A stretch of 64,000 nucleotides of DNA. It comes from ANME-2 cluster archaeon. Its GTDB lineage: Archaea > Halobacteriota > Methanosarcinia > Methanosarcinales > Methanocomedenaceae. The DNA lies in NCBI GenBank assembly GCA_019429385.1, contig JAHYIS010000002.1, positions 1 through 64,000 of the forward strand. Direction: 5' to 3'. This document shows positions 1 through 64,000 of the stretch, in pieces. Within the stretch, counting starts at the first letter, position 1, and every line of letters starts with the position of its first letter. Below the pieces are notes generated by a model, which saw nothing but the letters and a program-made list of their open reading frames with translations, had not been told where the DNA came from and did no database searches. A program made the translations under genes and the position numbers.

Positions 1-232
1 AATTAATAAACCTGATATCATCAAAATCGATGAATACTTTGGTACCTTCAACTTTTTGTGATATCAATTTCAAAAGAGAACTTTTTCCACACCTTCTTAT
101 TCCTGATATTACGATAATCTCATTGCCTTTTAAATAATATTCCAGACTCAGGTCTCTGTCAATAAGATCCTCCTTTTTATTGAACAGGACTTGCTGATCA
201 ATGATAATCTGACGAAGTTTATTTTTTTCCAT
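1..232 (-). CDS. AAA ATPase, N-terminal part (runs off window)
   Basis: The first 77 residues of a gene whose remainder lies outside the left edge. It starts at the ATG ending at 232. After a charged N-terminus (MEKNKLRQII) a strand IIVISGIRRCGKSSLLKLIS forms a Walker A P-loop, followed by KVFIDFDDIR. The G-[IV]-R-R-x-G-K-[ST] form is typical of the archaeal ATPase/DUF4143 group, whose members are often toxin-like or of unknown role (family knowledge). The AT-rich stretch upstream (233-300) could carry its promoter. Function cannot be assigned from this part alone. Confidence 0.75.
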   Translation of the reverse strand, partial: MEKNKLRQIIIDQQVLFNKKEDLIDRDLSLEYYLKGNEIIVISGIRRCGKSSLLKLISQKVEGTKVFIDFDDIRFIN

Positions 233-499
233 TATAATGAATAAGTCGTATATTTACTTATATAGTTTTCGTTACCATTTAATAAGTACTTATAAAAACA
301 TATTAAATAAAAAAATATACTCTACCTCTATACATAATATCCCTGGATTGAAGTGTAGAAAAGGTAATAGATAATCCCCGCAAGAATTCACCAATAAAAG
401 ATAAGAAAATACCGATGATTAAAATAAATGGTATTTTCTATACTATTTCCTTGTATTTTCTATTACCCAACACCCAATTCTTATTGTCTTTATATCCAT

Positions 500-1432
500 T
501 TATTCAGGGGGTATGACCAGTTCATCATGTACTAATATCACCGGGTCGAACTGTGGTGGTTCGTACCATTTACCAGACTTGTTATACCAATAACCGTACT
601 TCTTATATGTCCAGCCATTTGATTCGGTCCATTGGTCATACCTTTCATCATACCACGGGTCGTACAATGTGGCTGTGACATTCACCCTGAATGTATCACC
701 AGACATTCCTTTTGCCACATTTTGAACGGGCAGGTAACTTTCATTAGAAGGTTTATTGTTTGACAGTTCGATGACTGCCATGGGCCTTTCCCTCCAGCTT
801 GAAAGTGTTGCTATTCCCGATGATCTAAAATGGTAAATTTTAGTATCGTTTGACATGACATTTCCTGTTTCATCATCAATTATTGTTATTTGTACAGGAA
901 TATCGTAATCATTAAAGCCAAGTGCTTTATCATTGATGATGTAGCCATATATTTTGTAAATATCATAATCATCAGTAGTTTCTTTTCTGTACGAAAGTTG
1001 TACCGATAGCTCTGGTCGTTGTGGGACCGGAACAGTGACGTTAACCGAATCTGTATCAATAAGCTGACCATTCTGATATACACTCACCTTTACATTGTGC
1101 GTACCTGTCACCAGGTAACCGAGGAAAAAATGTTCAGTGTTATTACCAGGAAGGAGGGTAAGTTTGCCATACGGGTTTTGTGGATTGATATATTTAGCAC
1201 TGGTCCCATTTTCACTAATAAAAGCATTCTCAATCTCAATGCTTACGTCAACCGGAGTCAGAACATTGTTTCGAAGGGTAACGGTCAACTCACCTGATTC
1301 TCTCAGTCCGAGAGAATGTGGTGCGTCTAATTTTACGATTTTCACATCATCACCGATCGAGTAATAGTAAAGTAGGCCGATGGCAGCAATCAGTATTACA
1401 ACGGCAACGGAAATTACATATTCTTTTCTCAT
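500..1432 (-). CDS. Membrane-anchored secreted protein, unknown function
   Basis: A 310-residue protein with one N-terminal hydrophobic segment (VISVAVVILIAAIGLLYYYS, about residues 6-25), so probably anchored with its body outside the cell. The rest is beta-rich with several N-x-S/T sequons, resembling archaeal surface beta-sandwich proteins (for example RESGELTVTLRNN, about residues 44-56). The C-terminus is rich in Tyr/Trp. Its start overlaps the stop of the upstream wHTH regulator by 4 nt, so the two are probably cotranscribed and functionally linked. No family was recognised. Confidence 0.7.
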   Translation of the reverse strand: MRKEYVISVAVVILIAAIGLLYYYSIGDDVKIVKLDAPHSLGLRESGELTVTLRNNVLTPVDVSIEIENAFISENGTSAKYINPQNPYGKLTLLPGNNTEHFFLGYLVTGTHNVKVSVYQNGQLIDTDSVNVTVPVPQRPELSVQLSYRKETTDDYDIYKIYGYIINDKALGFNDYDIPVQITIIDDETGNVMSNDTKIYHFRSSGIATLSSWRERPMAVIELSNNKPSNESYLPVQNVAKGMSGDTFRVNVTATLYDPWYDERYDQWTESNGWTYKKYGYWYNKSGKWYEPPQFDPVILVHDELVIPPE

Positions 1433-1998
1433 TTCTTTTCACCTCTGATATCGTCTGCCAACGAGATTTGATTGGTGAGGCCATATTTGCTTTTGGTTAC
1501 AATGCCGCGCCGCTCAAGGTTCATCAGGATTCGCGAGACCTTGGCCTTTGAAAAATCAAGAGAGTTTACAAGTTCGTTCTGGAGGATATCTCCACCATTT
1601 TCCATTATGATTGAAACAGCCTTTTTTTCATCTCCCTCAAGAGCACGCAGGATTACGTTAATCTGTTCAGGGTTCTGTGGTTTTGAATCTGGGTCAGGCG
1701 CTATTTTCTCGGGAGTATTAATCAGTACATGCCCAATCTGAGGAACTTTAAGGCAAAATAGTATCTGGGATACTGCCACTCCACCCATCAGTCCTATCGC
1801 AAGCAGTATATAAGCATCTTTTGTGGTGTAAGAATAGGGAATCTCAATGACCTTGAAGGTGTCACCTTCGATCTGTATCACCACAGGGGCGCTTACAAGC
1901 AGCATATTGATTGTAATTATACTCAATAGGATAAACACTGCAAATGACAGGATCAGTCTTGTACGGCACTTCATCAATCGTATTATCTCATCTGGCAT
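1429..1998 (-). CDS. Membrane-bound winged-helix transcriptional regulator
   Basis: 189 residues with two transmembrane segments (about 14-34, LILSFAVFILLSIITINMLL, and about 62-83) and a C-terminal winged helix (about 112-178). The recognition part reads DFSKAKVSRILMNLERRGIV. This layout (TM pair, cytosolic MarR/ArsR-like wHTH) is common in archaea for membrane-tethered regulators. The extracellular loop between the TMs could sense a signal. It overlaps the next gene by 4 nt, which suggests it controls or senses that surface protein (inference). Confidence 0.75.
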   Translation of the reverse strand: MPDEIIRLMKCRTRLILSFAVFILLSIITINMLLVSAPVVIQIEGDTFKVIEIPYSYTTKDAYILLAIGLMGGVAVSQILFCLKVPQIGHVLINTPEKIAPDPDSKPQNPEQINVILRALEGDEKKAVSIIMENGGDILQNELVNSLDFSKAKVSRILMNLERRGIVTKSKYGLTNQISLADDIRGEKK

Positions 1999-2102
1999 AC
2001 TAAAAGATTATTGATTGAAACAAATGTTATAATTAAAGTATGACGACAGGCAAAAAGGTATCATATTTTTGAAACCACATCCTATCAGTGCAGGAATATC
2101 AA

Positions 2103-2633
2103 TCAAGCCAGAATGAATCCAATTCTATAATATTCGCCATACACTTTGACATTATATGAAGCCTTTTCACCTAGAAATCCACGGATTTCATTCCATTTAT
2201 CAGGTTTCACCTTGATAACTCTCTGGCTTATTATTGCATCTTTCAGTTCCGGATATTCTTCCATTTCTTCTTCAGTTAGAACAACGAATTCATCGGGTGC
2301 GGTCTGCAATTTATGGGCATCGATATATTTTGCATTATAGTGGGAATATGCACCCCACATGAAAAAACCACTAAAGACTAACATTAGTGTGATAAAAGAA
2401 ATTGAAAATGCCTTAAGTGCAAAAGTAAGGGACCATTCCTTAGAAATGAACAGTCCGGTCACAAATAAAATTGCATAAATCAATACAATCAACAGCATTT
2501 CTCCAGTGCCATGTATTCCGACAGCAGAAAAATTATTTATAAATCCTTGAGAGAATTCACCTATCAAAAAAGCCAGGATACCTATTCCAAAGAAAATGAA
2601 GTATTTTTTTGGCATATTGTGTGAATTTTTCAT
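2103..2633 (-). CDS. Membrane protein, unknown function
   Basis: About 176 residues. I chose the ATG ending at 2633 (MKNSHNMPKK) because GTGGGG lies 8 nt upstream; a TTG at 2678 overlapping the previous stop would add 15 residues. Three hydrophobic segments are visible: YFIFFGIGILAFLIGEF, MLLIVLIYAILFVTGLFI and FALKAFSISFITLMLVFSGF. A soluble C-terminal tail of about 75 residues follows (LTEEEMEEYPELKDAII). It lies just downstream of the KaiC-like gene, probably in one transcript. No family recognised. Confidence 0.6.
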   Translation of the reverse strand: MKNSHNMPKKYFIFFGIGILAFLIGEFSQGFINNFSAVGIHGTGEMLLIVLIYAILFVTGLFISKEWSLTFALKAFSISFITLMLVFSGFFMWGAYSHYNAKYIDAHKLQTAPDEFVVLTEEEMEEYPELKDAIISQRVIKVKPDKWNEIRGFLGEKASYNVKVYGEYYRIGFILA

Positions 2634-2674
2634 ATTTTTTTCCCCACATATATTCCCGGTTAAGAATATCAATC

Positions 2675-3439
2675 TCAAAGTACCCGTGTGGTGGTCTCAA
2701 GTTCAAGTCCTTTGGATGTGATTTCGAAACTGATGAACCGGTTCGGCACAATAAGTCCCCGCATTTTCCTTATGACCAGCCCCCGCTCTATCTGGGAACC
2801 TCGCTCTTTTACATAGAACTCGATTACACCATCTGCCATGTATTTCAGCGTATTTATTGTAATTTCATCATGCAAACCTTGCCCCACCAGCACGAGATGA
2901 ATACCGCCGGTAAGTTTACCGATAGATGACATAAGTTCAATAACCTCAATAACTGAATTAATGTCATAGGTCCTGAGGAAATATGATATGGAATCAAGGA
3001 TACCCCTGTACTTTGGACCGTGGTTCTGGGTAATGGTGTTCTTTAACTGGCTGATGGGATCGGTCCTCTGCTTCAGGAACTCTTTGGGAGACATTTTACT
3101 TTGCAATTCTGCAGGGAGAATACTGATAAACCTCGGGGTATAGACATCGATGAATTCAGCATTTCCTCTTTTTTCATATTTTTCAATATCCCATTCGAAT
3201 TGTTTCATATCCCCCCTTATCTCGGAAATAGAGTGGTCAGAGGAAAAATAAAAGGCATTCTCATCCTTTAAAAGCCCCCCGTACATGAACTGTTTTGTGA
3301 ATATCTCAGCACCGGCTCCGGATTCGGCAATAAGAAGAAGTGTAGTACCGGGTGGGATACCACCTCCCATTTGCAGGTCCAAGCCTAACACTCCGGTTGT
3401 CATCAGTGATTTTTCAGGGTTTTCGAATGCAAAATTCAT
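2675..3439 (-). CDS. KaiC/RecA-superfamily ATPase-like protein with degenerate P-loop
   Basis: 254 residues with the fold signature of archaeal KaiC-like (RAD55/COG0467) proteins: TGVLGLDLQMGGGIPPGTTLLL, then a strand-loop-helix where the Walker A motif should be. The loop reads AESGAGAEIF instead of GxxGxGK[ST], so the catalytic Lys and Ser/Thr are absent. Later segments (AFYFSSDHSISEI; RGILDSISYFL; HLVLVGQGLH) match the family core. It is probably a non-hydrolysing regulatory or scaffold member. A small membrane protein follows directly. The ATG at 3439 sits behind an AT-rich promoter region. Confidence 0.7.
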   Translation of the reverse strand: MNFAFENPEKSLMTTGVLGLDLQMGGGIPPGTTLLLIAESGAGAEIFTKQFMYGGLLKDENAFYFSSDHSISEIRGDMKQFEWDIEKYEKRGNAEFIDVYTPRFISILPAELQSKMSPKEFLKQRTDPISQLKNTITQNHGPKYRGILDSISYFLRTYDINSVIEVIELMSSIGKLTGGIHLVLVGQGLHDEITINTLKYMADGVIEFYVKERGSQIERGLVIRKMRGLIVPNRFISFEITSKGLELETTTRVL

Positions 3440-3511
3440 TTTTAAAGACCTTATTATATTTTTATAAATATTACGCCATAATGCTATAATAACTTTATTC
3501 GTTGTGTATAT

Positions 3512-5218
3512 CTAAAATCCGTGAGCAATGTATGGAGCAATTATCATGAATATCAGCGAGGCCAGCATAAGAATTGCAAAGGCAGTGGCAATCTTCCCTG
3601 CTAATTCACCCATCTGTTCCCCTTTTCCGAACAAACGTGCAAGTATTGCATGTACGGTATCTTTGAAAACGTGTCCACCATCCAGGGGTAACATGGGCAG
3701 GCAGTTGAATAATCCCACATAGAAGTTCAGCCAGCCTATCCAGAGCAGGGAATTGGCCAGCCAGAATATACCGACACCCAGGGGTGCAGCCACTCCGATT
3801 GGTTCATAGAACATGGAGAGTGTTCCACTGAATCCCTGGAAACTACCAATAAATGGATTGGGGAATGGAAGTACCAGGATTATTACCCAACCTGCCACAC
3901 CTCCCATCAATCCGGGTATCATCTGCAGGAAATGAAGGAGTTCCCTTGCAGGATATTCTCCCACAGACAAGCCTGTAGACCTTGAAATGACTACTGTTGA
4001 AAACTCGCTGATACCAATAAAGCCCTTATCTCCACCGGATGGGTCGCCTGTCAGGTTAATGGTATAATTTACGTTTCCCTTTTCATCGAGGATACCAAGG
4101 GTGATCTCCTGTCCCTGTGTGGTATTTGCCATGTAATTAAAAAAGTCCTGTGTATTATTTATTGAGATGTTATCGATACTGGTTATCAACATACCTCCCC
4201 TGAGCCCTGCATTTTCCGCAGGCATTCCAGGGACGATATTCTCGAACCTTGCCCCGCTGATGATGCCGTTCAATTCAGGATCTGGTGTCAATACCACATC
4301 CTGCAAATGTCCGTCTTTTTTTATTTTCAGGCTCACAGGCTCATTTGAAGGAAGATGATCAATAAAATGATAGAACGCAGATGCATTTTCAATCTGATTA
4401 CCATTCACATGGGTTATAAGGGTAAAATCGGTCAATCCCAATTCAGCAGCCGGTGACCCAGGCACCACATCCGTTATCATAACATTCGTCACAACACCGA
4501 TGTTCCCTATTACAATAAAGAAAAGCATAAAAGCTATAAGAGCGGTCACGAAATTGGCCATTACCCCGGCTGAGAGTATCCGTACCCTCTGTCTTCGACC
4601 ACTTGGCTGTATACCTTGTTTCTCATCCGTTTTTTCATCTTCTCTTTTGTCACCGGATGTGCCAAAAAGCTGTTCCTCGTCGGGTTCAGCGAATCCGCCT
4701 ATGGGAATCAGGACCATTATGATTCCCATCGATTTGACCTTTACATCTTCCACCTTGCACAAAATAGCATGAGAAAATTCGTGCACTACCAGGGTAACAA
4801 TAAGTCCGATTAGACCCCATACCAGAGGTATGAACTCGTTGATACCGGGTAACAGGAAAATGTTCCTGAGTTGATGTAGTTCACCGGGAGGGGGCATTGT
4901 TTCCTGTTCCAGTGACGTGAACATTGCAATATCGGAAAATATTATCAGGGCGAACATCAGGAACATACCCAAAAGCATGAGGGGAATTCCCACATCAGCA
5001 AATACTCGCCAGAAACCCTTTACACTTGCAATACGGTCCAGAAATAACTGCCCTTTCGTAGTGCGGATCATCAACAAAGGACCGTGATTGGTGATATTGT
5101 ACCGCTCAAGTATACCATATTTCTTCAATATAAGTACGGTCTGCCAGTATACGGCAAATATCAGCAAGATTTTCCAGTATGACTCAATGAAAGTTATGAT
5201 AAAATTCGGTTCGCTCAA
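3512..5218 (-). CDS. Site-2-type membrane metalloprotease (M50) with two PDZ domains
   Basis: 568-residue intramembrane zinc protease. The zinc ligands are in VVHEFSHAIL (HExxH, residues 146-150) inside a TM helix, and the third ligand is in NCLPMLPLDGGHVF near the C-terminus. Between them lie two PDZ-like domains (starting near VVPGSPAAELGL and VPGMPAENAGL), as in RseP-type and archaeal S2P proteins. There are N-terminal and C-terminal TM helices and a charged cytosolic loop (about 188-205, rich in E/D/K). It likely cleaves membrane-bound substrates such as anti-regulators; the membrane wHTH protein nearby is a conceivable but untested substrate. It is divergent from cutA. Confidence 0.9.
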   Translation of the reverse strand: MSEPNFIITFIESYWKILLIFAVYWQTVLILKKYGILERYNITNHGPLLMIRTTKGQLFLDRIASVKGFWRVFADVGIPLMLLGMFLMFALIIFSDIAMFTSLEQETMPPPGELHQLRNIFLLPGINEFIPLVWGLIGLIVTLVVHEFSHAILCKVEDVKVKSMGIIMVLIPIGGFAEPDEEQLFGTSGDKREDEKTDEKQGIQPSGRRQRVRILSAGVMANFVTALIAFMLFFIVIGNIGVVTNVMITDVVPGSPAAELGLTDFTLITHVNGNQIENASAFYHFIDHLPSNEPVSLKIKKDGHLQDVVLTPDPELNGIISGARFENIVPGMPAENAGLRGGMLITSIDNISINNTQDFFNYMANTTQGQEITLGILDEKGNVNYTINLTGDPSGGDKGFIGISEFSTVVISRSTGLSVGEYPARELLHFLQMIPGLMGGVAGWVIILVLPFPNPFIGSFQGFSGTLSMFYEPIGVAAPLGVGIFWLANSLLWIGWLNFYVGLFNCLPMLPLDGGHVFKDTVHAILARLFGKGEQMGELAGKIATAFAILMLASLIFMIIAPYIAHGF

Positions 5219-5320
5219 TGATATGGGTCTCCAGTATACTGGTTTTTTTATACTTTAATAATACTATTACGTATCACAAGATTTTTAAACTTATTCATCC
5301 ACTGTAATTGACAGATTATC

Positions 5321-5650
5321 ATGTTCTCGATAGTATATGTTACCACGGGTAGCATGGAAGAAGCACGAACGATTGCAAAGACACTTGTCGAGATGAAACT
5401 TGCCGCGTGTGTCAATCTCTTGCCTATAGTGTCAATATACAGGTGGGACGGTATCCAGGAAGAAAATGAGGTAGCAATGGTCATTAAGACTACCTATGAG
5501 CAGATCGGGAACATTGAAAAGACCGTAAAGGAGATGCACAGTTATACCGTACCCTGCATAATCTCATTTAGCATCGATGGGGGTTCAACCGAATACCTGG
5601 ACTGGATTGATGATAATGTAATGCCTGCGGGTCTTTTTATGAAAGAATGA
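5321..5650 (+). CDS. cutA: CutA divalent-cation tolerance protein
   Basis: 109 residues, the usual CutA length. It shows the family pattern: TTGSMEEARTIAKTLVEMKLAACVNLLP, the IYRWDG strand, the EVAMVIKTT strand and HSYTVPCIISFSI. CutA forms a trimeric ferredoxin-like fold associated with Cu and other divalent metals; its precise role is unresolved. A TATA-like TTTTTAAAC about 5280-5290 puts transcription start close to the ATG, so the mRNA is short-leadered. It stands alone, divergent from the S2P gene. Confidence 0.93.
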   Translation: MFSIVYVTTGSMEEARTIAKTLVEMKLAACVNLLPIVSIYRWDGIQEENEVAMVIKTTYEQIGNIEKTVKEMHSYTVPCIISFSIDGGSTEYLDWIDDNVMPAGLFMKE

Positions 5651-5689
5651 TAGTTACAGCAGGGCCATATGTTATCGTTATTCTTTCCT

Positions 5690-6670
5690 TCATTGTTCAA
5701 ACATAGGCATGCTTCTTTTTGGCCCTATCATCATATCCCTGAAATTATTCCTGAGGCCTGTAGGAAGAGATGATTCACTGTCTATCTCAGATACTGCCAC
5801 ACCAAGTTGTCGAATCTTGTTGGCTAAACTCCTGGGACTGAAACCACCTACATGTTCGTCTATCAATTTATTGTTCGTAAAAAAAGGAATATAAGTGGCC
5901 TTGACACCTTGCCTTAACATCCTGTTCAGGTAGTAGAGTACGTTTACCTGTACTTCTATATCGTCTAATACAATGTTGGTTCCTGTAAAGGGCAGCCCAC
6001 CACCCAGAATGAACAATATCCTATCCCCTGGGCGTGCTTCCCACTCCAGTTGCAGCAATTTCGCCAGTCCAAGGTCAAGCCTGGAGAGACCGCCCCCCTT
6101 CATTTTAAGGATATCCCTGGGCGTCAGCTGCCAATGGTTAAAGGGCCCCTGGACGTCATCATTAAAAGTTATGATTTCTATCTCATCCACATCCCTTCCC
6201 AGGCTTTCCAGTATTGAAACAGCAGCTATCTTGGCAAGTATATGCGGGGCCTTTTCAGGTTTCACCACAACACCCATTTTATTGCTTTGCCAATCAGAGG
6301 TCATCTGGAACGAATTGTCAATAAGGATAGCCAGGTTTGTACGCTTCTTATCTTTAACATGCGCTCTGGTCATAATGGAATCAAGTCGCCGCCCGTGTGT
6401 ACATATTTCTTGAATGGTACGGTCCATACTAATACTGCCTTTACCTTCGTATGTCAGGTAAGCTGTCCGCCCGATCGATGGTGGAATATAAAAATTCATC
6501 CTCAGAAAACTGTTGCCTATCGAACCGCATTCCCGTATCAGGGCATTGTAGGTAAGGTCATGGGGGTGGTCCATGAAAGACACGCAGCGCGATGCCAGGT
6601 CACCCTTCATAAGTGGCTTATAGTCATCTTCGTGCTTAATATTTTTATCTTTACGCTTCCCTTTGAACAT
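5690..6670 (-). CDS. VWA-domain protein, partner of MoxR-type ATPase
   Basis: About 326 residues from the ATG at 6670 (a TTG at 6676 directly follows the previous stop). A central von Willebrand A domain begins with the strand NLAILIDNSFQM; the MIDAS D-x-S-x-S is partly degenerate (DNSFQ, the last Ser replaced). Later strands IEIITFND and RILFILGGGLPFTG fit the fold. VWA proteins encoded next to MoxR-family AAA+ ATPases usually act as substrate-recruiting partners in metal insertion or complex activation (family knowledge). Encoded immediately after the AAA+ gene. Confidence 0.8.
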   Translation of the reverse strand: MFKGKRKDKNIKHEDDYKPLMKGDLASRCVSFMDHPHDLTYNALIRECGSIGNSFLRMNFYIPPSIGRTAYLTYEGKGSISMDRTIQEICTHGRRLDSIMTRAHVKDKKRTNLAILIDNSFQMTSDWQSNKMGVVVKPEKAPHILAKIAAVSILESLGRDVDEIEIITFNDDVQGPFNHWQLTPRDILKMKGGGLSRLDLGLAKLLQLEWEARPGDRILFILGGGLPFTGTNIVLDDIEVQVNVLYYLNRMLRQGVKATYIPFFTNNKLIDEHVGGFSPRSLANKIRQLGVAVSEIDSESSLPTGLRNNFRDMMIGPKRSMPMFEQ

Positions 6671-6676
6671 GTTCAA

Positions 6677-7552
6677 TCACAGTTTATTTCCGATGCCCAA
6701 TGCGATTTCCTGAACCAGCTTAATGGAATACTGGTCAGTTTCGTCGGCTATGATAATTCCCTGGTGAAGTGCAGCATCGGTGAATGTGTGTTTAACGTCA
6801 GACCCCTGTTTAATTGATAGATCACAATACCTGGACATCTTTATTACACCATCAGTGGAAAGTCCCTGCGGAAGGCTGCGATCTTTTTTCCATGCTTCCC
6901 TGGTCTGCTCTGCAAATTCCAGTATTGCTTCGAGTATCACTTCAGGAAGTAATGGGGTGATTTTCTTTATGACGTTCTTTTCTGTGGCACGACTGGCATA
7001 TCCTACATAGATAGGCATGAAACGTCTCTTGAGGGCAGCACTGAGTTTGAATGTACCTTCATCCCCGAAATTTGCCGTTGCAACAATGATCCAGTCATTG
7101 GATTTTTTCAGGACCTTTTCCTGGAATTCCAGAGGCAGGGAACCGGTTGACAGCAACATGAACAGACCGGAGTATGCTGAACTGGGTGCCCTGGTGAACT
7201 CATCGATCAGGAGATTGCGCCCTGACTTTAATGCTCTGGTCACGGCTCCTTCTTTGTAGGTAAATTTTTCAGCAAGTTCGGCATTTCCTGACATTGCCAG
7301 TGGATGGAATCCTCCTATCATGTGATATTCGGTCATTCCTTCAGATGCTTCGACCTTGAGAAAACTATCTTCCCCGCCTCCCATCATCGTAAGTATGTGT
7401 TCGCCTATCGTGGTTTTACCATTTCCCGGAGGGCCATAGAACATGATAGGATATCCCAGTTCGATATACCTGAGTGCTCTCAGGATGGATTCATCCTGTC
7501 CTTTAACATTACAACCTTCAAGAATCCGTAGATAATCTTCCGTAGTTAACAT
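6677..7552 (-). CDS. MoxR/CbbQ-type AAA+ ATPase
   Basis: About 291 residues from the ATG at 7552, preceded by AGAGATGA; a GTG at 7600 overlapping the upstream stop is the alternative and adds 16 residues. Walker A is FYGPPGNGKTTIGEHIL and Walker B is NLLIDEFTRAP. The sensor 1 region is WIIVATANFGDEGTFKLS and an Arg finger/sensor 2 region follows (SAALKRRFMP). This is the MoxR/GvpN/NorQ type, which remodels protein complexes together with a VWA partner. It sits in the middle of a three-gene cluster: membrane protein, this ATPase, VWA protein. Confidence 0.88.
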   Translation of the reverse strand: MLTTEDYLRILEGCNVKGQDESILRALRYIELGYPIMFYGPPGNGKTTIGEHILTMMGGGEDSFLKVEASEGMTEYHMIGGFHPLAMSGNAELAEKFTYKEGAVTRALKSGRNLLIDEFTRAPSSAYSGLFMLLSTGSLPLEFQEKVLKKSNDWIIVATANFGDEGTFKLSAALKRRFMPIYVGYASRATEKNVIKKITPLLPEVILEAILEFAEQTREAWKKDRSLPQGLSTDGVIKMSRYCDLSIKQGSDVKHTFTDAALHQGIIIADETDQYSIKLVQEIALGIGNKL

Positions 7553-7596
7553 ATACTCATCTCTTGACCATGCATGTATTAGAAAAGAAATGTACT

Positions 7597-8754
7597 TCAC
7601 TTAAAAGCAAATTCCGATTCCCGTTCTATCTGTTTTAATAATTCAGCCGCATTTGCTTTGGAGCCGATATCGTATTTGGAATTCAGGAAATCCACCTGTT
7701 CTCTCAGCGTACCGATTTTCTGGGCAGCCATGATTCTGTTGATCTTACCTTTGCCGAATTCTTTTTTGAACTCTTTCATTTCTTTGATTATATCCTCGAA
7801 TGGATCATATTCTTTTTTGACGGCCGGTATAGCTTCCTTCTTCTTTTGAGTGATGTAGACGAAGGTGCCGTCATGTGCAACTTCTCTTCTCACACTGAAG
7901 GCATGGAGTGCAAATTCATAGACCGGGAATATGCCCATAATCAGTATCACATTCGGCAGAACAAAGAAATACCCTGTAGTTAAGGCGAAATACATAAATT
8001 GTGGTTTATATTCATTAATAAACAGTGGGAGTGAGAATGTTTCCAGGTTGGTACTACTTCCAGTCATTACAAAATACATCAGCAATCCTGCTAAAATGTA
8101 AATGAATGAAATCAAGATAGAACTTTTCAACACTTTTATAAAGCGTTTTTCGATGGAAAAAGACAGATCATTGATAATGGGACTCAGCAGCCGTACCCAT
8201 GCTGTTGGTATGAAGGCCCAGAGTACGACCAGTATTAAGAACATATCAGGTCTTGAGTCAAAGAAATCCAACCCGAGAAGGACTACGGGAAAGAACATGG
8301 CTGCCAGTCCCATAGAACCGAATATTATGCCGTTCTTTCTTCCATCTACAAGAGCCACTAACACAGTAATGGTGTTTGCAATTGCAAACAATGTTATGGG
8401 TACGAAATCGGTGTTGAATATCTTGAAATATTGGGTGTTTTCAGGTTGCAGCAACTTAAGGTGTAAGTATGAACCAGTATATGTAGCACCTATGATCCAA
8501 AAAACGGTGAAACCTATTATGAGGTAGATAATACTCTTTATGGTATTATCTTTAACAATCCGCACATTGGAAACACTAAGACCTGATGCGATCAATAATG
8601 CTAAAAAGAGAATTGACTTAAATGATGCTACCGGGTTTGATGCAATAACTATGTAAGGCACCAGAAGACCTAAAAACGCAACAATCCCGACAACAGTGGA
8701 TGGAATTGAGCCATGGATAATCTGTTTTTCACGAACTGGATCTACGTTATTCAA
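7597..8754 (-). CDS. Polytopic membrane protein of MoxR-VWA operon
   Basis: 385 residues starting at a TTG (8754) preceded by a good GAGGAA Shine-Dalgarno. About eight or nine hydrophobic segments span residues 14-300. A cytosolic, Lys/Glu-rich, probably coiled-coil tail follows (DPFEDIIKEMKEFKKEFGKG to the end). It is first in an operon with the MoxR ATPase (4-nt overlap if the GTG start is used) and the VWA protein, so it may be the membrane target of that chaperone pair (inference). No family recognised. It is divergent from the thermosome gene. Confidence 0.72.
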   Translation of the reverse strand: MNNVDPVREKQIIHGSIPSTVVGIVAFLGLLVPYIVIASNPVASFKSILFLALLIASGLSVSNVRIVKDNTIKSIIYLIIGFTVFWIIGATYTGSYLHLKLLQPENTQYFKIFNTDFVPITLFAIANTITVLVALVDGRKNGIIFGSMGLAAMFFPVVLLGLDFFDSRPDMFLILVVLWAFIPTAWVRLLSPIINDLSFSIEKRFIKVLKSSILISFIYILAGLLMYFVMTGSSTNLETFSLPLFINEYKPQFMYFALTTGYFFVLPNVILIMGIFPVYEFALHAFSVRREVAHDGTFVYITQKKKEAIPAVKKEYDPFEDIIKEMKEFKKEFGKGKINRIMAAQKIGTLREQVDFLNSKYDIGSKANAAELLKQIERESEFAFK

Positions 8755-8915
8755 AATAATTCCTCATTAAATGTTGATATAATTTGATAAATAAGAATTA
8801 CATTCTGCAACCATTTTGATATTATTAAATGGTAATTCTGTTATATATCTTTTATTGCGTTACATTAAATAAATTTCGATGGCCCGTTCAGGTTGTAGTT
8901 GAATTCGAACAAAAG

Positions 8916-8966
8916 ATATTTATAGAACCACAAACACTCAATAGCACCGAAATTTAACAGGAGGCT
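8916..8966 (+). promoter_or_regulatory. Thermosome promoter and ribosome binding site
   Basis: An archaeal TATA box (ATATTTATAG, 8916-8925) with an A-rich BRE-like stretch just upstream lies about 50-60 nt before the thermosome ATG. A strong CAGGAGGC ribosome binding site (8959-8966) sits 9 nt before the start, so the transcript should carry a roughly 30-nt leader. Confidence 0.7.
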
Positions 8967-8975
8967 ATCAATTTT

Positions 8976-10631
8976 ATGGCAGGACAATTAGGTGGACAGC
9001 CAATATTCATATTGCGAGAAGGAACCGAACGCTCAAGGGGAAGAGAAGCCCAGAGTAACAATATCATGGCAGCTAAAGCAGTAGCTAATGCCGTGAGAAC
9101 TACGCTGGGACCGAAAGGAATGGACAAGATGCTTGTAGATGGCCTTGGAGATGTAGTGATCACCAATGACGGTGTTACCATCCTCAGGGAAATGGATATC
9201 GAGCATCCGGCAGCCAAAATGGTTGTTGAAGTGGCCAAAACCCAGGATGACGAGGTGGGCGACGGTACCACAACTGCAGCAGTTCTTGCAGGAGAATTAC
9301 TGAAGGTATCAGAAGAATTGCTGGAACAGGATGTGCATCCTACTATTATTGCCAGCGGTTACCGGATGGCTGCTGATAAGACAATAGAGATACTCAAAAC
9401 AATCGTGATAAATGTAGATGAGAACGACGATGAAATGTTGCTGAAGATCTCTAACACTGCAATTACCGGTAAAGGTGCCGAAAGCACAAAGAACAAGCTT
9501 TCAAAACTGATCGTGAGAGCAGTACGATCTGTTGTTGAAGTAGAGGGCGGCAAGAAAGTGGTGGACATCGACAATATCAAGATGGAGAAAAAGGTCGGTG
9601 CCAGCGTTGAAGAATCTGAACTCATCGAGGGTATGGTCATTGACAAAGAACGTGTCCATCCCAACATGCCAAAACAGGTAAAGAACGCTAAGATTGCATT
9701 AATAAGTGAACCTGTGGAGTTCAAGAAGACTGAAGTTGATGCCGAGATCAGTATCACTTCCCCTGACCAGCTGCAGCAGTTCCTGGACCAGGAAGAGAAG
9801 ATGCTCAAGGAAATGGTTGACAAGATAATCAATAGCGGTGCTAATGTTGTCGTGTGCCAGAAAGGCATTGACGATATGGCTCAGCATTATCTGGCAAAAG
9901 CCGGTATCCTGGCAATCAGGCGTGTCAAGAAAAGCGATATGGAAAAATTATCCCGCGCATCCGGTGCCAGTGTAGTCACCAATGTGGATGAGATCTCCGA
10001 TTCAGACCTGGGACATGCTGCCTTAGCTGAAGAGAAAAAGATCGGCGGAGACAACATGATCTATATTACAGGCTGCAAGAACCCAAAAGCGGTAAGCATT
10101 ATTATCCGCGGTGGTACTGAGCATGTGGTTGACAGTATTGAGCGTGCAATGGAAGATGCACTGCGCGTAGTCGGTGTTACCATCGAGGACGGAAAAGTGG
10201 TGGCTGGCGGCGGTAGTCCTGAAATAGAACTTTCATTGAGGCTCAGGGAATATGCTTCTACATTGAAGGGAAGGGAACAGCTTGCAGTGAGCAAGTTCGC
10301 TGACGCGCTTGAAGTGATCCCAAGGACCCTTGCCGAGAATGCTGGACTGGACCCCATTGATATGCTGGTAGAATTAAGGTCGCAGCATGAGAAAGGCAAT
10401 AAGAACGCTGGTCTTGATGTCTATACAGGTAATGTGATCGATATGCTGGCCAACGGTGTTGTAGAGCCTTTGAGGGTCAAGACCCAGGCTATTAACAGTG
10501 CTACCGAGGCAGCAGTTATGATCCTGAGAATTGATGACGTCATTGCATCCAAAGGCGGCAGTCCAGGTGATATGCCCCCTGAGATGATGGGCGGCGGCGG
10601 AATGCCACCCGGCATGGGCGGAATGATGTAA
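8976..10631 (+). CDS. thsA: Thermosome subunit (group II chaperonin)
   Basis: 551 residues, full length for the archaeal CCT/TCP-1-like chaperonin. Seen are the equatorial-domain motifs ([36 protein letters not shown]), the catalytic [15 protein letters not shown] loop, the [12 protein letters not shown] segment, and the C-terminal Gly/Met tail ([13 protein letters not shown]) that projects into the cavity. It folds proteins in the cytosol with ATP and is often heat-induced. It is monocistronic, with its own promoter and a terminator. Which paralogue (A or B) cannot be told from one sequence. Confidence 0.97.
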
Positions 10632-10647
10632 GAATAAATATAATATG

Positions 10648-10683
10648 GAACGTACCCTGCGGGGTGCGTTCAATTTCTTTTTT
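10648..10683 (+). terminator. Stem-loop and T-tract terminator after thermosome
   Basis: Inverted arms GAACGTACCC (10648-10657) and GGGTGCGTTC (10662-10671), one mismatch, with a 4-nt loop, are followed by a T-rich tract (ATTTCTTTTTT). It lies 16 nt after the thermosome stop. Confidence 0.75.
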
Positions 10684-10865
10684 ACACCATTTCTGTCCCT
10701 TTGTTTTACACCCTGTTCTGTAATCCTTTTCATTATTCTTGTCCGGTAACTGATATTATTATCAGTATTCAGTAACCCAGTTCACTATTCAAGCATAATA
10801 CCGGTTTTTGCATTATTATTCATTATCGGTAATTTTATAATGTAACAATTACCTTAGTTTTACCG

Positions 10866-11402
10866 ATGTATAAAATTCGCATACACGGCCGGGGAGGCCA
10901 GGGAGCAAAAAAGGCTGCCAAAATGGTGGGAATGGCTGCTTTTAATAGGGGAAAGCAGGTCCAGGATTTTGCTCTGTACGGTGCAGAACGACGAGGAGCA
11001 CCGGTAATGAGTTTTGTCAGGATAGATGATACTCCTATACTGGAGCGAGGAAATATTGATGACCCGGATGTAGTGCTGGTACTTGACAGGACACTGGTGG
11101 ACCTGATCAATGTGGCGGACGGGTTGACAGAGAACGGGATGCTGATTGTGAACTCGGGACATGAAATCGCAATTGACACACTTGCGACGGTAAAGCACGT
11201 GGATGCCACAAGCATTGCCCTTGAAACCATAGGAAAACCGATATTCAATACCACCATGCTTGGTGCACTTGCAAAGTTGACCGGGATCATTTCAATTGAT
11301 GCCCTGAACTGGGCCATTGAAGAAGAGCTTGCCCATTATCCGAAAGAGTTGGTCCAGGCAAATAAGGATGCGGTCCGAAAATGCTACGAGGTGGCACAAT
11401 GA
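10866..11402 (+). CDS. porG: Pyruvate/2-oxoacid:ferredoxin oxidoreductase gamma subunit
   Basis: 178 residues of the POR gamma family. It has the N-terminal IRIHGRGGQGAKKAAKM signature and ALYGAERRGAPVMSFVRI, then the ILERGNIDDPDVVLVLD strand. The gamma subunit takes part in CoA binding. It is first of four tightly packed genes in the order gamma-delta-alpha-beta, typical for archaeal PorGDAB. Its stop overlaps the porD start. The four-subunit enzyme interconverts pyruvate and acetyl-CoA plus CO2 with ferredoxin. Substrate is inferred from the beta and alpha subunits. Confidence 0.92.
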   Translation: MYKIRIHGRGGQGAKKAAKMVGMAAFNRGKQVQDFALYGAERRGAPVMSFVRIDDTPILERGNIDDPDVVLVLDRTLVDLINVADGLTENGMLIVNSGHEIAIDTLATVKHVDATSIALETIGKPIFNTTMLGALAKLTGIISIDALNWAIEEELAHYPKELVQANKDAVRKCYEVAQ

Positions 11403-11683
11403 GGGAAGAAGAGTTGGCTTATAAAGGAATTGAAGGTATCCCCATTATTAAAGAACCGGGCAGTGCATCAAAGATCAACAGGGGCTCGTGGAGATTGGTC
11501 CGGCCTGTGCATCACCGGGAGAAATGCACTAAATGCAAGATATGTTACACGTACTGCCCTGACGCTGCTATTAACTGGACCTCTGATGGACCCGAGATCA
11601 ACCTGACATCGTGCAAGGGGTGCATGATCTGTGTGGAAGAATGCCCGACGCATGCCATGGCCGAAGAGAAGGAGGCAACATGA
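11399..11683 (+). CDS. porD: POR delta subunit (2x[4Fe-4S] ferredoxin)
   Basis: 94 residues from the ATG at 11399, which overlaps the porG stop and has GAGGTGG upstream. Two CxxCxxCxxxC clusters bind two [4Fe-4S] centres: CTKCKICYTYCPD and CKGCMICVEECP. The N-terminal SWRLVRPVHHREKCTKC stretch is characteristic of PorD. It passes electrons from the TPP-containing subunits to external ferredoxin. The stop overlaps the porA start by 4 nt. Confidence 0.93.
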   Translation: MREEELAYKGIEGIPIIKEPGSASKINRGSWRLVRPVHHREKCTKCKICYTYCPDAAINWTSDGPEINLTSCKGCMICVEECPTHAMAEEKEAT

Positions 11684-12867
11684 AACAAACACTTGTTACC
11701 GGTAACGAAGCTGCAGCATGGGGTGCAAGGCTGGTCCAGCCCAATTATATCCCTACATTCCCTATTACGCCCCAGACCGAGTGTATCGAAACCCTGGCCC
11801 AGTGGATATCGGACGGGGAGATGTCTGGTACATATTTTGACAGGATGGAATCCGAGCATTCGGTCATGAGCGCTGCGGTGGGTGCGGCTGCAGTGGGTGC
11901 GCGGGTATTCACCGCGACCTCGTCCCAGGGGCTGCTGTTAATGCACGAAGTATTGTACATTGCCTCCGGGATGCGCCTGCCCATAGTGATGGCAACCATT
12001 TCCCGGGGATTGTCCTCTCCTGTGACCCTGTGGTCGGACCATAACGATTTCCTGGACCAGAGAGATAGCGGATGGCTCATGCTTCATGCCGAGAACAACC
12101 AGGAAGTGCTGGATATGGTACTTCAGGCGTACCGCATTGCTGAAGACCCGCGGGTACTTCTGCCAATAATGGTAAATATGGATGGGTATGTGCTTTCATT
12201 CACCGACGAACCTATCACCATCCCTACTGCCGGAATGGTGAAGGAATTTTTGCCAGAATATACTCCAAAACATACCATTGCAAAGGACAGGCCAATTACT
12301 GTGGGTCCACCGGTGCTTGATGAATATACCCTTTTCCGGGCACAAAACCATGTAGCAGCCCGCAATGCCCTTGAAGTAATGGAAGAGGTCATGGTCGATT
12401 TTGACCGGATATTTGGCAGGAGGTACCACCTGGTGGACGAGTTCATGCTCGAGGATGCCGAACTGGTACTTGTGACCCAGGGTTCAATGAGCACCACGGC
12501 AAAGGCTGCCATCATGGAAATGCGGGAAGAAGAAGACATTAAAGTAGGACTGCTCAGGCTCAGGGTTATCAGGCCATGGCCTGCCAGTGCCATTGCTGCG
12601 GCATTGAAAAATGCAAAAGCTGTGGCAGTGATAGACCGTAACGTAGCGCCAGGAAAAGGCGGTATCATGTTACCCGAAATAGTTGAAACGCTGTACCATC
12701 TGGACAGGAGGCCCCTGGTATCCAGTTTTATTGTGGGGCTGGGGGGCAATTCCCAGACAGAACATAAGGTCAAGGAGATCACCCGAAAACTCATAGTTGA
12801 CCTTGAAACCGGGCGGCCCAGAGTGGAATGGAACGATATGAACAATAACGATAATGAGGGATTGTAA
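11680..12867 (+). CDS. porA: POR alpha subunit
   Basis: 395 residues from the ATG at 11680, preceded by GGAGG. The alpha-subunit signatures are TGNEAAAWGARLVQP, FPITPQTECIE, FTATSSQGLLLMHEVLYIA and the C-terminal VIDRNVAPGKGG. VNMDGYVLSF corresponds to the segment that in pyruvate enzymes reads DGFxLSH, supporting pyruvate rather than 2-oxoglutarate. It forms the TPP/pyruvate site with porB. The stop shares one base with the porB start (TAATG). Confidence 0.92.
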   Translation: MKQTLVTGNEAAAWGARLVQPNYIPTFPITPQTECIETLAQWISDGEMSGTYFDRMESEHSVMSAAVGAAAVGARVFTATSSQGLLLMHEVLYIASGMRLPIVMATISRGLSSPVTLWSDHNDFLDQRDSGWLMLHAENNQEVLDMVLQAYRIAEDPRVLLPIMVNMDGYVLSFTDEPITIPTAGMVKEFLPEYTPKHTIAKDRPITVGPPVLDEYTLFRAQNHVAARNALEVMEEVMVDFDRIFGRRYHLVDEFMLEDAELVLVTQGSMSTTAKAAIMEMREEEDIKVGLLRLRVIRPWPASAIAAALKNAKAVAVIDRNVAPGKGGIMLPEIVETLYHLDRRPLVSSFIVGLGGNSQTEHKVKEITRKLIVDLETGRPRVEWNDMNNNDNEGL

Positions 12868-13772
12868 TGCAGGAGTTCAAAAGTCTCAAGGACCTGCCTG
12901 AACAGGATTATTTCACAGGCGGCTCATCAACGTGTGCAGGATGCGGCCCCTCCATGGGGCTGAAACTGGCACTCAAGGTACTCGGACCTGATACGATCAT
13001 TGTTAATGCCTCCGGTTGCATGACGCTGCTGCCCCTGTATCCCAATACACCACTGAAGGTTAGCTGGATACACAATGCGATTGAGAATGCGTCATCAACC
13101 GCTGCCGGTGTCAGGCACGGCCTGGATATGCTGGGAAACGGGGATATGAACGTGGTGGTCTATGCCGGGGATGGTGCCACCTATGACATTGGTCTTGCAT
13201 CACTGTCAGCAGCGGCGGCAAAGAACGAGCGCATCATTTATATCTGCTACAACAACCAGTCATTTGGCAACACGGGTTTCCAGTGGTCAACGGCAACACC
13301 CTATGGCAGCGAGACCAAGACCACGCCGAGGGGCAAGGATAATCCCACCGGTACTACTGTTGTTAACAAGGACATGGTAAAGATCATGGGTGCCCACAGG
13401 GTGTATGCAGCTACTGCTTCCCTGGCCTATCCTGTCGATTTCCTGAATAAATTGAACCGGGCTAAAGAGAGGGATGGATTTTCCTATATTGAACTATTGG
13501 GATCATGTACTGCCGGGTGGAATTATGACCCCAGAATGACGGTCAGGATATCCAAACTTGCTGTTCAATGCGGCATGTGGCCGCTCTATGAGATAGAGAA
13601 CGGGATGCTGACGCTGAACAAAGATTTCAATGAACTCAAACCGATAGATGAATTCTTAAAACTACAGGGACGCTACCGTGCACTGCCGCAGGATGATGTG
13701 GCCAAGCTTCAGTCACTCATCAATGAGCACTGGGCAGAATTGAAAGAATATAATGGGAAAAGGTACGTCTGA
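12867..13772 (+). CDS. porB: POR beta subunit (TPP-binding)
   Basis: 301 residues. The N-terminal SSTCAGCGPSMGL and later Cys residues coordinate the proximal [4Fe-4S] cluster. The TPP-binding motif begins YAGDGATYDIGLASLSAA and ends at NNQSFGNTG. The PorB-specific C-terminal region reads SCTAGWNYDP...GMWPLYEIENG; in characterised pyruvate enzymes the first part is usually CPTGW, so the Ala replaces Pro here. The enzyme acts in the cytosol and feeds or drains acetyl-CoA. Last gene of the operon; the next gene is convergent. Confidence 0.93.
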   Translation: MQEFKSLKDLPEQDYFTGGSSTCAGCGPSMGLKLALKVLGPDTIIVNASGCMTLLPLYPNTPLKVSWIHNAIENASSTAAGVRHGLDMLGNGDMNVVVYAGDGATYDIGLASLSAAAAKNERIIYICYNNQSFGNTGFQWSTATPYGSETKTTPRGKDNPTGTTVVNKDMVKIMGAHRVYAATASLAYPVDFLNKLNRAKERDGFSYIELLGSCTAGWNYDPRMTVRISKLAVQCGMWPLYEIENGMLTLNKDFNELKPIDEFLKLQGRYRALPQDDVAKLQSLINEHWAELKEYNGKRYV

Positions 13773-13793
13773 TACGATTTATGAAATTGTTTT

Positions 13794-14546
13794 TCAGTCA
13801 ATGATCTCTACAATAAATTTGCAGTGGTCATAACCGGTTCCGAAACATTCTATCTCTTTTACCCTGGTGGTCATGTTTATGCAGGCAACAAAAATACCTT
13901 CCAGCAACCCTTCATCCAGTGCACAGAGGGTTCGACCTACATCAGGCATGTCAGAGCAGTCATAGCATTCATGCACGGTAATAGTCAACGAGTCATGTCC
14001 TGAGACTCCAACAATGCCAAGACCATGTAATTTCCAGAAAATAGCCACTTCTGACAACAAGTCGTCCAGGGAGTTACTGACGAACAGTATTGATAGTTGT
14101 TTCCCGATATCATATCCTATCATTTTCATGACTGGTCCTGGATTCACGCCGTATGATTCCAGTCCGTACCTGATGGTATGACACAGGGCTTTAAAAAATT
14201 CCAGTTCGTCATCAACAGATTTTATCAACCTGTCCAGGATCAGGTCATAGGTTTTTTGAATGGGTGTCTGGGAATAAGCGATGAACTGGGAGTTCAGGGA
14301 AAATGTCTTTTTCCTTTTATCGTTGTCATCCTTGTGTTCCTGGATAAGGTTCTGTTCGATCAGGTCTTTCAGGTGCACAGAAATCGTGGATTTTGCCTTC
14401 AGGCAATCAGATACAATTTCTTCAAATGAACGAGACTGGTTGCCAATAAATTGAAGTATCTTGAGTTTGACCGGACTGTCCACTGCCACCATCCCATCTT
14501 CAGTGGAAAAAATAATCGTTCGATTGTAATTTGAATTCATTTTCAA
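13794..14546 (-). CDS. MsvR-like redox regulator (HTH plus V4R domain)
   Basis: 250 residues. The N-terminal ArsR-like winged helix (about 20-75) reads SPVKLKILQFIGNQSRSFEEIV and then the recognition helix AKSTISVHLKDLIEQNL. The C-terminal V4R domain (about 170-250) holds several cysteines (HECYDCSD, TLCALDEG, VACINM) and the closing ECFGTGYDHCKF. MsvR proteins of methanogens combine exactly these domains and sense redox state through cysteine disulfides (family knowledge). It is convergent with porGDAB. Its own promoter carries a TTCG-type palindrome. Assignment to MsvR proper rather than another V4R regulator is likely, not certain. Confidence 0.78.
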   Translation of the reverse strand: MKMNSNYNRTIIFSTEDGMVAVDSPVKLKILQFIGNQSRSFEEIVSDCLKAKSTISVHLKDLIEQNLIQEHKDDNDKRKKTFSLNSQFIAYSQTPIQKTYDLILDRLIKSVDDELEFFKALCHTIRYGLESYGVNPGPVMKMIGYDIGKQLSILFVSNSLDDLLSEVAIFWKLHGLGIVGVSGHDSLTITVHECYDCSDMPDVGRTLCALDEGLLEGIFVACINMTTRVKEIECFGTGYDHCKFIVEIID

Positions 14547-14563
14547 TATATTTTGAAATAACT

Positions 14564-14592
14564 ACTATATATGCTGTTCGCTGGAACACGAA
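14564..14592 (-). promoter_or_regulatory. Promoter of MsvR-like gene with TTCG-N8-CGAA palindrome
   Basis: A TATA-like ACTATATATGC (about 14563-14573) lies about 25 nt before the ATG, implying a leaderless or very short-leader mRNA. Just upstream is a perfect TTCG-N8-CGAA inverted repeat (14577-14592), where a BRE-side regulator could block or help TFB/TBP. MsvR sites reported in methanogens contain TTCG half-sites, so autoregulation is a reasonable inference. Confidence 0.5.
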
Positions 14593-14619
14593 TTAAATGT
14601 ATGACAATATAGTAAATAA

Positions 14620-16593
14620 TTATTCGATACCACGCCGCCTTTCACTTTTATATTCTTCTACCAGGTTAGTAAGCAATTGTTCCTTTTCCTTTCGCTTTCT
14701 GGCCCGGGATTCCTCAATGAATCTCTCGAAAGCAGGATTGAAATCATCAGGGTCCACGACACCCAGTTCATCCAGGTAATTGACAGGTACCGACCGTACA
14801 TTAAAAAATGGCAGGTCTTTTTCCAGAAACGCTTCCTGTGCGTTGTGTGCCATGTCACCCCTGAATATTACCGCCCTGACACCGGCCTGTGATAACATAT
14901 CAACTGTTGCAGGCCCCCCACCGCTGGCATCCTTGAAGAACAGTACATCCCCTGTATTGATGCCGTACTGTTCTTTTACTTTAGCTATTGCTTCCTTTGT
15001 GAATGCATTTGCAACTTTGACCGGAATAGCACGACCGCTTATCTCCAGGTTCCTCAGTCGTTTTAATTCTTCCACCAATTCGGTGAGTTCTTCAATTTGC
15101 CGGTCCTTGCTGCATAGTTCATGTTCAAGATAGTGTATCTTTTCATCACGGATGCGCATCTCTTTTGACTTGCGCAGCGTAGCATAGGTATCTGACCTGA
15201 ACTTTTTTATCTTTTTATCAAGAACTGATATCCTGTGTCTTTTCCTGGACATTTCGGATTTTAGTTCATCCAGATATGTCCTGAGACTTTTTATGGTTTC
15301 ATGCTGGCGTTTTATGGTAATCTTAAGGTCTGCGGTTACCTTATCAGGTCCTTCGATGGCGGTATCTTCCACCTCTGGCTTCAGTACCGTATCCCTGCCA
15401 GATAATCCGGCAAGAGCACTATCGATGGTGTCGCCTTTCATGACCCGGACAATAACATCATCAGCATCGATGCCTGGTGGGGTCTTTTTACGTATCTCTT
15501 CAAATCTATTCTTGTGCCGCCTGAATACATGGACTGATGCCGCAATAGCGTCACGTTCATGGTCATTGCTGTAACCGTATGGTCTTGCCAGATTGATCTT
15601 GTATTCAGAAGAAAGGGACTCGTCAGGTTCTCCGGGTATGGCATTGAATGAACGCCGTATCTTTTCCACAGTACCCGGTATGGGCCTGACATCTGTAGCG
15701 ATGATCATGGGTTTGCCATAACTGGCAATCATTTCAACGATATCAGAAACTGACATGCCCCTGCCACTGTGTGATTTGACCAGGTTGCCTTCAAGGTCGA
15801 GCATGCCGAGTCCTGTGGTTGTGCCCGGGTCGATACCCACGATGAGGACTTTTCGTTTCTTTTCCTTGAGAGCGCGAAATAGTATGGCATCCCGTTCCAC
15901 TTCCTGCACCCTGACCTGCACATCCCCCAATTTTGTCTGCTTTACAGGAATACGGCTGCTGGGTGCGTCCACCAGGAATTCACCCCTTACATATCCTCCG
16001 AAACCCTCAACGAACCTGGATGAATAATTCAGGCCTTGCTCCCTGTTCAGGGTGCGCAGGGTATCTTCTATTTCGCGGGTCTTCTGGCGCACGTGACCAT
16101 GCACTTTTCTGCGGTACCGGTTCTGGCTCCACCCGCCCCGTCCCAGTGAACGGCTCCGGCTCACTTTGATAAAAGTCTTATCTTCAAACAACAGCACTTC
16201 AGCACCCACATCCATTAATGCCAGTACGGCACATGCTTTGGCTTCCTGGTTGGGGTCCAGCCTGTCAAAGGATATGTTGTGGTCGCGGGCAAGGCTGATA
16301 AGGGATACAGGGTGTTCACCCCCTGTTACCTGTACTAACCTGGTCCCAGGTGGGAGTTTTCTCATTAAGGCTATGAGGTCTCGCCTGCCTGGTGTGAGCT
16401 CGTGGATGTTATCCACTGCCAGGATATGCGGCCGTTGCTGCCAGGCCATTCTTATTATCTTATGCAGGCTTACCATCCGGTGATGTTCAATACCAGAACC
16501 GGCAAGTATCGCCACTGCATACCTGGGATGCAGCTTAGCTCCTGGCGAGCCTTTTGCGATATCTATCCCGAATATGACTTTGTCTGCAGGCAT
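14620..16593 (-). CDS. DUF460 protein with RNase H-like (RuvC-like) domain
   Basis: About 657 residues from the ATG at 16593 (MPADKVIFGIDIAKG); an in-frame ATG at 16677 would add 28 unlikely residues. The N-terminal DUF460 block runs GIDIAKGSPGAKLHPRYAV to LVQVTGGEHPVSL. A RuvC/RNase H-like core begins VGIDPGTTTGLGMLDLEG (about 250-265). A long coiled coil follows (about 420-530, rich in K/E/R/L). The C-terminal domain holds GDVLFFKDASGGGPATVD. The family is widespread in archaea and predicted to be a nuclease; no function is proven. The first Asp of the fold is present in GIDPG. Confidence 0.85.
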   Translation of the reverse strand: MPADKVIFGIDIAKGSPGAKLHPRYAVAILAGSGIEHHRMVSLHKIIRMAWQQRPHILAVDNIHELTPGRRDLIALMRKLPPGTRLVQVTGGEHPVSLISLARDHNISFDRLDPNQEAKACAVLALMDVGAEVLLFEDKTFIKVSRSRSLGRGGWSQNRYRRKVHGHVRQKTREIEDTLRTLNREQGLNYSSRFVEGFGGYVRGEFLVDAPSSRIPVKQTKLGDVQVRVQEVERDAILFRALKEKKRKVLIVGIDPGTTTGLGMLDLEGNLVKSHSGRGMSVSDIVEMIASYGKPMIIATDVRPIPGTVEKIRRSFNAIPGEPDESLSSEYKINLARPYGYSNDHERDAIAASVHVFRRHKNRFEEIRKKTPPGIDADDVIVRVMKGDTIDSALAGLSGRDTVLKPEVEDTAIEGPDKVTADLKITIKRQHETIKSLRTYLDELKSEMSRKRHRISVLDKKIKKFRSDTYATLRKSKEMRIRDEKIHYLEHELCSKDRQIEELTELVEELKRLRNLEISGRAIPVKVANAFTKEAIAKVKEQYGINTGDVLFFKDASGGGPATVDMLSQAGVRAVIFRGDMAHNAQEAFLEKDLPFFNVRSVPVNYLDELGVVDPDDFNPAFERFIEESRARKRKEKEQLLTNLVEEYKSERRRGIE

Positions 16594-16767
16594 TTGCTTA
16601 ATTAGTATATTATACACGTGGTACAATAAAAGATTTGAATGGGAGTGTTTTTTCTCTGATATGCAGGGCTGGTACAATAACGATAATTTAAAAAAAATGG
16701 TACATTTACTAAATACATTACTGGCTTGTTAGTCAGACTAGAGTATTCAGTAGGCAGTATTAAATTC

Positions 16768-16992
16768 TTACTTACTATTGCAGCATGCTCCAGATGATTG
16801 GGAACAATCATACGTGTTATCGGCAGCAGGATTGCAAACACCATTTACTAAATTCGGACAGGTTATATCATTTACTCCTGTTGTTGTCTGAGATGAAGTT
16901 GTTGCTGCCTGGCTGCTGTTGGCTGCAGAAACTCCTATCGAAACTGCCAATAATGCAATAATAAGTACTAAGAGAATGGTTTTTGTTCTCAT
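16768..16992 (-). CDS. Small secreted Cys-rich peptide
   Basis: 74 residues, with a convincing AAGGAG ribosome binding site before the ATG. Residues 1-23 form a signal peptide (TILLVLIIALLAVSIGVSAA). A Ser/Thr/Gln linker follows, then a small domain with five cysteines in CPNLVNGVC, DCSQSSGACC. It could be a disulfide-knotted surface peptide or a metal-binding peptide. No family recognised. It stands alone between the DUF460 gene and transposase debris. Confidence 0.65.
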   Translation of the reverse strand: MRTKTILLVLIIALLAVSIGVSAANSSQAATTSSQTTTGVNDITCPNLVNGVCNPAADNTYDCSQSSGACCNSK

Positions 16993-17215
16993 TTGTTATG
17001 CTCCTTAGATATTTAATTACTAACTATTCACAAGATGTAAAGTTATAAAAGGGTTTTGATTATCGGTTAATTTCATCCCAATCATCACTAATGATGCCGA
17101 AAATAAAAAAGAGAGTGTGTGGTTTCCCACACACCGATTCTGTTTAGGTTGGAAACAGATTCTTCGGTTCGGTGAATTTGGGTCTTTTCCCGAACAGTTG
17201 CTACTTGAATGTTCA

Positions 17216-17589
17216 CTTGCAAAATTCAAGATAATACCAGTAATATTCCCTCAGAAAAATAGTAACTATAACAGACTTTTCGATCTGCTTAGCTATCATC
17301 ATCAGGTATTTGATACCAGGAAAGACATTGAGATGGAAAAAAGAATAATCGAAAAACTGATTTCAAAATTAAAATCGCTCATTAAAAATTGGATAGAACG
17401 CAAACCAATAAGATCAATGATTGAAGAAGTATTCAAATTGGCTTAGAATTCGTACTCTATGCCAAGTTGCATCAATATGCGATGAGATATGTCAAAAAGT
17501 ACTACTCTTTGACTGTACTTTTAATAGGGATAACCATTTCAGCTGGTATTCCGGGTAAAAAGACGTTACAATGCCTCGCAGGACTATAG
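17216..17589 (+). pseudogene. Decayed transposase, C-terminal part, frameshifted
   Basis: The reading frame contains IIPVIFPQKNSN and KPIRSMIEEVFKL, characteristic of a C-terminal DDE transposase segment common in archaea (IS4-like/IS1182-like; exact family not settled). At about 17436 the frame stops (LA then TAG). One base later the homology continues in another frame as GLEFVLYAKLHQYAMRYVKK and ends at CLAGL with a TAG at 17589. Insertion of a single G after TTG would restore a continuous reading (FKLGLEF). The N-terminal catalytic part is missing. The pseudogene ends inside the first of two 29-nt repeats. Confidence 0.7.
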
Positions 17590-17667
17590 TTAGGTGAAGA
17601 CTTTCACAGATTTCGATAACATATCAGGATTAGGAACAGCCTCGCAGAACTATAGTTAGGTGAAGAC
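17573..17667 (+). repeat. Pair of 29-nt direct repeats with 37-nt spacer
   Basis: The unit (GCCTCGCAGGACTATAGTTA and nine more bases to GTGAAGAC) occurs at 17573-17601 and again at 17639-17667 with a single mismatch (G to A at the tenth base). Period is 66 nt. The dimensions resemble a two-repeat CRISPR remnant, but the first copy overlaps the end of a transposase reading frame, so an IS-end duplication is equally possible. Confidence 0.7.
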
Positions 17668-17789
17668 CCTAAATAAATTATGTTCATTGCAATTCGAAAT
17701 AATTACCAAAAAATGTACACGTGCCCTGAAAAGATTTAAGGATACTTATTGTCATAATCATATTACAACTGAAATACTCAGGTGGTAAT

Positions 17790-18545
17790 TTGATACCTAT
17801 CGAGGTGCATAACCTCACAAAACGATTTGGAGAACTGACAGCCGTTGATAACCTTGACCTTGAGGTAAAAGCAGGTGAATTCTTCGGTTTCATTGGCCCC
17901 AATGGCGCCGGCAAGACCACAACCCTTCAGATGCTAAGCGGACAACTACCCCCCTCGTCGGGTACTGCGCAGGTATTGGGTATAGATACCAATACCGACC
18001 CCATTGCCGTCAAAGCGGCCATCGGTATCGTACCAGAGCTCGAATACCCGCCCAGCTTCCTGTCAGTTGAAGAGTACCTGCATTTTGTGGCCGCGGTCAG
18101 GGGATTGCCTGATGATGGTAGGGTTGATACATGGATAAAGTTCTTCGGCCTGGAAGAGAGGCGTACTACTCTATGCATGAGTTTGTCCAAGGGCATGAAG
18201 AAAAAGACCACCATCTCGGCGGCTTTGCTCCATGAACCAAGAATGTTATTCATGGACGAACCATTCCTGGACCTTGATCCCCTTATCCAGAGGAAATTGA
18301 AGGACTGGCTGATTGATTTCGTCAAAGGAGGCGGCACGGTATTCCTCAGCACCCACATACTGGAGCTGGCAGAAAAACTCTGCACCAGGGTTGGTATCAT
18401 AGACAAGGGAAAACTGGTGGCCGTAGGCAGTCTGAATGAACTGCAAAGCAAACCCAGCGGTGACAACATTGAAAAAGGTGACCCTGGTGACAGCGGTAAC
18501 ATTGAGGACCTGGAACAGATATTCGTACGCCTGGTATCGGGATAG
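17790..18545 (+). CDS. ABC transporter ATP-binding protein
   Basis: 251 residues from a TTG start with AGGTGG just upstream. Walker A is GPNGAGKTTTLQML (about 36-49), the signature is LSKGMKKKTT (an LSGGQ variant typical of ABC-2 exporters), Walker B is MLFMDEPFLDLDP, and the switch His is in STHILE. A short acidic insert (DNIEKGDPGDSGNIED) precedes the C-terminus. It powers the permease encoded 10 nt downstream. The substrate is unknown. Confidence 0.9.
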   Translation: MIPIEVHNLTKRFGELTAVDNLDLEVKAGEFFGFIGPNGAGKTTTLQMLSGQLPPSSGTAQVLGIDTNTDPIAVKAAIGIVPELEYPPSFLSVEEYLHFVAAVRGLPDDGRVDTWIKFFGLEERRTTLCMSLSKGMKKKTTISAALLHEPRMLFMDEPFLDLDPLIQRKLKDWLIDFVKGGGTVFLSTHILELAEKLCTRVGIIDKGKLVAVGSLNELQSKPSGDNIEKGDPGDSGNIEDLEQIFVRLVSG

Positions 18546-18555
18546 AGGTAAAACA

Positions 18556-20004
18556 ATGCTTGATGCGAAGATTCTCACTTTGATGTTCAGGGAAGAGTTC
18601 AGGCTCCAGGCATCCTTCTTTAACCGCTCATATTTCCTGACATCATCCGTGGTATTGATACTGTTCACATTTATCATGGGCCTCAGCCTGCCCATGCTGC
18701 GCAGGGCCGTGGAAATGAATGATATGTTACTGGCGGTCCATTGGATTATGCTGTTCTACGGACTGGGCGTGGGCGGATTCGCACTCTTCGGAGACCGTAT
18801 CCTTGAGCGCCGTTTCGGCAGCATAAGCTTGCTGCTTGGGAGCGGCTATACCCTTCCAATACGCCATCGCAGGTTGTTCTTTTTGTTCTATATCAAGGAT
18901 GTCCTGTACTATATCCTTCTCACGATACTGCCCATGATAGTGGGTCTGGCACTGGCGTCGGTCTTTGTATCCATTTCATTGACGTCCCTGCTATTCATAT
19001 TCATCTCTCTCACAATATCATTCCTGCTGGGCATCAGCACCAGTGTACTGCTGTTCACGATATCGGTCCGCTGGGGCACACTTCCAATCCTCATAATATC
19101 GGCAGCAGGAGGCACATATATGGTCACGGCCGGGTTCACTGCCAGTAGCATCTCCAGGGCTCTTCCCTCTCTGGTATTCTACCACACCCGTTCTCCAATC
19201 CTCATGATGGGAATACTGGCAACAGTAATACTGTTTGCAGCCATATCCTTCATATTAGTAAAGGAAGCGCCATCGCCCCACCAGCGCTCATCCCCCGAAA
19301 TGTACCGCAAGACCGTCAGAATGGTCATTACACTGGTATCCGGTTACGCTCCCGTGCTCGCAAAAGATATCATCGACCTGCTCCGCAGTGGCATGATATT
19401 CCCTGTGGTGTTCACCTTCCTTATGCCACTGGTATTCCTGTATGCAGTCACCTGGTTCATTGAATCGGTCATACTGATCGACCTGGGCTTTTCCCTGCTC
19501 TTTTATGCAGGCATGGTAGGCTTTTTCTGTACCCTGCTGTACAGCTGGCTGTCCAACATCGATATATCAGAATGCTACAATTCCCTGCCATTGTCCATGC
19601 CCCACGTTATCCGTACCAAACTGATACTTTTCTTTACGTTAACGGTCATTGTGGCAGTCCCGTATCTTATCGTAGTCGGCTACCTGAAACACGAACTTGA
19701 CCTCCTGGTTTTGGGACTTTTCATCATGCTCACAGTGTCAGTATATATTGGTTCAGTAGTGGCATACCTGACCGGCCTGTTCACGAACAGTTACCTGCTG
19801 GACGCCAGGATACTGGTACAATTCTCACTGGCAGTGGTGCCCATACTGGTAATACAAACACTTTTATCATTCTATTACCCAATTGATAGCACTGTCGCAG
19901 CTTTTTGCATTGCAGGACTGGGCATTTTGCTCCTGGCCGGCTCTATGAGGTTGCTGCACCAACTGGATAAACGATGGATAAATACGATGTTCAGGATAGC
20001 ATAA
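18556..20004 (+). CDS. ABC-2-type exporter permease
   Basis: About 482 residues from the ATG at 18556 (GAGGT upstream). About twelve hydrophobic segments are visible, grouped in two halves separated by a hydrophilic stretch near residues 240-265 (KEAPSPHQRSSPEMYRK). This fits large archaeal ABC-2-like permeases that pair with an ATPase of the preceding type. The substrate is unknown. It is followed by an archaeal lipid-synthesis gene, which hints at, but does not prove, an envelope-lipid role. Confidence 0.82.
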   Translation: MLDAKILTLMFREEFRLQASFFNRSYFLTSSVVLILFTFIMGLSLPMLRRAVEMNDMLLAVHWIMLFYGLGVGGFALFGDRILERRFGSISLLLGSGYTLPIRHRRLFFLFYIKDVLYYILLTILPMIVGLALASVFVSISLTSLLFIFISLTISFLLGISTSVLLFTISVRWGTLPILIISAAGGTYMVTAGFTASSISRALPSLVFYHTRSPILMMGILATVILFAAISFILVKEAPSPHQRSSPEMYRKTVRMVITLVSGYAPVLAKDIIDLLRSGMIFPVVFTFLMPLVFLYAVTWFIESVILIDLGFSLLFYAGMVGFFCTLLYSWLSNIDISECYNSLPLSMPHVIRTKLILFFTLTVIVAVPYLIVVGYLKHELDLLVLGLFIMLTVSVYIGSVVAYLTGLFTNSYLLDARILVQFSLAVVPILVIQTLLSFYYPIDSTVAAFCIAGLGILLLAGSMRLLHQLDKRWINTMFRIA

Positions 20005-20025
20005 GAGTAAACATGTCAGTATGGA

Positions 20026-20622
20026 GTGAAACAGGCATTGCTCAATAAGAGAAAAGACACACTGACCGGCTGGGTGAAACCCATTGCACGATTGTTCATT
20101 ATGGTCAATCCCAATACCGTTACTATCCTTGCTTTACTATTCTGTGTGGCTGCCGGTTGGTATTTTGCCACAGGTAAGGTAATACTGGCAGGAATAATGC
20201 TCTTGGTGGGCGGGTTCTTTGATGTGCTGGACGGAGCCGTGGCAAGGGAGAACGGCAGGGTAACAAAATTCGGTGGCATGCTGGATTCTGTTTCTGACCG
20301 GTATGCTGACGCAGTGGTATTTTTGGGTATAATGTGGGGAGGACAATCGGCAATACCGCCCTATGTAGAGAATGAATGGATACTGGGAGCTGTTGCCCTT
20401 GTCGGGTCATTGCTGGTCAGTTATTCACGGGCAAGGGCGGAGGCAGCCGGTACCGGAGAATTGAAAGTCGGGGTGGCCGAGCGTGCAGAGAGGATGTTGT
20501 TGATTATTTTTGGCGCGTTTTCAGGGCTCCTGAACTGGACAGTCCTTATTGTAGCAATACTTTCCCACCTGACCGTAATTCATCGTATGGTTGCCAGCTG
20601 GAAGATACTAAAAGAGCAATAA
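20026..20622 (+). CDS. CDP-alcohol phosphatidyltransferase, archaetidylinositol-phosphate synthase-like
   Basis: 198 residues from a GTG at 20026. The complete CDP-OH-P motif is present: DGAVARENGRVTKFGGMLDS then VSDRYAD (D-G-x2-A-R-x8-G-x3-D-x3-D). About five TM helices are visible. The downstream RARAEAAGTGELKVGVAERAER resembles euryarchaeal archaetidylinositol-phosphate synthases, which join CDP-archaeol and inositol phosphate in the membrane. Length (about 195-200) agrees. Other CDP-archaeol head-group transferases cannot be fully excluded. Confidence 0.85.
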   Translation: MKQALLNKRKDTLTGWVKPIARLFIMVNPNTVTILALLFCVAAGWYFATGKVILAGIMLLVGGFFDVLDGAVARENGRVTKFGGMLDSVSDRYADAVVFLGIMWGGQSAIPPYVENEWILGAVALVGSLLVSYSRARAEAAGTGELKVGVAERAERMLLIIFGAFSGLLNWTVLIVAILSHLTVIHRMVASWKILKEQ

Positions 20623-20664
20623 AAATTGGCTCAAAACAAGCCATAAAAACGAGCGGTAATCCTA

Positions 20665-21042
20665 TTAGTCTGTTCTTGCTTTCATGCAGTGTGTACAGTC
20701 TTCATGAACGAACTCTGGCGAGCCATGGTTTTCCCGGTAAAGCCATCCTGACGTCTGGATATTCTTACAGATATCACAGAACTCCTCTATCAGCCTGGCA
20801 GTATCATCACCTGTAGCAACAGCATCGGCAAATACCCTGATGTCTTTCTTGATATCATCAGAAAAATCTGTATCTGCACCTCGTTTAGCACTGGCATATT
20901 GGGATACGGCAGCCTTGGATACAGCCAACCGCCTGGCTATTTCCTGCTGGGGCATATCCAGTTCCTGCATCATGATACGTGCCAGTTCAGCTCTTATTGC
21001 AGGTAATACCTTCTGCACCATTATTTCACAGGGAGGTCTCAT
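20665..21042 (-). CDS. Cys-containing HTH regulator (COG2522-like)
   Basis: 125 residues. A helix-turn-helix (about 25-50) reads MPQQEIARRLAVSKAAVSQY. The C-terminal part carries CDICKN and a final HEDCTHCMK, with another Cys at position 5, giving a possible four-cysteine metal or Fe-S site. It lies downstream of iscU and the cysteine desulfurase on the same strand, so an IscR-like sensing role is a plausible inference. No direct homology to IscR is seen. Confidence 0.75.
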   Translation of the reverse strand: MRPPCEIMVQKVLPAIRAELARIMMQELDMPQQEIARRLAVSKAAVSQYASAKRGADTDFSDDIKKDIRVFADAVATGDDTARLIEEFCDICKNIQTSGWLYRENHGSPEFVHEDCTHCMKARTD

Positions 21043-21122
21043 ATTTTATAATCCTCTTGCTTTGGCTTTGGTTTGTCCTTCGGTTTTGCAATCGTATATG
21101 CAATTGTCTTTACTTTAATAAT

Positions 21123-21497
21123 TCAGGTTGATCTACTTTTATTCAGGTAATCTTCAATAGCTGCGTGCAATCCATCGGCAGCCAGGTTGGAACAGTGCAT
21201 TTTAACAGGAGGCAGCCCATCCAGGGATTCAGCCACATCTTCACGGCTTATTTCCAGAGCTTCTTCTATGGTCTTTCCTTTTGCCAGTTCAGTTATCATA
21301 CTGCTGGTGGCTATTGCCGCACCGCAACCAAAGGTCTTGAACTTCACATCAGTAAGTTTCCCATCATTCACCTTGATGTATATGGTCATCATATCCCCGC
21401 ATACAGGATTTCCCACTTCACCAATTCCGTCAGCATCTTCTATCTCACCAACGTTCCTTGGGTTTGAAAAGTGTTCCATTACTTTTTCGCTATACAT
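21123..21497 (-). CDS. iscU: IscU/NifU-type Fe-S cluster scaffold
   Basis: 124 residues, typical IscU length. The three ligand cysteines are in GNPVCGDM, TFGCGAAIATSSM and VKMHCSNLAADG, and the conserved Asp follows the first Cys (CGD). It assembles [2Fe-2S]/[4Fe-4S] clusters from sulfur delivered by the cysteine desulfurase encoded 42 nt upstream. A TATA-like run (about 21510-21530) between them could give it a second promoter. The short form without an extra C-terminal Nfu domain is standard for archaea. Confidence 0.95.
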   Translation of the reverse strand: MYSEKVMEHFSNPRNVGEIEDADGIGEVGNPVCGDMMTIYIKVNDGKLTDVKFKTFGCGAAIATSSMITELAKGKTIEEALEISREDVAESLDGLPPVKMHCSNLAADGLHAAIEDYLNKSRST

Positions 21498-21539
21498 TTA
21501 TACCAACTTATTTTTAAAGATATATATAATCCATGTGAT

Positions 21540-22703
21540 TCAGTTTTTTGGGGTAATAGGTGACATGGCCCTGAGTTTTTTCACGATCTCAACCAGGTTC
21601 TCAACTACATAATCCACTTCATCCATGGTGTTCTCGCGCCCCAGAGTAATCCTCAGGCTGCCATGTATCTGTTCGGGCGGGATGCCAAGTGCAGTAAGGA
21701 CATGGGATGGTTCCAGTGATTTGGACGAACAAGCCGAACCCGTTGAAACGGCCACACCTTTCATGTTTAGCAGCATCAGCATGGATTCACCTTCTACATA
21801 ACTGAACCTGAGATGCACGTTGTTTGGCAGACGCATCGTGGGATGTCCGTTGAGGTATGAATCCGGGATAGAGTCAAGGATCTTTGTAATAGCAGCATTC
21901 CTGAGGTTAGCCATGTGAGCCGAATCTTTTTCCAGCCTCCGGGCTGCCAGTTCTGCCGCCTTTGCAAGACCGACAATGCCGGGAATGTTCTCTGTACCGG
22001 AACGTTTACCCCGCTCGTGCCCCCCTCCATGTATCAGACTTTCCAACCGGGTACCCTTGCGTACATATAATGCGCCCACACCTTTTGGGCCATGTATCTT
22101 GTGTGCGGACAATGACAGCATATCCACCCCAAGGTCATCAACATTCACCGGTATCTTTCCCACGGACTGCACGGCATCAGTATGCACCAGCACACCCTTC
22201 TCATGCGCAAGCCTGGAAATATCTTCGATCGGCTGGATGCTGCCTATCTCGTTGTTGGCATGCATCACAGATATTATTATAGTATCGCTTTTAATGGCAT
22301 CCTCGACATCACCTGGGTCGACAAGTCCCTGGTCGTCCACAGGCAGGTAGGTTACTGTAAATCCGTTCTCCTGCAGGTTCTTGCAGGTATTGAGTATTGC
22401 AGGATGTTCAATAACAGACGTAATAATATGCTTGCCTTTATTTTTGTTCAGGTAGGCTATGCCTTTCAGTGCCAGGTTATCGGATTCGGTACCTCCTGAT
22501 GTGAAAATAACCTCGTCCGGTTGAGCCCCTATCAGGTCAGCTACGTGCTGCCTGGACCGGTTCAATGCCCCTGCGGCTTCCTGCCCGAATGAATGAAGGC
22601 TGGACGCATTTCCAAAATACTCGTTAAAATAAGGTAGCATGGCACTTACGACCTCAGGGTCAGGTCTGGTCGTAGCACTATTGTCCATGTATATATTAAC
22701 CAA
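21540..22703 (-). CDS. nifS: Cysteine desulfurase (NifS/IscS family)
   Basis: 387 residues. It starts at a TTG (22703) with GAGGTG upstream, giving the normal family N-terminus (NIYMDNSATTRPDPEV). PLP is bound by the Lys in LSLSAHKIHGPKGVGALYV; the His stacking on PLP lies in MHANNEIGSIQ. The catalytic Cys loop is STGSACSSKSLEPSHVL. It releases sulfur from cysteine for Fe-S assembly on IscU. It is first of the isc-like cluster nifS-iscU-HTH. Confidence 0.95.
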   Translation of the reverse strand: MVNIYMDNSATTRPDPEVVSAMLPYFNEYFGNASSLHSFGQEAAGALNRSRQHVADLIGAQPDEVIFTSGGTESDNLALKGIAYLNKNKGKHIITSVIEHPAILNTCKNLQENGFTVTYLPVDDQGLVDPGDVEDAIKSDTIIISVMHANNEIGSIQPIEDISRLAHEKGVLVHTDAVQSVGKIPVNVDDLGVDMLSLSAHKIHGPKGVGALYVRKGTRLESLIHGGGHERGKRSGTENIPGIVGLAKAAELAARRLEKDSAHMANLRNAAITKILDSIPDSYLNGHPTMRLPNNVHLRFSYVEGESMLMLLNMKGVAVSTGSACSSKSLEPSHVLTALGIPPEQIHGSLRITLGRENTMDEVDYVVENLVEIVKKLRAMSPITPKN

Positions 22704-22809
22704 TTACCATTCACCTCGCATAGTCAGTCATATATCTCAAGACCCATATAATTTGCCAAATAAGCAAATACACAGAGATAGAAAAACAGAGGCAGTAGTG
22801 TGAGATTAT

Positions 22810-23118
22810 TCACACTTTTATCTGGTCTGGAGAAAATCCCTTTTTAACAAGAACGTCCTTCATCCGGTTTTTATGGTTGCCCTGCAATTCGATCGCATTA
22901 TCTTTTACAGTGCCGCCACAGGCGAATTTGGATTTCAGGTGTGTGGTAAGTTCGTGCAGGTCGATTTCATGAGGATCAAGTCCGTCTATGACCGTTACTT
23001 CTTTACCATATCGTCTTCGATTTATTTTAACAGTAATTCTTTGTTGTTCTTTTGCGACCTCTTCACAGATGCAAAGCTCTTCGGGAAGTCCGCAAACGAC
23101 ACACATTTCTGAACTCAT
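22810..23118 (-). CDS. Translation initiation factor aIF1 (SUI1 family)
   Basis: 102 residues, normal for archaeal SUI1. An N-terminal zinc-knuckle-like pair [13 protein letters not shown] is followed by the SUI1 fold: [40 protein letters not shown] and the C-terminal [14 protein letters not shown]. It binds the small ribosomal subunit and helps start-codon selection. Monocistronic, upstream of the divergent DUF192 gene. Confidence 0.95.
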
Positions 23119-23194
23119 TTCTTGGTTGGTTCCTCCGATATCACGATTACTACTCGTACATTATTATATTTATCTCTACGTATTGTTACTACTG

Positions 23195-23542
23195 ATGATA
23201 TTAAAGGATAATGGTACAATCCTTGCCAGGGAGGTCAGGTATGCTAATAACATTTTCAGCCGTGCACTTGGCCTGATGTTCCATAAGGATATAACACCGG
23301 ATTTTGCAATGGTATTCAAACTGCGAAAACCGATGACTGTTGGCGTACATATGTTATTTGTCTTTTTTGCCATCGACGTCATATTCCTCGATGAAGGAAA
23401 AAAGGTAATCGGTACCGGTACGTTGAAGCCATGGTTGGGCCATAAACAGGTGAAAGGTGTGAAATATCTGATTGAAATGCACCAGGGCGCAATAGAAGCA
23501 CATGACATCACTATTGGGGATACCCTTGAATTTGATGAGTAA
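23195..23542 (+). CDS. DUF192 family protein
   Basis: 115 residues from the ATG at 23195. Upstream in-frame codons back to 22988 overlap aIF1 on the other strand and are not coding. The family core is VRYANNIFSRALGLMFHKD, then a hydrophobic strand (MLFVFFAIDVIFLDEGKKVI) and KYLIEMHQGAIEAHDITIGD. DUF192 domains form a small beta-barrel of unknown function. A TATA-like TTATATTTA about 30 nt upstream fits a short leader. Confidence 0.85.
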   Translation: MILKDNGTILAREVRYANNIFSRALGLMFHKDITPDFAMVFKLRKPMTVGVHMLFVFFAIDVIFLDEGKKVIGTGTLKPWLGHKQVKGVKYLIEMHQGAIEAHDITIGDTLEFDE

Positions 23543-23603
23543 AAGGAAACTATAATAACTTTTATGGAAGTTCGTAGCATAATAAATTCTGAGGTTGCAT
23601 TAT

Positions 23604-24590
23604 ATGAAAGTAAACATACTCTGGCTGACGAAAAGAGAAGTTGAAGAACTGGTGAACATTTATGATGTAATCCCGGCAGTTGAAGTCGCTTTCAGGGAGC
23701 ATGGTCTGGACAGGGTGCAGATGCCCCCGAAAATGTACCTGGATTTTAAGGCACATAACGGTGACCTGCGTGCCATGCCGGGGTATCTTGAAGGACCTGA
23801 CATAGCCGGGGTTAAACTGGTGAACGTGCATCCTGATAATCCTGCACGCGGACTGCCCACGGTCATGGCATTAATGGTACTGAACTCAACTGAAACAGGG
23901 GCTCCACTGGCAGTGATGGATGGCACTACGCTTACCGACCTGCGCACAGGAGCAGCAGGAGGTGTTGCAGCCAAATATCTTTCAAGAAAAGATTCCAAAA
24001 TTGTGGGTATGATAGGACTGGGGCGGCAGGCCAGGACACAGCTTCAGGCCCTCACGGCAGTACGGGACATTGAGCTTGTACGGATATTTGATACATCCAG
24101 GAATTCGATGGAAGCTTTTAAAACCGATATGGAGTTAAAAACCGGGATAGATATAATAACATGTGCCGATACCTCACAAGCCTGCAACTGCGATATCCTG
24201 GTAACAACCACTCCTGTAACAAGTCCGCTAATCAAGGCTGAATGGATCAAAGCCGGAACTCATATCAATGCTATTGGTGCGGACGCAGCCGGTAAGGAAG
24301 AACTGGACCCTATGATCCTGAAAAAAGCAAAAGTGGTAGTGGATGCCGTGGCCCAGGCTTCTCATTCGGGAGAAGTGAATGTACCCATCTCCAAAGGCAT
24401 CTTTTCTGTTGAAGAGATATATGCTGAACTGGGCCAGGTTGTCAGCGGTAAGAAACCAGGACGGGAAAGTGACGCCGAGATAACAGTTTTCGATTCTACC
24501 GGTCTTGCTATCCAGGATGTGGTAACTGCCGACCTGATCTATCGAAGAGCGATCGAGAGGAAAGCAGGGACCGAACTGGAGATGTTCTGA
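23604..24590 (+). CDS. Alanine dehydrogenase / ornithine cyclodeaminase family
   Basis: About 328 residues from the ATG at 23604 (GAGGT 9 nt upstream; a TTG at 23595 is too close to it). The N-terminal catalytic half shows MPPKMYLDF and RAMPGYLEG, then GVKLVNVHPDNPARGLPTVM. The Rossmann half has VGMIGLGRQARTQLQAL. The archaeal members studied act as NAD-dependent L-alanine dehydrogenases rather than cyclodeaminases, and this protein's length fits. Substrate is therefore inferred, not shown. Single gene. Confidence 0.82.
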   Translation: MKVNILWLTKREVEELVNIYDVIPAVEVAFREHGLDRVQMPPKMYLDFKAHNGDLRAMPGYLEGPDIAGVKLVNVHPDNPARGLPTVMALMVLNSTETGAPLAVMDGTTLTDLRTGAAGGVAAKYLSRKDSKIVGMIGLGRQARTQLQALTAVRDIELVRIFDTSRNSMEAFKTDMELKTGIDIITCADTSQACNCDILVTTTPVTSPLIKAEWIKAGTHINAIGADAAGKEELDPMILKKAKVVVDAVAQASHSGEVNVPISKGIFSVEEIYAELGQVVSGKKPGRESDAEITVFDSTGLAIQDVVTADLIYRRAIERKAGTELEMF

Positions 24591-24624
24591 CCCACATCCA
24601 AAACGGAACGACCGGAACAAAACA

Positions 24625-24741
24625 CATCCTTTTTAAATAAGTAAGTAGATGACCAGATATAGGGATAGTGGCCTCCTTGTAGGGCCTGGATATCAGGGTA
24701 ATCAAAGTTTAGGTAATAATACATTCAGACGAGGGAAGTAA
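24625..24741 (+). promoter_or_regulatory. fmd operon promoter and leader
   Basis: A TATA box TTTTTAAATAA (24630-24640) predicts transcription start near 24660 and an untranslated leader of about 80 nt. The leader holds GGCCTCC/GGGCC that could pair (about 24671-24688). A GAGGGAAG ribosome site precedes the ATG. No known riboswitch class was recognised. Confidence 0.55.
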
Positions 24742-25119
24742 ATGGATTTGAAGGCAACTTTTATTTCAGGAAGAACAGTTGACCAGGGGTGTAACCTGGA
24801 AAATAAGACTTCAAAGGCATATTTTGATGCCGCAGGGTATTGTGAGATGAACTCCGCAGATGCGGGAAAGCTCGGTGTCAAACCAGGTAATAATGTCAAG
24901 GTCACCACTGATTTTGGCAGTGTGGTCGTACCGCTTAAGATATGTGAAGGTAATCCTGACGGACTTATTTTCATACCAATGGGACCCTGGGCCAATGCAG
25001 TGGTCGACCCGAATACTTGCGGGTGCGGTATGCCCGGATATAAAGGAATTCCTGCAGTTGTTAATCCATCGAGCGATACGGCACCGACCATGCAACAACT
25101 CATGGCCCGGTTGAAATGA
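24742..25119 (+). CDS. fmdD: Formylmethanofuran dehydrogenase subunit D
   Basis: 125 residues of the molybdopterin-dinucleotide-binding type. It has the ADAGKLGVKPGNNVKVTTDF strand pattern, IFIPMGPWANAVVDP, and the characteristic CGCGMPGYKGIPAVV. It supplies part of the Mo/W cofactor pocket of the B subunit. First gene of fmdDBAC. The fmd versus fwd (molybdenum or tungsten) isoenzyme cannot be decided from sequence alone. Confidence 0.93.
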   Translation: MDLKATFISGRTVDQGCNLENKTSKAYFDAAGYCEMNSADAGKLGVKPGNNVKVTTDFGSVVVPLKICEGNPDGLIFIPMGPWANAVVDPNTCGCGMPGYKGIPAVVNPSSDTAPTMQQLMARLK

Positions 25120-25132
25120 GGGAGGATAAAAT

Positions 25133-26434
25133 ATGATAATCAAAGACGTGCTCTGTCCTTTTTGCGGTTGTTTGTGTGATGACCTGGCAGTGGAAGTGGA
25201 GAATAATAAAGTAGTTGACGTAAAACACGCCTGCAAGATAGGTGCGAGCAAAATCCGGGGCCATGACAGGATAAAGGCACCCATGATGCGGGATGATAAA
25301 AATGGCGAGTTCAGGGAAGTATCCTATGAAGAGGCCATTAACGAGTCTGCCAGGATTCTTGCTAAATCCAAACGCCCGTTATTATACGGCTGGGCCAATG
25401 GCCTGTGCGAGATGATGAAAAAAGGCATCCTGCTCACCGAGGAAGTAGGCGGCATCATTGATAATACAGCCAGCGTGTGTCACGGGCCATCTGCCCTGGG
25501 TGTCCATGAGAAAGGATTGCCAACCGGTACCCTGGGCCAGTTCGCCAACAGGGCCGATGTAGTGGTATTCTGGGGCTGCAACCCGGTACAGGCACATCCC
25601 AGGCACATGGGACGATATTCGGTGTTCAATAAAGGTTTTTTCGCAAACAAAGGACGCAGGTCACGGAAGGTAGTGGTCTTTGATGTAAGAAAGACCGATA
25701 CTGCCAACCTGGCTGATGAGTATGTACAGGTGAAGCCGGGCGAGGACTATATGGTGCTATCTGCCCTTCGGGCCATTGTGGCTGGTAAGGGCGATGTGGT
25801 CCCGGATACTGTTGGTGGAGTACCAAAGGAGAAGCTGGCAGAAGTGGCCGAGACCATGAAGGCTGCAAAGTTCGGTATTGTCTATTTCGGCATGGGTCTG
25901 ACCCAGAGCCGGGGTAAGTACAAGAACATCGATAATGCTGTATCCCTCATCACCGAGTTAAATGCTCATGGTAAGCACAGCATCATTCCCATGCGAGGCC
26001 ATTATAATGTGACGGGTTTTGGCAATGTATGTGCATGGGAGACCGGTTTTATCAATGCCGTAGATATGTCAAGAGGTTATCCCTACTATAATCCGGGCGA
26101 GACCTGTTCCAATGACCTGCTGATGCGGGAAGAGATCGATGCTGCATTCATCATTGCCGGGGACGCAGGAGCACATTTCCCTGCCCAGTCCATTGCACGG
26201 ATGGGTAAGGTACCGGTGATACAGGTTGACCCATTCCACAACCCGACCACGGAAATGGCAAACATTGTGATACCAACAAAGGTATCCGGCGTTGAACTGG
26301 AAGGCACTGCCTACAGGATGGACGGTGTAAGCCTGAGGATGCGCAAACTGGTGGATGTGGACTTCCCATCTGATGAAGAGGTGCTTGACAAAATAATTGC
26401 AAAAGTAAGGGAAATAAAGGGGGCTTCATCATGA
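25133..26434 (+). CDS. fmdB: Formylmethanofuran dehydrogenase subunit B (catalytic)
   Basis: 433 residues. The [4Fe-4S]-binding N-terminus is CPFCGCLCDD. The metal-ligating residue is a cysteine at 116 in NTASVCHGPS, not selenocysteine. Further pterin contacts lie in VVFWGCNPVQAHPRH and the C-terminal KVSGVELEGTAYRMD. It reduces CO2 to formate at a Mo/W-bis-pterin site, reversible in methane-oxidising archaea. The stop overlaps the fmdA start (ATGA). Confidence 0.96.
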   Translation: MIIKDVLCPFCGCLCDDLAVEVENNKVVDVKHACKIGASKIRGHDRIKAPMMRDDKNGEFREVSYEEAINESARILAKSKRPLLYGWANGLCEMMKKGILLTEEVGGIIDNTASVCHGPSALGVHEKGLPTGTLGQFANRADVVVFWGCNPVQAHPRHMGRYSVFNKGFFANKGRRSRKVVVFDVRKTDTANLADEYVQVKPGEDYMVLSALRAIVAGKGDVVPDTVGGVPKEKLAEVAETMKAAKFGIVYFGMGLTQSRGKYKNIDNAVSLITELNAHGKHSIIPMRGHYNVTGFGNVCAWETGFINAVDMSRGYPYYNPGETCSNDLLMREEIDAAFIIAGDAGAHFPAQSIARMGKVPVIQVDPFHNPTTEMANIVIPTKVSGVELEGTAYRMDGVSLRMRKLVDVDFPSDEEVLDKIIAKVREIKGASS

Positions 26435-28134
26435 GTGAAATGCTGATAAAGAATGCAACTGTATATGATCCTATCAATAGCGTCAATGGGGATCTGATGG
26501 ATGTCGCCGTGAGAAACGGCAAAATTGTGGACAGCGTCGGCAACAGCGCCCAGATCATTGATGCGGGTGGACGTCTGGTCTACCCGGGTGGTGTGGATGC
26601 ACATACTCATATTGCGGGTAGTAAAGTGAACATAGGTCGTGTCATGAGACCTGAGGATTCACGACTGGGCATCAAAGCGCGGACAAAACTTACCCGTCCC
26701 TATACAGGATATACTGTACCAAACGTGTATGCAATGGGATACCGGTATGCTGAGATGGGATATACCACAGCTTTTGAGGCTGCCATCCCCATCCTGAAGG
26801 CACGACATACCCATGAGGAACTGGAAGAGATACCCATCATCGATAAAGGTGGCCTGACACTGTTCGGAAGCAACTGGATGGTTATGGATGCCATTCGCGA
26901 GAACGACCAGGACAGGCTGGCTGCATACGTGGCCTGGGGACTGCTGGCATCCCGTGGGTGGGGTGTGAAGATAGTGAATCCTGGCGGCGGTGAAGCATGG
27001 GGTTTCGGCAAGAACGTGTCTGGTTTGGACGATACGGTGCCAAATTTCGAAGTAACGCCCCGGCAGATTATCAGGAACCTGGCAGAGGTCAACGAGAAGA
27101 TGAACCTGCCTCATAGTATCCACCTGCATTGCAACAATCTGGGCAAGCCAGGCAATTACGAGACCACTCTGGCCAGTTTCGACATCTGCAAGGATATTAA
27201 AGCGAGCAGGGACAGGCAGGCTTTGCACGTGACCCATGTACAGTTCAATGCATGGGGCGGCAACCACTGGGGCGATATGGAATCCAAGTCGGATGCCATT
27301 GCAGATTACCTGAACAAGAATGATTTCCTGACCATTGATATGGGGCAGTTGATATTCGGTAGTGCCACTACTATGACCGCAGACGGTCCGGTACAGTACG
27401 CCAATGCCAGGCTGCTGAAATCCAGATGGTCAAATGGTGATGTGGAACTGGAAGACTCATCGGGTGTCACACCACTGGAATATCACGCACAAAATTATGT
27501 GAATGGCATCATGTGGGCCATAGGACTTGAACTGGCCCTGTTGACTAAGGACCCGTGGCAGGTGCTGATGACCACCGACCACCCCAACGGTGGACCTTAT
27601 GTTAACTATCCGCAGGTCATGACCCTGCTGATGAGTAAGAAGAAGCGTGAGGAGGCTATGTCCAAGATTGCGGAAAAGACTTTTGAGCGAACCAGTATTG
27701 CAGGTATTGACAGGGAACTGGATTGGTACGACATCGCTATCAAGACCAGGGCCGCACATGCCAAGGTGCTTGGTATCGTAGAGAACGGCAAAGGTCATCT
27801 GGGTGTTGGTGCTGATGCAGATATTGCTATTTATGATATCAAGCCGGACCAGACCGACGCAACTACCGAATATAATAGGGTGGAAGCGGCTTTCAGACGC
27901 TCTGCTTATACCATCAAAGGCGGTGTGGTCGTTGCTAAGGATGGTGAGATAACTGCCACACCTATGGGCAGGACCTATTGGGTAAGGACAAAGGTAGACA
28001 ATGGCGGGTACGACAGGATGATGGAAGACCTGAAGTTGAAGTTCAGGAACTATTATTCCGTGAACATGGCCAATTACATGGTCCAGGATGAGTATGTTGA
28101 GCATCCGGTCGTTGTTGATACGGAGTACAAGTAA
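26431..28134 (+). CDS. fmdA: Formylmethanofuran dehydrogenase subunit A (amidohydrolase)
   Basis: 567 residues of the dihydroorotase-like amidohydrolase fold. The metal-binding HxH is in GGVDAHTHIAGSKVNIGR. Further conserved blocks are RGWGVKIVNPGGGEAWGFGK (modified-Lys region), SIHLHCNNLGKPGNYE, and TTDHPNGGPY. In the known complex this subunit condenses formate, channelled from subunit B, with methanofuran at a binuclear zinc centre. Length is normal. It overlaps fmdB by 4 nt. Confidence 0.96.
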   Translation: MSEMLIKNATVYDPINSVNGDLMDVAVRNGKIVDSVGNSAQIIDAGGRLVYPGGVDAHTHIAGSKVNIGRVMRPEDSRLGIKARTKLTRPYTGYTVPNVYAMGYRYAEMGYTTAFEAAIPILKARHTHEELEEIPIIDKGGLTLFGSNWMVMDAIRENDQDRLAAYVAWGLLASRGWGVKIVNPGGGEAWGFGKNVSGLDDTVPNFEVTPRQIIRNLAEVNEKMNLPHSIHLHCNNLGKPGNYETTLASFDICKDIKASRDRQALHVTHVQFNAWGGNHWGDMESKSDAIADYLNKNDFLTIDMGQLIFGSATTMTADGPVQYANARLLKSRWSNGDVELEDSSGVTPLEYHAQNYVNGIMWAIGLELALLTKDPWQVLMTTDHPNGGPYVNYPQVMTLLMSKKKREEAMSKIAEKTFERTSIAGIDRELDWYDIAIKTRAAHAKVLGIVENGKGHLGVGADADIAIYDIKPDQTDATTEYNRVEAAFRRSAYTIKGGVVVAKDGEITATPMGRTYWVRTKVDNGGYDRMMEDLKLKFRNYYSVNMANYMVQDEYVEHPVVVDTEYK

Positions 28135-28148
28135 AGGAGGTGTTAAGG

Positions 28149-28910
28149 ATGCAAACAGTTACTTTAGTACCAAAAGAGCAGTTCAAGATCTCTGTTGAGG
28201 GTGAAAAAATATCCCCTGATAATTTTGCAGGCAAGAGCGCTGATGAAATTGGCGCACTGGTGGCATACGAAGGCAACACACCAAGACCTCTTTCAGAGTT
28301 ATTTGACATCAAGGTTGATGGCAGTGCCGAGACAGCAGATGATGTAAAGATAGAGATAAACGGCAATGTGCCCCGCGTCAAGCGCATCGGTGAAAGTATG
28401 ACCGGTGGCCGGATCCTGATCACTGGTGATGTGGATATGAGATGCGGCGCAAAGATGCGCGGTGGCATCATAACCATCAAAGGCAATGCAGATTCCTGGG
28501 TAGGCCAGGAGATGACCGGCGGCGAGATAAATGTCCAGGGCAATGCGGCCTTCTACGTGGGTGCCGGATACAGGGGTGAACCCTGCGGCATGCGCGGCGG
28601 TAAGATAACAGTGTTCGGCAATGCCAATGATTTTGTAGGCGAGCATATGTGCGGCGGCGAGATTGTCATTAAGGGCAATGCCGGTATCATGCCGGGTTTG
28701 TCCAACAAGGGCGGCAAGATCGTCATTGAGGGCAATACCACTATGCCTGGCAGCGAGATGATCAAGGGCACTATTATCGTGAAAGGCACGGTAGAGAATA
28801 TGATGCCCGTGTACCAGCGTGAAGGTATCGAGGCTGTTGACGGTGTGGAGTTCACCAAGTACGTGGGCGATGTGGTCGTCGGCGGAAAGGGTGAGCTGTT
28901 CGTAAAGTGA
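28149..28910 (+). CDS. fmdC: Formylmethanofuran dehydrogenase subunit C
   Basis: About 253 residues from the ATG at 28149, set by an AAGGAGGTG ribosome site 7 nt upstream (a GTG at 28140 lies inside that site). The C-terminal half is a glutamate-synthase-alpha-like beta-helix with repeats of the form G-G-x-I-x-I-x-G-N-A (for example MTGGEINVQGNAAFYVGAGY). It is a structural subunit. Ferredoxin-type subunits (F, G, H) are not encoded beside it, so they must lie elsewhere. Confidence 0.95.
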   Translation: MQTVTLVPKEQFKISVEGEKISPDNFAGKSADEIGALVAYEGNTPRPLSELFDIKVDGSAETADDVKIEINGNVPRVKRIGESMTGGRILITGDVDMRCGAKMRGGIITIKGNADSWVGQEMTGGEINVQGNAAFYVGAGYRGEPCGMRGGKITVFGNANDFVGEHMCGGEIVIKGNAGIMPGLSNKGGKIVIEGNTTMPGSEMIKGTIIVKGTVENMMPVYQREGIEAVDGVEFTKYVGDVVVGGKGELFVK

Positions 28911-29314
28911 GCAAAGGTTAGCGGTTTTTCGTGTGGGGTAACCTCTTGTTCAGGCAGGGGGATACCCACTCATTTTGGATCTCATTAAGGTATATTTTTT
29001 AGCTGTGAACATGGACATTTTGACAATCATTTTTATTTGAGAGACGAACTCCCTAAACTACTGCCAGAATACGAGATACAAAGCTCAAGTAAAATTATGC
29101 ATTCATTTGTCAGGGACAGTGCAATCTCGTATTAAAGGGACTTATCTGAAGTACTGCAATGGAATGAACAGGGATTGTACCTTGCTGATTTGCTCGTGGA
29201 TATTTGAAAATGAGACTGCCTCACCAATGTGGTTTGGTACATAATCTTATATTTTATGTATTACAAGAATAACGAAACACAGGACAATCAGATAAAATAC
29301 AGGATTTACTATTG
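28911..29314. other. Intergenic region after fmd operon
   Basis: About 400 nt without a convincing gene. After fmdC there is a weak hairpin (AGGTTA near 28915 with TAACCT near 28948). Further on, a 10-nt inverted repeat AATACGAGAT (29068-29077) / ATCTCGTATT (29124-29133) spans a 46-nt loop. A TATA-like tract (about 29247-29260) may serve the flippase-like gene. Nothing else recognised. Confidence 0.5.
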
Positions 29315-30364
29315 ATGAACGGAACCACCAGGAAATCTTCGCAACCTAATTTCATTCCTCCATTGACGGTACGGATAGGTCGCTACCTACCACGGTTGAT
29401 CATACTGGGCCTGGCTGTGCATCTTATCCTCCCCCAGCTCACGTCCCTGGAATATTCACTTAAAGTAATTGAATCAATGGCTCTATGGGCGGTAGGTTTG
29501 GCCATTATAGCACAGATGTTCAGTTACCTGGGCAGTGGTTACCTGTTGCATTCGATAGTGGCAATCGTTCACCAGCGCATGTCCATCTTTTTTGGAATAA
29601 TTATTACTCTTGCTGCATCCAGCATTGGCCTGGTGGCCGGAGGCGTATTAGGCAATACTGCGGCCACTTATCGATGGGTACGCAAAAAGGGTGTCAGTGT
29701 AGAAGGTGCGGGGTTGGCAGGCACGTTACCAGTGATATTGAACAATATAATTTTACTATTCGTGACATTTTCAGGTCTGGTCTATTTACTTATCATACGT
29801 CAGCTTCCAACCTCACAAACCATCATTTTTATCCTTATCATGCTGCTGTTGCTTATGTTCATCGGTTTAATAGTATGGGGTCTTCAACACCGCTCGCATC
29901 TTACATCACTGGCGATACGGATAACAGGATGGTGGGCCCGGATAAATAAGAAACCAAATAAATCAACTGAAACTGAAAATACAATGGATCGACTGTTCAA
30001 AGCCTGGGATACGTTATCCGACAGAGGCTGGCAGCGTCCGCTTCTGGGGGCAGGTATGAACGTAGGTTTTGATATTCTTACCTTATATTTCCTCTTTATT
30101 GCAGCCGGTTATCGTGTAGGACCTGGTGTGTTGTTAGCTGGCTACGGAATGCCTATGTTGCTGGGAAAAATGGCTTTTTTAATCCCTGGCGGAGTTGGAG
30201 TTGTCGAAGGTACTATGGCTGCAATGTATACAGGAGTTGGAATACCTGATCCTGTAGTAGTAGTGGTAATCCTTATCTACCGCCTGTTCTCATTCTGGCT
30301 TCCATCCCTGCTTGGCTTTCCTGCAGCAGCTTACCTTCAAAGACCCGGAAACAATGAAACCTGA
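29315..30364 (+). CDS. UPF0104/flippase-like membrane protein (LPG-synthase TM domain)
   Basis: About 349 residues from the ATG at 29315 (a TTG codon precedes it). Around eight TM helices are visible. The diagnostic region AFLIPGGVGVVEGTMAAMYT (about 291-310) and the closing VVVVVILIYRLFSFWLP belong to the UPF0104/YbhN/LPG-synthase TM family. Such proteins in archaea are thought to move or modify lipid-linked molecules; the substrate is unknown. Single gene. Confidence 0.82.
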   Translation: MNGTTRKSSQPNFIPPLTVRIGRYLPRLIILGLAVHLILPQLTSLEYSLKVIESMALWAVGLAIIAQMFSYLGSGYLLHSIVAIVHQRMSIFFGIIITLAASSIGLVAGGVLGNTAATYRWVRKKGVSVEGAGLAGTLPVILNNIILLFVTFSGLVYLLIIRQLPTSQTIIFILIMLLLLMFIGLIVWGLQHRSHLTSLAIRITGWWARINKKPNKSTETENTMDRLFKAWDTLSDRGWQRPLLGAGMNVGFDILTLYFLFIAAGYRVGPGVLLAGYGMPMLLGKMAFLIPGGVGVVEGTMAAMYTGVGIPDPVVVVVILIYRLFSFWLPSLLGFPAAAYLQRPGNNET

Positions 30365-30758
30365 AATTATTGAATATTTCTACTCCAAAGCATATCACAA
30401 TATGCAGAGTAACTTTGTTTAGTCTGGGAAATACGACCTCGGGTAAAATCTTATTTCATTTACTACATTATCTCGTGGTATTATAATTTGCTACGTATAG
30501 CATTAGTTTTACGAAAATATCAATCAGATATTAACAATTTTTTTCAATTCAATGAAATAATTAATAACGGCAATATAATTATGGCTGAATATTAGTTCTA
30601 ATGCGATTATATTTTTTGTTTTCCTAACTTACTAATTTGAAAGATTTAATTAGTATATGAATTACAATACAATCTTATTATTTATGGAATATGTATGAAT
30701 TACTAATAGAATAATAAGTAAAATATTTGAGATATTTAATAAAAATAGGAGATTCAAA
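30365..30758. other. AT-rich intergenic region
   Basis: About 390 nt of very AT-rich sequence. I see no open frame with coding character and no RNA gene. The right end supplies the promoter (TATA-like TATTTAATAAAAATAG) and TAGGAG ribosome site of the next lipoprotein gene. Confidence 0.5.
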
Positions 30759-31820
30759 ATGACACTATCGAAAATATACAAAATACTTTTGTTGCTACTG
30801 ATATGTTTGTCCATACTTGTAACAGGATGTGTGGATGATAATCTTACTGCTGAGCAGATAGCTGATAAAATGCAGGAAAAACAGGACAGTATTGAAGACT
30901 ACTCGTACACGATGTACATGACAATGTCATTTAATGGACAGGAACAGGTGATGGAAGCATATACGATGTTTAAAAAACCGAACAAATACAAATCAATTCA
31001 GAAACAACCGGCTGAAACAGCAGGAACTGTAATGGTTTCTGACGGCAGTACCATGTGGATATATTCTCCACAACAAAATACTGTCATGACAATGGAACTA
31101 CCAGAAATTTCCGGGCAAAACGAGCTGGATTACCAGCAGCTTGTTGAGATGATGTTAAATGAAAGTGATTTCTCACTCAAGGGTGTTGAAAAATTCGATG
31201 GCAGGACTGCTTATGTAATTAAGATGGCATCAAAAGATGGAAACGACATGGACTTGTTTGGGAACATGGAAATGTGGATAGATAAAGAAACATGGATGCC
31301 ACTCAAAATGGAAATGAAAGATGCTGATGGGAATCCTGCATTATCTGCAGAATATAGAAATTTCCAGATCAACACCGGCATACCAGACGAAGAATTCCGG
31401 TTTGAAATACCTGAAGGGGCAAAGATACAGACCATGGACGAAATGGTGCTGCCACAGAGGATGACACTTGAAGAAGCACAGGAACAGGCTACATTTGAGA
31501 TATTGGTGCCTTCCTATCTCCCTGATGGTTATGAATTTGACAATGCGATCATAATGGATGGAATGTCAGAAGTGGTTTCCCTGACCTATAGAAATGGTGA
31601 TGAATTCCTGGGGATTTCTGAGGTTGTCTATGAAGGTGGAATGCAGGAGTCATCAATAATGGGCAATAGTGAAAGTGTAATGATACATGGTGTTGAGGGT
31701 AAACTTATCACGATATTTGGTGAGAGCAAAATGCTTCAATGGAATATTAATGATATTCAAATAACACTATCAGCTTCACTTGATAAAGAGGAATTGATAA
31801 TGATCGCAGAGTCCATGTAG
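30759..31820 (+). CDS. LolA-like lipoprotein with C-terminal DUF4367-like domain
   Basis: 353 residues. A lipoprotein signal peptide ends at a lipobox (SILVTGC, Cys about 27), so it is anchored outside the cytoplasmic membrane. Residues about 30-225 resemble the outer-membrane lipoprotein-sorting (LolA/LolB-like) fold found in archaeal proteins: TAEQIADKMQEKQDSIEDYS, then MWIDKETWMPLKMEM and IPDEEFRFEIPEGA. The C-terminal part (about 235-353) with ILVPSYLPDGYEF resembles DUF4367. Archaea lack an outer membrane, so the role is unknown. AGGAG precedes the ATG. Confidence 0.8.
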   Translation: MTLSKIYKILLLLLICLSILVTGCVDDNLTAEQIADKMQEKQDSIEDYSYTMYMTMSFNGQEQVMEAYTMFKKPNKYKSIQKQPAETAGTVMVSDGSTMWIYSPQQNTVMTMELPEISGQNELDYQQLVEMMLNESDFSLKGVEKFDGRTAYVIKMASKDGNDMDLFGNMEMWIDKETWMPLKMEMKDADGNPALSAEYRNFQINTGIPDEEFRFEIPEGAKIQTMDEMVLPQRMTLEEAQEQATFEILVPSYLPDGYEFDNAIIMDGMSEVVSLTYRNGDEFLGISEVVYEGGMQESSIMGNSESVMIHGVEGKLITIFGESKMLQWNINDIQITLSASLDKEELIMIAESM

Positions 31821-31913
31821 TGAGATTTTAGACATGGATAACTACGAATGAATCCGCAGTTTACATAAATATTTAATACGTGTGATGAGATTATACCTTA
31901 AAGGGAGGAAGAA

Positions 31914-33209
31914 ATGATGAATAAACAAATAAATACCATACTGGTACTTGGACTGCTTTTTATAAGCATGCTGGGAGTTTCCAATGCAGCTGCTGCAATT
32001 CCAGTCCCTATGCCAATGGTGATCGAAGAAAAGATGGTTGATTTTGATATTTACAATTCGGATATTGAGTTTTCAAAACTCCAGATAAAACCGAGTTAAT
32101 CTGACATACAGATAAAATTAGGAGAGAGTGATAAGGTCACCGTGACTGTGACGAACAAGGACAACAAAACTGTTACTGTCGCGCCATTTGTTGCAATGCA
32201 ACCATATAGTGAAAATCTATTCGAAGAAAGCTGGGTTACTATAACTCCTGCCAGTGCAGATATTGCACCGGATTCAAAACAGGAATTTACGATTAAAGTA
32301 AATATCCCTGCAGATGCTGATATAGGATATTATGGCACACAGATCGCATTCACAGATGATATGATGCCAACACTCTATCCCACGCCATATCCGCAATACT
32401 TCAATACTATGCAATTATCCCTCAATGTATGGACACCGCCAAAAATCCAGATACAGACCACCTACATAAGTAGCCGAGTTGAAACCGGACAGGATTACGA
32501 TTTTGAGATCAAACTCAAGAACATTGCTGACGGTGATATTTCAATCGACCCGAAGATAGCCGACAACGATAGGTATATGATGTATAGCTATGGTCCATAT
32601 GGTAGGATGACCCCGGCTTTTGAAGATGATGCAATTACCATTACTGCGCCGTCCGTAATAAAAGCAGGTGAAACTGCGATTGTCAATATCCATCTGGAAG
32701 TTCCGGATGATGCTAAAGGCAGTTACAACGGAGCTATTGACCTCAATATCGATGACCCCTCCATCCATGAATGGGAAGGACAGGTCCAGATGAACTTCAT
32801 GGTGTGGACACAACCCTCAACTCCATATGAGAAGAGTTTTACTGCACGCATTGATGCTCCTATTACCATTGAATTGAACTCGCAAAAGTATAGCTATGAT
32901 ATATGGATGGGTACCGATTCAAACACCCTGGAAGATAAGGACATTTCCTTTGATATGACACTTATCAATCCATCTGGTGATGAGGTTGAAATGACCCTGA
33001 TCAAGACAACCTACAGCGGTTCAGTGAACCTTGGCATGTCTAAATTCCCGCCATGGGAGATGGATGGCGAGGGAATATACCAGGAAGTTCAGACCGGTTA
33101 TTCTGAATTAGTTACGACACCCGGTGCGGTAGGTGACTGGACACTCAAGGTACTCCCGATGAATGTGGAGATGTTCAGTTATACGATTACGATAGGGTCA
33201 TCTGAATAG
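31914..33209 (+). pseudogene. Secreted beta-sandwich protein interrupted by one in-frame TAA
   Basis: Codons 1-61 (from 31914, with GGGAGG upstream) give a signal peptide (ILVLGLLFISMLGVSNAAAA) and SKLQIKPS. A TAA at 32097-32099 follows, and the same frame goes on without shift as SDIQIKLGESDKVTVTVTNK to a normal stop at 33209. The remainder is two or three Ig-like/NEW3-type modules (KQEFTIKVNIPADADIGYYG; AIVNIHLEVPDDAKGSYNGA). One base change would restore about 431 codons. The downstream part lacks its own export signal, so it is probably non-functional unless the stop is read through. Confidence 0.75.
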
Positions 33210-33219
33210 ACCGTTACTA

Positions 33220-33249
33220 CAGGCGCTATGCGCCTGTCCCTATTTTTTT
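33220..33249 (+). terminator. Strong hairpin and T-tract terminator
   Basis: A perfect 8-bp stem ACAGGCGC (33220-33227) / GCGCCTGT (33231-33238) with a TAT loop is followed by CCTATTTTTTT. It lies 10 nt after the stop of the interrupted secreted-protein gene, so that gene was, or is, a transcription unit end. Confidence 0.85.
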
Positions 33250-33260
33250 GGATGGTTTAT

Positions 33261-33845
33261 ATGAACATTTTATTGAAAATACCGACTATTGTTTTTATTG
33301 TACTACTGTTGACTGCCGGGGCAGGATGTATCACAGGTACCGATACCCTGTCTCCTGAATATGATATCGCCTGGGCCGGCACTGTGCCGGGTGAAAGTAA
33401 AGCAATCGAGGCGAGAATCGTGCAGGAAGTAATTCCCTATTCAGGTGTGCACTACAGCAATGTTACACTCAGCGCATCCCGGGATAATGACAGGGTTCGT
33501 ATCCATGTTTTAGCAGTGTCATCGAGTTCCCCCTATCCCGACCTGTATGATTTTACCTATCGTGATGGGGCTTTGATACGTGTGGGTTACCTGCTTGAAG
33601 CGATACCTGAACCTGTGCGGAATGAGGCTATCGGTATAGCTATGCAAAATGAAAATATTGCAGCCACTTTTGCGGCAGGTACGAATGTATACAGCACACC
33701 GTCTGTGAAACGGATACTGCCGGAAACTGCAGAGAAGTTCTATACTCCCAAGACCCTGCTCAGCGTGACATGGAAGGATAGTTCGGTGTCTGCGCTGGTG
33801 GATATGGATAAGCGGGAAGTTGTCGAGGTTTGGAGTGGGAATTGA
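33261..33845 (+). CDS. Lipoprotein, unknown function
   Basis: About 194 residues from the ATG at 33261. The signal peptide VFIVLLLTAGAGCITGT ends in a lipobox (GAGC), indicating a lipid-anchored extracellular protein. The mature part is a small beta-rich domain (HYSNVTLSASRDNDRVRIHV). The last 45 residues (LLSVTWKDSSVSALVDMDKR) resemble PepSY-like strands, but I do not assign this family. It starts just after the terminator; the next gene begins 15 nt downstream. Confidence 0.65.
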   Translation: MNILLKIPTIVFIVLLLTAGAGCITGTDTLSPEYDIAWAGTVPGESKAIEARIVQEVIPYSGVHYSNVTLSASRDNDRVRIHVLAVSSSSPYPDLYDFTYRDGALIRVGYLLEAIPEPVRNEAIGIAMQNENIAATFAAGTNVYSTPSVKRILPETAEKFYTPKTLLSVTWKDSSVSALVDMDKREVVEVWSGN

Positions 33846-33860
33846 AGAGGAGAGGATGAA

Positions 33861-34367
33861 ATGGATGCAAAGTTATGGGTCTTATTGGTAATTGGATTTT
33901 CTGCAACATTAGTAATATTGGGATTAAATTTCACTGTTGATATGATTTCATTGGGCTCTGGTGCACTGATAACGTTGGTCCTGGTCATTGCGTTTATTAT
34001 TATTTTGTTATGGCCGGCAAATCCTTTAAAAAAAGATTCAAGTAATAGTACTGAAGAAACAGGAGTTGACACAGAAGCAACCACTGATTCCAGGATTTGT
34101 GAAAAAACGACTTCGTTTATTGGAGTACCGTTCTTTCTCGTGTTTGGTGGTGTGTGGGGAAAATATGAGAGCATTTTTTCAGTAAAACATGAAGGAGCTA
34201 ATATTATGGTGATATGTCCCGGGATATGTCTTGTTTCAAAAAATGACAACCTCAAAATCCTGGGAAAATGGTATAATGGAAAAAAAATTGGTATAGAAGG
34301 CAATATTGTAATGGCCAGGCGGATTGAGAACCTGAGTTCAGGTATGGTATTTAACACTGAAAAATGA
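33861..34367 (+). CDS. Membrane protein, unknown function
   Basis: 168 residues with two N-terminal TM helices (about 5-23 and 30-51), a Ser/Thr/Glu linker (about 58-75) and a soluble C-terminal domain of about 85 residues (SIFSVKHEGANIMVICPGIC). Preceded by GAGGAG (AGAGGAGAGGATGAA). It overlaps the next small gene by 4 nt (ATGA), so the two are cotranscribed. No family recognised. Confidence 0.6.
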   Translation: MDAKLWVLLVIGFSATLVILGLNFTVDMISLGSGALITLVLVIAFIIILLWPANPLKKDSSNSTEETGVDTEATTDSRICEKTTSFIGVPFFLVFGGVWGKYESIFSVKHEGANIMVICPGICLVSKNDNLKILGKWYNGKKIGIEGNIVMARRIENLSSGMVFNTEK

Positions 34368-34618
34368 TTGAACCGATATTGATGGGATTATCCGTAGTAT
34401 TTTTCGTTATCTACATAATTCTTATTGTAGTAGCTTTTGGCTTCTGGATATTAATGCTGATAGATTGTCTGCAGAGACCGAGGGAACGGTTCCCGACCGG
34501 TGGTGAATATGATAAACTGATATGGTGCCTTGCCATATTCTTCGTGCATTTTATTGGAGCTGTGCTGTATTACTTCCTTGTGTATAAGAAGGATTTGAAG
34601 GGCAGAACGTGCCAATGA
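34364..34618 (+). CDS. Small two-TM protein, PLDc_N-like
   Basis: 84 residues: a long hydrophobic helix (IILIVVAFGFWILMLIDCLQ) then a loop with RFPTGGEYDKLIW and a second helix (FFVHFIGAVLYYFLVYKK). This pattern, including the IDCLxR and the KLIW turn, is that of the phospholipase-D-nuclease N-terminal (PLDc_N) domain found as a stand-alone membrane protein. Its function is unknown. Overlaps the preceding gene by 4 nt. Confidence 0.72.
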   Translation: MIEPILMGLSVVFFVIYIILIVVAFGFWILMLIDCLQRPRERFPTGGEYDKLIWCLAIFFVHFIGAVLYYFLVYKKDLKGRTCQ

Positions 34619-34652
34619 GTGGTGGATTTCGAAATATATGAGGTGGAAGACT

Positions 34653-35870
34653 GTGATTAAAAAAATTAGCAATATGAAACAAATACACATAATGTTTGCT
34701 CTTGTACTTATGTTAGCATCAGCAAACACCGCAGCAGCCGTATTAATCAAAGAGGCATACGAAATACCATTCCAAATAAACGAATCCGACAGGATCATTG
34801 TCGGAACAGTAACGGATGTCCAGTCCTTTTCCTATCACACTATTGTAACAATCGAAGTTGTTGAATGGTTAAAGAATCCAACGCCTAAGAATTTGATTAC
34901 CGTTCAAACAGATGTTGGAACGATAGATACCGGGATTGAAAGCGATGAAGCCTCCTTCACGGTAAATGAGTCTATGATCTTGATGCTAAAAGATGTAAAT
35001 ATCAATGAGAACAGGTTCGCAGTTGTGTTCGGTCAACCTGGAAAACACCCGCTATCTGACAGGGATGCTGTGTTACAAGAACTGGCTGCCAGAGAGCGAG
35101 CACTAATCGAGGGCAATTCTGAGGATAAGATTGTGGACTACCCTCCAAGCCCTGTTGAGTTCATTGTGCCAACATTTGACCATGGGCTTGACATGGATGG
35201 GGACGGTCTATACGATTACCTGATCCTGGAATTGAATGCACGCACCACTGCACCCGGCTGGTATCGGTTCACAGGTGATTTGTACGTACCGCTGGGCACG
35301 TATGAGGAAAATGGGGAGACTGTGGCCCGTTTCCAGACAATAGAGTTTACATCTATGATAGTTTACCTGAATGAAACCGTACAGGTGGTTGCGATTAATT
35401 TTGAAGGTGGGAGAATTCGCGATAACCAGATAAACGGACCATATGAAGTCAGCATCCTTATGAACACTGAAAAATGGGATTTTGGTAATGTGCTGGACTG
35501 CACGACAAGCGGGTATGATTACACCGAATTTGAGCAGCCCGTGTTGCTTCTCTCAGGTCCGGTTCGCTTGAAGGCAGATGCCATTGGACTGGCACGACAG
35601 AAGGCGGCCGAAATCGGCGTTACCGTGGGTGAAGTAAATCATACTGAGATCATAACAGGCTATAGTGATGAACTATGGGCTTTAGAGTTCAAGGGGGAGA
35701 CTTTTGATGAGAGGTTTGTAGTGTATGGTAATACAACGGATGAGATTGTGCACTGGACAATGGATGCGACATTGAAACGTGAACCAGGAATTCCGTTTAT
35801 GGGAGCCACTGGCACTTTAATGATTTTGATTGGTACGGTTTTATTTGTACATTACAGAAAGCATCTATAA
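34653..35870 (+). CDS. Secreted protein with C-terminal membrane anchor
   Basis: About 405 residues. I choose the GTG at 34653, which has GAGGTGG 6 nt upstream; the ATG at 34638 overlaps that site. A signal peptide (HIMFALVLMLASANTAAAV) is followed by a region with ESDRIIVGTVTDVQSF, a motif seen in secreted proteins of this type. There is also a calcium-loop-like DMDGDGLYDY. A final TM helix (GTLMILIGTVLFVHY) with a short basic tail anchors the C-terminus. Function unknown. Confidence 0.68.
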   Translation: MIKKISNMKQIHIMFALVLMLASANTAAAVLIKEAYEIPFQINESDRIIVGTVTDVQSFSYHTIVTIEVVEWLKNPTPKNLITVQTDVGTIDTGIESDEASFTVNESMILMLKDVNINENRFAVVFGQPGKHPLSDRDAVLQELAARERALIEGNSEDKIVDYPPSPVEFIVPTFDHGLDMDGDGLYDYLILELNARTTAPGWYRFTGDLYVPLGTYEENGETVARFQTIEFTSMIVYLNETVQVVAINFEGGRIRDNQINGPYEVSILMNTEKWDFGNVLDCTTSGYDYTEFEQPVLLLSGPVRLKADAIGLARQKAAEIGVTVGEVNHTEIITGYSDELWALEFKGETFDERFVVYGNTTDEIVHWTMDATLKREPGIPFMGATGTLMILIGTVLFVHYRKHL

Positions 35871-35900
35871 TGATGATATTAAAAAAATGGGTTTGCTTCA

Positions 35901-35972
35901 ATGAACAAAAATAAATCAATATTGTTCGCCATATTTCTTGGAATGTTAATAGTTATAATGGGTACTTTTTAA
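35901..35972 (+). CDS. Possible 23-residue membrane peptide or gene remnant
   Basis: An ATG at 35901 opens MNKNKSILFAIFLGMLIVIM and stops with TAA at 35972. It reads like the signal/TM start of a longer protein that has been cut off, because the next bases belong to the convergent DUF1673 gene. No clear ribosome site. It could be a genuine small peptide, but a truncated 5' end is more likely. Confidence 0.3.
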   Translation: MNKNKSILFAIFLGMLIVIMGTF

Positions 35973-36317
35973 CCGCCGTTGACATTCTACCGTCGTGCGA
36001 TTTTGAAGCACCACCAGTAAGAGGGCCAGGTAGTATGCGAAGATAATAAAAAGATCAAGGATTGAATAATGATTGTCAATGATCATTAATATGAATCCTG
36101 CAATCACGACCGGGAGGAATATTCGTATCATACCTGAATCCAGAACCGGGACGTCCACAAGCACCTTTTCCCGCCGCTTTTTTTGCGTATCGCCAAATCC
36201 GGTATAAAAATCATGCATATCTGTTTTGTACTTTGTATCACTAGCTTGCATAAACCCGAAATCCTTTCGCGGGCACCAGCCCATGACCTTGCGTATATTT
36301 TCGATCAAAGCAATCAT
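35946..36317 (-). CDS. DUF1673 family protein, short (copy 4)
   Basis: About 123 residues from the ATG at 36317 (GGTGGGA upstream). The family N-terminus is IENIRKVMGWCPRKDFGF. Two TM segments follow (FLPVVIAGFILMIIDNHYS; LFIIFAYYLALLLVVL), but the C-terminal half present in the other three copies is absent. DUF1673 is known mainly from Methanosarcina relatives, with no known function. Last of four tandem paralogues. Probably truncated. Confidence 0.8.
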   Translation of the reverse strand: MIALIENIRKVMGWCPRKDFGFMQASDTKYKTDMHDFYTGFGDTQKKRREKVLVDVPVLDSGMIRIFLPVVIAGFILMIIDNHYSILDLFIIFAYYLALLLVVLQNRTTVECQRRLKSTHYNY

Positions 36318-36330
36318 TATTCCCACCAAT

Positions 36331-36984
36331 TTACTCCAGCTTCTCAGGAGCAATGCTTTTCAACATCAAAAAATCATGTTCATTGCGTGGATAGAAACCT
36401 ATATTCCTGCCCCCGGAACGTATCAATATGACCTCTGGATAACGGGATATTCTCAAAGCGCCATATATCACATAGACCAACAATAATGTTGCTATCCTAT
36501 ACATCACATTCATAATTGAGACATCTGTCAGCGAAATTAAAATAAACAGTACCAGTAGAATCAAACTTCGCATTCTATGTTTGAATGCATAATTTTCACC
36601 TGATCTAACAGTATCAATATCACTTACAGGAATCAATTTCGTACCTAATATCGGTGTTCGTATCATCAACATATCCCCGGATACAGATATTTTGGTGCGG
36701 TCGAATATGAAAAGTAATGCATAGAGCAAAAGCGATACGAGAATAACATACATATCCGACCACTGAATGCCAATTACCAATAGGCTGATAGAGCCGAACA
36801 GTACAGCAAAGATACGCCAGTCAAACATCTGGACCGGTATGTACATATACTGAGCATTTTCACCATGGGTCGTAATTCTTGTGTGATAGGCATTCCCTGA
36901 AGAGAACACATTATCCGATTTATAAACGATCCTTTCCTGCGGGCACCAGCCCATCATTCTTTTGATACTTTCAAAAGACACCAT
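36331..36984 (-). CDS. DUF1673 family protein (copy 3)
   Basis: About 217 residues from the ATG at 36984, set by GGGGGGAAG upstream. N-terminal FESIKRMMGWCPQERIVYKS, then a TM pair (about 67-100), a beta-rich stretch (MLIRTPILGTKLIPVSDIDT) and a second TM pair (about 135-170), ending in ILIRSGGRNIGFYPRNEHDF. The layout looks like a membrane PH-like (DUF304-type) domain with TM pairs, but this is a visual impression only. One nucleotide separates it from the stop of copy 2. Confidence 0.85.
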   Translation of the reverse strand: MVSFESIKRMMGWCPQERIVYKSDNVFSSGNAYHTRITTHGENAQYMYIPVQMFDWRIFAVLFGSISLLVIGIQWSDMYVILVSLLLYALLFIFDRTKISVSGDMLMIRTPILGTKLIPVSDIDTVRSGENYAFKHRMRSLILLVLFILISLTDVSIMNVMYRIATLLLVYVIYGALRISRYPEVILIRSGGRNIGFYPRNEHDFLMLKSIAPEKLE

Positions 36985-36985
36985 T

Positions 36986-37690
36986 TTACTCTTCCCCCCG
37001 GTACTTTTCAATTGCATCCTCTATCCCAGCCGCAGTCACCTGGTCTGTTATGACCGAATAATACGGTGAGAATCGATACCACTTTTTTTTACTGGATTCG
37101 ATATACAATTGTGTATCAAGATCAGGTTTCTCGTGTTGTTTTATGAGCAAATACCACGGCAACATAGGGGCAATTGATACAATCACTTTCCATTCCCCGG
37201 TAATAACTGAAAAAACAAGAAATGCAGCAAGAATTAAAAACATGATTGCTATTAGTAAATTTGAAGGTTTTTTGAATTTGAATGTTTGAACTGATTTTAT
37301 GTCATTGTAGTTTAGTAAGATATTTCTCAGTTCGAATGATTTTAAATTTATACCGTTTTCATCAATAGAAATACCTGCCTGTAACATTTTTACTTGAAGG
37401 AAATACAGTAAAGAATACATTAACACGAGAATTGGGATCAATACTGCATATTCCAGACTCCGGCCCAACATCAAAACAATGTTCAAGCTCATAATTAAGC
37501 AAAAAGTGAAGATGGCTGAGTTAGCAGAGAACAAAATATTATCAGATTTACATTTTTCAACATTCGTTCGACCAGATGAAATCTGCGGAATATTTTCAAA
37601 ATCGACATGCTCCCTCAATCTATATCTCGATTGAGTTACATTCGGGCACCATCCCATCATTTTCCGTATAGTTTCGAGGTTGAATGTCAA
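36986..37690 (-). CDS. DUF1673 family protein (copy 2)
   Basis: 234 residues. N-terminal LETIRKMMGWCPNVTQSRYR, the family hallmark. TM segments lie about 67-105 and 155-190, around a beta stretch (ISIDENGINLKSFELRNILL). The C-terminus is WYRFSPYYSVITDQVTAAGI. Overlaps copy 1 by 4 nt (ATGA). Codon use is more AT-rich than that of the housekeeping genes nearby. Confidence 0.87.
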   Translation of the reverse strand: MTFNLETIRKMMGWCPNVTQSRYRLREHVDFENIPQISSGRTNVEKCKSDNILFSANSAIFTFCLIMSLNIVLMLGRSLEYAVLIPILVLMYSLLYFLQVKMLQAGISIDENGINLKSFELRNILLNYNDIKSVQTFKFKKPSNLLIAIMFLILAAFLVFSVITGEWKVIVSIAPMLPWYLLIKQHEKPDLDTQLYIESSKKKWYRFSPYYSVITDQVTAAGIEDAIEKYRGEE

Positions 37691-38445
37691 TGGTTCACCT
37701 CCAGTTTATTTTTCAACTTCTGCGGGTTATCAACATAAACGTGAAGGGATACTTCATTTTTCAGTTTTGCAGTGATTTTAAGTGCATTACGATACGTTGA
37801 TTTCTTTTTACCCATGAAATATATCGAGATATATGCTGATATAACTCCAATATTTAGCAAAACAGTAGAACTGGCATCCAACAACGAATAATTGCCAGCA
37901 AAGTATTGAGATGACACCTCTGTAATATGTGTCATTGAAAATGCCAGCCAAAATAGTACCAAGAGAGGAATTATCCACCGAACCAAATGGTTGTAGTTCC
38001 TTACCACTTCAGTTTTCAGGATATTGTCTTTTGGAATTACCACAGGCTTGTGAAATGGTCTATTGACAATTATCGAATCTGCGGTAAGTTCTGCATTTTT
38101 TCGTTTGGCATACATCAGTAAAAAAATTACAAATAAAAATCCGATAGAAAAAATAATACGAACGAAATTTCTGAGTATTGGCACAAAAAAAGCGGAAATG
38201 AACAAAATGATTATTGCCATAACAATTGAAAACAGAATTATACCAATACTCACAACATTGAATTCCAGATAATCAATAATAAGTTTCTCTCCAGGAGTTA
38301 TCCCTTTTACGGCATGAGGAGCCATTTCATGAAATTTCTCACCATACAGTCCATGTTTTTCTCTTCTGGTATCTGCAAGATCAAAACCCTTTTGTGGGCA
38401 CCATCCCATCATTTTCCGTATCGTCTGCCCAAAATCCAGTGTCAA
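37687..38445 (-). CDS. DUF1673 family protein (copy 1)
   Basis: 252 residues. N-terminal FGQTIRKMMGWCPQKGFDLA, then the TM pair (IGIILFSIVMAIIILFISAF; IIFSIGFLFVIFLLMYAKRK), the strand TADSIIVNRPFHKPVVIPKD and a second TM pair. A C-terminal strand region follows (VSLHVYVDNPQKL). First of the four paralogues; its start overlaps the HTH regulator's stop by 4 nt. The regulator and the array therefore form one operon. Confidence 0.87.
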   Translation of the reverse strand: MTLDFGQTIRKMMGWCPQKGFDLADTRREKHGLYGEKFHEMAPHAVKGITPGEKLIIDYLEFNVVSIGIILFSIVMAIIILFISAFFVPILRNFVRIIFSIGFLFVIFLLMYAKRKNAELTADSIIVNRPFHKPVVIPKDNILKTEVVRNYNHLVRWIIPLLVLFWLAFSMTHITEVSSQYFAGNYSLLDASSTVLLNIGVISAYISIYFMGKKKSTYRNALKITAKLKNEVSLHVYVDNPQKLKNKLEVNH

Positions 38446-38888
38446 GCCAATCCCCTCAACTTCCCGAACAGTTCATCCGCAAGTTGTGTGGGGTCATCTG
38501 TTTTCTCAAGTTCGACCTTCATTTCATCTGCAATATCCCACAGCAATTCGATACATTGCGTATACCTTGTGCATGCATTACAATCCCCTTCATGTTCATA
38601 CCACACCTGCACCCCATGTTTTGCCGATACAAAGATAATGGCATTGGCATCAAACGGCATCGAATGCCCGAACAGGATGCCCCGCTCAGCATTGATACTT
38701 TCCATCTCTATCTGGTTTGACTGGGCCATCTCAAGCAACGTATCCTCAATTCGCTTATCCATGCTTATGAGTGCCCTGGATACTGCCTGTCGTGAAATAT
38801 TGAACGAGCGTGCAATATTGATATTGGGAAGGCCGTCCCGGCGCAGCTTCCAGAACTTGAATTGCTTTTCATCTATTGGCAGGAACAT
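38442..38888 (-). CDS. HTH regulator heading DUF1673 operon
   Basis: 148 residues. The N-terminal HTH resembles a sigma-70 region 4/transposase-type helix pair: KQFKFWKLRRDGLPNINIAR then FNISRQAVSRALISM. The middle may be a sensor domain. A Cys pair in DCNACTRYTQCIELL (C-x2-C-x5-C) could bind metal or an Fe-S cluster. The C-terminus is acidic. It is first in the operon with four DUF1673 genes, with an inverted-repeat array over its promoter, so autoregulation is likely. Confidence 0.8.
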   Translation of the reverse strand: MFLPIDEKQFKFWKLRRDGLPNINIARSFNISRQAVSRALISMDKRIEDTLLEMAQSNQIEMESINAERGILFGHSMPFDANAIIFVSAKHGVQVWYEHEGDCNACTRYTQCIELLWDIADEMKVELEKTDDPTQLADELFGKLRGLA

Positions 38889-38890
38889 GC

Positions 38891-38927
38891 GTCAATATAT
38901 GTGTGTTGACTATTTAAGTATGTCGAC
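38891..38927 (-). promoter_or_regulatory. Operator-like repeats over HTH-DUF1673 promoter
   Basis: Three alternating half-sites: GTCAA (38891-38895), TTGAC (38906-38910) and GTCGAC (38922-38927), spaced 15-16 nt. A TATA box on the minus strand (CTTAAATAG, about 38910-38918) lies between the last two. That distance puts the transcription start at or next to the ATG (38888), implying a leaderless mRNA with the operator straddling TATA and start. Confidence 0.55.
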
Positions 38928-39304
38928 TCACTTAATTTATTTGGCCACTCACCCTAATTATAACTATTGCCAACAAAAAGCATGCTGCTAAACGATTACC
39001 TGTAAAAGGAATTCACACAGGATCTCGCCATCCTGACCCGATAGTAGCGTCTTTCACAACTCTCGTCAGTATTGATAAAATGGAGTTTTAAGTGTCAAAG
39101 TTGGGGTGCAATGAATTACAAATCGCATAGTGCGCAGAGTAACGCAGAGAATGGGCGGCTGGTCAGGTGCCGGAAGAGTAGCAGCTGGGAATGAATAAAT
39201 GAATGAGAAATGCCTGGTCTTGAGTGGCATACTACAACGCATAGTCCCAAAACCAAAACATATAACATATTGCAGTATAATGTGTTTTCCCATACGTGGA
39301 TACC
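38928..39304. other. Intergenic region
   Basis: About 375 nt between the HTH/DUF1673 operon and the DAC-like gene. No convincing gene or RNA. A TATA-like CATATAACAT at about 39259-39268 may drive the DAC-like gene. Confidence 0.5.
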
Positions 39305-39934
39305 ATGAATGACAACACCTCAGATAGAAAACCAGAGGTTATGGGAATACTCCTTAATATTTCTAAAAACCTGGCTAAAAAGAAGTATGGTGCTCTTCTC
39401 ATTATAGCAGAGCCGGAAAGAGTGGAGGGAAATTACCATATTCATTATCCTCAGATACAATTCTCAGGGAACCTCCTGAGCGAAGGCATGGATTCGGTGG
39501 TAGAAAAACTTGCAACTCTTGACGGGGCCGTGATCTTTACTCCTGAAGGAGTAATGGTTGCATACGGCTGCAGGATATTGAAATCAGAAACACTTTTAGG
39601 CTTCGGGACAAAACATGCCGCCGCAAAAGGATTCACTAAATATGACCGTTCATCAACTGCCATTCTGGTGTCGGAAGAGTCAAACTGGATAAAAGTGTTC
39701 CAGCAGGGGAAGATCGTACTTGAGACCGACGCCGTGGATATTGAACCTTCAATTCTTGATAAAGTTTCGCGTTTTCTTATAAATCACGATATGGCGCTGC
39801 TTGCCAGTGCTGGAATATCTGTCGCAGCTGGCATACCGGCCGTAACATTGCTGATCGTGGGCGGAGCGTACATGATCGTGAAAACAGCAGGTTCAATGAT
39901 TTCGTCGGTGATCAAAAAAGAGAAATACAAGTAG
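39305..39934 (+). CDS. Diadenylate-cyclase-like (DAC) protein with C-terminal membrane anchor
   Basis: About 209 residues from the ATG at 39305 (GTG at 39296 possible). Residues about 70-145 resemble the DisA_N/DAC fold that makes c-di-AMP: TLDGAVIFTPEGVMVAYGCR contains the catalytic DGA. GFGTKHAAAKGFTKYDRSST corresponds to GTRHRAAxGxxxxxDA. In active cyclases this second motif is RHR; here it is K-H-A. SSTAILVSEESNWIKVFQQG matches the following strand pair. A hydrophobic stretch (about 163-195) anchors the C-terminus. Activity is doubtful. Confidence 0.65.
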   Translation: MNDNTSDRKPEVMGILLNISKNLAKKKYGALLIIAEPERVEGNYHIHYPQIQFSGNLLSEGMDSVVEKLATLDGAVIFTPEGVMVAYGCRILKSETLLGFGTKHAAAKGFTKYDRSSTAILVSEESNWIKVFQQGKIVLETDAVDIEPSILDKVSRFLINHDMALLASAGISVAAGIPAVTLLIVGGAYMIVKTAGSMISSVIKKEKYK

Positions 39935-40188
39935 TAAGCAACGTATTTCACGTTTAACCCTCTGCACATTCTTATCCGGATATTTACTTCAGACATATAT
40001 TGGTATTGCACCGTAGCAGGTAATTAATTACTTAAATAATAACCTGACACTCATACCCGGATCTGAAAAACGAGCTGAAAAGAAGCAAACTTGACGAATA
40101 CAAAAAAGTACATTAAAAAGTATATGCGATTTTACAGATTTTCACAAAAAACAGCATCAGAAAAAAGCAGTATAAGTAAATGTTAAGT

Positions 40189-40259
40189 GCACCGACCGGG
40201 ATTCGAACCCGGGTAGTAGGCTTGGAAGGCCTAAGTCATAGCCGCTAGACCATCGGTGC
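40189..40259 (-). tRNA. tRNA-Gly (anticodon TCC)
   Basis: On the minus strand, acceptor arms GCACCGA and TCGGTGC pair perfectly. The anticodon arm is TAGGC-CTTCCAA-GCCTA, giving anticodon TCC (Gly). The T arm CCGGG-TTCGAAT-CCCGG is complete, and the D arm contains AGCGGCTATGACT. No intron and no encoded CCA. 71 nt. Confidence 0.95.
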
Positions 40260-40434
40260 GCCTTGGAATGGTACTTCCTGTATAGCTTAATCCAATTTAA
40301 TGCTTTCGTCATAAATAACTGCGAACCGGTTTGCAGTTTAAATAAATGTTTTATGTCGAGCGCTCATTGTATCCTATAGGGATGATTCCCCATACAAATA
40401 ATTGGATCAATATACATCACAGGAGATGAGCTCG

Positions 40435-41214
40435 ATGAACATTCGGAATATATACAGCAGCCTGATGGTTCTCATAGCGCTGGTCGTTATTGCAGGAACC
40501 GCATCAGCATATTTTGTACAGTCCTCCTCAGCTGGAACGGTAACTACTGCCAGCGGGAATGAGGTCCAGGTAAATACCATTATTGTGGGCGGCACAGGCA
40601 CGGTCAGCATGAGCCCTGACAAAGCCATCGTATATCTGGGCGTGCAGACCCAGGCAAAAGATGCACAGGGTGCCCAGCAGGAAAATGCCGTGAAGATGGA
40701 GAAGATAATCAAAGCCCTGAAAAGTGCAGGTATTTCAGAGGATGATATGGAAACCTCGGGTTATAGTATATACCCCATGAGGAATTATGAAACGCCAGAA
40801 CCGACCATAACCGGCTATACAGTCTCGAACCAGCTTAAAGTGACCGTGAAGGATATCGATGACGTGGGCGACGTGATAGATGTCGCTGTTGATGCAGGAG
40901 CAAATGAAGTCCAGGGCGTAAGTTTTACCTTATCTGACAAAGCGCAGCAGGATGCAAGGGAACAGGCACTTGAAAATGCGGTTAAAGCTGCCAGGGCAGA
41001 TGCTGATACTCTTGCACGTGCTCTTGATGTGGCTATAGTGGCCCCCCTCGAGATCACCACCAGCGGTGGCAGTATAGCAACACCATATCCTATGTCTTAT
41101 GCAGTCGCTGAAGAGATGGGATATGCGGGTAGTGCAGTCAGAACGCCTACACCCATCCAGCCCGGGGATGTGAGCGTGACCGCATATGTGCAGGTGATAT
41201 ACCAGTTCACATAG
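40435..41214 (+). CDS. SIMPL-domain (DUF541) secreted protein
   Basis: About 259 residues from the ATG at 40435 (AGGAG upstream; the ATG at 40426 is too near that site). An N-terminal signal/TM segment (SLMVLIALVVIAGTASAYF) precedes a Thr/Ser-rich spacer. The SIMPL core follows: GTGTVSMSPDKAIVYLGVQT, KIIKALKSAGISEDDMETSG, and VSVTAYVQVIYQF at the end. The function of extracellular SIMPL proteins is poorly known; some are linked to oxidative stress. A tRNA gene lies upstream on the other strand. Confidence 0.85.
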   Translation: MNIRNIYSSLMVLIALVVIAGTASAYFVQSSSAGTVTTASGNEVQVNTIIVGGTGTVSMSPDKAIVYLGVQTQAKDAQGAQQENAVKMEKIIKALKSAGISEDDMETSGYSIYPMRNYETPEPTITGYTVSNQLKVTVKDIDDVGDVIDVAVDAGANEVQGVSFTLSDKAQQDAREQALENAVKAARADADTLARALDVAIVAPLEITTSGGSIATPYPMSYAVAEEMGYAGSAVRTPTPIQPGDVSVTAYVQVIYQFT

Positions 41215-41367
41215 GTCTAAGCAGATAATGTGTGGAACAGGGATGTGGCTTAAATAAAAGCTATCCTGTTTCACTTTTTTCTCACAACAACCCAGCGTTA
41301 CTTTTCAACACTGAATTGCTGTAATGTCTGATTACCGGATTCTTCGCGACCTATGCGGCACATAATC

Positions 41368-42066
41368 TCACTTTACTGCCAGTACAATCTGAACAGGTAG
41401 ACCCCACAGAGATAACATGGTTGTATCAAGGTTTGTGAAACTGGCATCATCCAGCGTCTGTTCGACAAAGATCGGCCGGCAGTCCACATATTTTTCAAAG
41501 TTCCTGTGTGCCCATTCATAGACCCTCATCATGGTACCCGGGTTCGTACTCCCTGCCATAGCAACCACGCAGATACGCCCGCCAGGTTTCAGCACCCTTT
41601 TGCACTGCTGCAGGACAACCGGGATGACCGGAGTATCGAATAGCTCGAGGGTGAAACTCATGAATACTGCATCAAAGAAATTATCAGGGTACGGCAGGGT
41701 TGTTGCATCTCCACAGGTCAACTCGGCCCGCTCCAAAAGGCCTGCTTTGGCGAGCCTCCCGGAAGTTATTTCCAACATGCCTTCAGATAAGTCTATTCCG
41801 TATACCTTTCCTGTATCACCCACTGCTTTTGCGATTGCTGAAATGCAGTGTCCCGTACCAAACCCCAGTTCAAGTATCACTTCCCCCTCACGGGTATCCA
41901 GCTTTTCAAGTCCGGCTTCCCTGAACTTCTTCTCACTGCTCCCGGTCAACAGGTCATACCATGTGCTCATCCTGTCATAGGCTGCTTTAGACTCTGCCTT
42001 CGACCTTGTGACCCTGCTGATAGTGCCAGTTTTTCCAGTTTGTGGTGAAATATCGGTCTGCTCCAT
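41368..42066 (-). CDS. Class I SAM-dependent methyltransferase (UbiE-like)
   Basis: About 232 residues from the ATG at 42066 (an ATG at 42111 would overlap the promoter palindrome). Motif I is VILELGFGTGHCISAIAKAV, motif II VYGIDLSEGMLEIT, then AELTCGDATTLPYPDNFFDA and LKPGGRICVVAMAG. Its substrate is unknown. Divergent from the HTH_10 regulator, which is likely to control it. Confidence 0.85.
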   Translation of the reverse strand: MEQTDISPQTGKTGTISRVTRSKAESKAAYDRMSTWYDLLTGSSEKKFREAGLEKLDTREGEVILELGFGTGHCISAIAKAVGDTGKVYGIDLSEGMLEITSGRLAKAGLLERAELTCGDATTLPYPDNFFDAVFMSFTLELFDTPVIPVVLQQCKRVLKPGGRICVVAMAGSTNPGTMMRVYEWAHRNFEKYVDCRPIFVEQTLDDASFTNLDTTMLSLWGLPVQIVLAVK

Positions 42067-42095
42067 GGTTAAGAAAATGTTTTTCGAACTGATAG

Positions 42096-42142
42096 ATTTG
42101 CACCCATACATAGAGGGGTATTTATGGTTTAATGGTGCAAAT
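42096..42142. promoter_or_regulatory. Divergent promoter with 9-nt inverted repeat
   Basis: A perfect inverted repeat ATTTGCACC (42096-42104) / GGTGCAAAT (42134-42142) surrounds a shared AT-rich core (ATACATAGAGGGGTATTTAT) with TATA-like sequences readable on both strands. It lies exactly between the methyltransferase and HTH_10 genes and looks like an operator for both. Confidence 0.6.
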
Positions 42143-42149
42143 TATAGTT

Positions 42150-42785
42150 ATGAAGAAAATGACCGTCTGTGTTTTGGGCAACTTATTCGGTAGTTGTTTT
42201 CCGTTCATTGATACCCTGGAATACCTGGAGGTCATTTCTATCTTCCACTTCACACCCGCGTTCCATTCCGAGGTCTGTAAACTCAGGTTGGTCGAAGGAA
42301 AATGTATAGAAGATGTACAAAAGGATGTCCCGGATGGATTGATGGTGTTGCGAAATGACGGACAGGACTATACCTGCCTGATACAGGGGAACATATCAGA
42401 TGAAGTTTCCCGGTTCGTGGGGCAGTTTGACCTTAAACTGGAGTTCCCCATTATTTTTGATGGGGATAAGTGTAAGCTCAGTCTTGTAGGGACCCCGGAC
42501 GAAATGCAAAATATCATCATGGCTGCGAAGGAAAATGGTTGGACATTAAAGATATTGTCTGTTGAACAATACGACCCGCATATCAGCAGTGCACTGAATA
42601 TGCTCACTGAAAAGCAGTCCGCGATCCTTCAGTTAGCCTACAGGTCCGGATATTTCGACCGCCCCAGGAAAATTACTGCAGAAAAACTTGCAAGGAAGGT
42701 GGGGCTGCACAAGTCGACCCTGCTTGAGCACCTGCACAAGGCGCAGAAGCGTGTTATTGGGAATGTGATCGAACAGTCTGGTTAA
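42150..42785 (+). CDS. HTH_10 (bacterio-opsin activator type) regulator
   Basis: About 211 residues. I place the start at the ATG at 42150 (MKKMTVCVLGNL), because the ATG at 42132 is inside the palindrome and close to the TATA box. The N-terminal sensor-like domain (about 1-150) has no recognised fold. The C-terminal HTH_10 reads LTEKQSAILQLAYRSGYFDR then PRKITAEKLARKVGLHKSTL and LLEHLHKAQKRVI. HTH_10 regulators are widespread in haloarchaea and Methanosarcinales. It probably regulates the divergent methyltransferase gene through the shared palindrome. Confidence 0.85.
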   Translation: MKKMTVCVLGNLFGSCFPFIDTLEYLEVISIFHFTPAFHSEVCKLRLVEGKCIEDVQKDVPDGLMVLRNDGQDYTCLIQGNISDEVSRFVGQFDLKLEFPIIFDGDKCKLSLVGTPDEMQNIIMAAKENGWTLKILSVEQYDPHISSALNMLTEKQSAILQLAYRSGYFDRPRKITAEKLARKVGLHKSTLLEHLHKAQKRVIGNVIEQSG

Positions 42786-42896
42786 TTTGCGATGTCTGAA
42801 AGCCAATAATCGTTTTGTCATAAAACCCCAAAACAAAAATACTCCCCCCACCAATACATACCCCTCACATAAATACATCCAACCGGAGCCCCCTCA

Positions 42897-45542
42897 ATGG
42901 AAAAACTCACCCCTGCCATGCGCCAGTATTACGACGCCAAACAACAGCACCCCGATGCCCTCATCATGTTCAGGATGGGGGACTTCTACGAATCCTTTGG
43001 CGAGGATGCAGCCACCATGGCCCGGGAACTGGATATCACTCTCACAACCAGGGGTAAGGACAAAGAAGGCGAGAAGATGCCCCTGGCAGGCATACCCTAC
43101 CACGCTCTTGATTCATACCTGCCCCGCCTGATAAAAAAAGGCTACAAAGTGGCCATCTGCGAGCAACTTGAAGACCCGAAGATGGCAAAAGGCATTGTCA
43201 AACGGGGCGTGGTCAGGGTGGTCACTCCCGGTACTGCCATGGACTCGTCCATGTTCCCGGATTCTGGCAGCAATTACCTGATGGCTGTGGCCCGTCTGGA
43301 CAAACAATTCGGCATCTCGTTCATTGACATCTCTACTGGCGAGTTCATCACCACCCAGGTAAATGACGTGGAAACCTTTGATGCTATTGTGAGTGAAGCA
43401 GCCAGGATGCGCCCCGCCGAATGCATCATGCCGCCAGACCTGTACAATAATAATATCCTGACCGGCAGACTGAAAGAGAACATGAAGATCATTATCCACC
43501 AGTATGAAGCAGACGCATTTGGACCAGGTATCGCCAGGCACCGACTGCTTGACCATTTCGGTACCACCACCCTGGAGGGCATGGGACTGGAAGACCTGCC
43601 CGCCGCCACTTCAGCCGCAGGTGCCGCACTGGCCTATGTGGAAGAGACCCAGATGAGGGGACTGGACCACATCCAGACTCCCCAAACGTATTTCGAGAAC
43701 CAGTTCATGGTACTGGACTCCATCACCCTTCGCAACCTGGAACTGGTCAAGAACGTGCGTGATGGCTCTGCCGATTCCTCATTGCTCAGGGTGTTAAACC
43801 ATACCAGCACACCCATGGGCTCCCGGTTGCTGGTAAAATGGCTGCTCCAGCCCCTAATCTCCGTACGTGACATCAACCTGCGTCTGGACAGCGTGGAAGA
43901 ACTTTCACACAACACCCTGCTGCGCTATGACCTCCGCTCGCTTCTCAAAGGTATCAGGGACATGGAACGTCTTACCGGGCGCATCGTCTATGGCAACGCC
44001 AATGCCCGCGACCTGGTGGCTTTGAGGACATCACTTTTTGCCCTGCCCCAACTTAAATCAGCACTGCAGGGAGACAATGTCAGGTCAGACCTGCTCACAT
44101 CCATCCAGCAGGACCTCAACGATTTTGCTGACCTTTCAAGCCTGCTTGATAATTCCATCGTAGACGAACCGCCGGTATCGCTTCGGGAAGGCAGGATAAT
44201 AAAACCCGGATACAATACCCAGCTTGACGAGTTGAACGACATGGCTGCCCACGGTAAGGAATGGGTGGCAAAACTGCAGCAGCAGGAGCGGGAGCGAACC
44301 GGTATCAAATCCCTGAAAATTGCATATAATAGAGTGTTCGGATACTTCATTGAAGTAACAAGATCCAACCTGTCCCAGGTTCCGGACGAATATATCCGAA
44401 AGCAGACCACAGCGAATGCCGAGCGCTTCTACACTCCCGAATTAAAGGAAAAGGAGGCAATGATACTCTCTGCCAATGACAGGCGGGTAGCACTGGAATA
44501 CGACCTGTTCATCGAGATAACCGGGCTCATCACAGGACAGGCATCTGCACTCCAGGAAACAGCAGGGCTCATCGGTAAACTGGATGTTCTCACAAACCTG
44601 GCAGAAATGGCAGTGAACAACAATTATGTCAGGCCTGAAATACACGATGGCTGCGACATCTTAATACGGGACGGCCGCCACCCGGTAGTAGAATATTCGG
44701 TTCCGGGCGGGTTCGTACCAAACGATACCCACATGGACTGCAACAATGAACAGTTCCTGCTCCTCACCGGCCCGAACATGGCGGGAAAATCCACCTACAT
44801 GCGCCAGACTGCACTTATCGTTATCATGGCTCAGATCGGATGCTTTGTGCCGGCATCATACGCCTCAATCGGCATTGTGGACCGGGTGTTCACCAGGGTT
44901 GGGGCTTTTGATGACCTGGCAAGCGGGCAGAGCACGTTCATGATAGAGATGGTGGAACTGGCAAATATCCTGAACAATGCCACCCCAAAAAGTCTCATTT
45001 TACTCGATGAGATTGGCAGGGGAACCAGCACCTTTGACGGTTACAGCATAGCCCGTGCCGTGGTGGAGTTCATCCACAACAGGGGCCGGGTAGGGGTGAG
45101 GTCATTGTTTGCCACCCACTACCATCAGCTGACCAACCTTGAGGGCAGTCTCAAGCGGGTCCGTAATTACCACATTGCGGTAAAGGAAGAAGGGCATGAC
45201 CTGGTGTTCCTGCGCAAGATCGTCCCGGGAGCTACTGACAAGAGTTACGGCATCCATGTTGCAAGGCTGGCCGGTGTACCGCTGAAAGTGACCCAGAGGG
45301 CAAAAGAGGTATTAACGGAAGTAGAGAGTGAGAGCCTGGGACGCAAAGGAAAACGCAGCGCAACCTATACCCAGTTAATGCTGTACGACCCTGGCAGCAG
45401 AGAAACTCCGTCGCTGCGACCACACCATCCGGTGATCGAGACCCTCAAAAAGCTGGATGTGGACACTATGACCCCACTGGATGCACTTAACACACTATCC
45501 GGGCTGAAAAAACAGGTTACTGAACATCATGACAATGAATAA
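42897..45542 (+). CDS. mutS: DNA mismatch repair protein MutS
   Basis: 881 residues, full length for MutS1. The mismatch-recognition F-x-E is in MFRMGDFYESFGEDA (N-terminus). The ATPase has Walker A TGPNMAGKSTYMRQ (about 621-634), Walker B ILLDEIGRGTSTFDG, and the ATHYHQL switch. A C-terminal dimerisation tail is present. It binds mismatches and hands over to MutL, whose gene overlaps it by 14 nt. Canonical MutS/MutL are uncommon in archaea outside Methanosarcinales and haloarchaea, consistent with ancient transfer from bacteria. Confidence 0.97.
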   Translation: MEKLTPAMRQYYDAKQQHPDALIMFRMGDFYESFGEDAATMARELDITLTTRGKDKEGEKMPLAGIPYHALDSYLPRLIKKGYKVAICEQLEDPKMAKGIVKRGVVRVVTPGTAMDSSMFPDSGSNYLMAVARLDKQFGISFIDISTGEFITTQVNDVETFDAIVSEAARMRPAECIMPPDLYNNNILTGRLKENMKIIIHQYEADAFGPGIARHRLLDHFGTTTLEGMGLEDLPAATSAAGAALAYVEETQMRGLDHIQTPQTYFENQFMVLDSITLRNLELVKNVRDGSADSSLLRVLNHTSTPMGSRLLVKWLLQPLISVRDINLRLDSVEELSHNTLLRYDLRSLLKGIRDMERLTGRIVYGNANARDLVALRTSLFALPQLKSALQGDNVRSDLLTSIQQDLNDFADLSSLLDNSIVDEPPVSLREGRIIKPGYNTQLDELNDMAAHGKEWVAKLQQQERERTGIKSLKIAYNRVFGYFIEVTRSNLSQVPDEYIRKQTTANAERFYTPELKEKEAMILSANDRRVALEYDLFIEITGLITGQASALQETAGLIGKLDVLTNLAEMAVNNNYVRPEIHDGCDILIRDGRHPVVEYSVPGGFVPNDTHMDCNNEQFLLLTGPNMAGKSTYMRQTALIVIMAQIGCFVPASYASIGIVDRVFTRVGAFDDLASGQSTFMIEMVELANILNNATPKSLILLDEIGRGTSTFDGYSIARAVVEFIHNRGRVGVRSLFATHYHQLTNLEGSLKRVRNYHIAVKEEGHDLVFLRKIVPGATDKSYGIHVARLAGVPLKVTQRAKEVLTEVESESLGRKGKRSATYTQLMLYDPGSRETPSLRPHHPVIETLKKLDVDTMTPLDALNTLSGLKKQVTEHHDNE

Positions 45543-47268
45543 GATACATCTTCTGGACGAGGCTACCATCAACAAGATAGCAGCCGGCGAGGTTATTGAG
45601 CGACCGGCATCGGTCATCAAGGAACTTCTAGAGAATTCCATAGATGCAGGAGCTACTGATATCAGGATCGAGGTCATAGGTGGAGGCACCCGGAGTATCA
45701 GGGTCACTGACAACGGCAGCGGTATGAACAGGGATGATGTATCCCTCGCTTTTTTAAAACATGCCACAAGCAAGATAACAGACGTTACTGACATTGAGAG
45801 TGTTATGACCCTGGGATTCAGGGGAGAGGCGCTGTCATCTATTACGGCGGTGGCAAAGGTCGAGATAGTGACAAAACGGGAAGGTGACCTGGAAGGGACC
45901 CGGCTGGTGGTGCATGGAGGAGAGGTTGTAAGTATCGGTGATGCGGGTACCCCAAAAGGTACGTCCGTTATAGTTGAAGACCTGTTCTACAATACACCTG
46001 CCCGCAGGAAATTCCTCAAAAAAGGCAGGACCGAACTGGCAAATATCGTAGAAGTTGTTACCAGGAACGCACTGGGGCACGACGACATCTCATTCTATTT
46101 ATCTCATGATGACAGGGAACTATTCCGCTCCCCTTCATCGGGAGACCTGTTCGACACTATCGTACACATCTACGGGCCTGAGATTGCCAGGGAATTGATA
46201 GCTGTTGATTTTTCAAACAACCTGATACGGATATCCGGGTTCATATCAAGACCGGGATTCACCAGAGGTGATAAGGACTACCAGGCATTTTTCATAAACG
46301 GTCGGAGTGTAAGGTCAAAGTCCATAAGCGATGCCATCAAACTGGGATATTACACCATGCTCCCGAAGGGTCGGTATCCTGTGGCTATACTCAATTTTAC
46401 CCTGGATACGTCAGAGGTGGACGTGAATGTACATCCAACCAAGCAGCATGTCAGGTTCAGCCATGAACTGGCACTGATGGATGCAGTTGCTGAAGCCATA
46501 GGTTTTGCACTGGCACAACAGGAACTATTGCAGGAAAAGGAGTATAAAGGTACACAGACGAGATTGTCAACTGACAGAATTGATGTCCCCGTCATCCGCG
46601 AGACACAAACCGAATTTCAAGTACCAGTCAAGGATACACAGCGCAGGCTTACTCGCACAGACAGATATCTGGCACTGGTATCCGGGGAATCTGAACTACC
46701 GTTTGACATTGAGATACTGGGTCAGGTGGACAACACGTATATCGTAGCCCGGACTCTGAACGGACTAATATTGATCGACCAGCATGCGGCTCATGAGCGT
46801 GTTCTCTACGAACAGGTGAGCAAATCGGGTATCAAGGGGTCGCAGGAACTCATAACCCCGATAAATCTTCAATTGAGTTCAAAGGAACGTGTGTTGATAA
46901 AGGAGTATATGCCTCATCTGGAAGAATCGGGACTCGGAATAATCGAATTCGGTCCGGATTCCTTTGCTGTGCGTGCAGTACCCAACATACTGGGCAGACT
47001 TGAAGACCCTTCAGTGGTACATGACATCATAAGTGACATTCTATCAGGCGGCAGGGTAAAGGACAGGACAGGGATTTCTGAGCGTGTGCGGAATAGCACC
47101 GCCTGCAGAGGGGCTATCAAGGCAGGGGCAAAATTGACACCAGAGCAGATGAAGAATCTTGTATTCCAGCTGTACCGCACCAGAAAGCCGTATACATGTC
47201 CCCATGGCAGACCTACTGTGGTTACTTTTAGCAGGCAGGACCTGGACAAGTTATTTAAGAGGATATAA
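45529..47268 (+). CDS. mutL: DNA mismatch repair protein MutL, endonuclease type
   Basis: 579 residues. The GHKL ATPase part has KELLENSIDAGAT, TDNGSGM and GFRGEALSSI. The C-terminal domain contains DQHAAHERVLYE, the DQHA-x2-E-x4-E endonuclease motif, plus STACRGAIKAG and CPHGRPTVV. So this is a nicking MutL, not the E. coli type that needs MutH. Cotranscribed with mutS. Confidence 0.97.
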   Translation: MTMNKIHLLDEATINKIAAGEVIERPASVIKELLENSIDAGATDIRIEVIGGGTRSIRVTDNGSGMNRDDVSLAFLKHATSKITDVTDIESVMTLGFRGEALSSITAVAKVEIVTKREGDLEGTRLVVHGGEVVSIGDAGTPKGTSVIVEDLFYNTPARRKFLKKGRTELANIVEVVTRNALGHDDISFYLSHDDRELFRSPSSGDLFDTIVHIYGPEIARELIAVDFSNNLIRISGFISRPGFTRGDKDYQAFFINGRSVRSKSISDAIKLGYYTMLPKGRYPVAILNFTLDTSEVDVNVHPTKQHVRFSHELALMDAVAEAIGFALAQQELLQEKEYKGTQTRLSTDRIDVPVIRETQTEFQVPVKDTQRRLTRTDRYLALVSGESELPFDIEILGQVDNTYIVARTLNGLILIDQHAAHERVLYEQVSKSGIKGSQELITPINLQLSSKERVLIKEYMPHLEESGLGIIEFGPDSFAVRAVPNILGRLEDPSVVHDIISDILSGGRVKDRTGISERVRNSTACRGAIKAGAKLTPEQMKNLVFQLYRTRKPYTCPHGRPTVVTFSRQDLDKLFKRI

Positions 47269-47300
47269 CGTTACTTCTTAAGGAATATCATGAGGCTATC

Positions 47301-47933
47301 ATGGACGCAATAGCATTCTTTATTTTTTCGTTCGTATCAATATTCGTTATCGTTAACCCGGTAAGTGGAGTACTTACCTTCATTTCCCTGACTGCACAGA
47401 TGGATTTTGAGGACAAGAATGCAATGGCAAAGCGGTCTGTGGTCCTTGCCTGTATCATTGCACTCTTTTTTGCCATTACCGGGGATCTGTTATTGAAGGT
47501 TTTCGGTATCAATGTTGACCTGTTAAGGGTAGCAGGAGGAATCCTGTTATTCACCATTGCATTTGATATGATGCATGCCAGGATTTCACAGGAAAGTGTG
47601 ACCACAAAAGAGATCCAGGAGTCACAGAACCGTGATAATGTCTGGATATTTCCTATTGCCATGCCTATCCTGACCGGACCCGGTACTATTACAACGATCA
47701 TCGTGCTGATAGGCTCAAACGATGTGGTGGAACATAAATTAATAGTAATTCTGGCTATCCTGCTGACCTTTTTATTATCCCTTATCGTGTTCATGTTCTC
47801 CCGCCGGATCAATAAATGGATAGGTTACACGGGAATGCTGGTATTTACCCGTATCATGGGGTTATTCCTGGCTGCCCTCGCCGTGGGTTTCGTCACTACC
47901 GGCATCTGGAACATCTACCAGACCTTCCTGTGA
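47301..47933 (+). CDS. MarC-family membrane protein
   Basis: 210 residues with six TM helices. Family blocks: FSFVSIFVIVNPVSGVLTFI, DLLRVAGGILLFTIAFDMMH and PIAMPILTGPGTITTIIVL. The name comes from a disproved link to multiple antibiotic resistance, and transport function is unknown. It follows mutL by 32 nt and may be cotranscribed, but no functional link is evident. Confidence 0.9.
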   Translation: MDAIAFFIFSFVSIFVIVNPVSGVLTFISLTAQMDFEDKNAMAKRSVVLACIIALFFAITGDLLLKVFGINVDLLRVAGGILLFTIAFDMMHARISQESVTTKEIQESQNRDNVWIFPIAMPILTGPGTITTIIVLIGSNDVVEHKLIVILAILLTFLLSLIVFMFSRRINKWIGYTGMLVFTRIMGLFLAALAVGFVTTGIWNIYQTFL

Positions 47934-48120
47934 TGAAAATTTGTGAGGCAGGTCATTCTCCTATACCAGGGTGCAGAACGGGAAGGGTATTTCAATACTT
48001 TCAGCATTGTGCTGTCCCGAAATCTTTTCGTTACTCTTATATATACCCTGATTAATTCAAGTAAACTTGTTATAACATCAATTTATTTGATTTATCCTAC
48101 ATATCAAACCGGTGACACGT

Positions 48121-48816
48121 ATGCATATTATGGAAGGTTTTTTACCCGGCCCCTGGTGGCAGTTATGGTTTGTCTTTTCCCTACCTGTCATTCTATACGG
48201 TATTCGCAAACTGAACCGGATAATGGACGAAAAACGCGACCTTTTACCACTGCTCGCCGTAGCCGGAGCCTATATATTCGTCCTGTCCTCCCTGAAACTC
48301 CCGTCCGTGACCGGAAGCTGCTCCCATCCAACTGGCACCGGCATGGCAGCAATCCTTTTCGGGCCAGCGATCTCAGCCGTTCTCAGCATGATAGTGCTGC
48401 TCTACCAGGCCCTGTTCTTAGCCCATGGCGGCCTGACCACACTGGGCGCCAATGTGTTTTCCATGGGTATAGCAGGCCCTGTCATCGCATTTGTGGTTTA
48501 CAGGACCGGTATGAAAGCAGGCCTGAATTTCTATCTTACTGTGTTCCTGGCAACAGCAATGGCAGACATGGCCACCTACATGGTCACTTCAATGGAACTT
48601 GCCCTGGCATTTCCGGCACAGACCGGCGGCATAATGGCATCCTTTAAAGCGTTTGCAGCTATCTTCGCCCTTACCCAGCTTCCCCTGGCTGTCATGGAAG
48701 GTGCCATAACCGCACTCATCTTCAAGTACGTTATACAGGTCAAGGGTGATGTACTGGTAAAACTTGATGTGATTGGTGAGGCGGGATTGAAAAAGATAAA
48801 GGAATTAACAACATGA
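48121..48816 (+). CDS. cbiM: Cobalt transport protein CbiM
   Basis: About 231 residues from the ATG at 48121, giving the normal N-terminus MHIMEGFLPGPWW, in which the amino group and the His residues bind the metal (a GTG at 48112 would bury it). The pore block SVTGSCSHPTGTGMAAILFG is intact. It is the substrate-binding component of a CbiMNQO energy-coupling-factor transporter for Co2+ needed in corrinoid synthesis. The stop overlaps cbiN. Confidence 0.95.
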   Translation: MHIMEGFLPGPWWQLWFVFSLPVILYGIRKLNRIMDEKRDLLPLLAVAGAYIFVLSSLKLPSVTGSCSHPTGTGMAAILFGPAISAVLSMIVLLYQALFLAHGGLTTLGANVFSMGIAGPVIAFVVYRTGMKAGLNFYLTVFLATAMADMATYMVTSMELALAFPAQTGGIMASFKAFAAIFALTQLPLAVMEGAITALIFKYVIQVKGDVLVKLDVIGEAGLKKIKELTT

Positions 48817-49148
48817 AATTAGAAATCATCGTGGCTGCCATAGTCCTGCTCTTTACGGCCCAGTTCCTCTACATCTCATCTACTACGAATGCCGAGTTTG
48901 GTGGTACAGACGCCCGGAGCGGGGGCGTGATAGAAGAATTGTCAGGTGGCACGTACGAACCCACTACAAAACCATTCTGGGAACCTCCCAGCGGTGAGAT
49001 AGAAAGTCTCCTCTTTGCTCTCCAGGCTGCGCTCGGTGCCCTGGTCATAGGTTACTTTTTCGGATATTACAGGGGTAAGAACCAGCCCGCTCGATCAGGT
49101 CAATCTATTCAGTCCCCTCACTCAGACACATTGAAGCCCGGGACTTGA
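48813..49148 (+). CDS. cbiN: Cobalt transport protein CbiN
   Basis: 111 residues with two TM helices (IIVAAIVLLFTAQFLYI; SLLFALQAALGALVIGYFFG) around an extracytoplasmic loop that holds FGGTDARSGGVIEEL and the PFWEPPSGEIE motif of CbiN. It works with CbiM in metal loading. Overlaps cbiM by 4 nt. Confidence 0.93.
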   Translation: MKLEIIVAAIVLLFTAQFLYISSTTNAEFGGTDARSGGVIEELSGGTYEPTTKPFWEPPSGEIESLLFALQAALGALVIGYFFGYYRGKNQPARSGQSIQSPHSDTLKPGT

Positions 49149-49150
49149 AC

Positions 49151-49933
49151 ATGAACAACATGCTGGACGACTATGCACTGATAAGCCCGCTGCGGCACAG
49201 CAATAACTATCTCAAGCTCACCGTTGTGACTGCAGGATTGCTTTTTGGTGTATCGGCCACTTCACCAGTGACACCCCTGTTCATAGCTTTGTGCATGAGC
49301 TTTGCAATAATTGTTTTCGCAAAAGTACCGGTTACGTTCTACGTACAACTCATAACCTTGCCACTGGGATTTGCAGCTACGGGGTCCATTATTATCCTGT
49401 TCTTTTTTGGTACGGGTATTGAAATGGCAGCAATGGACATTGCCGGCCACCACCTTGCAATTGGAAGCCAGGGGCTGGACATGGCGGTTCTGGTGATGGC
49501 GCGGACCCTTAGCGGAATGTTCTGCCTGTTCTTCCTGGCACTTACAACACCAATGGTCGAACTGTTTTCCGTGCTCAAATCATCCAGGGTGCCAGCAGTC
49601 ATTATCGAATTATCCATGCTTGTATACCGCTACATCTTTGTACTCCTTGAAGTAGCTGCGAGCATAAAATTCGCCCAGACGGTTCGACTGGGGTACAAAG
49701 ATATACTGAGTTCGCTACGTTCCACTGCCATGCTGGCAGGTACCCTGTTCATCAGGTCATGGGAACAGGGAGAAAAGCTGTACCTTGCCATGAACTCCAG
49801 GTGTTATGACGGGAAACTGGCCATGTTCTGCCCTAAATATCCCATCAGTACTCCCGAATTGTTCATCACTTCCCTGTACATACTATCCATCATCGCCATT
49901 TTCATTACAACGGATCATATACCTGCGGTATGA
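49151..49933 (+). CDS. cbiQ: Cobalt transport protein CbiQ (T component)
   Basis: About 260 residues; the ATG at 49151 is preferred over a TTG at 49145 that overlaps the cbiN stop. Five or so TM helices are present. The cytosolic coupling region includes ELSMLVYRYIFVLLEVAASI and KLYLAMNSRCYDG (an S-R-x-F/Y-type coupling motif). It couples the ATPase CbiO to CbiMN. Confidence 0.92.
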   Translation: MNNMLDDYALISPLRHSNNYLKLTVVTAGLLFGVSATSPVTPLFIALCMSFAIIVFAKVPVTFYVQLITLPLGFAATGSIIILFFFGTGIEMAAMDIAGHHLAIGSQGLDMAVLVMARTLSGMFCLFFLALTTPMVELFSVLKSSRVPAVIIELSMLVYRYIFVLLEVAASIKFAQTVRLGYKDILSSLRSTAMLAGTLFIRSWEQGEKLYLAMNSRCYDGKLAMFCPKYPISTPELFITSLYILSIIAIFITTDHIPAV

Positions 49934-49942
49934 GGAAGAATC

Positions 49943-51286
49943 ATGGTCATAATTGAAACACGAGACCTGAAATATATATATCCTGACGGGACACCTGCAA
50001 TAAACGGGATTGATATCAAGATTGAAAAAGGGGAGAAGATAGCCTTTGTTGGCCCGAACGGTTCTGGAAAATCAACACTGTTCCTGCTATTGAACGGTAC
50101 CCTGAAACCCCAACATGGTCAGATATTATTTCATGACAGACCGTTGAAATATAATTCAAGATCCCTGAATGAGGTAAGGAAACAGATAGGGATTGTGTTC
50201 CAGAACTCGAACGACCAGTTATTTGCTCCGAGCGTATACCATGATGTGGCTTTTGGTCCTGTCAACCTGGGATATGCCCAAGATAAGGTCGAAAGCTGTG
50301 TCAATAGCACGCTTGAAACCTTAGGTCTCACGCAACTCAGGGACAAGCCGCCCCATCACCTGAGCAGCGGACAGAAGAAAATGGTTGCGATCGCGGGTGT
50401 GGTCGCCATGGAGCCGGATGTTATTATCCTTGATGAACCTCTGTCCAACCTTGACCCGGCCGGGGCCGGCGAAATTATGGAACTGCTCAATGAACTGAAA
50501 ACTCTTGGTAAGACCTTAATCGTTTCAACTCATGACGTGGACCTGGCATCCAGATGGGCTGATGTGGTGTATGTCATGAAAGAGGGGAAAATATACCGTT
50601 CTGGTCACCCAAGCAGCATTTTTTCAGACCTGGCCCTTATGGAACACGCGAAACTAAAACTTCCGGCCATTGTTGAAACCTTCAGGGAATTTGAAGCAAG
50701 GGGCATTGCCGAAGGGCATGTTCCCATGACACTCCTTGACCTTATGGATTCAATGGAGCGTTCCTATATCGGGGTCAGGTGTGCGGTGGCAGACCATGAT
50801 ATCCAGAAGGGGGCGCAGGTTGGACTGTTCATGCGGGAAGGCACCATAATAGCAGTTCCACATTTAGAGCAGGAAGCAACTGGCAGGGCTCTATCTGATG
50901 CTGCCTCCGGTGATGAAGTAATGGTCGAAGATGTCAGGGGTTCACTTTCGTCTAAGACCGGTTGCATTCATGTGGTCAGGATACCAAGGGTGATCGAAGG
51001 CGGTTCAAAGAATGTGGATATTGAAGGGGTCAGGGCATTGCTGGAGAGGAATACGTTTGACAGGGTGGGTGTCATGGGCACTTCCGCCAGGGTGACTGCA
51101 GAAAAAGCAGGGATACATCCGGATTTTGAGGTCGATGTCATCCAGTCGGCCATGCTCTTTGCGCTGCGGGGCCTGGATTGTTTCGTTCTTGCCAGCGGCG
51201 GGATGGCCGACCTGGTAAAAAAGCGGGTAGATGGGCGCAACAACAAAGGACATCGACATATCCAGTGTACCTTTGAAAAGATATAA
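49943..51286 (+). CDS. cbiO: Cobalt ABC transporter ATPase CbiO with C-terminal extension
   Basis: 447 residues, about 170 more than a standard CbiO. The ATPase (about 1-275) has Walker A GPNGSGKSTLFLLLNG, Q-loop GIVFQNSNDQLFAPSVYHD, signature HLSSGQKKMVAIAG, and Walker B VIILDEPLSNLDP. The extension (about 275-447) includes VGLFMREGTIIAVPHLEQEA and RVGVMGTSARVTAEKAGI, ending with CFVLASGGMADLVKKR. It has an alpha/beta look and may sense a ligand; I do not know a name for it. AGGAAG precedes the ATG. Confidence 0.93.
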   Translation: MVIIETRDLKYIYPDGTPAINGIDIKIEKGEKIAFVGPNGSGKSTLFLLLNGTLKPQHGQILFHDRPLKYNSRSLNEVRKQIGIVFQNSNDQLFAPSVYHDVAFGPVNLGYAQDKVESCVNSTLETLGLTQLRDKPPHHLSSGQKKMVAIAGVVAMEPDVIILDEPLSNLDPAGAGEIMELLNELKTLGKTLIVSTHDVDLASRWADVVYVMKEGKIYRSGHPSSIFSDLALMEHAKLKLPAIVETFREFEARGIAEGHVPMTLLDLMDSMERSYIGVRCAVADHDIQKGAQVGLFMREGTIIAVPHLEQEATGRALSDAASGDEVMVEDVRGSLSSKTGCIHVVRIPRVIEGGSKNVDIEGVRALLERNTFDRVGVMGTSARVTAEKAGIHPDFEVDVIQSAMLFALRGLDCFVLASGGMADLVKKRVDGRNNKGHRHIQCTFEKI

Positions 51287-51326
51287 CAATAAAATTTATT
51301 TCTTATAATATCGATACTCTTACCTT

Positions 51327-52466
51327 TCACTTAACAATCCTTGCAAGCAGTGATTTTTGTATGGATATGGAATTATGGGGACAGAGTTCAAAACAGGTAT
51401 AGCACTGTACACACTTCTCATCATCGATTTTGACCGGGTACGGCAGTTCAATAGCAGCTGTAGGGCAGTTCTGAATACATGCACCGCATTCCTGGCATGT
51501 ATCCTGGTCAATCCTGGGTTTCATTGAATAGAACCTGCCAAGATACCTGATGAGGAATGCAGGTATAGCAGCATAGGGTGCCTGACCCGGCCGTTTAAAT
51601 TGGATACACACCTCATCAGCCGGGTCGCCAAGGAGCATGACCTCTTCAGGAGTAGCTGGCCCCAGACCTCTCGCTGCGGCATCTGTAGTTGTCACGATGT
51701 CATCGGGGTCAAAACCAATTAGCCTGGAGGCGATCATATCAAGTGCCACGCAGTTTTTAGATGCCATTATCACTCCCACATTCACCGGGTCGCCCCGGGA
51801 TGGTCCGGCCCCTTCCATCCCTACCACCCCGTCCATGATTGCAAGAGCAGGCGGGCGTACGGAGAATATATCCACCACTGCCTGGCTGAAAATATCATTC
51901 TTGCCCAGTGCATGCGCTTTTTTCCTTATCTTAGCAGGTACGGTCCCGAACATGTTCTTGATGGCTCCTGTGAACAGGGTAAGTTCGTGGGTCTTGAGTT
52001 TTGGCAGTGTTATTATCACATCGGCATCAAGCACGGGTTTTGCCACATATATCGTATCTAACTGCTTTCCATTCGGGACATCGACCTTCTCATATCCACA
52101 CACATCAAAATTAGCGATTTCAACCCCCAGTTCTTCAGCTGCCGTTTTTATTCCTGAGACTTCCAGGGCCTCTGCGGTTGCACCGGGGTGTACCATACCG
52201 GCACCATCCCCGACAATGGGAATGCCCCCAGCATCCTGTACCAGTTCGATTACTGCCGATACCACTGAGGGATGGGTTGTCACAGCATCCTCAGGTGGCC
52301 TGGCAGACAGCAGGTTTACCTTCAACAACACTCTGTCGCCCGGATGTATGATGTTATCAAGGCCCCCGATAAGTTCCAATGAATGGGTGACGGCTTTTTT
52401 CACACTGGCGTAATCACTACAATGCACAATGGAAACGGAAGTCATCTGGTTTTCTGGTTTTCGCAT
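51327..52466 (-). CDS. DUF362 protein with two [4Fe-4S] clusters
   Basis: 379 residues. The DUF362 part (about 1-310) shows DRVLLKVNLLSARPPEDAVT, ADVIITLPKLKTHELTLFTG and VDIFSVRPPALAIMDGVVGM. The C-terminal ferredoxin domain binds two clusters: CQECGACIQNCPTAA and CVQCYTCFELCPHN. It is probably an oxidoreductase or Fe-S carrier. GGAG lies about 9 nt before the ATG. Monocistronic; convergent with cbiO. Confidence 0.88.
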   Translation of the reverse strand: MRKPENQMTSVSIVHCSDYASVKKAVTHSLELIGGLDNIIHPGDRVLLKVNLLSARPPEDAVTTHPSVVSAVIELVQDAGGIPIVGDGAGMVHPGATAEALEVSGIKTAAEELGVEIANFDVCGYEKVDVPNGKQLDTIYVAKPVLDADVIITLPKLKTHELTLFTGAIKNMFGTVPAKIRKKAHALGKNDIFSQAVVDIFSVRPPALAIMDGVVGMEGAGPSRGDPVNVGVIMASKNCVALDMIASRLIGFDPDDIVTTTDAAARGLGPATPEEVMLLGDPADEVCIQFKRPGQAPYAAIPAFLIRYLGRFYSMKPRIDQDTCQECGACIQNCPTAAIELPYPVKIDDEKCVQCYTCFELCPHNSISIQKSLLARIVK

Positions 52467-52699
52467 ACTAGCTCTACTCCTTGTCTTAGATTGATTGAGA
52501 AGAGAATATTCATGTGTATCTGGAATGCATGTATATTATTCTGAATATTGATTATGGGAACATATACGATGCAAGTCCTGGAATAAATTGAGGAAAATAC
52601 AGCGGCACTAACTTGACAACAATTATAATTGTCATAATGTTCATGAAAATTATCTTTCTCAGCTTTTTGTTCTCGAACAGATACAATACTACTGTCAAG

Positions 52700-53323
52700 T
52701 CAATCCTCAAGTGTCGGATAAAGCCGAGATAACTTAATCCTTGCATCCTCAGTTGTAAATTGCCAATTAACTTTCGCATTTTTATTGTTTCTGTATTTTT
52801 GCCATGCCAGTACTTCATCACTGACAACCGCAATGTCATCGATTCTTCTGTTTAAACACTGCCCTGTGAGCACGTTTAATTTTATCTCAGCCATATTCAA
52901 CCAACTCCCATGCTTTGGAGTATACACAAACTCGAATCTGTCCAATATTGCCTTTGCCTTCTCAGGCTGAAACGTTTCATAGAGCGATCCTGGAACGTGT
53001 GTGTTCAGATTGTCCATCACCAATATTATTTTTTCTGCTGTTTCGTATTGATCCTCAATCTCCTCCAAAAAATAAGCCCAATCCTGCTTGGTTCTTCTTT
53101 CAGTGACCTTCACCATGCGCTTTCCTGCCAATGGTTCACAGACGATAAAAACATTGCACATACCGCAACGCCTGTATTCATAATCATACATGGTCGGATG
53201 CCCTGGCGAAGCAGAGATTGGAGTTCTTGTCTCTGCAATTAGCTGCTTTGGGGATTCGTCCATGCATACAACAGGATATCGTGGATCAAACGGACGTTTG
53301 TAAACATCCAACACTATTTCCAT
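52700..53323 (-). CDS. IS630 transposase, DDE part (orfB)
   Basis: 207 residues from the first ATG, but the frame is open further upstream to the slippery run near 53395, reading KPWKQKGWVIPPEQN into it. Catalytic residues: Asp in YPVVCMDESPKQL, Asp in KIILVMDNLNTH, Glu in HGSWLNMAEIKLNVL. It is expected to be made as a fusion with orfA through -1 frameshifting, since on its own it lacks the DNA-binding domain. Confidence 0.9.
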   Translation of the reverse strand: MEIVLDVYKRPFDPRYPVVCMDESPKQLIAETRTPISASPGHPTMYDYEYRRCGMCNVFIVCEPLAGKRMVKVTERRTKQDWAYFLEEIEDQYETAEKIILVMDNLNTHVPGSLYETFQPEKAKAILDRFEFVYTPKHGSWLNMAEIKLNVLTGQCLNRRIDDIAVVSDEVLAWQKYRNNKNAKVNWQFTTEDARIKLSRLYPTLED

Positions 53324-53358
53324 ATTTGCAACAAAGTTACCGTTTTGCTCTGGAGGAA

Positions 53359-53832
53359 TTACCCAACCTTTTTGCTTCCAAGGCTTGATCTCGTTTTTTT
53401 TAGGATACGACGTACCGTTTCATGGGAGATGCTATCAATATATTCGAGTTCGACAACCTTGTCGGCTAACAACCTAAGAGACCATCTCGCAAAACCTTCG
53501 GGTGGCTCACCGCAACTCACTGCAACCAAATGAGCTTCAAAGTCCCCGTCAGCTTTTTTATCGTAGATGCGGTCTCTCTTTCTTCCGTTGAGGGCAACTT
53601 CGATACCTTCCGAGACAAAACGCTCCTTCACTCGGTCGATCTTTCTCATACTTATGTTCAGGATGTGGGCAATTTCTTCGTTGGTCGAACGTTTTATCTG
53701 ATACTCACCTTCATCGCATCCAAGTAGAATCAGAGCGTTGAGAATTTTCTGTGATTTATGTGTACCCTTGGAAATAAGTGCTCTAAGAGTTTCGCGTTCA
53801 TCTTTAGTAAGCGTCACGATGTATTTCTTCAT
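53359..53832 (-). CDS. IS630 transposase, HTH part (orfA)
   Basis: About 157 residues from the ATG at 53832 (GAGGG upstream). Two HTH regions: LTKDERETLRALISKGTHKS and STNEEIAHILNISMRKIDRV, then the FARWSLRLLADKVVEL block and ISHETVRRILKK. The frame ends soon after an A8 tract (53394-53401). In this frame the tract reads CTA-AAA-AAA-ACG; slipping back one base gives KKNEIKPWKQKGW, the normal IS630 continuation. Confidence 0.9.
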   Translation of the reverse strand: MKKYIVTLTKDERETLRALISKGTHKSQKILNALILLGCDEGEYQIKRSTNEEIAHILNISMRKIDRVKERFVSEGIEVALNGRKRDRIYDKKADGDFEAHLVAVSCGEPPEGFARWSLRLLADKVVELEYIDSISHETVRRILKKTRSSLGSKKVG

Positions 53833-53912
53833 TTTCAATTCCCTCAAGTTGATTATGAAGAACATATATTATATACTTTACGACATTATATGGTTGACTT
53901 GACATTAGTATA

Positions 53913-54074
53913 ATTCTTAACCCGAATCATCCGGTTGCTACATCGAATGCTGAATGTGATAGATGTCATAATGATGGAACAATTTTGACCCTGGCTAATG
54001 TAGACTTCCATGATAAGGCAATCAGACCTGTTGGAGGTGACAATTGTCTGGATTGTCATAGTTCTGCTCAATAG
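53913..54074 (+). pseudogene. Severed C-terminal fragment of a multiheme cytochrome
   Basis: An open frame of 53 codons with no start: NPNHPVATSNAECDRCHNDG and GGDNCLDCHSSAQ, ending TAG at 54074. It holds two CxxCH c-type heme motifs. It begins 5 nt from the right end of the IS630 element, so the element probably cut the gene. I looked for the missing N-terminal part left of the element (52467-52686) and found no CxxCH in any frame. The remainder was deleted or moved. Confidence 0.75.
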
Positions 54075-54181
54075 AAAGGGGAACAAAATAATGAAATGAA
54101 ACGAAAATCGAACCTCATCATTAAGACGATCTGACCCGGAATTGTCAAGAAGAACGAACTATTAAAGGAGGCAAAGAACTT

Positions 54182-55765
54182 ATGAAAATAAGGTGGGTTT
54201 TGATCTATGCGGTCTTATTAATGATTGTTATTAGCTATGGTGCCTCATCATATCCTTCATATAATACAGAGGAAGATTGCAGAAGCTGTCATGGTATTAC
54301 AGTAGACCGGCATCATCTTCTGATACCAAATGGAACGTATCAATGTACAGATTGCCATGCAATGAAATATGACACACAAAATCAGATCTATTATCCTGAA
54401 GTAATTAGGAATTGTCTGACCTGCCATGTTGGAAAAGAACATACGGATGCACATCATCTCCTTGTACAGCAAGGTTTATTTGTATGTACTGATTGCCATG
54501 CAATGAAATATGATACGCAAAATCAAACTTATTATCCTGAAATAATATGGGATTGTACTATATGCCATTCGACCGTATTGATTCCAGGTACCCCCGTTCC
54601 TACACCTACGCCAACTCCAGTAAACCCACCAACAATTTCCAACCTTTCTCCGACATCTCCTGCAAAAGATATTATTGGGGCTTCAAGGGAATTCACTATT
54701 ACAGTTGATCAGATAGTAGATTTTACCTGGTATCTTGACAATAATCCGGTTCAGTCAAATGAAAGTGTTCTTTATGCAGGTTATACCAATACAGGCGCAG
54801 CCTTGGGAGTATGGAACATTAGTGTAAAGGCTTCTAATGTCGATGGAAATATTATGTACATCTGGACATGGAACGTGTCATCAATACCTCCTCCACCAGT
54901 CATAACCATCTCTTTTCCAACCTCATCAATAAACGATATTGTTGGAACTTCAAGGAAATTCGGGATAACAATTGACCAGATTGCTAACATTGTCTGGTAT
55001 ATTAATGGTAATCCTGTCCAGTCTAATGTCAGTGTCATGGGTGCGAGTTATAATAATTCGAGTACGACCATTGGAATCTGGAACGTGAGTGCAATAGCGA
55101 CAAATGCCAACGGACGTGCATCGCATACTTGGACCTGGAACGTGGCACCTCTCCCTGTTCCCCCGGTCATCAGTAATTTTGCACCCAATCCGTTAGTAAA
55201 TGATATTGTGGGAGCTTCAAGGACCTTTAACATCACGATAGATCAGCCTGCTGACGTATCCTGGTATATCAACGGAATCCTGGTCCAATCCAATGGAAGT
55301 ATTTCAGAAGCACGATATACTAATAACAGTTCAGCTGTGGGAACGTGGAACGTGAGTGCAATAGCGACAAATGCCAACGGAAGTGTAATGTGCACCTGGA
55401 CATGGAAAGTAATGTACTATTTCAGTGGTTTCCTGTCGCCCATAAAAACTGATGGAAGAAGTATCTTCAAGCTGGGAAGTATAGTCCCAATAAAGTTTCA
55501 ATTACGCGACGCTAATGGTAACGATATCAAAAGTGCAGATGTAAGATTAAATTTCACTAAGATAATCTCAACCGCTACAGGGACATATTTAGAACCTTTT
55601 TTGATAGAAAATGAAACAACAGGGGATGTTTTCATATTTAGCAACACGAGCAATATGTATAAGTATAATCTCGCAACTAAAAATATGTCAAGTGCAACCT
55701 GGCAGATAAGGGTGGATATTGATGATGGAAATTCGAATACGGTAAATATTTCACTTAAATGTTAA
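54182..55765 (+). CDS. Secreted five-heme cytochrome with Ig-like repeats and PxKF domain
   Basis: 527 residues; GGAGG precedes the ATG. Signal peptide (WVLIYAVLLMIVISYGASS). Five CxxCH heme motifs begin at C33, C55, C78, C102 and C125; YDTQNQxYYPExI with its heme pair is duplicated. A Pro/Thr linker (PGTPVPTPTPTPVNPP) leads to three Ig-like repeats of about 88 residues (SASREFTITVDQ-type, WYINGNPVQSN, GIWNVSAIATNANG). The C-terminal PxKF-like domain has GFLSPIKTDGRSIFKLGSIV then PIKFQLRDANGND. Such proteins fit cell-surface or S-layer electron transfer in ANME-type archaea (inference). No sixth heme is seen. Confidence 0.85.
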   Translation: MKIRWVLIYAVLLMIVISYGASSYPSYNTEEDCRSCHGITVDRHHLLIPNGTYQCTDCHAMKYDTQNQIYYPEVIRNCLTCHVGKEHTDAHHLLVQQGLFVCTDCHAMKYDTQNQTYYPEIIWDCTICHSTVLIPGTPVPTPTPTPVNPPTISNLSPTSPAKDIIGASREFTITVDQIVDFTWYLDNNPVQSNESVLYAGYTNTGAALGVWNISVKASNVDGNIMYIWTWNVSSIPPPPVITISFPTSSINDIVGTSRKFGITIDQIANIVWYINGNPVQSNVSVMGASYNNSSTTIGIWNVSAIATNANGRASHTWTWNVAPLPVPPVISNFAPNPLVNDIVGASRTFNITIDQPADVSWYINGILVQSNGSISEARYTNNSSAVGTWNVSAIATNANGSVMCTWTWKVMYYFSGFLSPIKTDGRSIFKLGSIVPIKFQLRDANGNDIKSADVRLNFTKIISTATGTYLEPFLIENETTGDVFIFSNTSNMYKYNLATKNMSSATWQIRVDIDDGNSNTVNISLKC

Positions 55766-55868
55766 GGCATCACGTTGATCATGACCTGATTTTCTCCTGC
55801 ATCAGGTTAAATCTCCTAATTTTTCCCCATATCTATTGCATCATGATGGTTAGTCTATAATGCAGTCG

Positions 55869-56579
55869 TTAGCCTAAAGAAAATGTTACCATCTTGCGTT
55901 CAAGTCTCATATCAGCAGGGTCATCCTCCACATCAAAATGAGGGATTCCGTATTCATCGTTCATTTCAGCAACAATCCTTTCAAAATCCGACCCTGCCAT
56001 CAATTCCCGGAAAAGCACAGCCATTTGCCCGACCTTCTTGTAATCGCAGAACCACTGGTGCAGGATAAGGTCTACCCCTTCATATCCCACAAAGTCCCTG
56101 AACGCATCTTTGTAATACATTTCGCTCTTGCAGCAGTCAAGGTAATATAATTGATACGGTTTTTTATCTGGATGTTCAAATCCTGCTTTCATTGCTTCAG
56201 TAAAGATAGTCACATCGTCGCTCAGGCTGATATGTTTACCATATCCAGCATGGGATTTCAGGTATATGACATCCTCGTTTATGAGAGATTCCTGCCAGAG
56301 TTCCTGAAGGTCATTATCATAATCCCTGCCATGGACAAGGCGTATGCGCGCAGTGATATCATTATCCTCATAGGTGAACGTGGTCTTTAATTCGTCATAC
56401 CCGCTACGGTGTTCAGTCATCCCGAATCCGATGTTCCTGAGCCTGAGCCGGGCTCCCAGAAATACACTATAGTCGTAATAAGCACCCCACGGGTCAGGCC
56501 CTATCAGAAGGGTGGCATTAAGTGTACCGCCATCGAACAGCATATCATATCTGGGTGCATTACGGCTCTTATTGATCAT
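55869..56579 (-). CDS. Unknown protein with caspase-like His/Cys pattern
   Basis: 236 residues, cytosolic, no TM or signal peptide. No family recognised with certainty. Two hydrophobic strands each end in a possible catalytic residue: DVIYLKSHAGYGKH (His110) and QLYYLDCCKSEMYY (Cys149/Cys150). The 40-residue spacing and strand-His-Gly/strand-Cys layout resemble clan CD peptidases (caspase, C25, CHAT). The N-terminal half (LLIGPDPWGAYYDYSVFL, ITARIRLVHGRDYDND) is unrecognised. Convergent with the cytochrome gene. Confidence 0.5.
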   Translation of the reverse strand: MINKSRNAPRYDMLFDGGTLNATLLIGPDPWGAYYDYSVFLGARLRLRNIGFGMTEHRSGYDELKTTFTYEDNDITARIRLVHGRDYDNDLQELWQESLINEDVIYLKSHAGYGKHISLSDDVTIFTEAMKAGFEHPDKKPYQLYYLDCCKSEMYYKDAFRDFVGYEGVDLILHQWFCDYKKVGQMAVLFRELMAGSDFERIVAEMNDEYGIPHFDVEDDPADMRLERKMVTFSLG

Positions 56580-56673
56580 CAGTAATGATTTCTCTTATTT
56601 TCAGTAAATATAAATTTAACGCATTGTAAAGCATGTGTTAATCTGCGGTTCGTTGTTTTATAGAAACATGGAG

Positions 56674-57139
56674 TGCAAGTCATCAGGAATAATCTTAATT
56701 GGACTTCTTCGCCAATTCCTCCATAAAATGATGCTAATAAATTCATCCAAACCGGAGTTGTATTTGACCTGGAGAAAGAGAGGACCCCAGTTAAGAAAAA
56801 AAGAACTCCAATCCGAGAATGATAATTCCGGAAAGCACGCCAAATGATACTGGGATTCCTAAAATAGATTAAATGCGTATTTTTGTCATTTCACAATTAT
56901 CCATGACCGGGGGCTCAAATTCACTTTTTTGTGATAGGGATAAACCAAAAAAAATACTAATTGCGAATACGATCCCGCTTTGAATGATTGATAGAAGCAC
57001 TAATCGCGGCAATGGTAGAGGAATGCTTTTCAGAATGTCACCCTGAAGGGTAAATGCATAGGGCTGCGATAACGCTCAAAATGCTTGCTGTTACCAATAT
57101 GAAAAACAATTTCCTATTTATTGATGGAAATGTATTCAT
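56674..57139 (-). pseudogene. CPBP-family intramembrane protease, multiply broken
   Basis: An AAAGGAG site and ATG at 57139 start NTFPSINRKLFFILVTASIL, then the frame stops after IYPSG. Shifting frame gives TLQGDILKSIPLPLPRLVLL and QSGIVFAISIFFGLSLSQKS, typical of the CPBP N-terminal region. A TAA stop near 56867 is followed in the same frame by GIPVSFGVLSGIIILGLEFF. Another shift yields NLLASFYGGIGEEVQLRLFL, the family EExxxR motif. The rest is missing. At least two shifts, two stops and a truncation make it non-functional. Confidence 0.75.
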
Positions 57140-57331
57140 ATTTATTCTCCTTTCAGGAAGACTCGAAAAGTACTTGCCAACCCCCCATACCATAATGGCA
57201 GCCAGAGCATACCAACAGGTGCACCCTGCATAAGTGTACCAAAAATGGTGGCAGGAAAGCGGAAGAATGGAGGGGAAAAGGACTGCATATATCAAAATAT
57301 ATTTAATATATAATAACCTATAGGTGACTAT

Positions 57332-57568
57332 ATGAATTCTTCAACAACAATCTGTCTGGACCCTAAAGTTAAGGATATGTTAACATCTCTAAAACATTAT
57401 CCTCGTGAATCATATAGCTCCGTTGTGAAGAGATTGGCAAATATGGCGATTGATAAAGAATCACTCAGCGACGAAGCAATAAATGGTATAGAAGAAGCAT
57501 TAGAAGATATCAAACAGGGGCGATTGCACTCCGAAGAAGAAATTCTAAAAGAGTTTGACCTGTCATGA
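57332..57568 (+). CDS. Antitoxin, RelB/VapB-like
   Basis: 78 residues, with AGGTGA upstream and a strong TATA-like run (AAATATATTTAATATATAAT, 57295-57314) before it. The N-terminal half (STTICLDPKVKDMLTSLKHY then ESYSSVVKRLANMA) fits a ribbon-helix-helix/VapB-type DNA-binding domain. The acidic C-terminus (EEALEDIKQGRLHSEEEILK) would wrap the toxin. It overlaps the toxin gene by 4 nt. Typical type II autoregulated pair. Confidence 0.83.
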   Translation: MNSSTTICLDPKVKDMLTSLKHYPRESYSSVVKRLANMAIDKESLSDEAINGIEEALEDIKQGRLHSEEEILKEFDLS

Positions 57569-57831
57569 GCTATAAGGTCAAGTATACATCCAAAGCGAAA
57601 AGGGATCTTCAAAAGCTCCCCCTGGATATTGCACAGAGCATAATTCTATCGATTCATGATATTAAGAATGATCCCTATTCTTATGTAAAAAAGATAAAAG
57701 GGACAAAAAGTCATCCTCTCTATACTCATCGGATTGGTGAATATCGGGTAATATTGGACATTATTGATGATAGTCTGTTGATAATAGTGATTGAAACGGG
57801 TCACCGAAATAAAATCTACCGGAAATATTAA
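57565..57831 (+). CDS. RelE/ParE-family toxin
   Basis: 88 residues. The fold signature is KVKYTSKAKRDLQKLPLDIA, then KIKGTKSHPLYTHRIGEYRV and ILDIIDDSLLIIVIETGHRN with a final YRKY. RelE-type toxins cleave mRNA on the ribosome, and the C-terminal Arg/Tyr/Lys pattern is compatible. Pairs with the preceding antitoxin. It is the only intact module in a stretch of broken genes. Confidence 0.87.
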   Translation: MSYKVKYTSKAKRDLQKLPLDIAQSIILSIHDIKNDPYSYVKKIKGTKSHPLYTHRIGEYRVILDIIDDSLLIIVIETGHRNKIYRKY

Positions 57832-58298
57832 TGAATGAAATTCACCCTTTTTTTAGACATTAATCATCAAATAATTATTTTGCAGCCATGACAGCACTCC
57901 ACACGCAACAACTGAATACAACTCCCCCAACCCACAATTAATAATTAGTTTTGAGCCCCCCTTCAAGCATCCATCCATACTTCACACCCAAAGCCTGCAG
58001 GAAGAATCGAAAAGCGCCTGCCTGTACCCTCGTCACAAGGACGGGCGGGAGCATACCGGGAGGGGCACCCTGTTATGTGAAGATGAAGGGGCGGAAGGAG
58101 AACTGAAGAAGGATTGGTACTGGGTTTCATTATTTTTCAGACACAGATTTACACAGTACAGATATTCTATAAGGGTGGTGTAAGAATTACCATTAAAAAT
58201 TAGTTTCGAAACAGGATTCAAAGGAACAAATAGTCTTATTTAAGAATAAGAAGACCAGGTATTATTATTACGGGGAGTTGTTTGGAGAAGGTGGAATT
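57832..58298. other. Intergenic region between toxin gene and pseudogenes
   Basis: About 465 nt. It contains the second copy of the GC-rich element (58007-58104) and otherwise AT-rich sequence. No gene recognised. Confidence 0.5.
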
Positions 58299-58559
58299 AT
58301 GAAACAAGTGACCGATTTTTTGTCTACCAAAAAAGCAAATAAATGATTAAAAGAAAATCAGGACAAAGAGATAATTGATATTATACTAAACCGCATCTAT
58401 TTTTTGTAACTTTTATATATACTCATCCTTATATTTTTTATTGCATTCAACGCTGCAGGTTCAGCAGGTGACTTGATAATGATCGCGATGCTGTTATCCC
58501 ATTCTCCAGATACCCTTGTGCAGGATGTGGGCTCAAGTTTAATTGTCTATGGACCTTGA
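58299..58559 (+). pseudogene. Broken membrane-protein gene, DUF3267-like C-terminus
   Basis: From the ATG at 58299 (GGAGAAGGTGG upstream) one frame reads MKQVTDFLSTKKANK, a TGA, KENQDKEIIDIILNRIYFL, a TAA, then ILILIFFIAFNAAGSAGDLI and SPDTLVQDVGSSLIVYGP to a final TGA. The last part resembles the C-terminal segment of DUF3267 (zincin-like membrane) proteins, with the GSxGDLxM and LVQD features. The N-terminal catalytic HExxH region is missing. Two in-frame stops. Confidence 0.55.
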
Positions 58560-58612
58560 ACATCATTCAGACAGCAATAATGCTTGGAATCATCGGGGCC
58601 TGGTGTCCCATA

Positions 58613-58930
58613 ATGAAAACGATGATGTTCAAGCGGCAGGGCCAGGTCGTCATACCCAATGGAACAAATCTTCTGAGTAAAAGTATTGCCTGGGTAGGCA
58701 GGACTCTTGCGAAGTTCTGGTCACCATCCCAACCAGTCAATCCTGATATACTGGTTTGTGGTGAAATGTCCCTTGACCAGTTCGGTGTGACTGGCAGGAT
58801 AATTCCCACTCCCGGTCATAGCGATGGTTCCCTATCGGTCCTGCTATCTACAGGCGAGGCTTTCGTGGGTGATCTGGCCGTGAACTACCTGCCCTTCGGA
58901 CTTGGCCCGATCTTCCCACCCTCTGACACT
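58613..58930 (+). pseudogene. Metallo-beta-lactamase-fold hydrolase, fragment
   Basis: The middle to C-terminal part of an MBL-fold hydrolase: FGVTGRIIPTPGHSDGSLSV, LLSTGEAFVGDLAVNYLPFG. The metal His of PGHSDGS and Asp of VGDLA are present. The N-terminal HxHxDH motif is missing, and the end is lost at about 58930, where sequence of an ABC ATPase on the opposite strand begins. Confidence 0.7.
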
Positions 58931-59410
58931 GACCGCCTGAAAGTTCGGTCGCCTTGTGGTCCATCCGGTCTTCAAGTCCAACCAGTCCAAGAAGCTCTTG
59001 TGCCCGAACATGATAATCTGAGCCGTTCTTTTTGTTGGCATACGTGGGCAGTTCAACATTCTGGATCGCAGTCATTCTCGGGATCAGATTAAATGTCTGG
59101 AAAACAAAGCCGATCTCCTGGCCCCGAAGATGGGCCAGTTCATTATCTGAGATGTTATGTATGTCCTTACCATTTACGATAACCTGTCCTTGCGTAGGTC
59201 TGTCAAGGCACCCTATCATGTTCATCAAAGTACTTTTACCGGAACCTGATGGACCCATAATAGCAAGGAATTCACCAGACCTGATCGTCAGGTCTATACC
59301 ATTGAGGATGGGTATTTCCATACCCCCCGGTGATAACTTTTCTTTACATCGATGACATCGATGACCGAGACATCATCCGCAGATGATTCATGGCTATTTT
59401 GTTCATTCAT
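58918..59410 (-). pseudogene. ABC ATPase (LolD/MacB type), truncated and frameshifted
   Basis: Starts at the ATG at 59410 (GGTGG upstream): MNEQNSHESSADDVSVIDVI, then VKKSYHRG. At a run of Gs near 59319-59324 one base is missing, and the frame continues as MEIPILNGIDLTIRSGEFLA. Walker A is GPSGSGKSTLMNM and the Q-loop GQEIGFVFQTFNLIPRM. The sequence breaks off just after the signature ELSGGQCQRV, so Walker B is lost. Its partner permease is not present. Confidence 0.78.
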
Positions 59411-59645
59411 ATTTTCCACCCGATATTTGGTAACGCACTAATATTCCACAAACCAATCTATTTATAGACATGTTTAATCTAGAATACGCATATTAATGCA
59501 TATATATTTAGATAAATCGACTGGTTTGTGGATATATTACATATGCACTGAACATAAAAAAAGTAGATTTGAAGATAATTAGTGAAATAATACTTAAAAA
59601 CGAATAGTTTAATATATATTCTAGGTCAATATATTTGTGATCGAT

Positions 59646-59939
59646 ATGGGTTCATTAGAAAAACTATTCGGAAAAACCGCCCAGCTTCAAGTTCTTGAAA
59701 ACATTCTCAACAATCGTGGTAATACCACTTTTTTATTCGGTATCGCAGAAGAGACCGGTCTGTCCCATTCTAGTGTATCCAGGGTTATGGAACCACTGAT
59801 TAAACTGGGGATTGTGAAAGAGCAAAAGGTAGGAAAGGTGTTCAGGACATTTGCGCTTGACGAAGAGAATGAATTCACAAAGAAATTATTGAAGTTCCAT
59901 AAAGATATCGAGAGATTGTCGGAAAAGTACCAAAATTGA
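59646..59939 (+). CDS. Winged-helix regulator (paralogue 1)
   Basis: About 97 residues from the ATG at 59646 (GTG at 59637 possible). MGSLEKLFGKTAQLQVLENI, then the recognition region FGIAEETGLSHSSVSRVMEP and a wing (VKEQKVGKVFRTFALDEENE). A short helical tail may dimerise. Closely related to the gene at 60309. An archaeal TATA-like AATATATATTC (about 59612-59622) precedes it. Confidence 0.8.
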   Translation: MGSLEKLFGKTAQLQVLENILNNRGNTTFLFGIAEETGLSHSSVSRVMEPLIKLGIVKEQKVGKVFRTFALDEENEFTKKLLKFHKDIERLSEKYQN

Positions 59940-60308
59940 AACATTGAATGAAATTCAACTCAGTAAATGGCTATGCATTGCCACATTGAAATTTCAGGTA
60001 GGGTTGAAATATCTCGAAATATCGACTTTTCCGATAGTCCCCATATATCCACAATGTTAATATAATATTTTTTAAATACATGGAACCGTTATCAGAAGAA
60101 ATTATTGATTTTTTGTAGATACCTGTGGAAAGTGAGCTATATCATCCAGATTTATACAACCACCTAATCAATATTACAACTACTTAGCATAATGAATGAA
60201 GTCATTACACATAAGATTTGTCGACTAATACGTAAACATTTCTATTTATCTACTCATCTAAAAAATAGATGGCAATCCTTATTACTGATTAACTGATATT
60301 ATTTGATA
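59940..60308. other. Intergenic region between paralogous regulators
   Basis: About 370 nt, AT-rich. No gene recognised. It must contain the promoter of the second regulator, but no single clear TATA box stands out. Confidence 0.4.
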
Positions 60309-60590
60309 ATGAGTGCTCTTGAAAAAGTATTCGGACGGACTGCACAGATGACAGTGCTTGAAAATCTTATCGAACACCAGAATGAATCTACGTACCTGTC
60401 TGGTATCGCAGAAGAGACCGGGCTGTCCCATTCAAGCGTTGCAAGAGTTATTGACCCATTATTGGCTGCCGATATTGTTATTGAAAAGCGCCTGGGAAAG
60501 CAGATACGTACATTCAGGTTGAACCTGGATAATAAAACAACTAAATTGGTACTGGATTTTCATACAAGACTGAACAAGGAATTCAAATGA
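60309..60590 (+). CDS. Winged-helix regulator (paralogue 2)
   Basis: About 93 residues from the ATG at 60309. MSALEKVFGRTAQMTVLENL and SGIAEETGLSHSSVARVIDP align without gaps to paralogue 1, diverging in the wing (VIEKRLGKQIRTFRLNLDNK) and tail. The pair arose by tandem duplication. Target genes are unknown; neighbours are pseudogenes. Confidence 0.8.
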   Translation: MSALEKVFGRTAQMTVLENLIEHQNESTYLSGIAEETGLSHSSVARVIDPLLAADIVIEKRLGKQIRTFRLNLDNKTTKLVLDFHTRLNKEFK

Positions 60591-60715
60591 ACCGTTCAGG
60601 CAAGCCCGATAAGAGGTCAATCATTCGATAGAATTCCTGGAATGGACCAAATGAGAATTCCATGAATACACGACATGACTGTATCTTAGACGTTTATGCA
60701 ACCTTATGGCGGGAC

Positions 60716-60970
60716 CTACGAAATAACGAAACTGGTATCGATGTTCCTGTTATCTACGACAAGCTGTAATTTTAAAACAGTACACTCGTCATCATCTTTT
60801 AACACTTCATTAAAATATTTTTCAAGGCTATTCCCCACGACAGGTGTGGCAATGCCCAGCGAAATATTCTTTTGCATCTCTTTTCCCATGATTTCGAGAG
60901 TACCTGCTATGAGCACACTACCCAGTTCATTAATGATCGTCTGGTTATTACCATATAGTATGATATTCGA
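60716..60970 (-). pseudogene. Possible CheC/CheX-like fragment
   Basis: An open frame without a convincing start reads NNQTIINELGSVLIAGTLEI, MQKNISLGIATPVVGN and a final TVLKLQLVVDNRNIDTSF. The N-E-L-G-x-V-L-I-A-G pattern recalls the phosphatase helix of CheC/CheX proteins (E-x2-N). The N of that motif is not clearly placed and the front part is missing. Tentative. Confidence 0.35.
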
Positions 60971-61068
60971 TTATTTATATGATAAATGAATTGGACATTC
61001 TTGCGAGTTCCATTCAAACGATAGTGTAAAAAGGTAAATGGTTTATACTTTCTCCTGGTATTTATATA

Positions 61069-61425
61069 ATGATGGTCATAACTGACAGGGATAATGCCTT
61101 ATTTGAAGCAGGAATAAAATTAGGTGCACTTTATCACCAGTTTGTAGGTTCACCGGTAAATCCCGGAAGCGTTGATAGCCTGGAATCAGCTATCAGCCAG
61201 AGCATTTCTGTCCAGCCCTATGTCCGGCACATCACGGTTCGTATCGACAGGGATATGGTACATGAGAAGGCAGGTGGAGAATTCGGATACTGTGAACTGG
61301 AAGGACGAATGCTGGACGTGGAAGCCACGATCCTGTTCAATGATACGACAGCGAGGGTAGGATTGAAATTCGATAGAGAACGTGATTACCCTATGATGCG
61401 AATAATTGAAGTACGTGAAAAGTAA
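61069..61425 (+). CDS. mptD: Dihydroneopterin aldolase, MptD family (DUF372)
   Basis: 118 residues. The family pattern is ALFEAGIKLGALYHQFVGSP, then LESAISQSISVQPYVRHITV and EFGYCELEGRMLDVEATILF. Archaeal MptD converts 7,8-dihydroneopterin to 6-hydroxymethyl-dihydropterin in the tetrahydromethanopterin pathway. This makes it functionally related to the fmd genes, though it lies far from them. The ATGs at 61069 and 61072 are both possible. Identification is from memory of the family. Confidence 0.75.
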   Translation: MMVITDRDNALFEAGIKLGALYHQFVGSPVNPGSVDSLESAISQSISVQPYVRHITVRIDRDMVHEKAGGEFGYCELEGRMLDVEATILFNDTTARVGLKFDRERDYPMMRIIEVREK

Positions 61426-61441
61426 AACGGACAAAGATACC

Positions 61442-62212
61442 ATGGAAGTCATCGAACTATTAAAAGTGCTCTATTGCTCACCATTTCTTCTCTACTCATG
61501 TTACACGGACATCCGGACACGCAGGGTTTCAAATCAGGTCTGGAAGCTCATGCTTATGGGTGTTGCCCTGTTTGTTGCCAATGATATTATGAGAGGTGGC
61601 ATCCCTACCCTGGTCTCACTGTTGATATCGGCCGTCATAATATATATTTTTGTGTATGTAATTTTCCAGTTAGGGGGTTTTGGCGGTGCCGATGCCAAGA
61701 GCCTGATAGTATTGTCCATCCTGTTCCCGGTCTACCCCCAGATACAGGTATCAGGCACATACTTCCCGTTACAGGGCGTGCCTTTAATAGGATTGTTTGC
61801 TTTTAGCGTATTTGGCAATGCGGTATTGCTTACCGTAGTTGTGCCACTCGGAATGCTGGCCTATAACCTGTTTACTCTCAAGCCAGGCGAGATACTGCAA
61901 AGACCCGCATACCTATTTGTGGGTTTCAAGACCGATATTTCAAGACTATCGGGGCGGCATATCAAGTTGATCGAGGAATATTCACTGTCTGATGGTAAAA
62001 TCCATACTCGGTTCAGACGTAACGGTGTCAGGATAGATAACGAAATTGTTGGGAAGCTTGAAGAATATGCTGCCTGGGAACTGATTCCGCGACGGGTATG
62101 GGTCACGCCGGGGTTGCCTTTCATGATACCTATAACCCTGGGATTCTTTGTTGCAGTATTTTTCGGGGACCTGATATTTCATCTCACAAAAATCTTAATA
62201 ATAGGCGGGTAA
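61442..62212 (+). CDS. A24-type prepilin/archaellin peptidase (FlaK-like)
   Basis: About 256 residues from the ATG at 61442 (TTG at 61406 or GTG at 61415 would overlap mptD). The two catalytic aspartates lie in LYSCYTDIRTRRVSN and GGFGGADAKSL (the GxGD-type motif, here G-G-A-D). There are about six TM helices. A cytosolic insert (about 150-225, ILQRPAYLFVGFKTDISRLS) follows. It removes signal peptides from type IV pilin-like proteins. No pilin gene is nearby. Confidence 0.83.
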   Translation: MEVIELLKVLYCSPFLLYSCYTDIRTRRVSNQVWKLMLMGVALFVANDIMRGGIPTLVSLLISAVIIYIFVYVIFQLGGFGGADAKSLIVLSILFPVYPQIQVSGTYFPLQGVPLIGLFAFSVFGNAVLLTVVVPLGMLAYNLFTLKPGEILQRPAYLFVGFKTDISRLSGRHIKLIEEYSLSDGKIHTRFRRNGVRIDNEIVGKLEEYAAWELIPRRVWVTPGLPFMIPITLGFFVAVFFGDLIFHLTKILIIGG

Positions 62213-62240
62213 TTATAATGTTTACATTACATGAATATGA

Positions 62241-63074
62241 GTGATCATTTTGGCTAAAAAGAAAACCATCCCTAAAAGCAGCAATGCTCCATCAGTCCAG
62301 CGGAGTGAACGTGCTGCACCGGCATACGAAAAAAATGCACCCACCACCAACACACCCTATATTGTGGTTATCGGTATTTTGCTGGTGATAATAGCTTACC
62401 TGTTATCAGGCGGTGGCTCAAATCAGGCTGCACCTGCACCTAACCAACCTGATACCAGTACATTCGACCAGGCTACATTATATGCCGGAGATATACCAGA
62501 CCCATACCTGAAACCGGAATTTGCAGGTTTTTTCCCTGATAACATCAGCGGGATGAGACGCGTAAAGCTCCTGATGGACCCGTTAAATGACGAGTCCGGA
62601 GGGCGATTTGCATCAAAAGTGGAAGACAGTGCCCATGTGCTGTATCTCAGTGATTCGGTGCAGACCAATTTCGAAGTGGAATATTCAGTGTACAAAATGG
62701 AAAGTGCCCAGGCAGCCAGTGAAGTTCTTACCTACTATACTACAGAGTCGGGTTGGAATACTCTGCCAAAGCAGTTCGATGGTGTTACATTCTGGATATG
62801 GCAGGGCTTTTTGGAAGGTGCAAAGAGACCGTATGGAATGTACTTTTACTGGGACAGCATCAATGATGGAGCTTTTCTACCAATTGGCAGGCAGGGGACG
62901 AGTTTCATAGCACAGGCAAATGCTGACCTGCTTTGTTATCATGGAGAGACCGCGCAGGATGAATATTTCATTATGGTAGATGTCCATGCTCCTTTCGATA
63001 AAGTGAATGCAATTTCTGACCAGATGTATGCAGAAGCTGCAAAGCAGATACGCACACAGGGAAGTCAGGTGTAA
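62241..63074 (+). CDS. Membrane-anchored protein, unknown function
   Basis: 277 residues from a GTG at 62241 (a TTG at 62250 is the alternative). A basic N-terminus (AKKKTIPKSS) leads to one TM helix (YIVVIGILLVIIAYLLSGG) and a long extracellular domain with a Pro/Ala-rich stalk (QAAPAPNQPDTSTFDQ). The domain has repeated aromatic residues (WIWQGFLEGAKRPYGMYFYW). No family recognised. The UPF0016 gene begins 1 nt after its stop, so they are cotranscribed. Confidence 0.65.
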   Translation: MIILAKKKTIPKSSNAPSVQRSERAAPAYEKNAPTTNTPYIVVIGILLVIIAYLLSGGGSNQAAPAPNQPDTSTFDQATLYAGDIPDPYLKPEFAGFFPDNISGMRRVKLLMDPLNDESGGRFASKVEDSAHVLYLSDSVQTNFEVEYSVYKMESAQAASEVLTYYTTESGWNTLPKQFDGVTFWIWQGFLEGAKRPYGMYFYWDSINDGAFLPIGRQGTSFIAQANADLLCYHGETAQDEYFIMVDVHAPFDKVNAISDQMYAEAAKQIRTQGSQV

Positions 63075-63075
63075 T

Positions 63076-63639
63076 ATGGACCTGAACCCGGCCCTGGCCA
63101 CATTCAGTCTTATCGCCCTGGCAGAGATGGGCGATAAGACCCAGTTGATCGCGATTGCGCTGTCGACCAGATATTCCAGGACCCACGTTTTTGCGGGACT
63201 GCTGACTGCATTTATTGTGCTGACCGCACTGGCAGTGGGTGTAGGTGAAGTGGTTGTTACCTTTATCAGTCCCCGTATTATCGGGATTGTGGCAGGGGTG
63301 TTGTTCATAGCGTTCGGGGTAATTGCTCTCCTGATGGACGACGATGACGACGCTGAACTAAACAACTCCAAAACCCATGGCGCATTCATGACCGCTTTTA
63401 GCCTGATAGCGCTTGCCGAGCTGGGTGACAAGACTGAAATTGCCGTTATTGCCCTTTCGGCCCAGTACCATGCGCCGGTGATGGTGTTCCTGGGCGCAGT
63501 GCTGGGACTGGGGTTGGTAAGTGCGCTGGGTGTGGCTATTGGTGGGAAACTTCAGACTATTGTGCCAATGGATAAGCTAAGGATTGGGTCAGGGATACTG
63601 TTTTTGGTGTTTGGGGTGCTGTTCCTCATAGGGATATAA
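63076..63639 (+). CDS. UPF0016/GDT1-family cation transporter
   Basis: About 187 residues from the ATG at 63076. Two repeats of three TM helices each carry the diagnostic motif: LAEMGDKTQLIAIAL and LAELGDKTEIAVIAL (E-x-G-D-K-[TS]). A short acidic loop (DDDDDAELNN) separates them. Characterised members (TMEM165, Gdt1, MneA) export Mn2+ or exchange Ca2+/H+. Substrate here is inferred only at the family level. Confidence 0.9.
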   Translation: MDLNPALATFSLIALAEMGDKTQLIAIALSTRYSRTHVFAGLLTAFIVLTALAVGVGEVVVTFISPRIIGIVAGVLFIAFGVIALLMDDDDDAELNNSKTHGAFMTAFSLIALAELGDKTEIAVIALSAQYHAPVMVFLGAVLGLGLVSALGVAIGGKLQTIVPMDKLRIGSGILFLVFGVLFLIGI

Positions 63640-63682
63640 TCGTAGGTTAATCCGGAATTCAAGGCCCTTCGGTCAGATGGAC

Positions 63683-63698
63683 TAACGCTGCAGCGTTA
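63683..63698. terminator. Palindrome between convergent genes
   Basis: A perfect 16-nt palindrome TAACGCTGCAGCGTTA, only 43 nt after the UPF0016 stop and overlapping the end of the methyltransferase gene. It could act as a bidirectional terminator stem, but no clear T-tract follows. Confidence 0.35.
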
Positions 63699-64000
63699 CT
63701 GTGGTTTCCTGCCTGCATAGATACCGTACCCGTAATAGTCCATAAAATCCTTTGGAATACCCCTTGCATCTTTAACCATATCATTGATAGCTTTGCGATA
63801 CGCGGGTTTTGTGAGATATACCCACAGCATCCTGTATGCTGCCATAAGTGCCGGGGTCAGGCCGTTCATTTTAATCTCGCTGATAGCCTGTTCCAGTTTT
63901 TTGATCTTTCTGGGCCTGGCAATTGTCTCCTTAAGGCCTGCGTCCTCCAGCAACCGTTCCCAGCCTGCAGCAGTCTCTGGTTTGACCCCGCCGATGGCAC
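63696..64000 (-). CDS. Methyltransferase-like protein, C-terminal part (runs off window)
   Basis: About 100 C-terminal residues. The frame is open to the window edge: AIGGVKPETAAGWERLLEDA then GLKETIARPRKIKKLEQAIS, ending at GYGIYAGRKPQ. The W-x2-L-L-E-x-A-G-L pattern is typical of the C-terminal part of class I SAM-dependent methyltransferases. The catalytic motif I is outside the window, so this is tentative. Confidence 0.55.
   Translation of the reverse strand, partial: AIGGVKPETAAGWERLLEDAGLKETIARPRKIKKLEQAISEIKMNGLTPALMAAYRMLWVYLTKPAYRKAINDMVKDARGIPKDFMDYYGYGIYAGRKPQ

Follow-up and report, generated by a model that had tools for sequence, protein, structure and literature searches.

The pentaheme gene of the window (the whole 64,000-nucleotide stretch of DNA analysed here) encodes, with a probability that we put at roughly 60%, a secreted c-type cytochrome with five hemes, which uses an OmcZ-type head to relay electrons at the outer cell surface of an archaeon of the anaerobic-methanotroph type. 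OmcZ polymerises into nanowires that carry electrons; the pentaheme protein may serve as a relay or connector on the cell surface and not form a wire of its own. Its heme part is OmcZ-like, and in relatives the gene is part of omcZ loci; both points were overlooked in the original prediction, which was made from this DNA alone. By what route electrons leave the S-layer of anaerobic methanotrophs and enter extracellular nanowires is an open question, and a head common to OmcZ, S-layer conduits and stalk proteins offers a concrete, testable joint.

Architecture of the pentaheme protein

The original prediction described a secreted five-heme protein with three repeats and a PxKF-like end, and this domain order holds (Table 1). 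The best 19-residue hydropathy window (2.02) lies at residue 3, within the signal-like start. CxxCH motifs begin at C33, C55, C78, C102 and C125, the last one ending at H129; that is, the heme motifs are packed into the first 130 residues and precede a Pro/Thr stalk, as had been proposed. Five such motifs occurred in none of 20,000 residue shuffles, the shuffle maximum being one. Residues 1–140 contain exactly ten histidines: five proximal ones within the motifs and five spare ones (H44, H45, H87, H91 and H92). With five CxxCH motifs the protein is by its sequence a multiheme c-type cytochrome (a secreted protein with at least three such motifs), its secretion being judged from hydropathy only. 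The suspected internal duplication of the heme segment was confirmed: residues 33–82 and 78–129 are identical at 31 of 52 positions with an alignment score of 182, compared to a mean of 49 (sd 9.5, maximum 99) among 1,000 shuffles that kept the CxxCH motifs.

Table 1. Features of the pentaheme gene and of the DNA upstream of it (window positions)
Feature	Position	Strand	Basis or detail
Pentaheme cytochrome, 3 Ig-like, PxKF ORF	54182..55765	+	ATG, 527 aa plus stop
Signal-peptide-like start, residues 1-23	54182..54250	+	Inspection and hydropathy
Pentaheme head, residues 28-131, internally duplicated	54263..54574	+	CxxCH and spare His positions, OmcZ-like
Pro/Thr linker, residues 132-148	54575..54625	+	Sequence
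Ig-like repeat 1, residues 149-237	54626..54892	+	Repeat alignment, AlphaFold2, VIA-align
Ig-like repeat 2, residues 238-326	54893..55159	+	Repeat alignment, AlphaFold2, VIA-align
Ig-like repeat 3, residues 327-411	55160..55414	+	Repeat alignment, AlphaFold2, VIA-align
PxKF domain (NF038114), PIKF at residue 436	55424..55759	+	NCBIfam profile
Insertion sequence	52686..53911	-	31-bp inverted repeats; two transposase ORFs (DDE_3; HTH_32/HTH_29)
3' remnant of CxxCH gene, cut by the insertion sequence	53912..54071	+	Two motifs, no start

The three repeats start at residues 149, 238 and 327. Their spacing of 89 and 89 residues is close to the predicted value of about 88, and their pairwise identities are 42/87, 42/84 and 51/84. 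AlphaFold2 modelled them as three beta sandwiches (pLDDT about 90), for which Foldseek and VIA-align found matches among Ig domains of the titin and cell-adhesion types (VIA-align Z up to 12.7). Since the Pfam family Ig_3 reached 20.9 bits on the repeats, below its cut-off of 30, the label 'Ig-like' refers to the predicted fold and not to a family match. The repeats had been called typical of archaeal surface proteins; indeed, heme-free proteins with such repeats are found in other families of the order, and we therefore regard them as generic surface repeats. The C-terminus, residues 415–526 of 527, matched NF038114 with 62.6 bits (curated cut-off 35, E 3.9e-17). Pfam scanning detected no S-layer domain in the protein (PF07752 was not among the matches), the combined Pfam and NCBIfam scan revealed no TIG domain, and the hydropathy profile contained no second hydrophobic or membrane stretch, leaving no visible anchor. 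The proposal that the hemes sit at or beyond the S-layer thus found no backing in Pfam domains or hydropathy.

The head is related to the N-terminus of OmcZ

We built a profile (A2) from seven complete heads and compared it to a profile of seven OmcZ proteins, which gave a match of probability 99.2 over 89 columns, spanning four CxxCH motifs and both His pairs. In hmmsearch, the head profile scored 15–53 bits on nearly all OmcZ proteins with a whole N-terminus, weak exceptions being found at loci L129 (5.1 bits) and L142 (8.7 bits). None of 18 other multiheme ORFs of the window's genome (3 to 67 motifs) reached 17 bits and most stayed below 11; the 17-bit threshold, like the requirement 'near the N-terminus', was chosen after the scores had been seen.

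The head model, with a mean pLDDT of 77, was computed from 34 alignment rows that included OmcZ rows. Foldseek ranked OmcZ first (E 0.032, probability 0.84), and OmcZ chain 7lq5_A was the sole one among 384 with a VIA-align Z of at least 2, which says nothing about other folds. The superposition was modest (Z 4.3; 2.8 Å over 53 residues, model residues 6–60 on OmcZ 23–92). The full-length AlphaFold2 model had a pLDDT below 50 over much of the head and was left out of the OmcZ comparison. OmcZ was not retrieved from the PDB by sequence when either the single protein or the head profile on its own served as the query. A further profile (A5) retrieved OmcZ first from the PDB; we did not count this result, because A5 contains OmcZ rows and its rows were chosen by a motif pattern of which the His pair is a part.

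Distribution and conservation of the head

Searching 185 genomes of the order with A2 (E 1e-15 or better), we found seven complete heads and four partial, three-heme heads in nine genomes. The complete heads are confined to two genera. Three occur among the eight genomes of the window's genus (the window's own genome G000, G004 and G005) and four in Methanoperedens (M. nitroreducens G075, G076, G080 and G088), a genus that the original prediction had named for comparison. M. nitroreducens shares the order of the window's genome but belongs to another family. No additional complete head was present in 392 genomes of the phylum; at 1e-8, two of these matched, namely the window's own genome and G021, which contributed a fifth partial head. 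Plasmids yielded no copies of the head, nor were Borg copies found in viral_contigs, where none of 44 pattern stretches was confirmed.

The seven complete heads agree in all five CxxCH motifs and in each of the five spare histidines. Homologues that lack the heme motifs, named beforehand as a refuting case, were not encountered for the heme part. The motifs are spaced by 22, 23, 24 and 23 residues in five of the seven heads; in G088 and G005, short insertions ahead of the first His pair lengthen the first gap. What follows the head varies: nothing in G076 (195 aa, without Ig or PxKF), one Ig domain in G088 (258 aa), one Ig domain plus PxKF in G004 (369 aa), six further hemes in G005 and G080, and many Ig-like domains plus PxKF in M. 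nitroreducens (1,585 aa). Searches with the whole protein matched 82 of 99 relatives, mostly via the Ig-like repeats, which are widespread in the order. PxKF was detected in 13 of the 185 genomes (above the cut-off in nine).

For the head, dN is 0.09–0.12 versus a dS of 0.45–1.3 (a dN/dS ratio of about 0.27 relative to G004 and of 0.07 relative to M. nitroreducens), and these substitution rates indicate that it is still under constraint. The head core is 84% identical to that of M. nitroreducens and 77% to that of G004 from the same genus, versus 56% and 89%, respectively, for MutL, which had hinted at a transfer. We nevertheless rejected a recent transfer from Methanoperedens: dS amounts to only 0.45 for the comparison with G004 but to 1.3 for that with Methanoperedens, translations compared by eye seem to place the PxKF part nearer to G004, and the tree does not reject a single clade (p-AU 0.165). 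The high identity between families may reflect an old exchange or strong constraint.

Head genes are linked to omcZ loci

For five of the seven complete heads, an omcZ gene or its remnant is no more than 2.4 kb away. The distance is 0.14 kb in G080, 1.7 kb in G004, 2.1 kb in M. nitroreducens and 2.3 kb in G076, and a frameshifted remnant is located 1.1 kb from the head in G005. The M. nitroreducens neighbour matched the OmcZ chain 8d9m_A with a phmmer E of 5.4e-48. The G004 locus comprises two omcZ genes and a subtilase gene (Peptidase_S8, E 1.6e-59), the latter beside the pentaheme gene. The G005 remnant (L039, contig C427, about 1430–2000, minus strand) is spread over several frames beside an intact 11-motif head gene. 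The 98-kb contig of G088 that carries its complete head contains no omcZ. Among the partial heads, those of G073 and G021 and the second one of G075 have omcZ within 1.8 kb, and those on G088:C38 and in G100 have none within this distance. That is, 8 of the 12 head genes adjoin omcZ, in one case a broken one.

Conversely, we inspected 31 omcZ stretches, which represent all omcZ places found except that of G005, some of them ending at contig ends. In 11 stretches a non-OmcZ gene bears the head at its N-terminus, and 20 have no head-bearing neighbour. In one family (f2), none of eight stretches contains another ORF with two or more CxxCH motifs. Within the window's family, a 27–30-heme gene follows omcZ in six stretches and starts with the head in five of them (G013, G006, G010, G009 and G004:C33). 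In the sixth (G012, L119), the profile match stays below the 17-bit threshold (14.1 bits) and is not N-terminal, though the start looks alike by eye. The S-layer domain PF07752 was found in all three of these six conduits that were scanned (G006, G013 and G009) and in the G021 gene; head-bearing omcZ neighbours include S-layer conduits of 27–33 hemes.

Two kinds of loci are recorded here as side observations. A stretch of G073 (L125, contig C21) holds four omcZ genes interleaved with 21- and 24-heme genes. In addition, two Methanoperedens ORFs of about 1,450–1,510 aa with 28–29 CxxCH motifs (L131:3885-8252 in G075 and L132:6337-10869 in G073) have an OmcZ-type domain as their C-terminal third, so that OmcZ itself is a fusion module.

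The occurrence of omcZ homologues beside very large multiheme genes in ANME has already been reported (PMC9012536, part of the main text). In portions of the main texts of PMC9012536, PMC10542353, PMC10874420, PMC11208441, PMC9473688, PMC12246660 and PMC5244752, we found no account of the pentaheme-Ig-PxKF protein or of a head common to OmcZ and its neighbours.

The locus in the window lacks omcZ

The window is part of contig C2 in a genome of 2.4 Mb and 70 contigs. An mcrA gene is located on C2 as well; among solved structures, 9qqt and 9qr1 are closest to its product, and the ANME-2c enzyme 9qm5 is more distant. Multiheme genes abound in the genome (81 matches to a paired CxxCH pattern versus none for the reversed control pattern), and we take the source organism to be an anaerobic methanotroph. 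One giant ORF (3-11408 of L104, C5:9000-23000) has at least 67 CxxCH motifs in 3,802 residues; it reaches the start of its stretch and may be longer.

Downstream of the pentaheme gene, the gene order equals that of G004. Upstream, the window has an insertion sequence, presumably an IS630 element, where G004 has the subtilase and two omcZ genes. It is the single copy in the genome, in which omcZ has no match. The end of the truncated CxxCH gene next to it resembles the 7-heme gene that immediately precedes the G076 pentaheme gene, but weakly (16/41 identical, E 7e-5 in a single comparison). The element, located at the synteny break with G004 and beside a cytochrome remnant, is a likely cause of the loss of an omcZ locus. 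On the other side, a 235-aa ORF without Pfam match (55869-56579, minus strand) adjoins the pentaheme gene, as it does in G004, and an ORF of the ParE-type toxin family (PF05016) is located at 57565-57831.

Discussion

In the reading that we favour, the heme part would be an OmcZ-type N-terminal head (CxxCH, His pair, CxxCH, Arg-x-CxxCH) that gained its five hemes by tandem duplication, each heme being provided with one motif histidine and one spare histidine. Because a spare histidine is conserved for each heme, five bis-His hemes and a short electron path are expected. His pairs that bring hemes close are said to raise conductivity (PMC11208441, in part of its text). Three rigid Ig-like domains and the PxKF domain would hold or present the head outside the cell, where a head on a stiff Ig stalk could act as a surface relay, and the gene probably originated as an accessory to nanowire loci with omcZ. 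For the pentaheme protein, we infer heme loading, axial ligation, location and the direction of electron flow. We counted against the relay the missing omcZ match in its own genome, the broken omcZ of G005 and the G088 contig without one. Further points against it are the lack of a visible anchor, the PDB sequence searches that did not retrieve OmcZ, the modest structural Z and the OmcZ rows in the alignment behind the head model. With omcZ missing in the window's genome and broken in G005, the head is kept where the wire gene is lost. Wire genes can evidently disappear while the head-bearing protein stays, which bears on its role without wires.

A tentative alternative is that the head imitates the N-terminus by which OmcZ subunits dock, and attaches in this way to the tip of an OmcZ filament; it is just as conjectural that the wire is fastened to the cell surface or a partner by the Ig-PxKF part or, in sister genera, by a multiheme conduit of the S-layer. 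Such a connector would account for the homology of the head to OmcZ, for the adjacency of most head genes to omcZ and for the N-terminal heads of omcZ neighbours, 27–33-heme PF07752 conduits among them. It would also fit the OmcZ filament, in which each subunit ligates its own hemes and the heme 1 motif lies at the N-terminal subunit interface (PMC9473688, in part of its text). However, the lack of omcZ in the window's genome disfavours an obligate wire role of the head, and omcZ stretches without head-bearing neighbours, including every one of family f2, imply that wires do not need it. More generally, ANME might employ a single exchangeable heme head of the OmcZ kind as a plug that docks OmcZ subunits and also docks other bodies on the wire end, an idea that we consider doubtful. 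It is no less speculative that these bodies, Ig-PxKF stalks in the window and Methanoperedens and S-layer conduits in sister genera, share a standard heme-to-heme joint from nanowire to cell surface.

A plain soluble or wall-held shuttle, or a small-capacity relay unrelated to filaments, would owe its OmcZ likeness to shared ancestry. We consider this somewhat unlikely: retention of the head without omcZ in G000 and with a broken omcZ in G005 and the stand-alone form in G076 speak for it. The repeated genomic adjacency to omcZ speaks against it, as do the Ig and PxKF parts, which point to a fixed position on the surface. Most improbable is a relic, that is, a functionless, decaying gene left behind when the upstream genes of the omcZ locus were lost to the insertion sequence. 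The position of the element at the synteny break, the truncated gene upstream and the intact cluster of G004 would fit such a history. Yet the ORF is intact with every motif kept, and amino-acid change is smallest on the G000 branch (dN about 0.03 versus 0.09 for G004, by hand arithmetic).

Comparison with known systems

OmcZ (8d9m, 7lq5) shares with the pentaheme protein the N-terminal order of CxxCH, His pair, CxxCH, Arg-x-CxxCH and second His pair, a heme part that precedes beta domains and, in relatives, the same loci. The two differ in heme number (eight in OmcZ versus five). The pentaheme protein also lacks the VPPPP start and a detected TIG domain, and its gene has neither omcZ nor a subtilase gene beside it in the window's genome. 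In OmcZ, a C-terminal TIG/Ig precursor part is removed by a subtilisin-like protease (OzpA); the pentaheme protein has its Ig-like repeats and PxKF at this end. MtrA/DmsE-type decahemes and NrfB matched the head weakly only, and we dropped this kinship: TIGR03508 reached 27.2 bits with a cut-off of 192.2, five hemes compare to ten, and chain 6r2q_A, which we take to be MtrA, matched with an E of 0.09. The S-layer multiheme conduits of ANME (ANME MHC-A/B, Chadwick et al. 2022, PMC9012536, as described in part of its main text) are similar in that the same head starts five of the six omcZ-adjacent genes of the window's family, but the pentaheme protein has no PF07752 and five instead of 27–33 hemes. 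The orthologue is the 1,585-aa ORF of 'Ca. Methanoperedens nitroreducens' (L003:9866-14620), with its closely similar pentaheme head (84% identity), Ig-like repeats and PxKF end; omcZ is 2.1 kb from it, and the protein differs by many more Ig-type domains (Big_13, Big_9).
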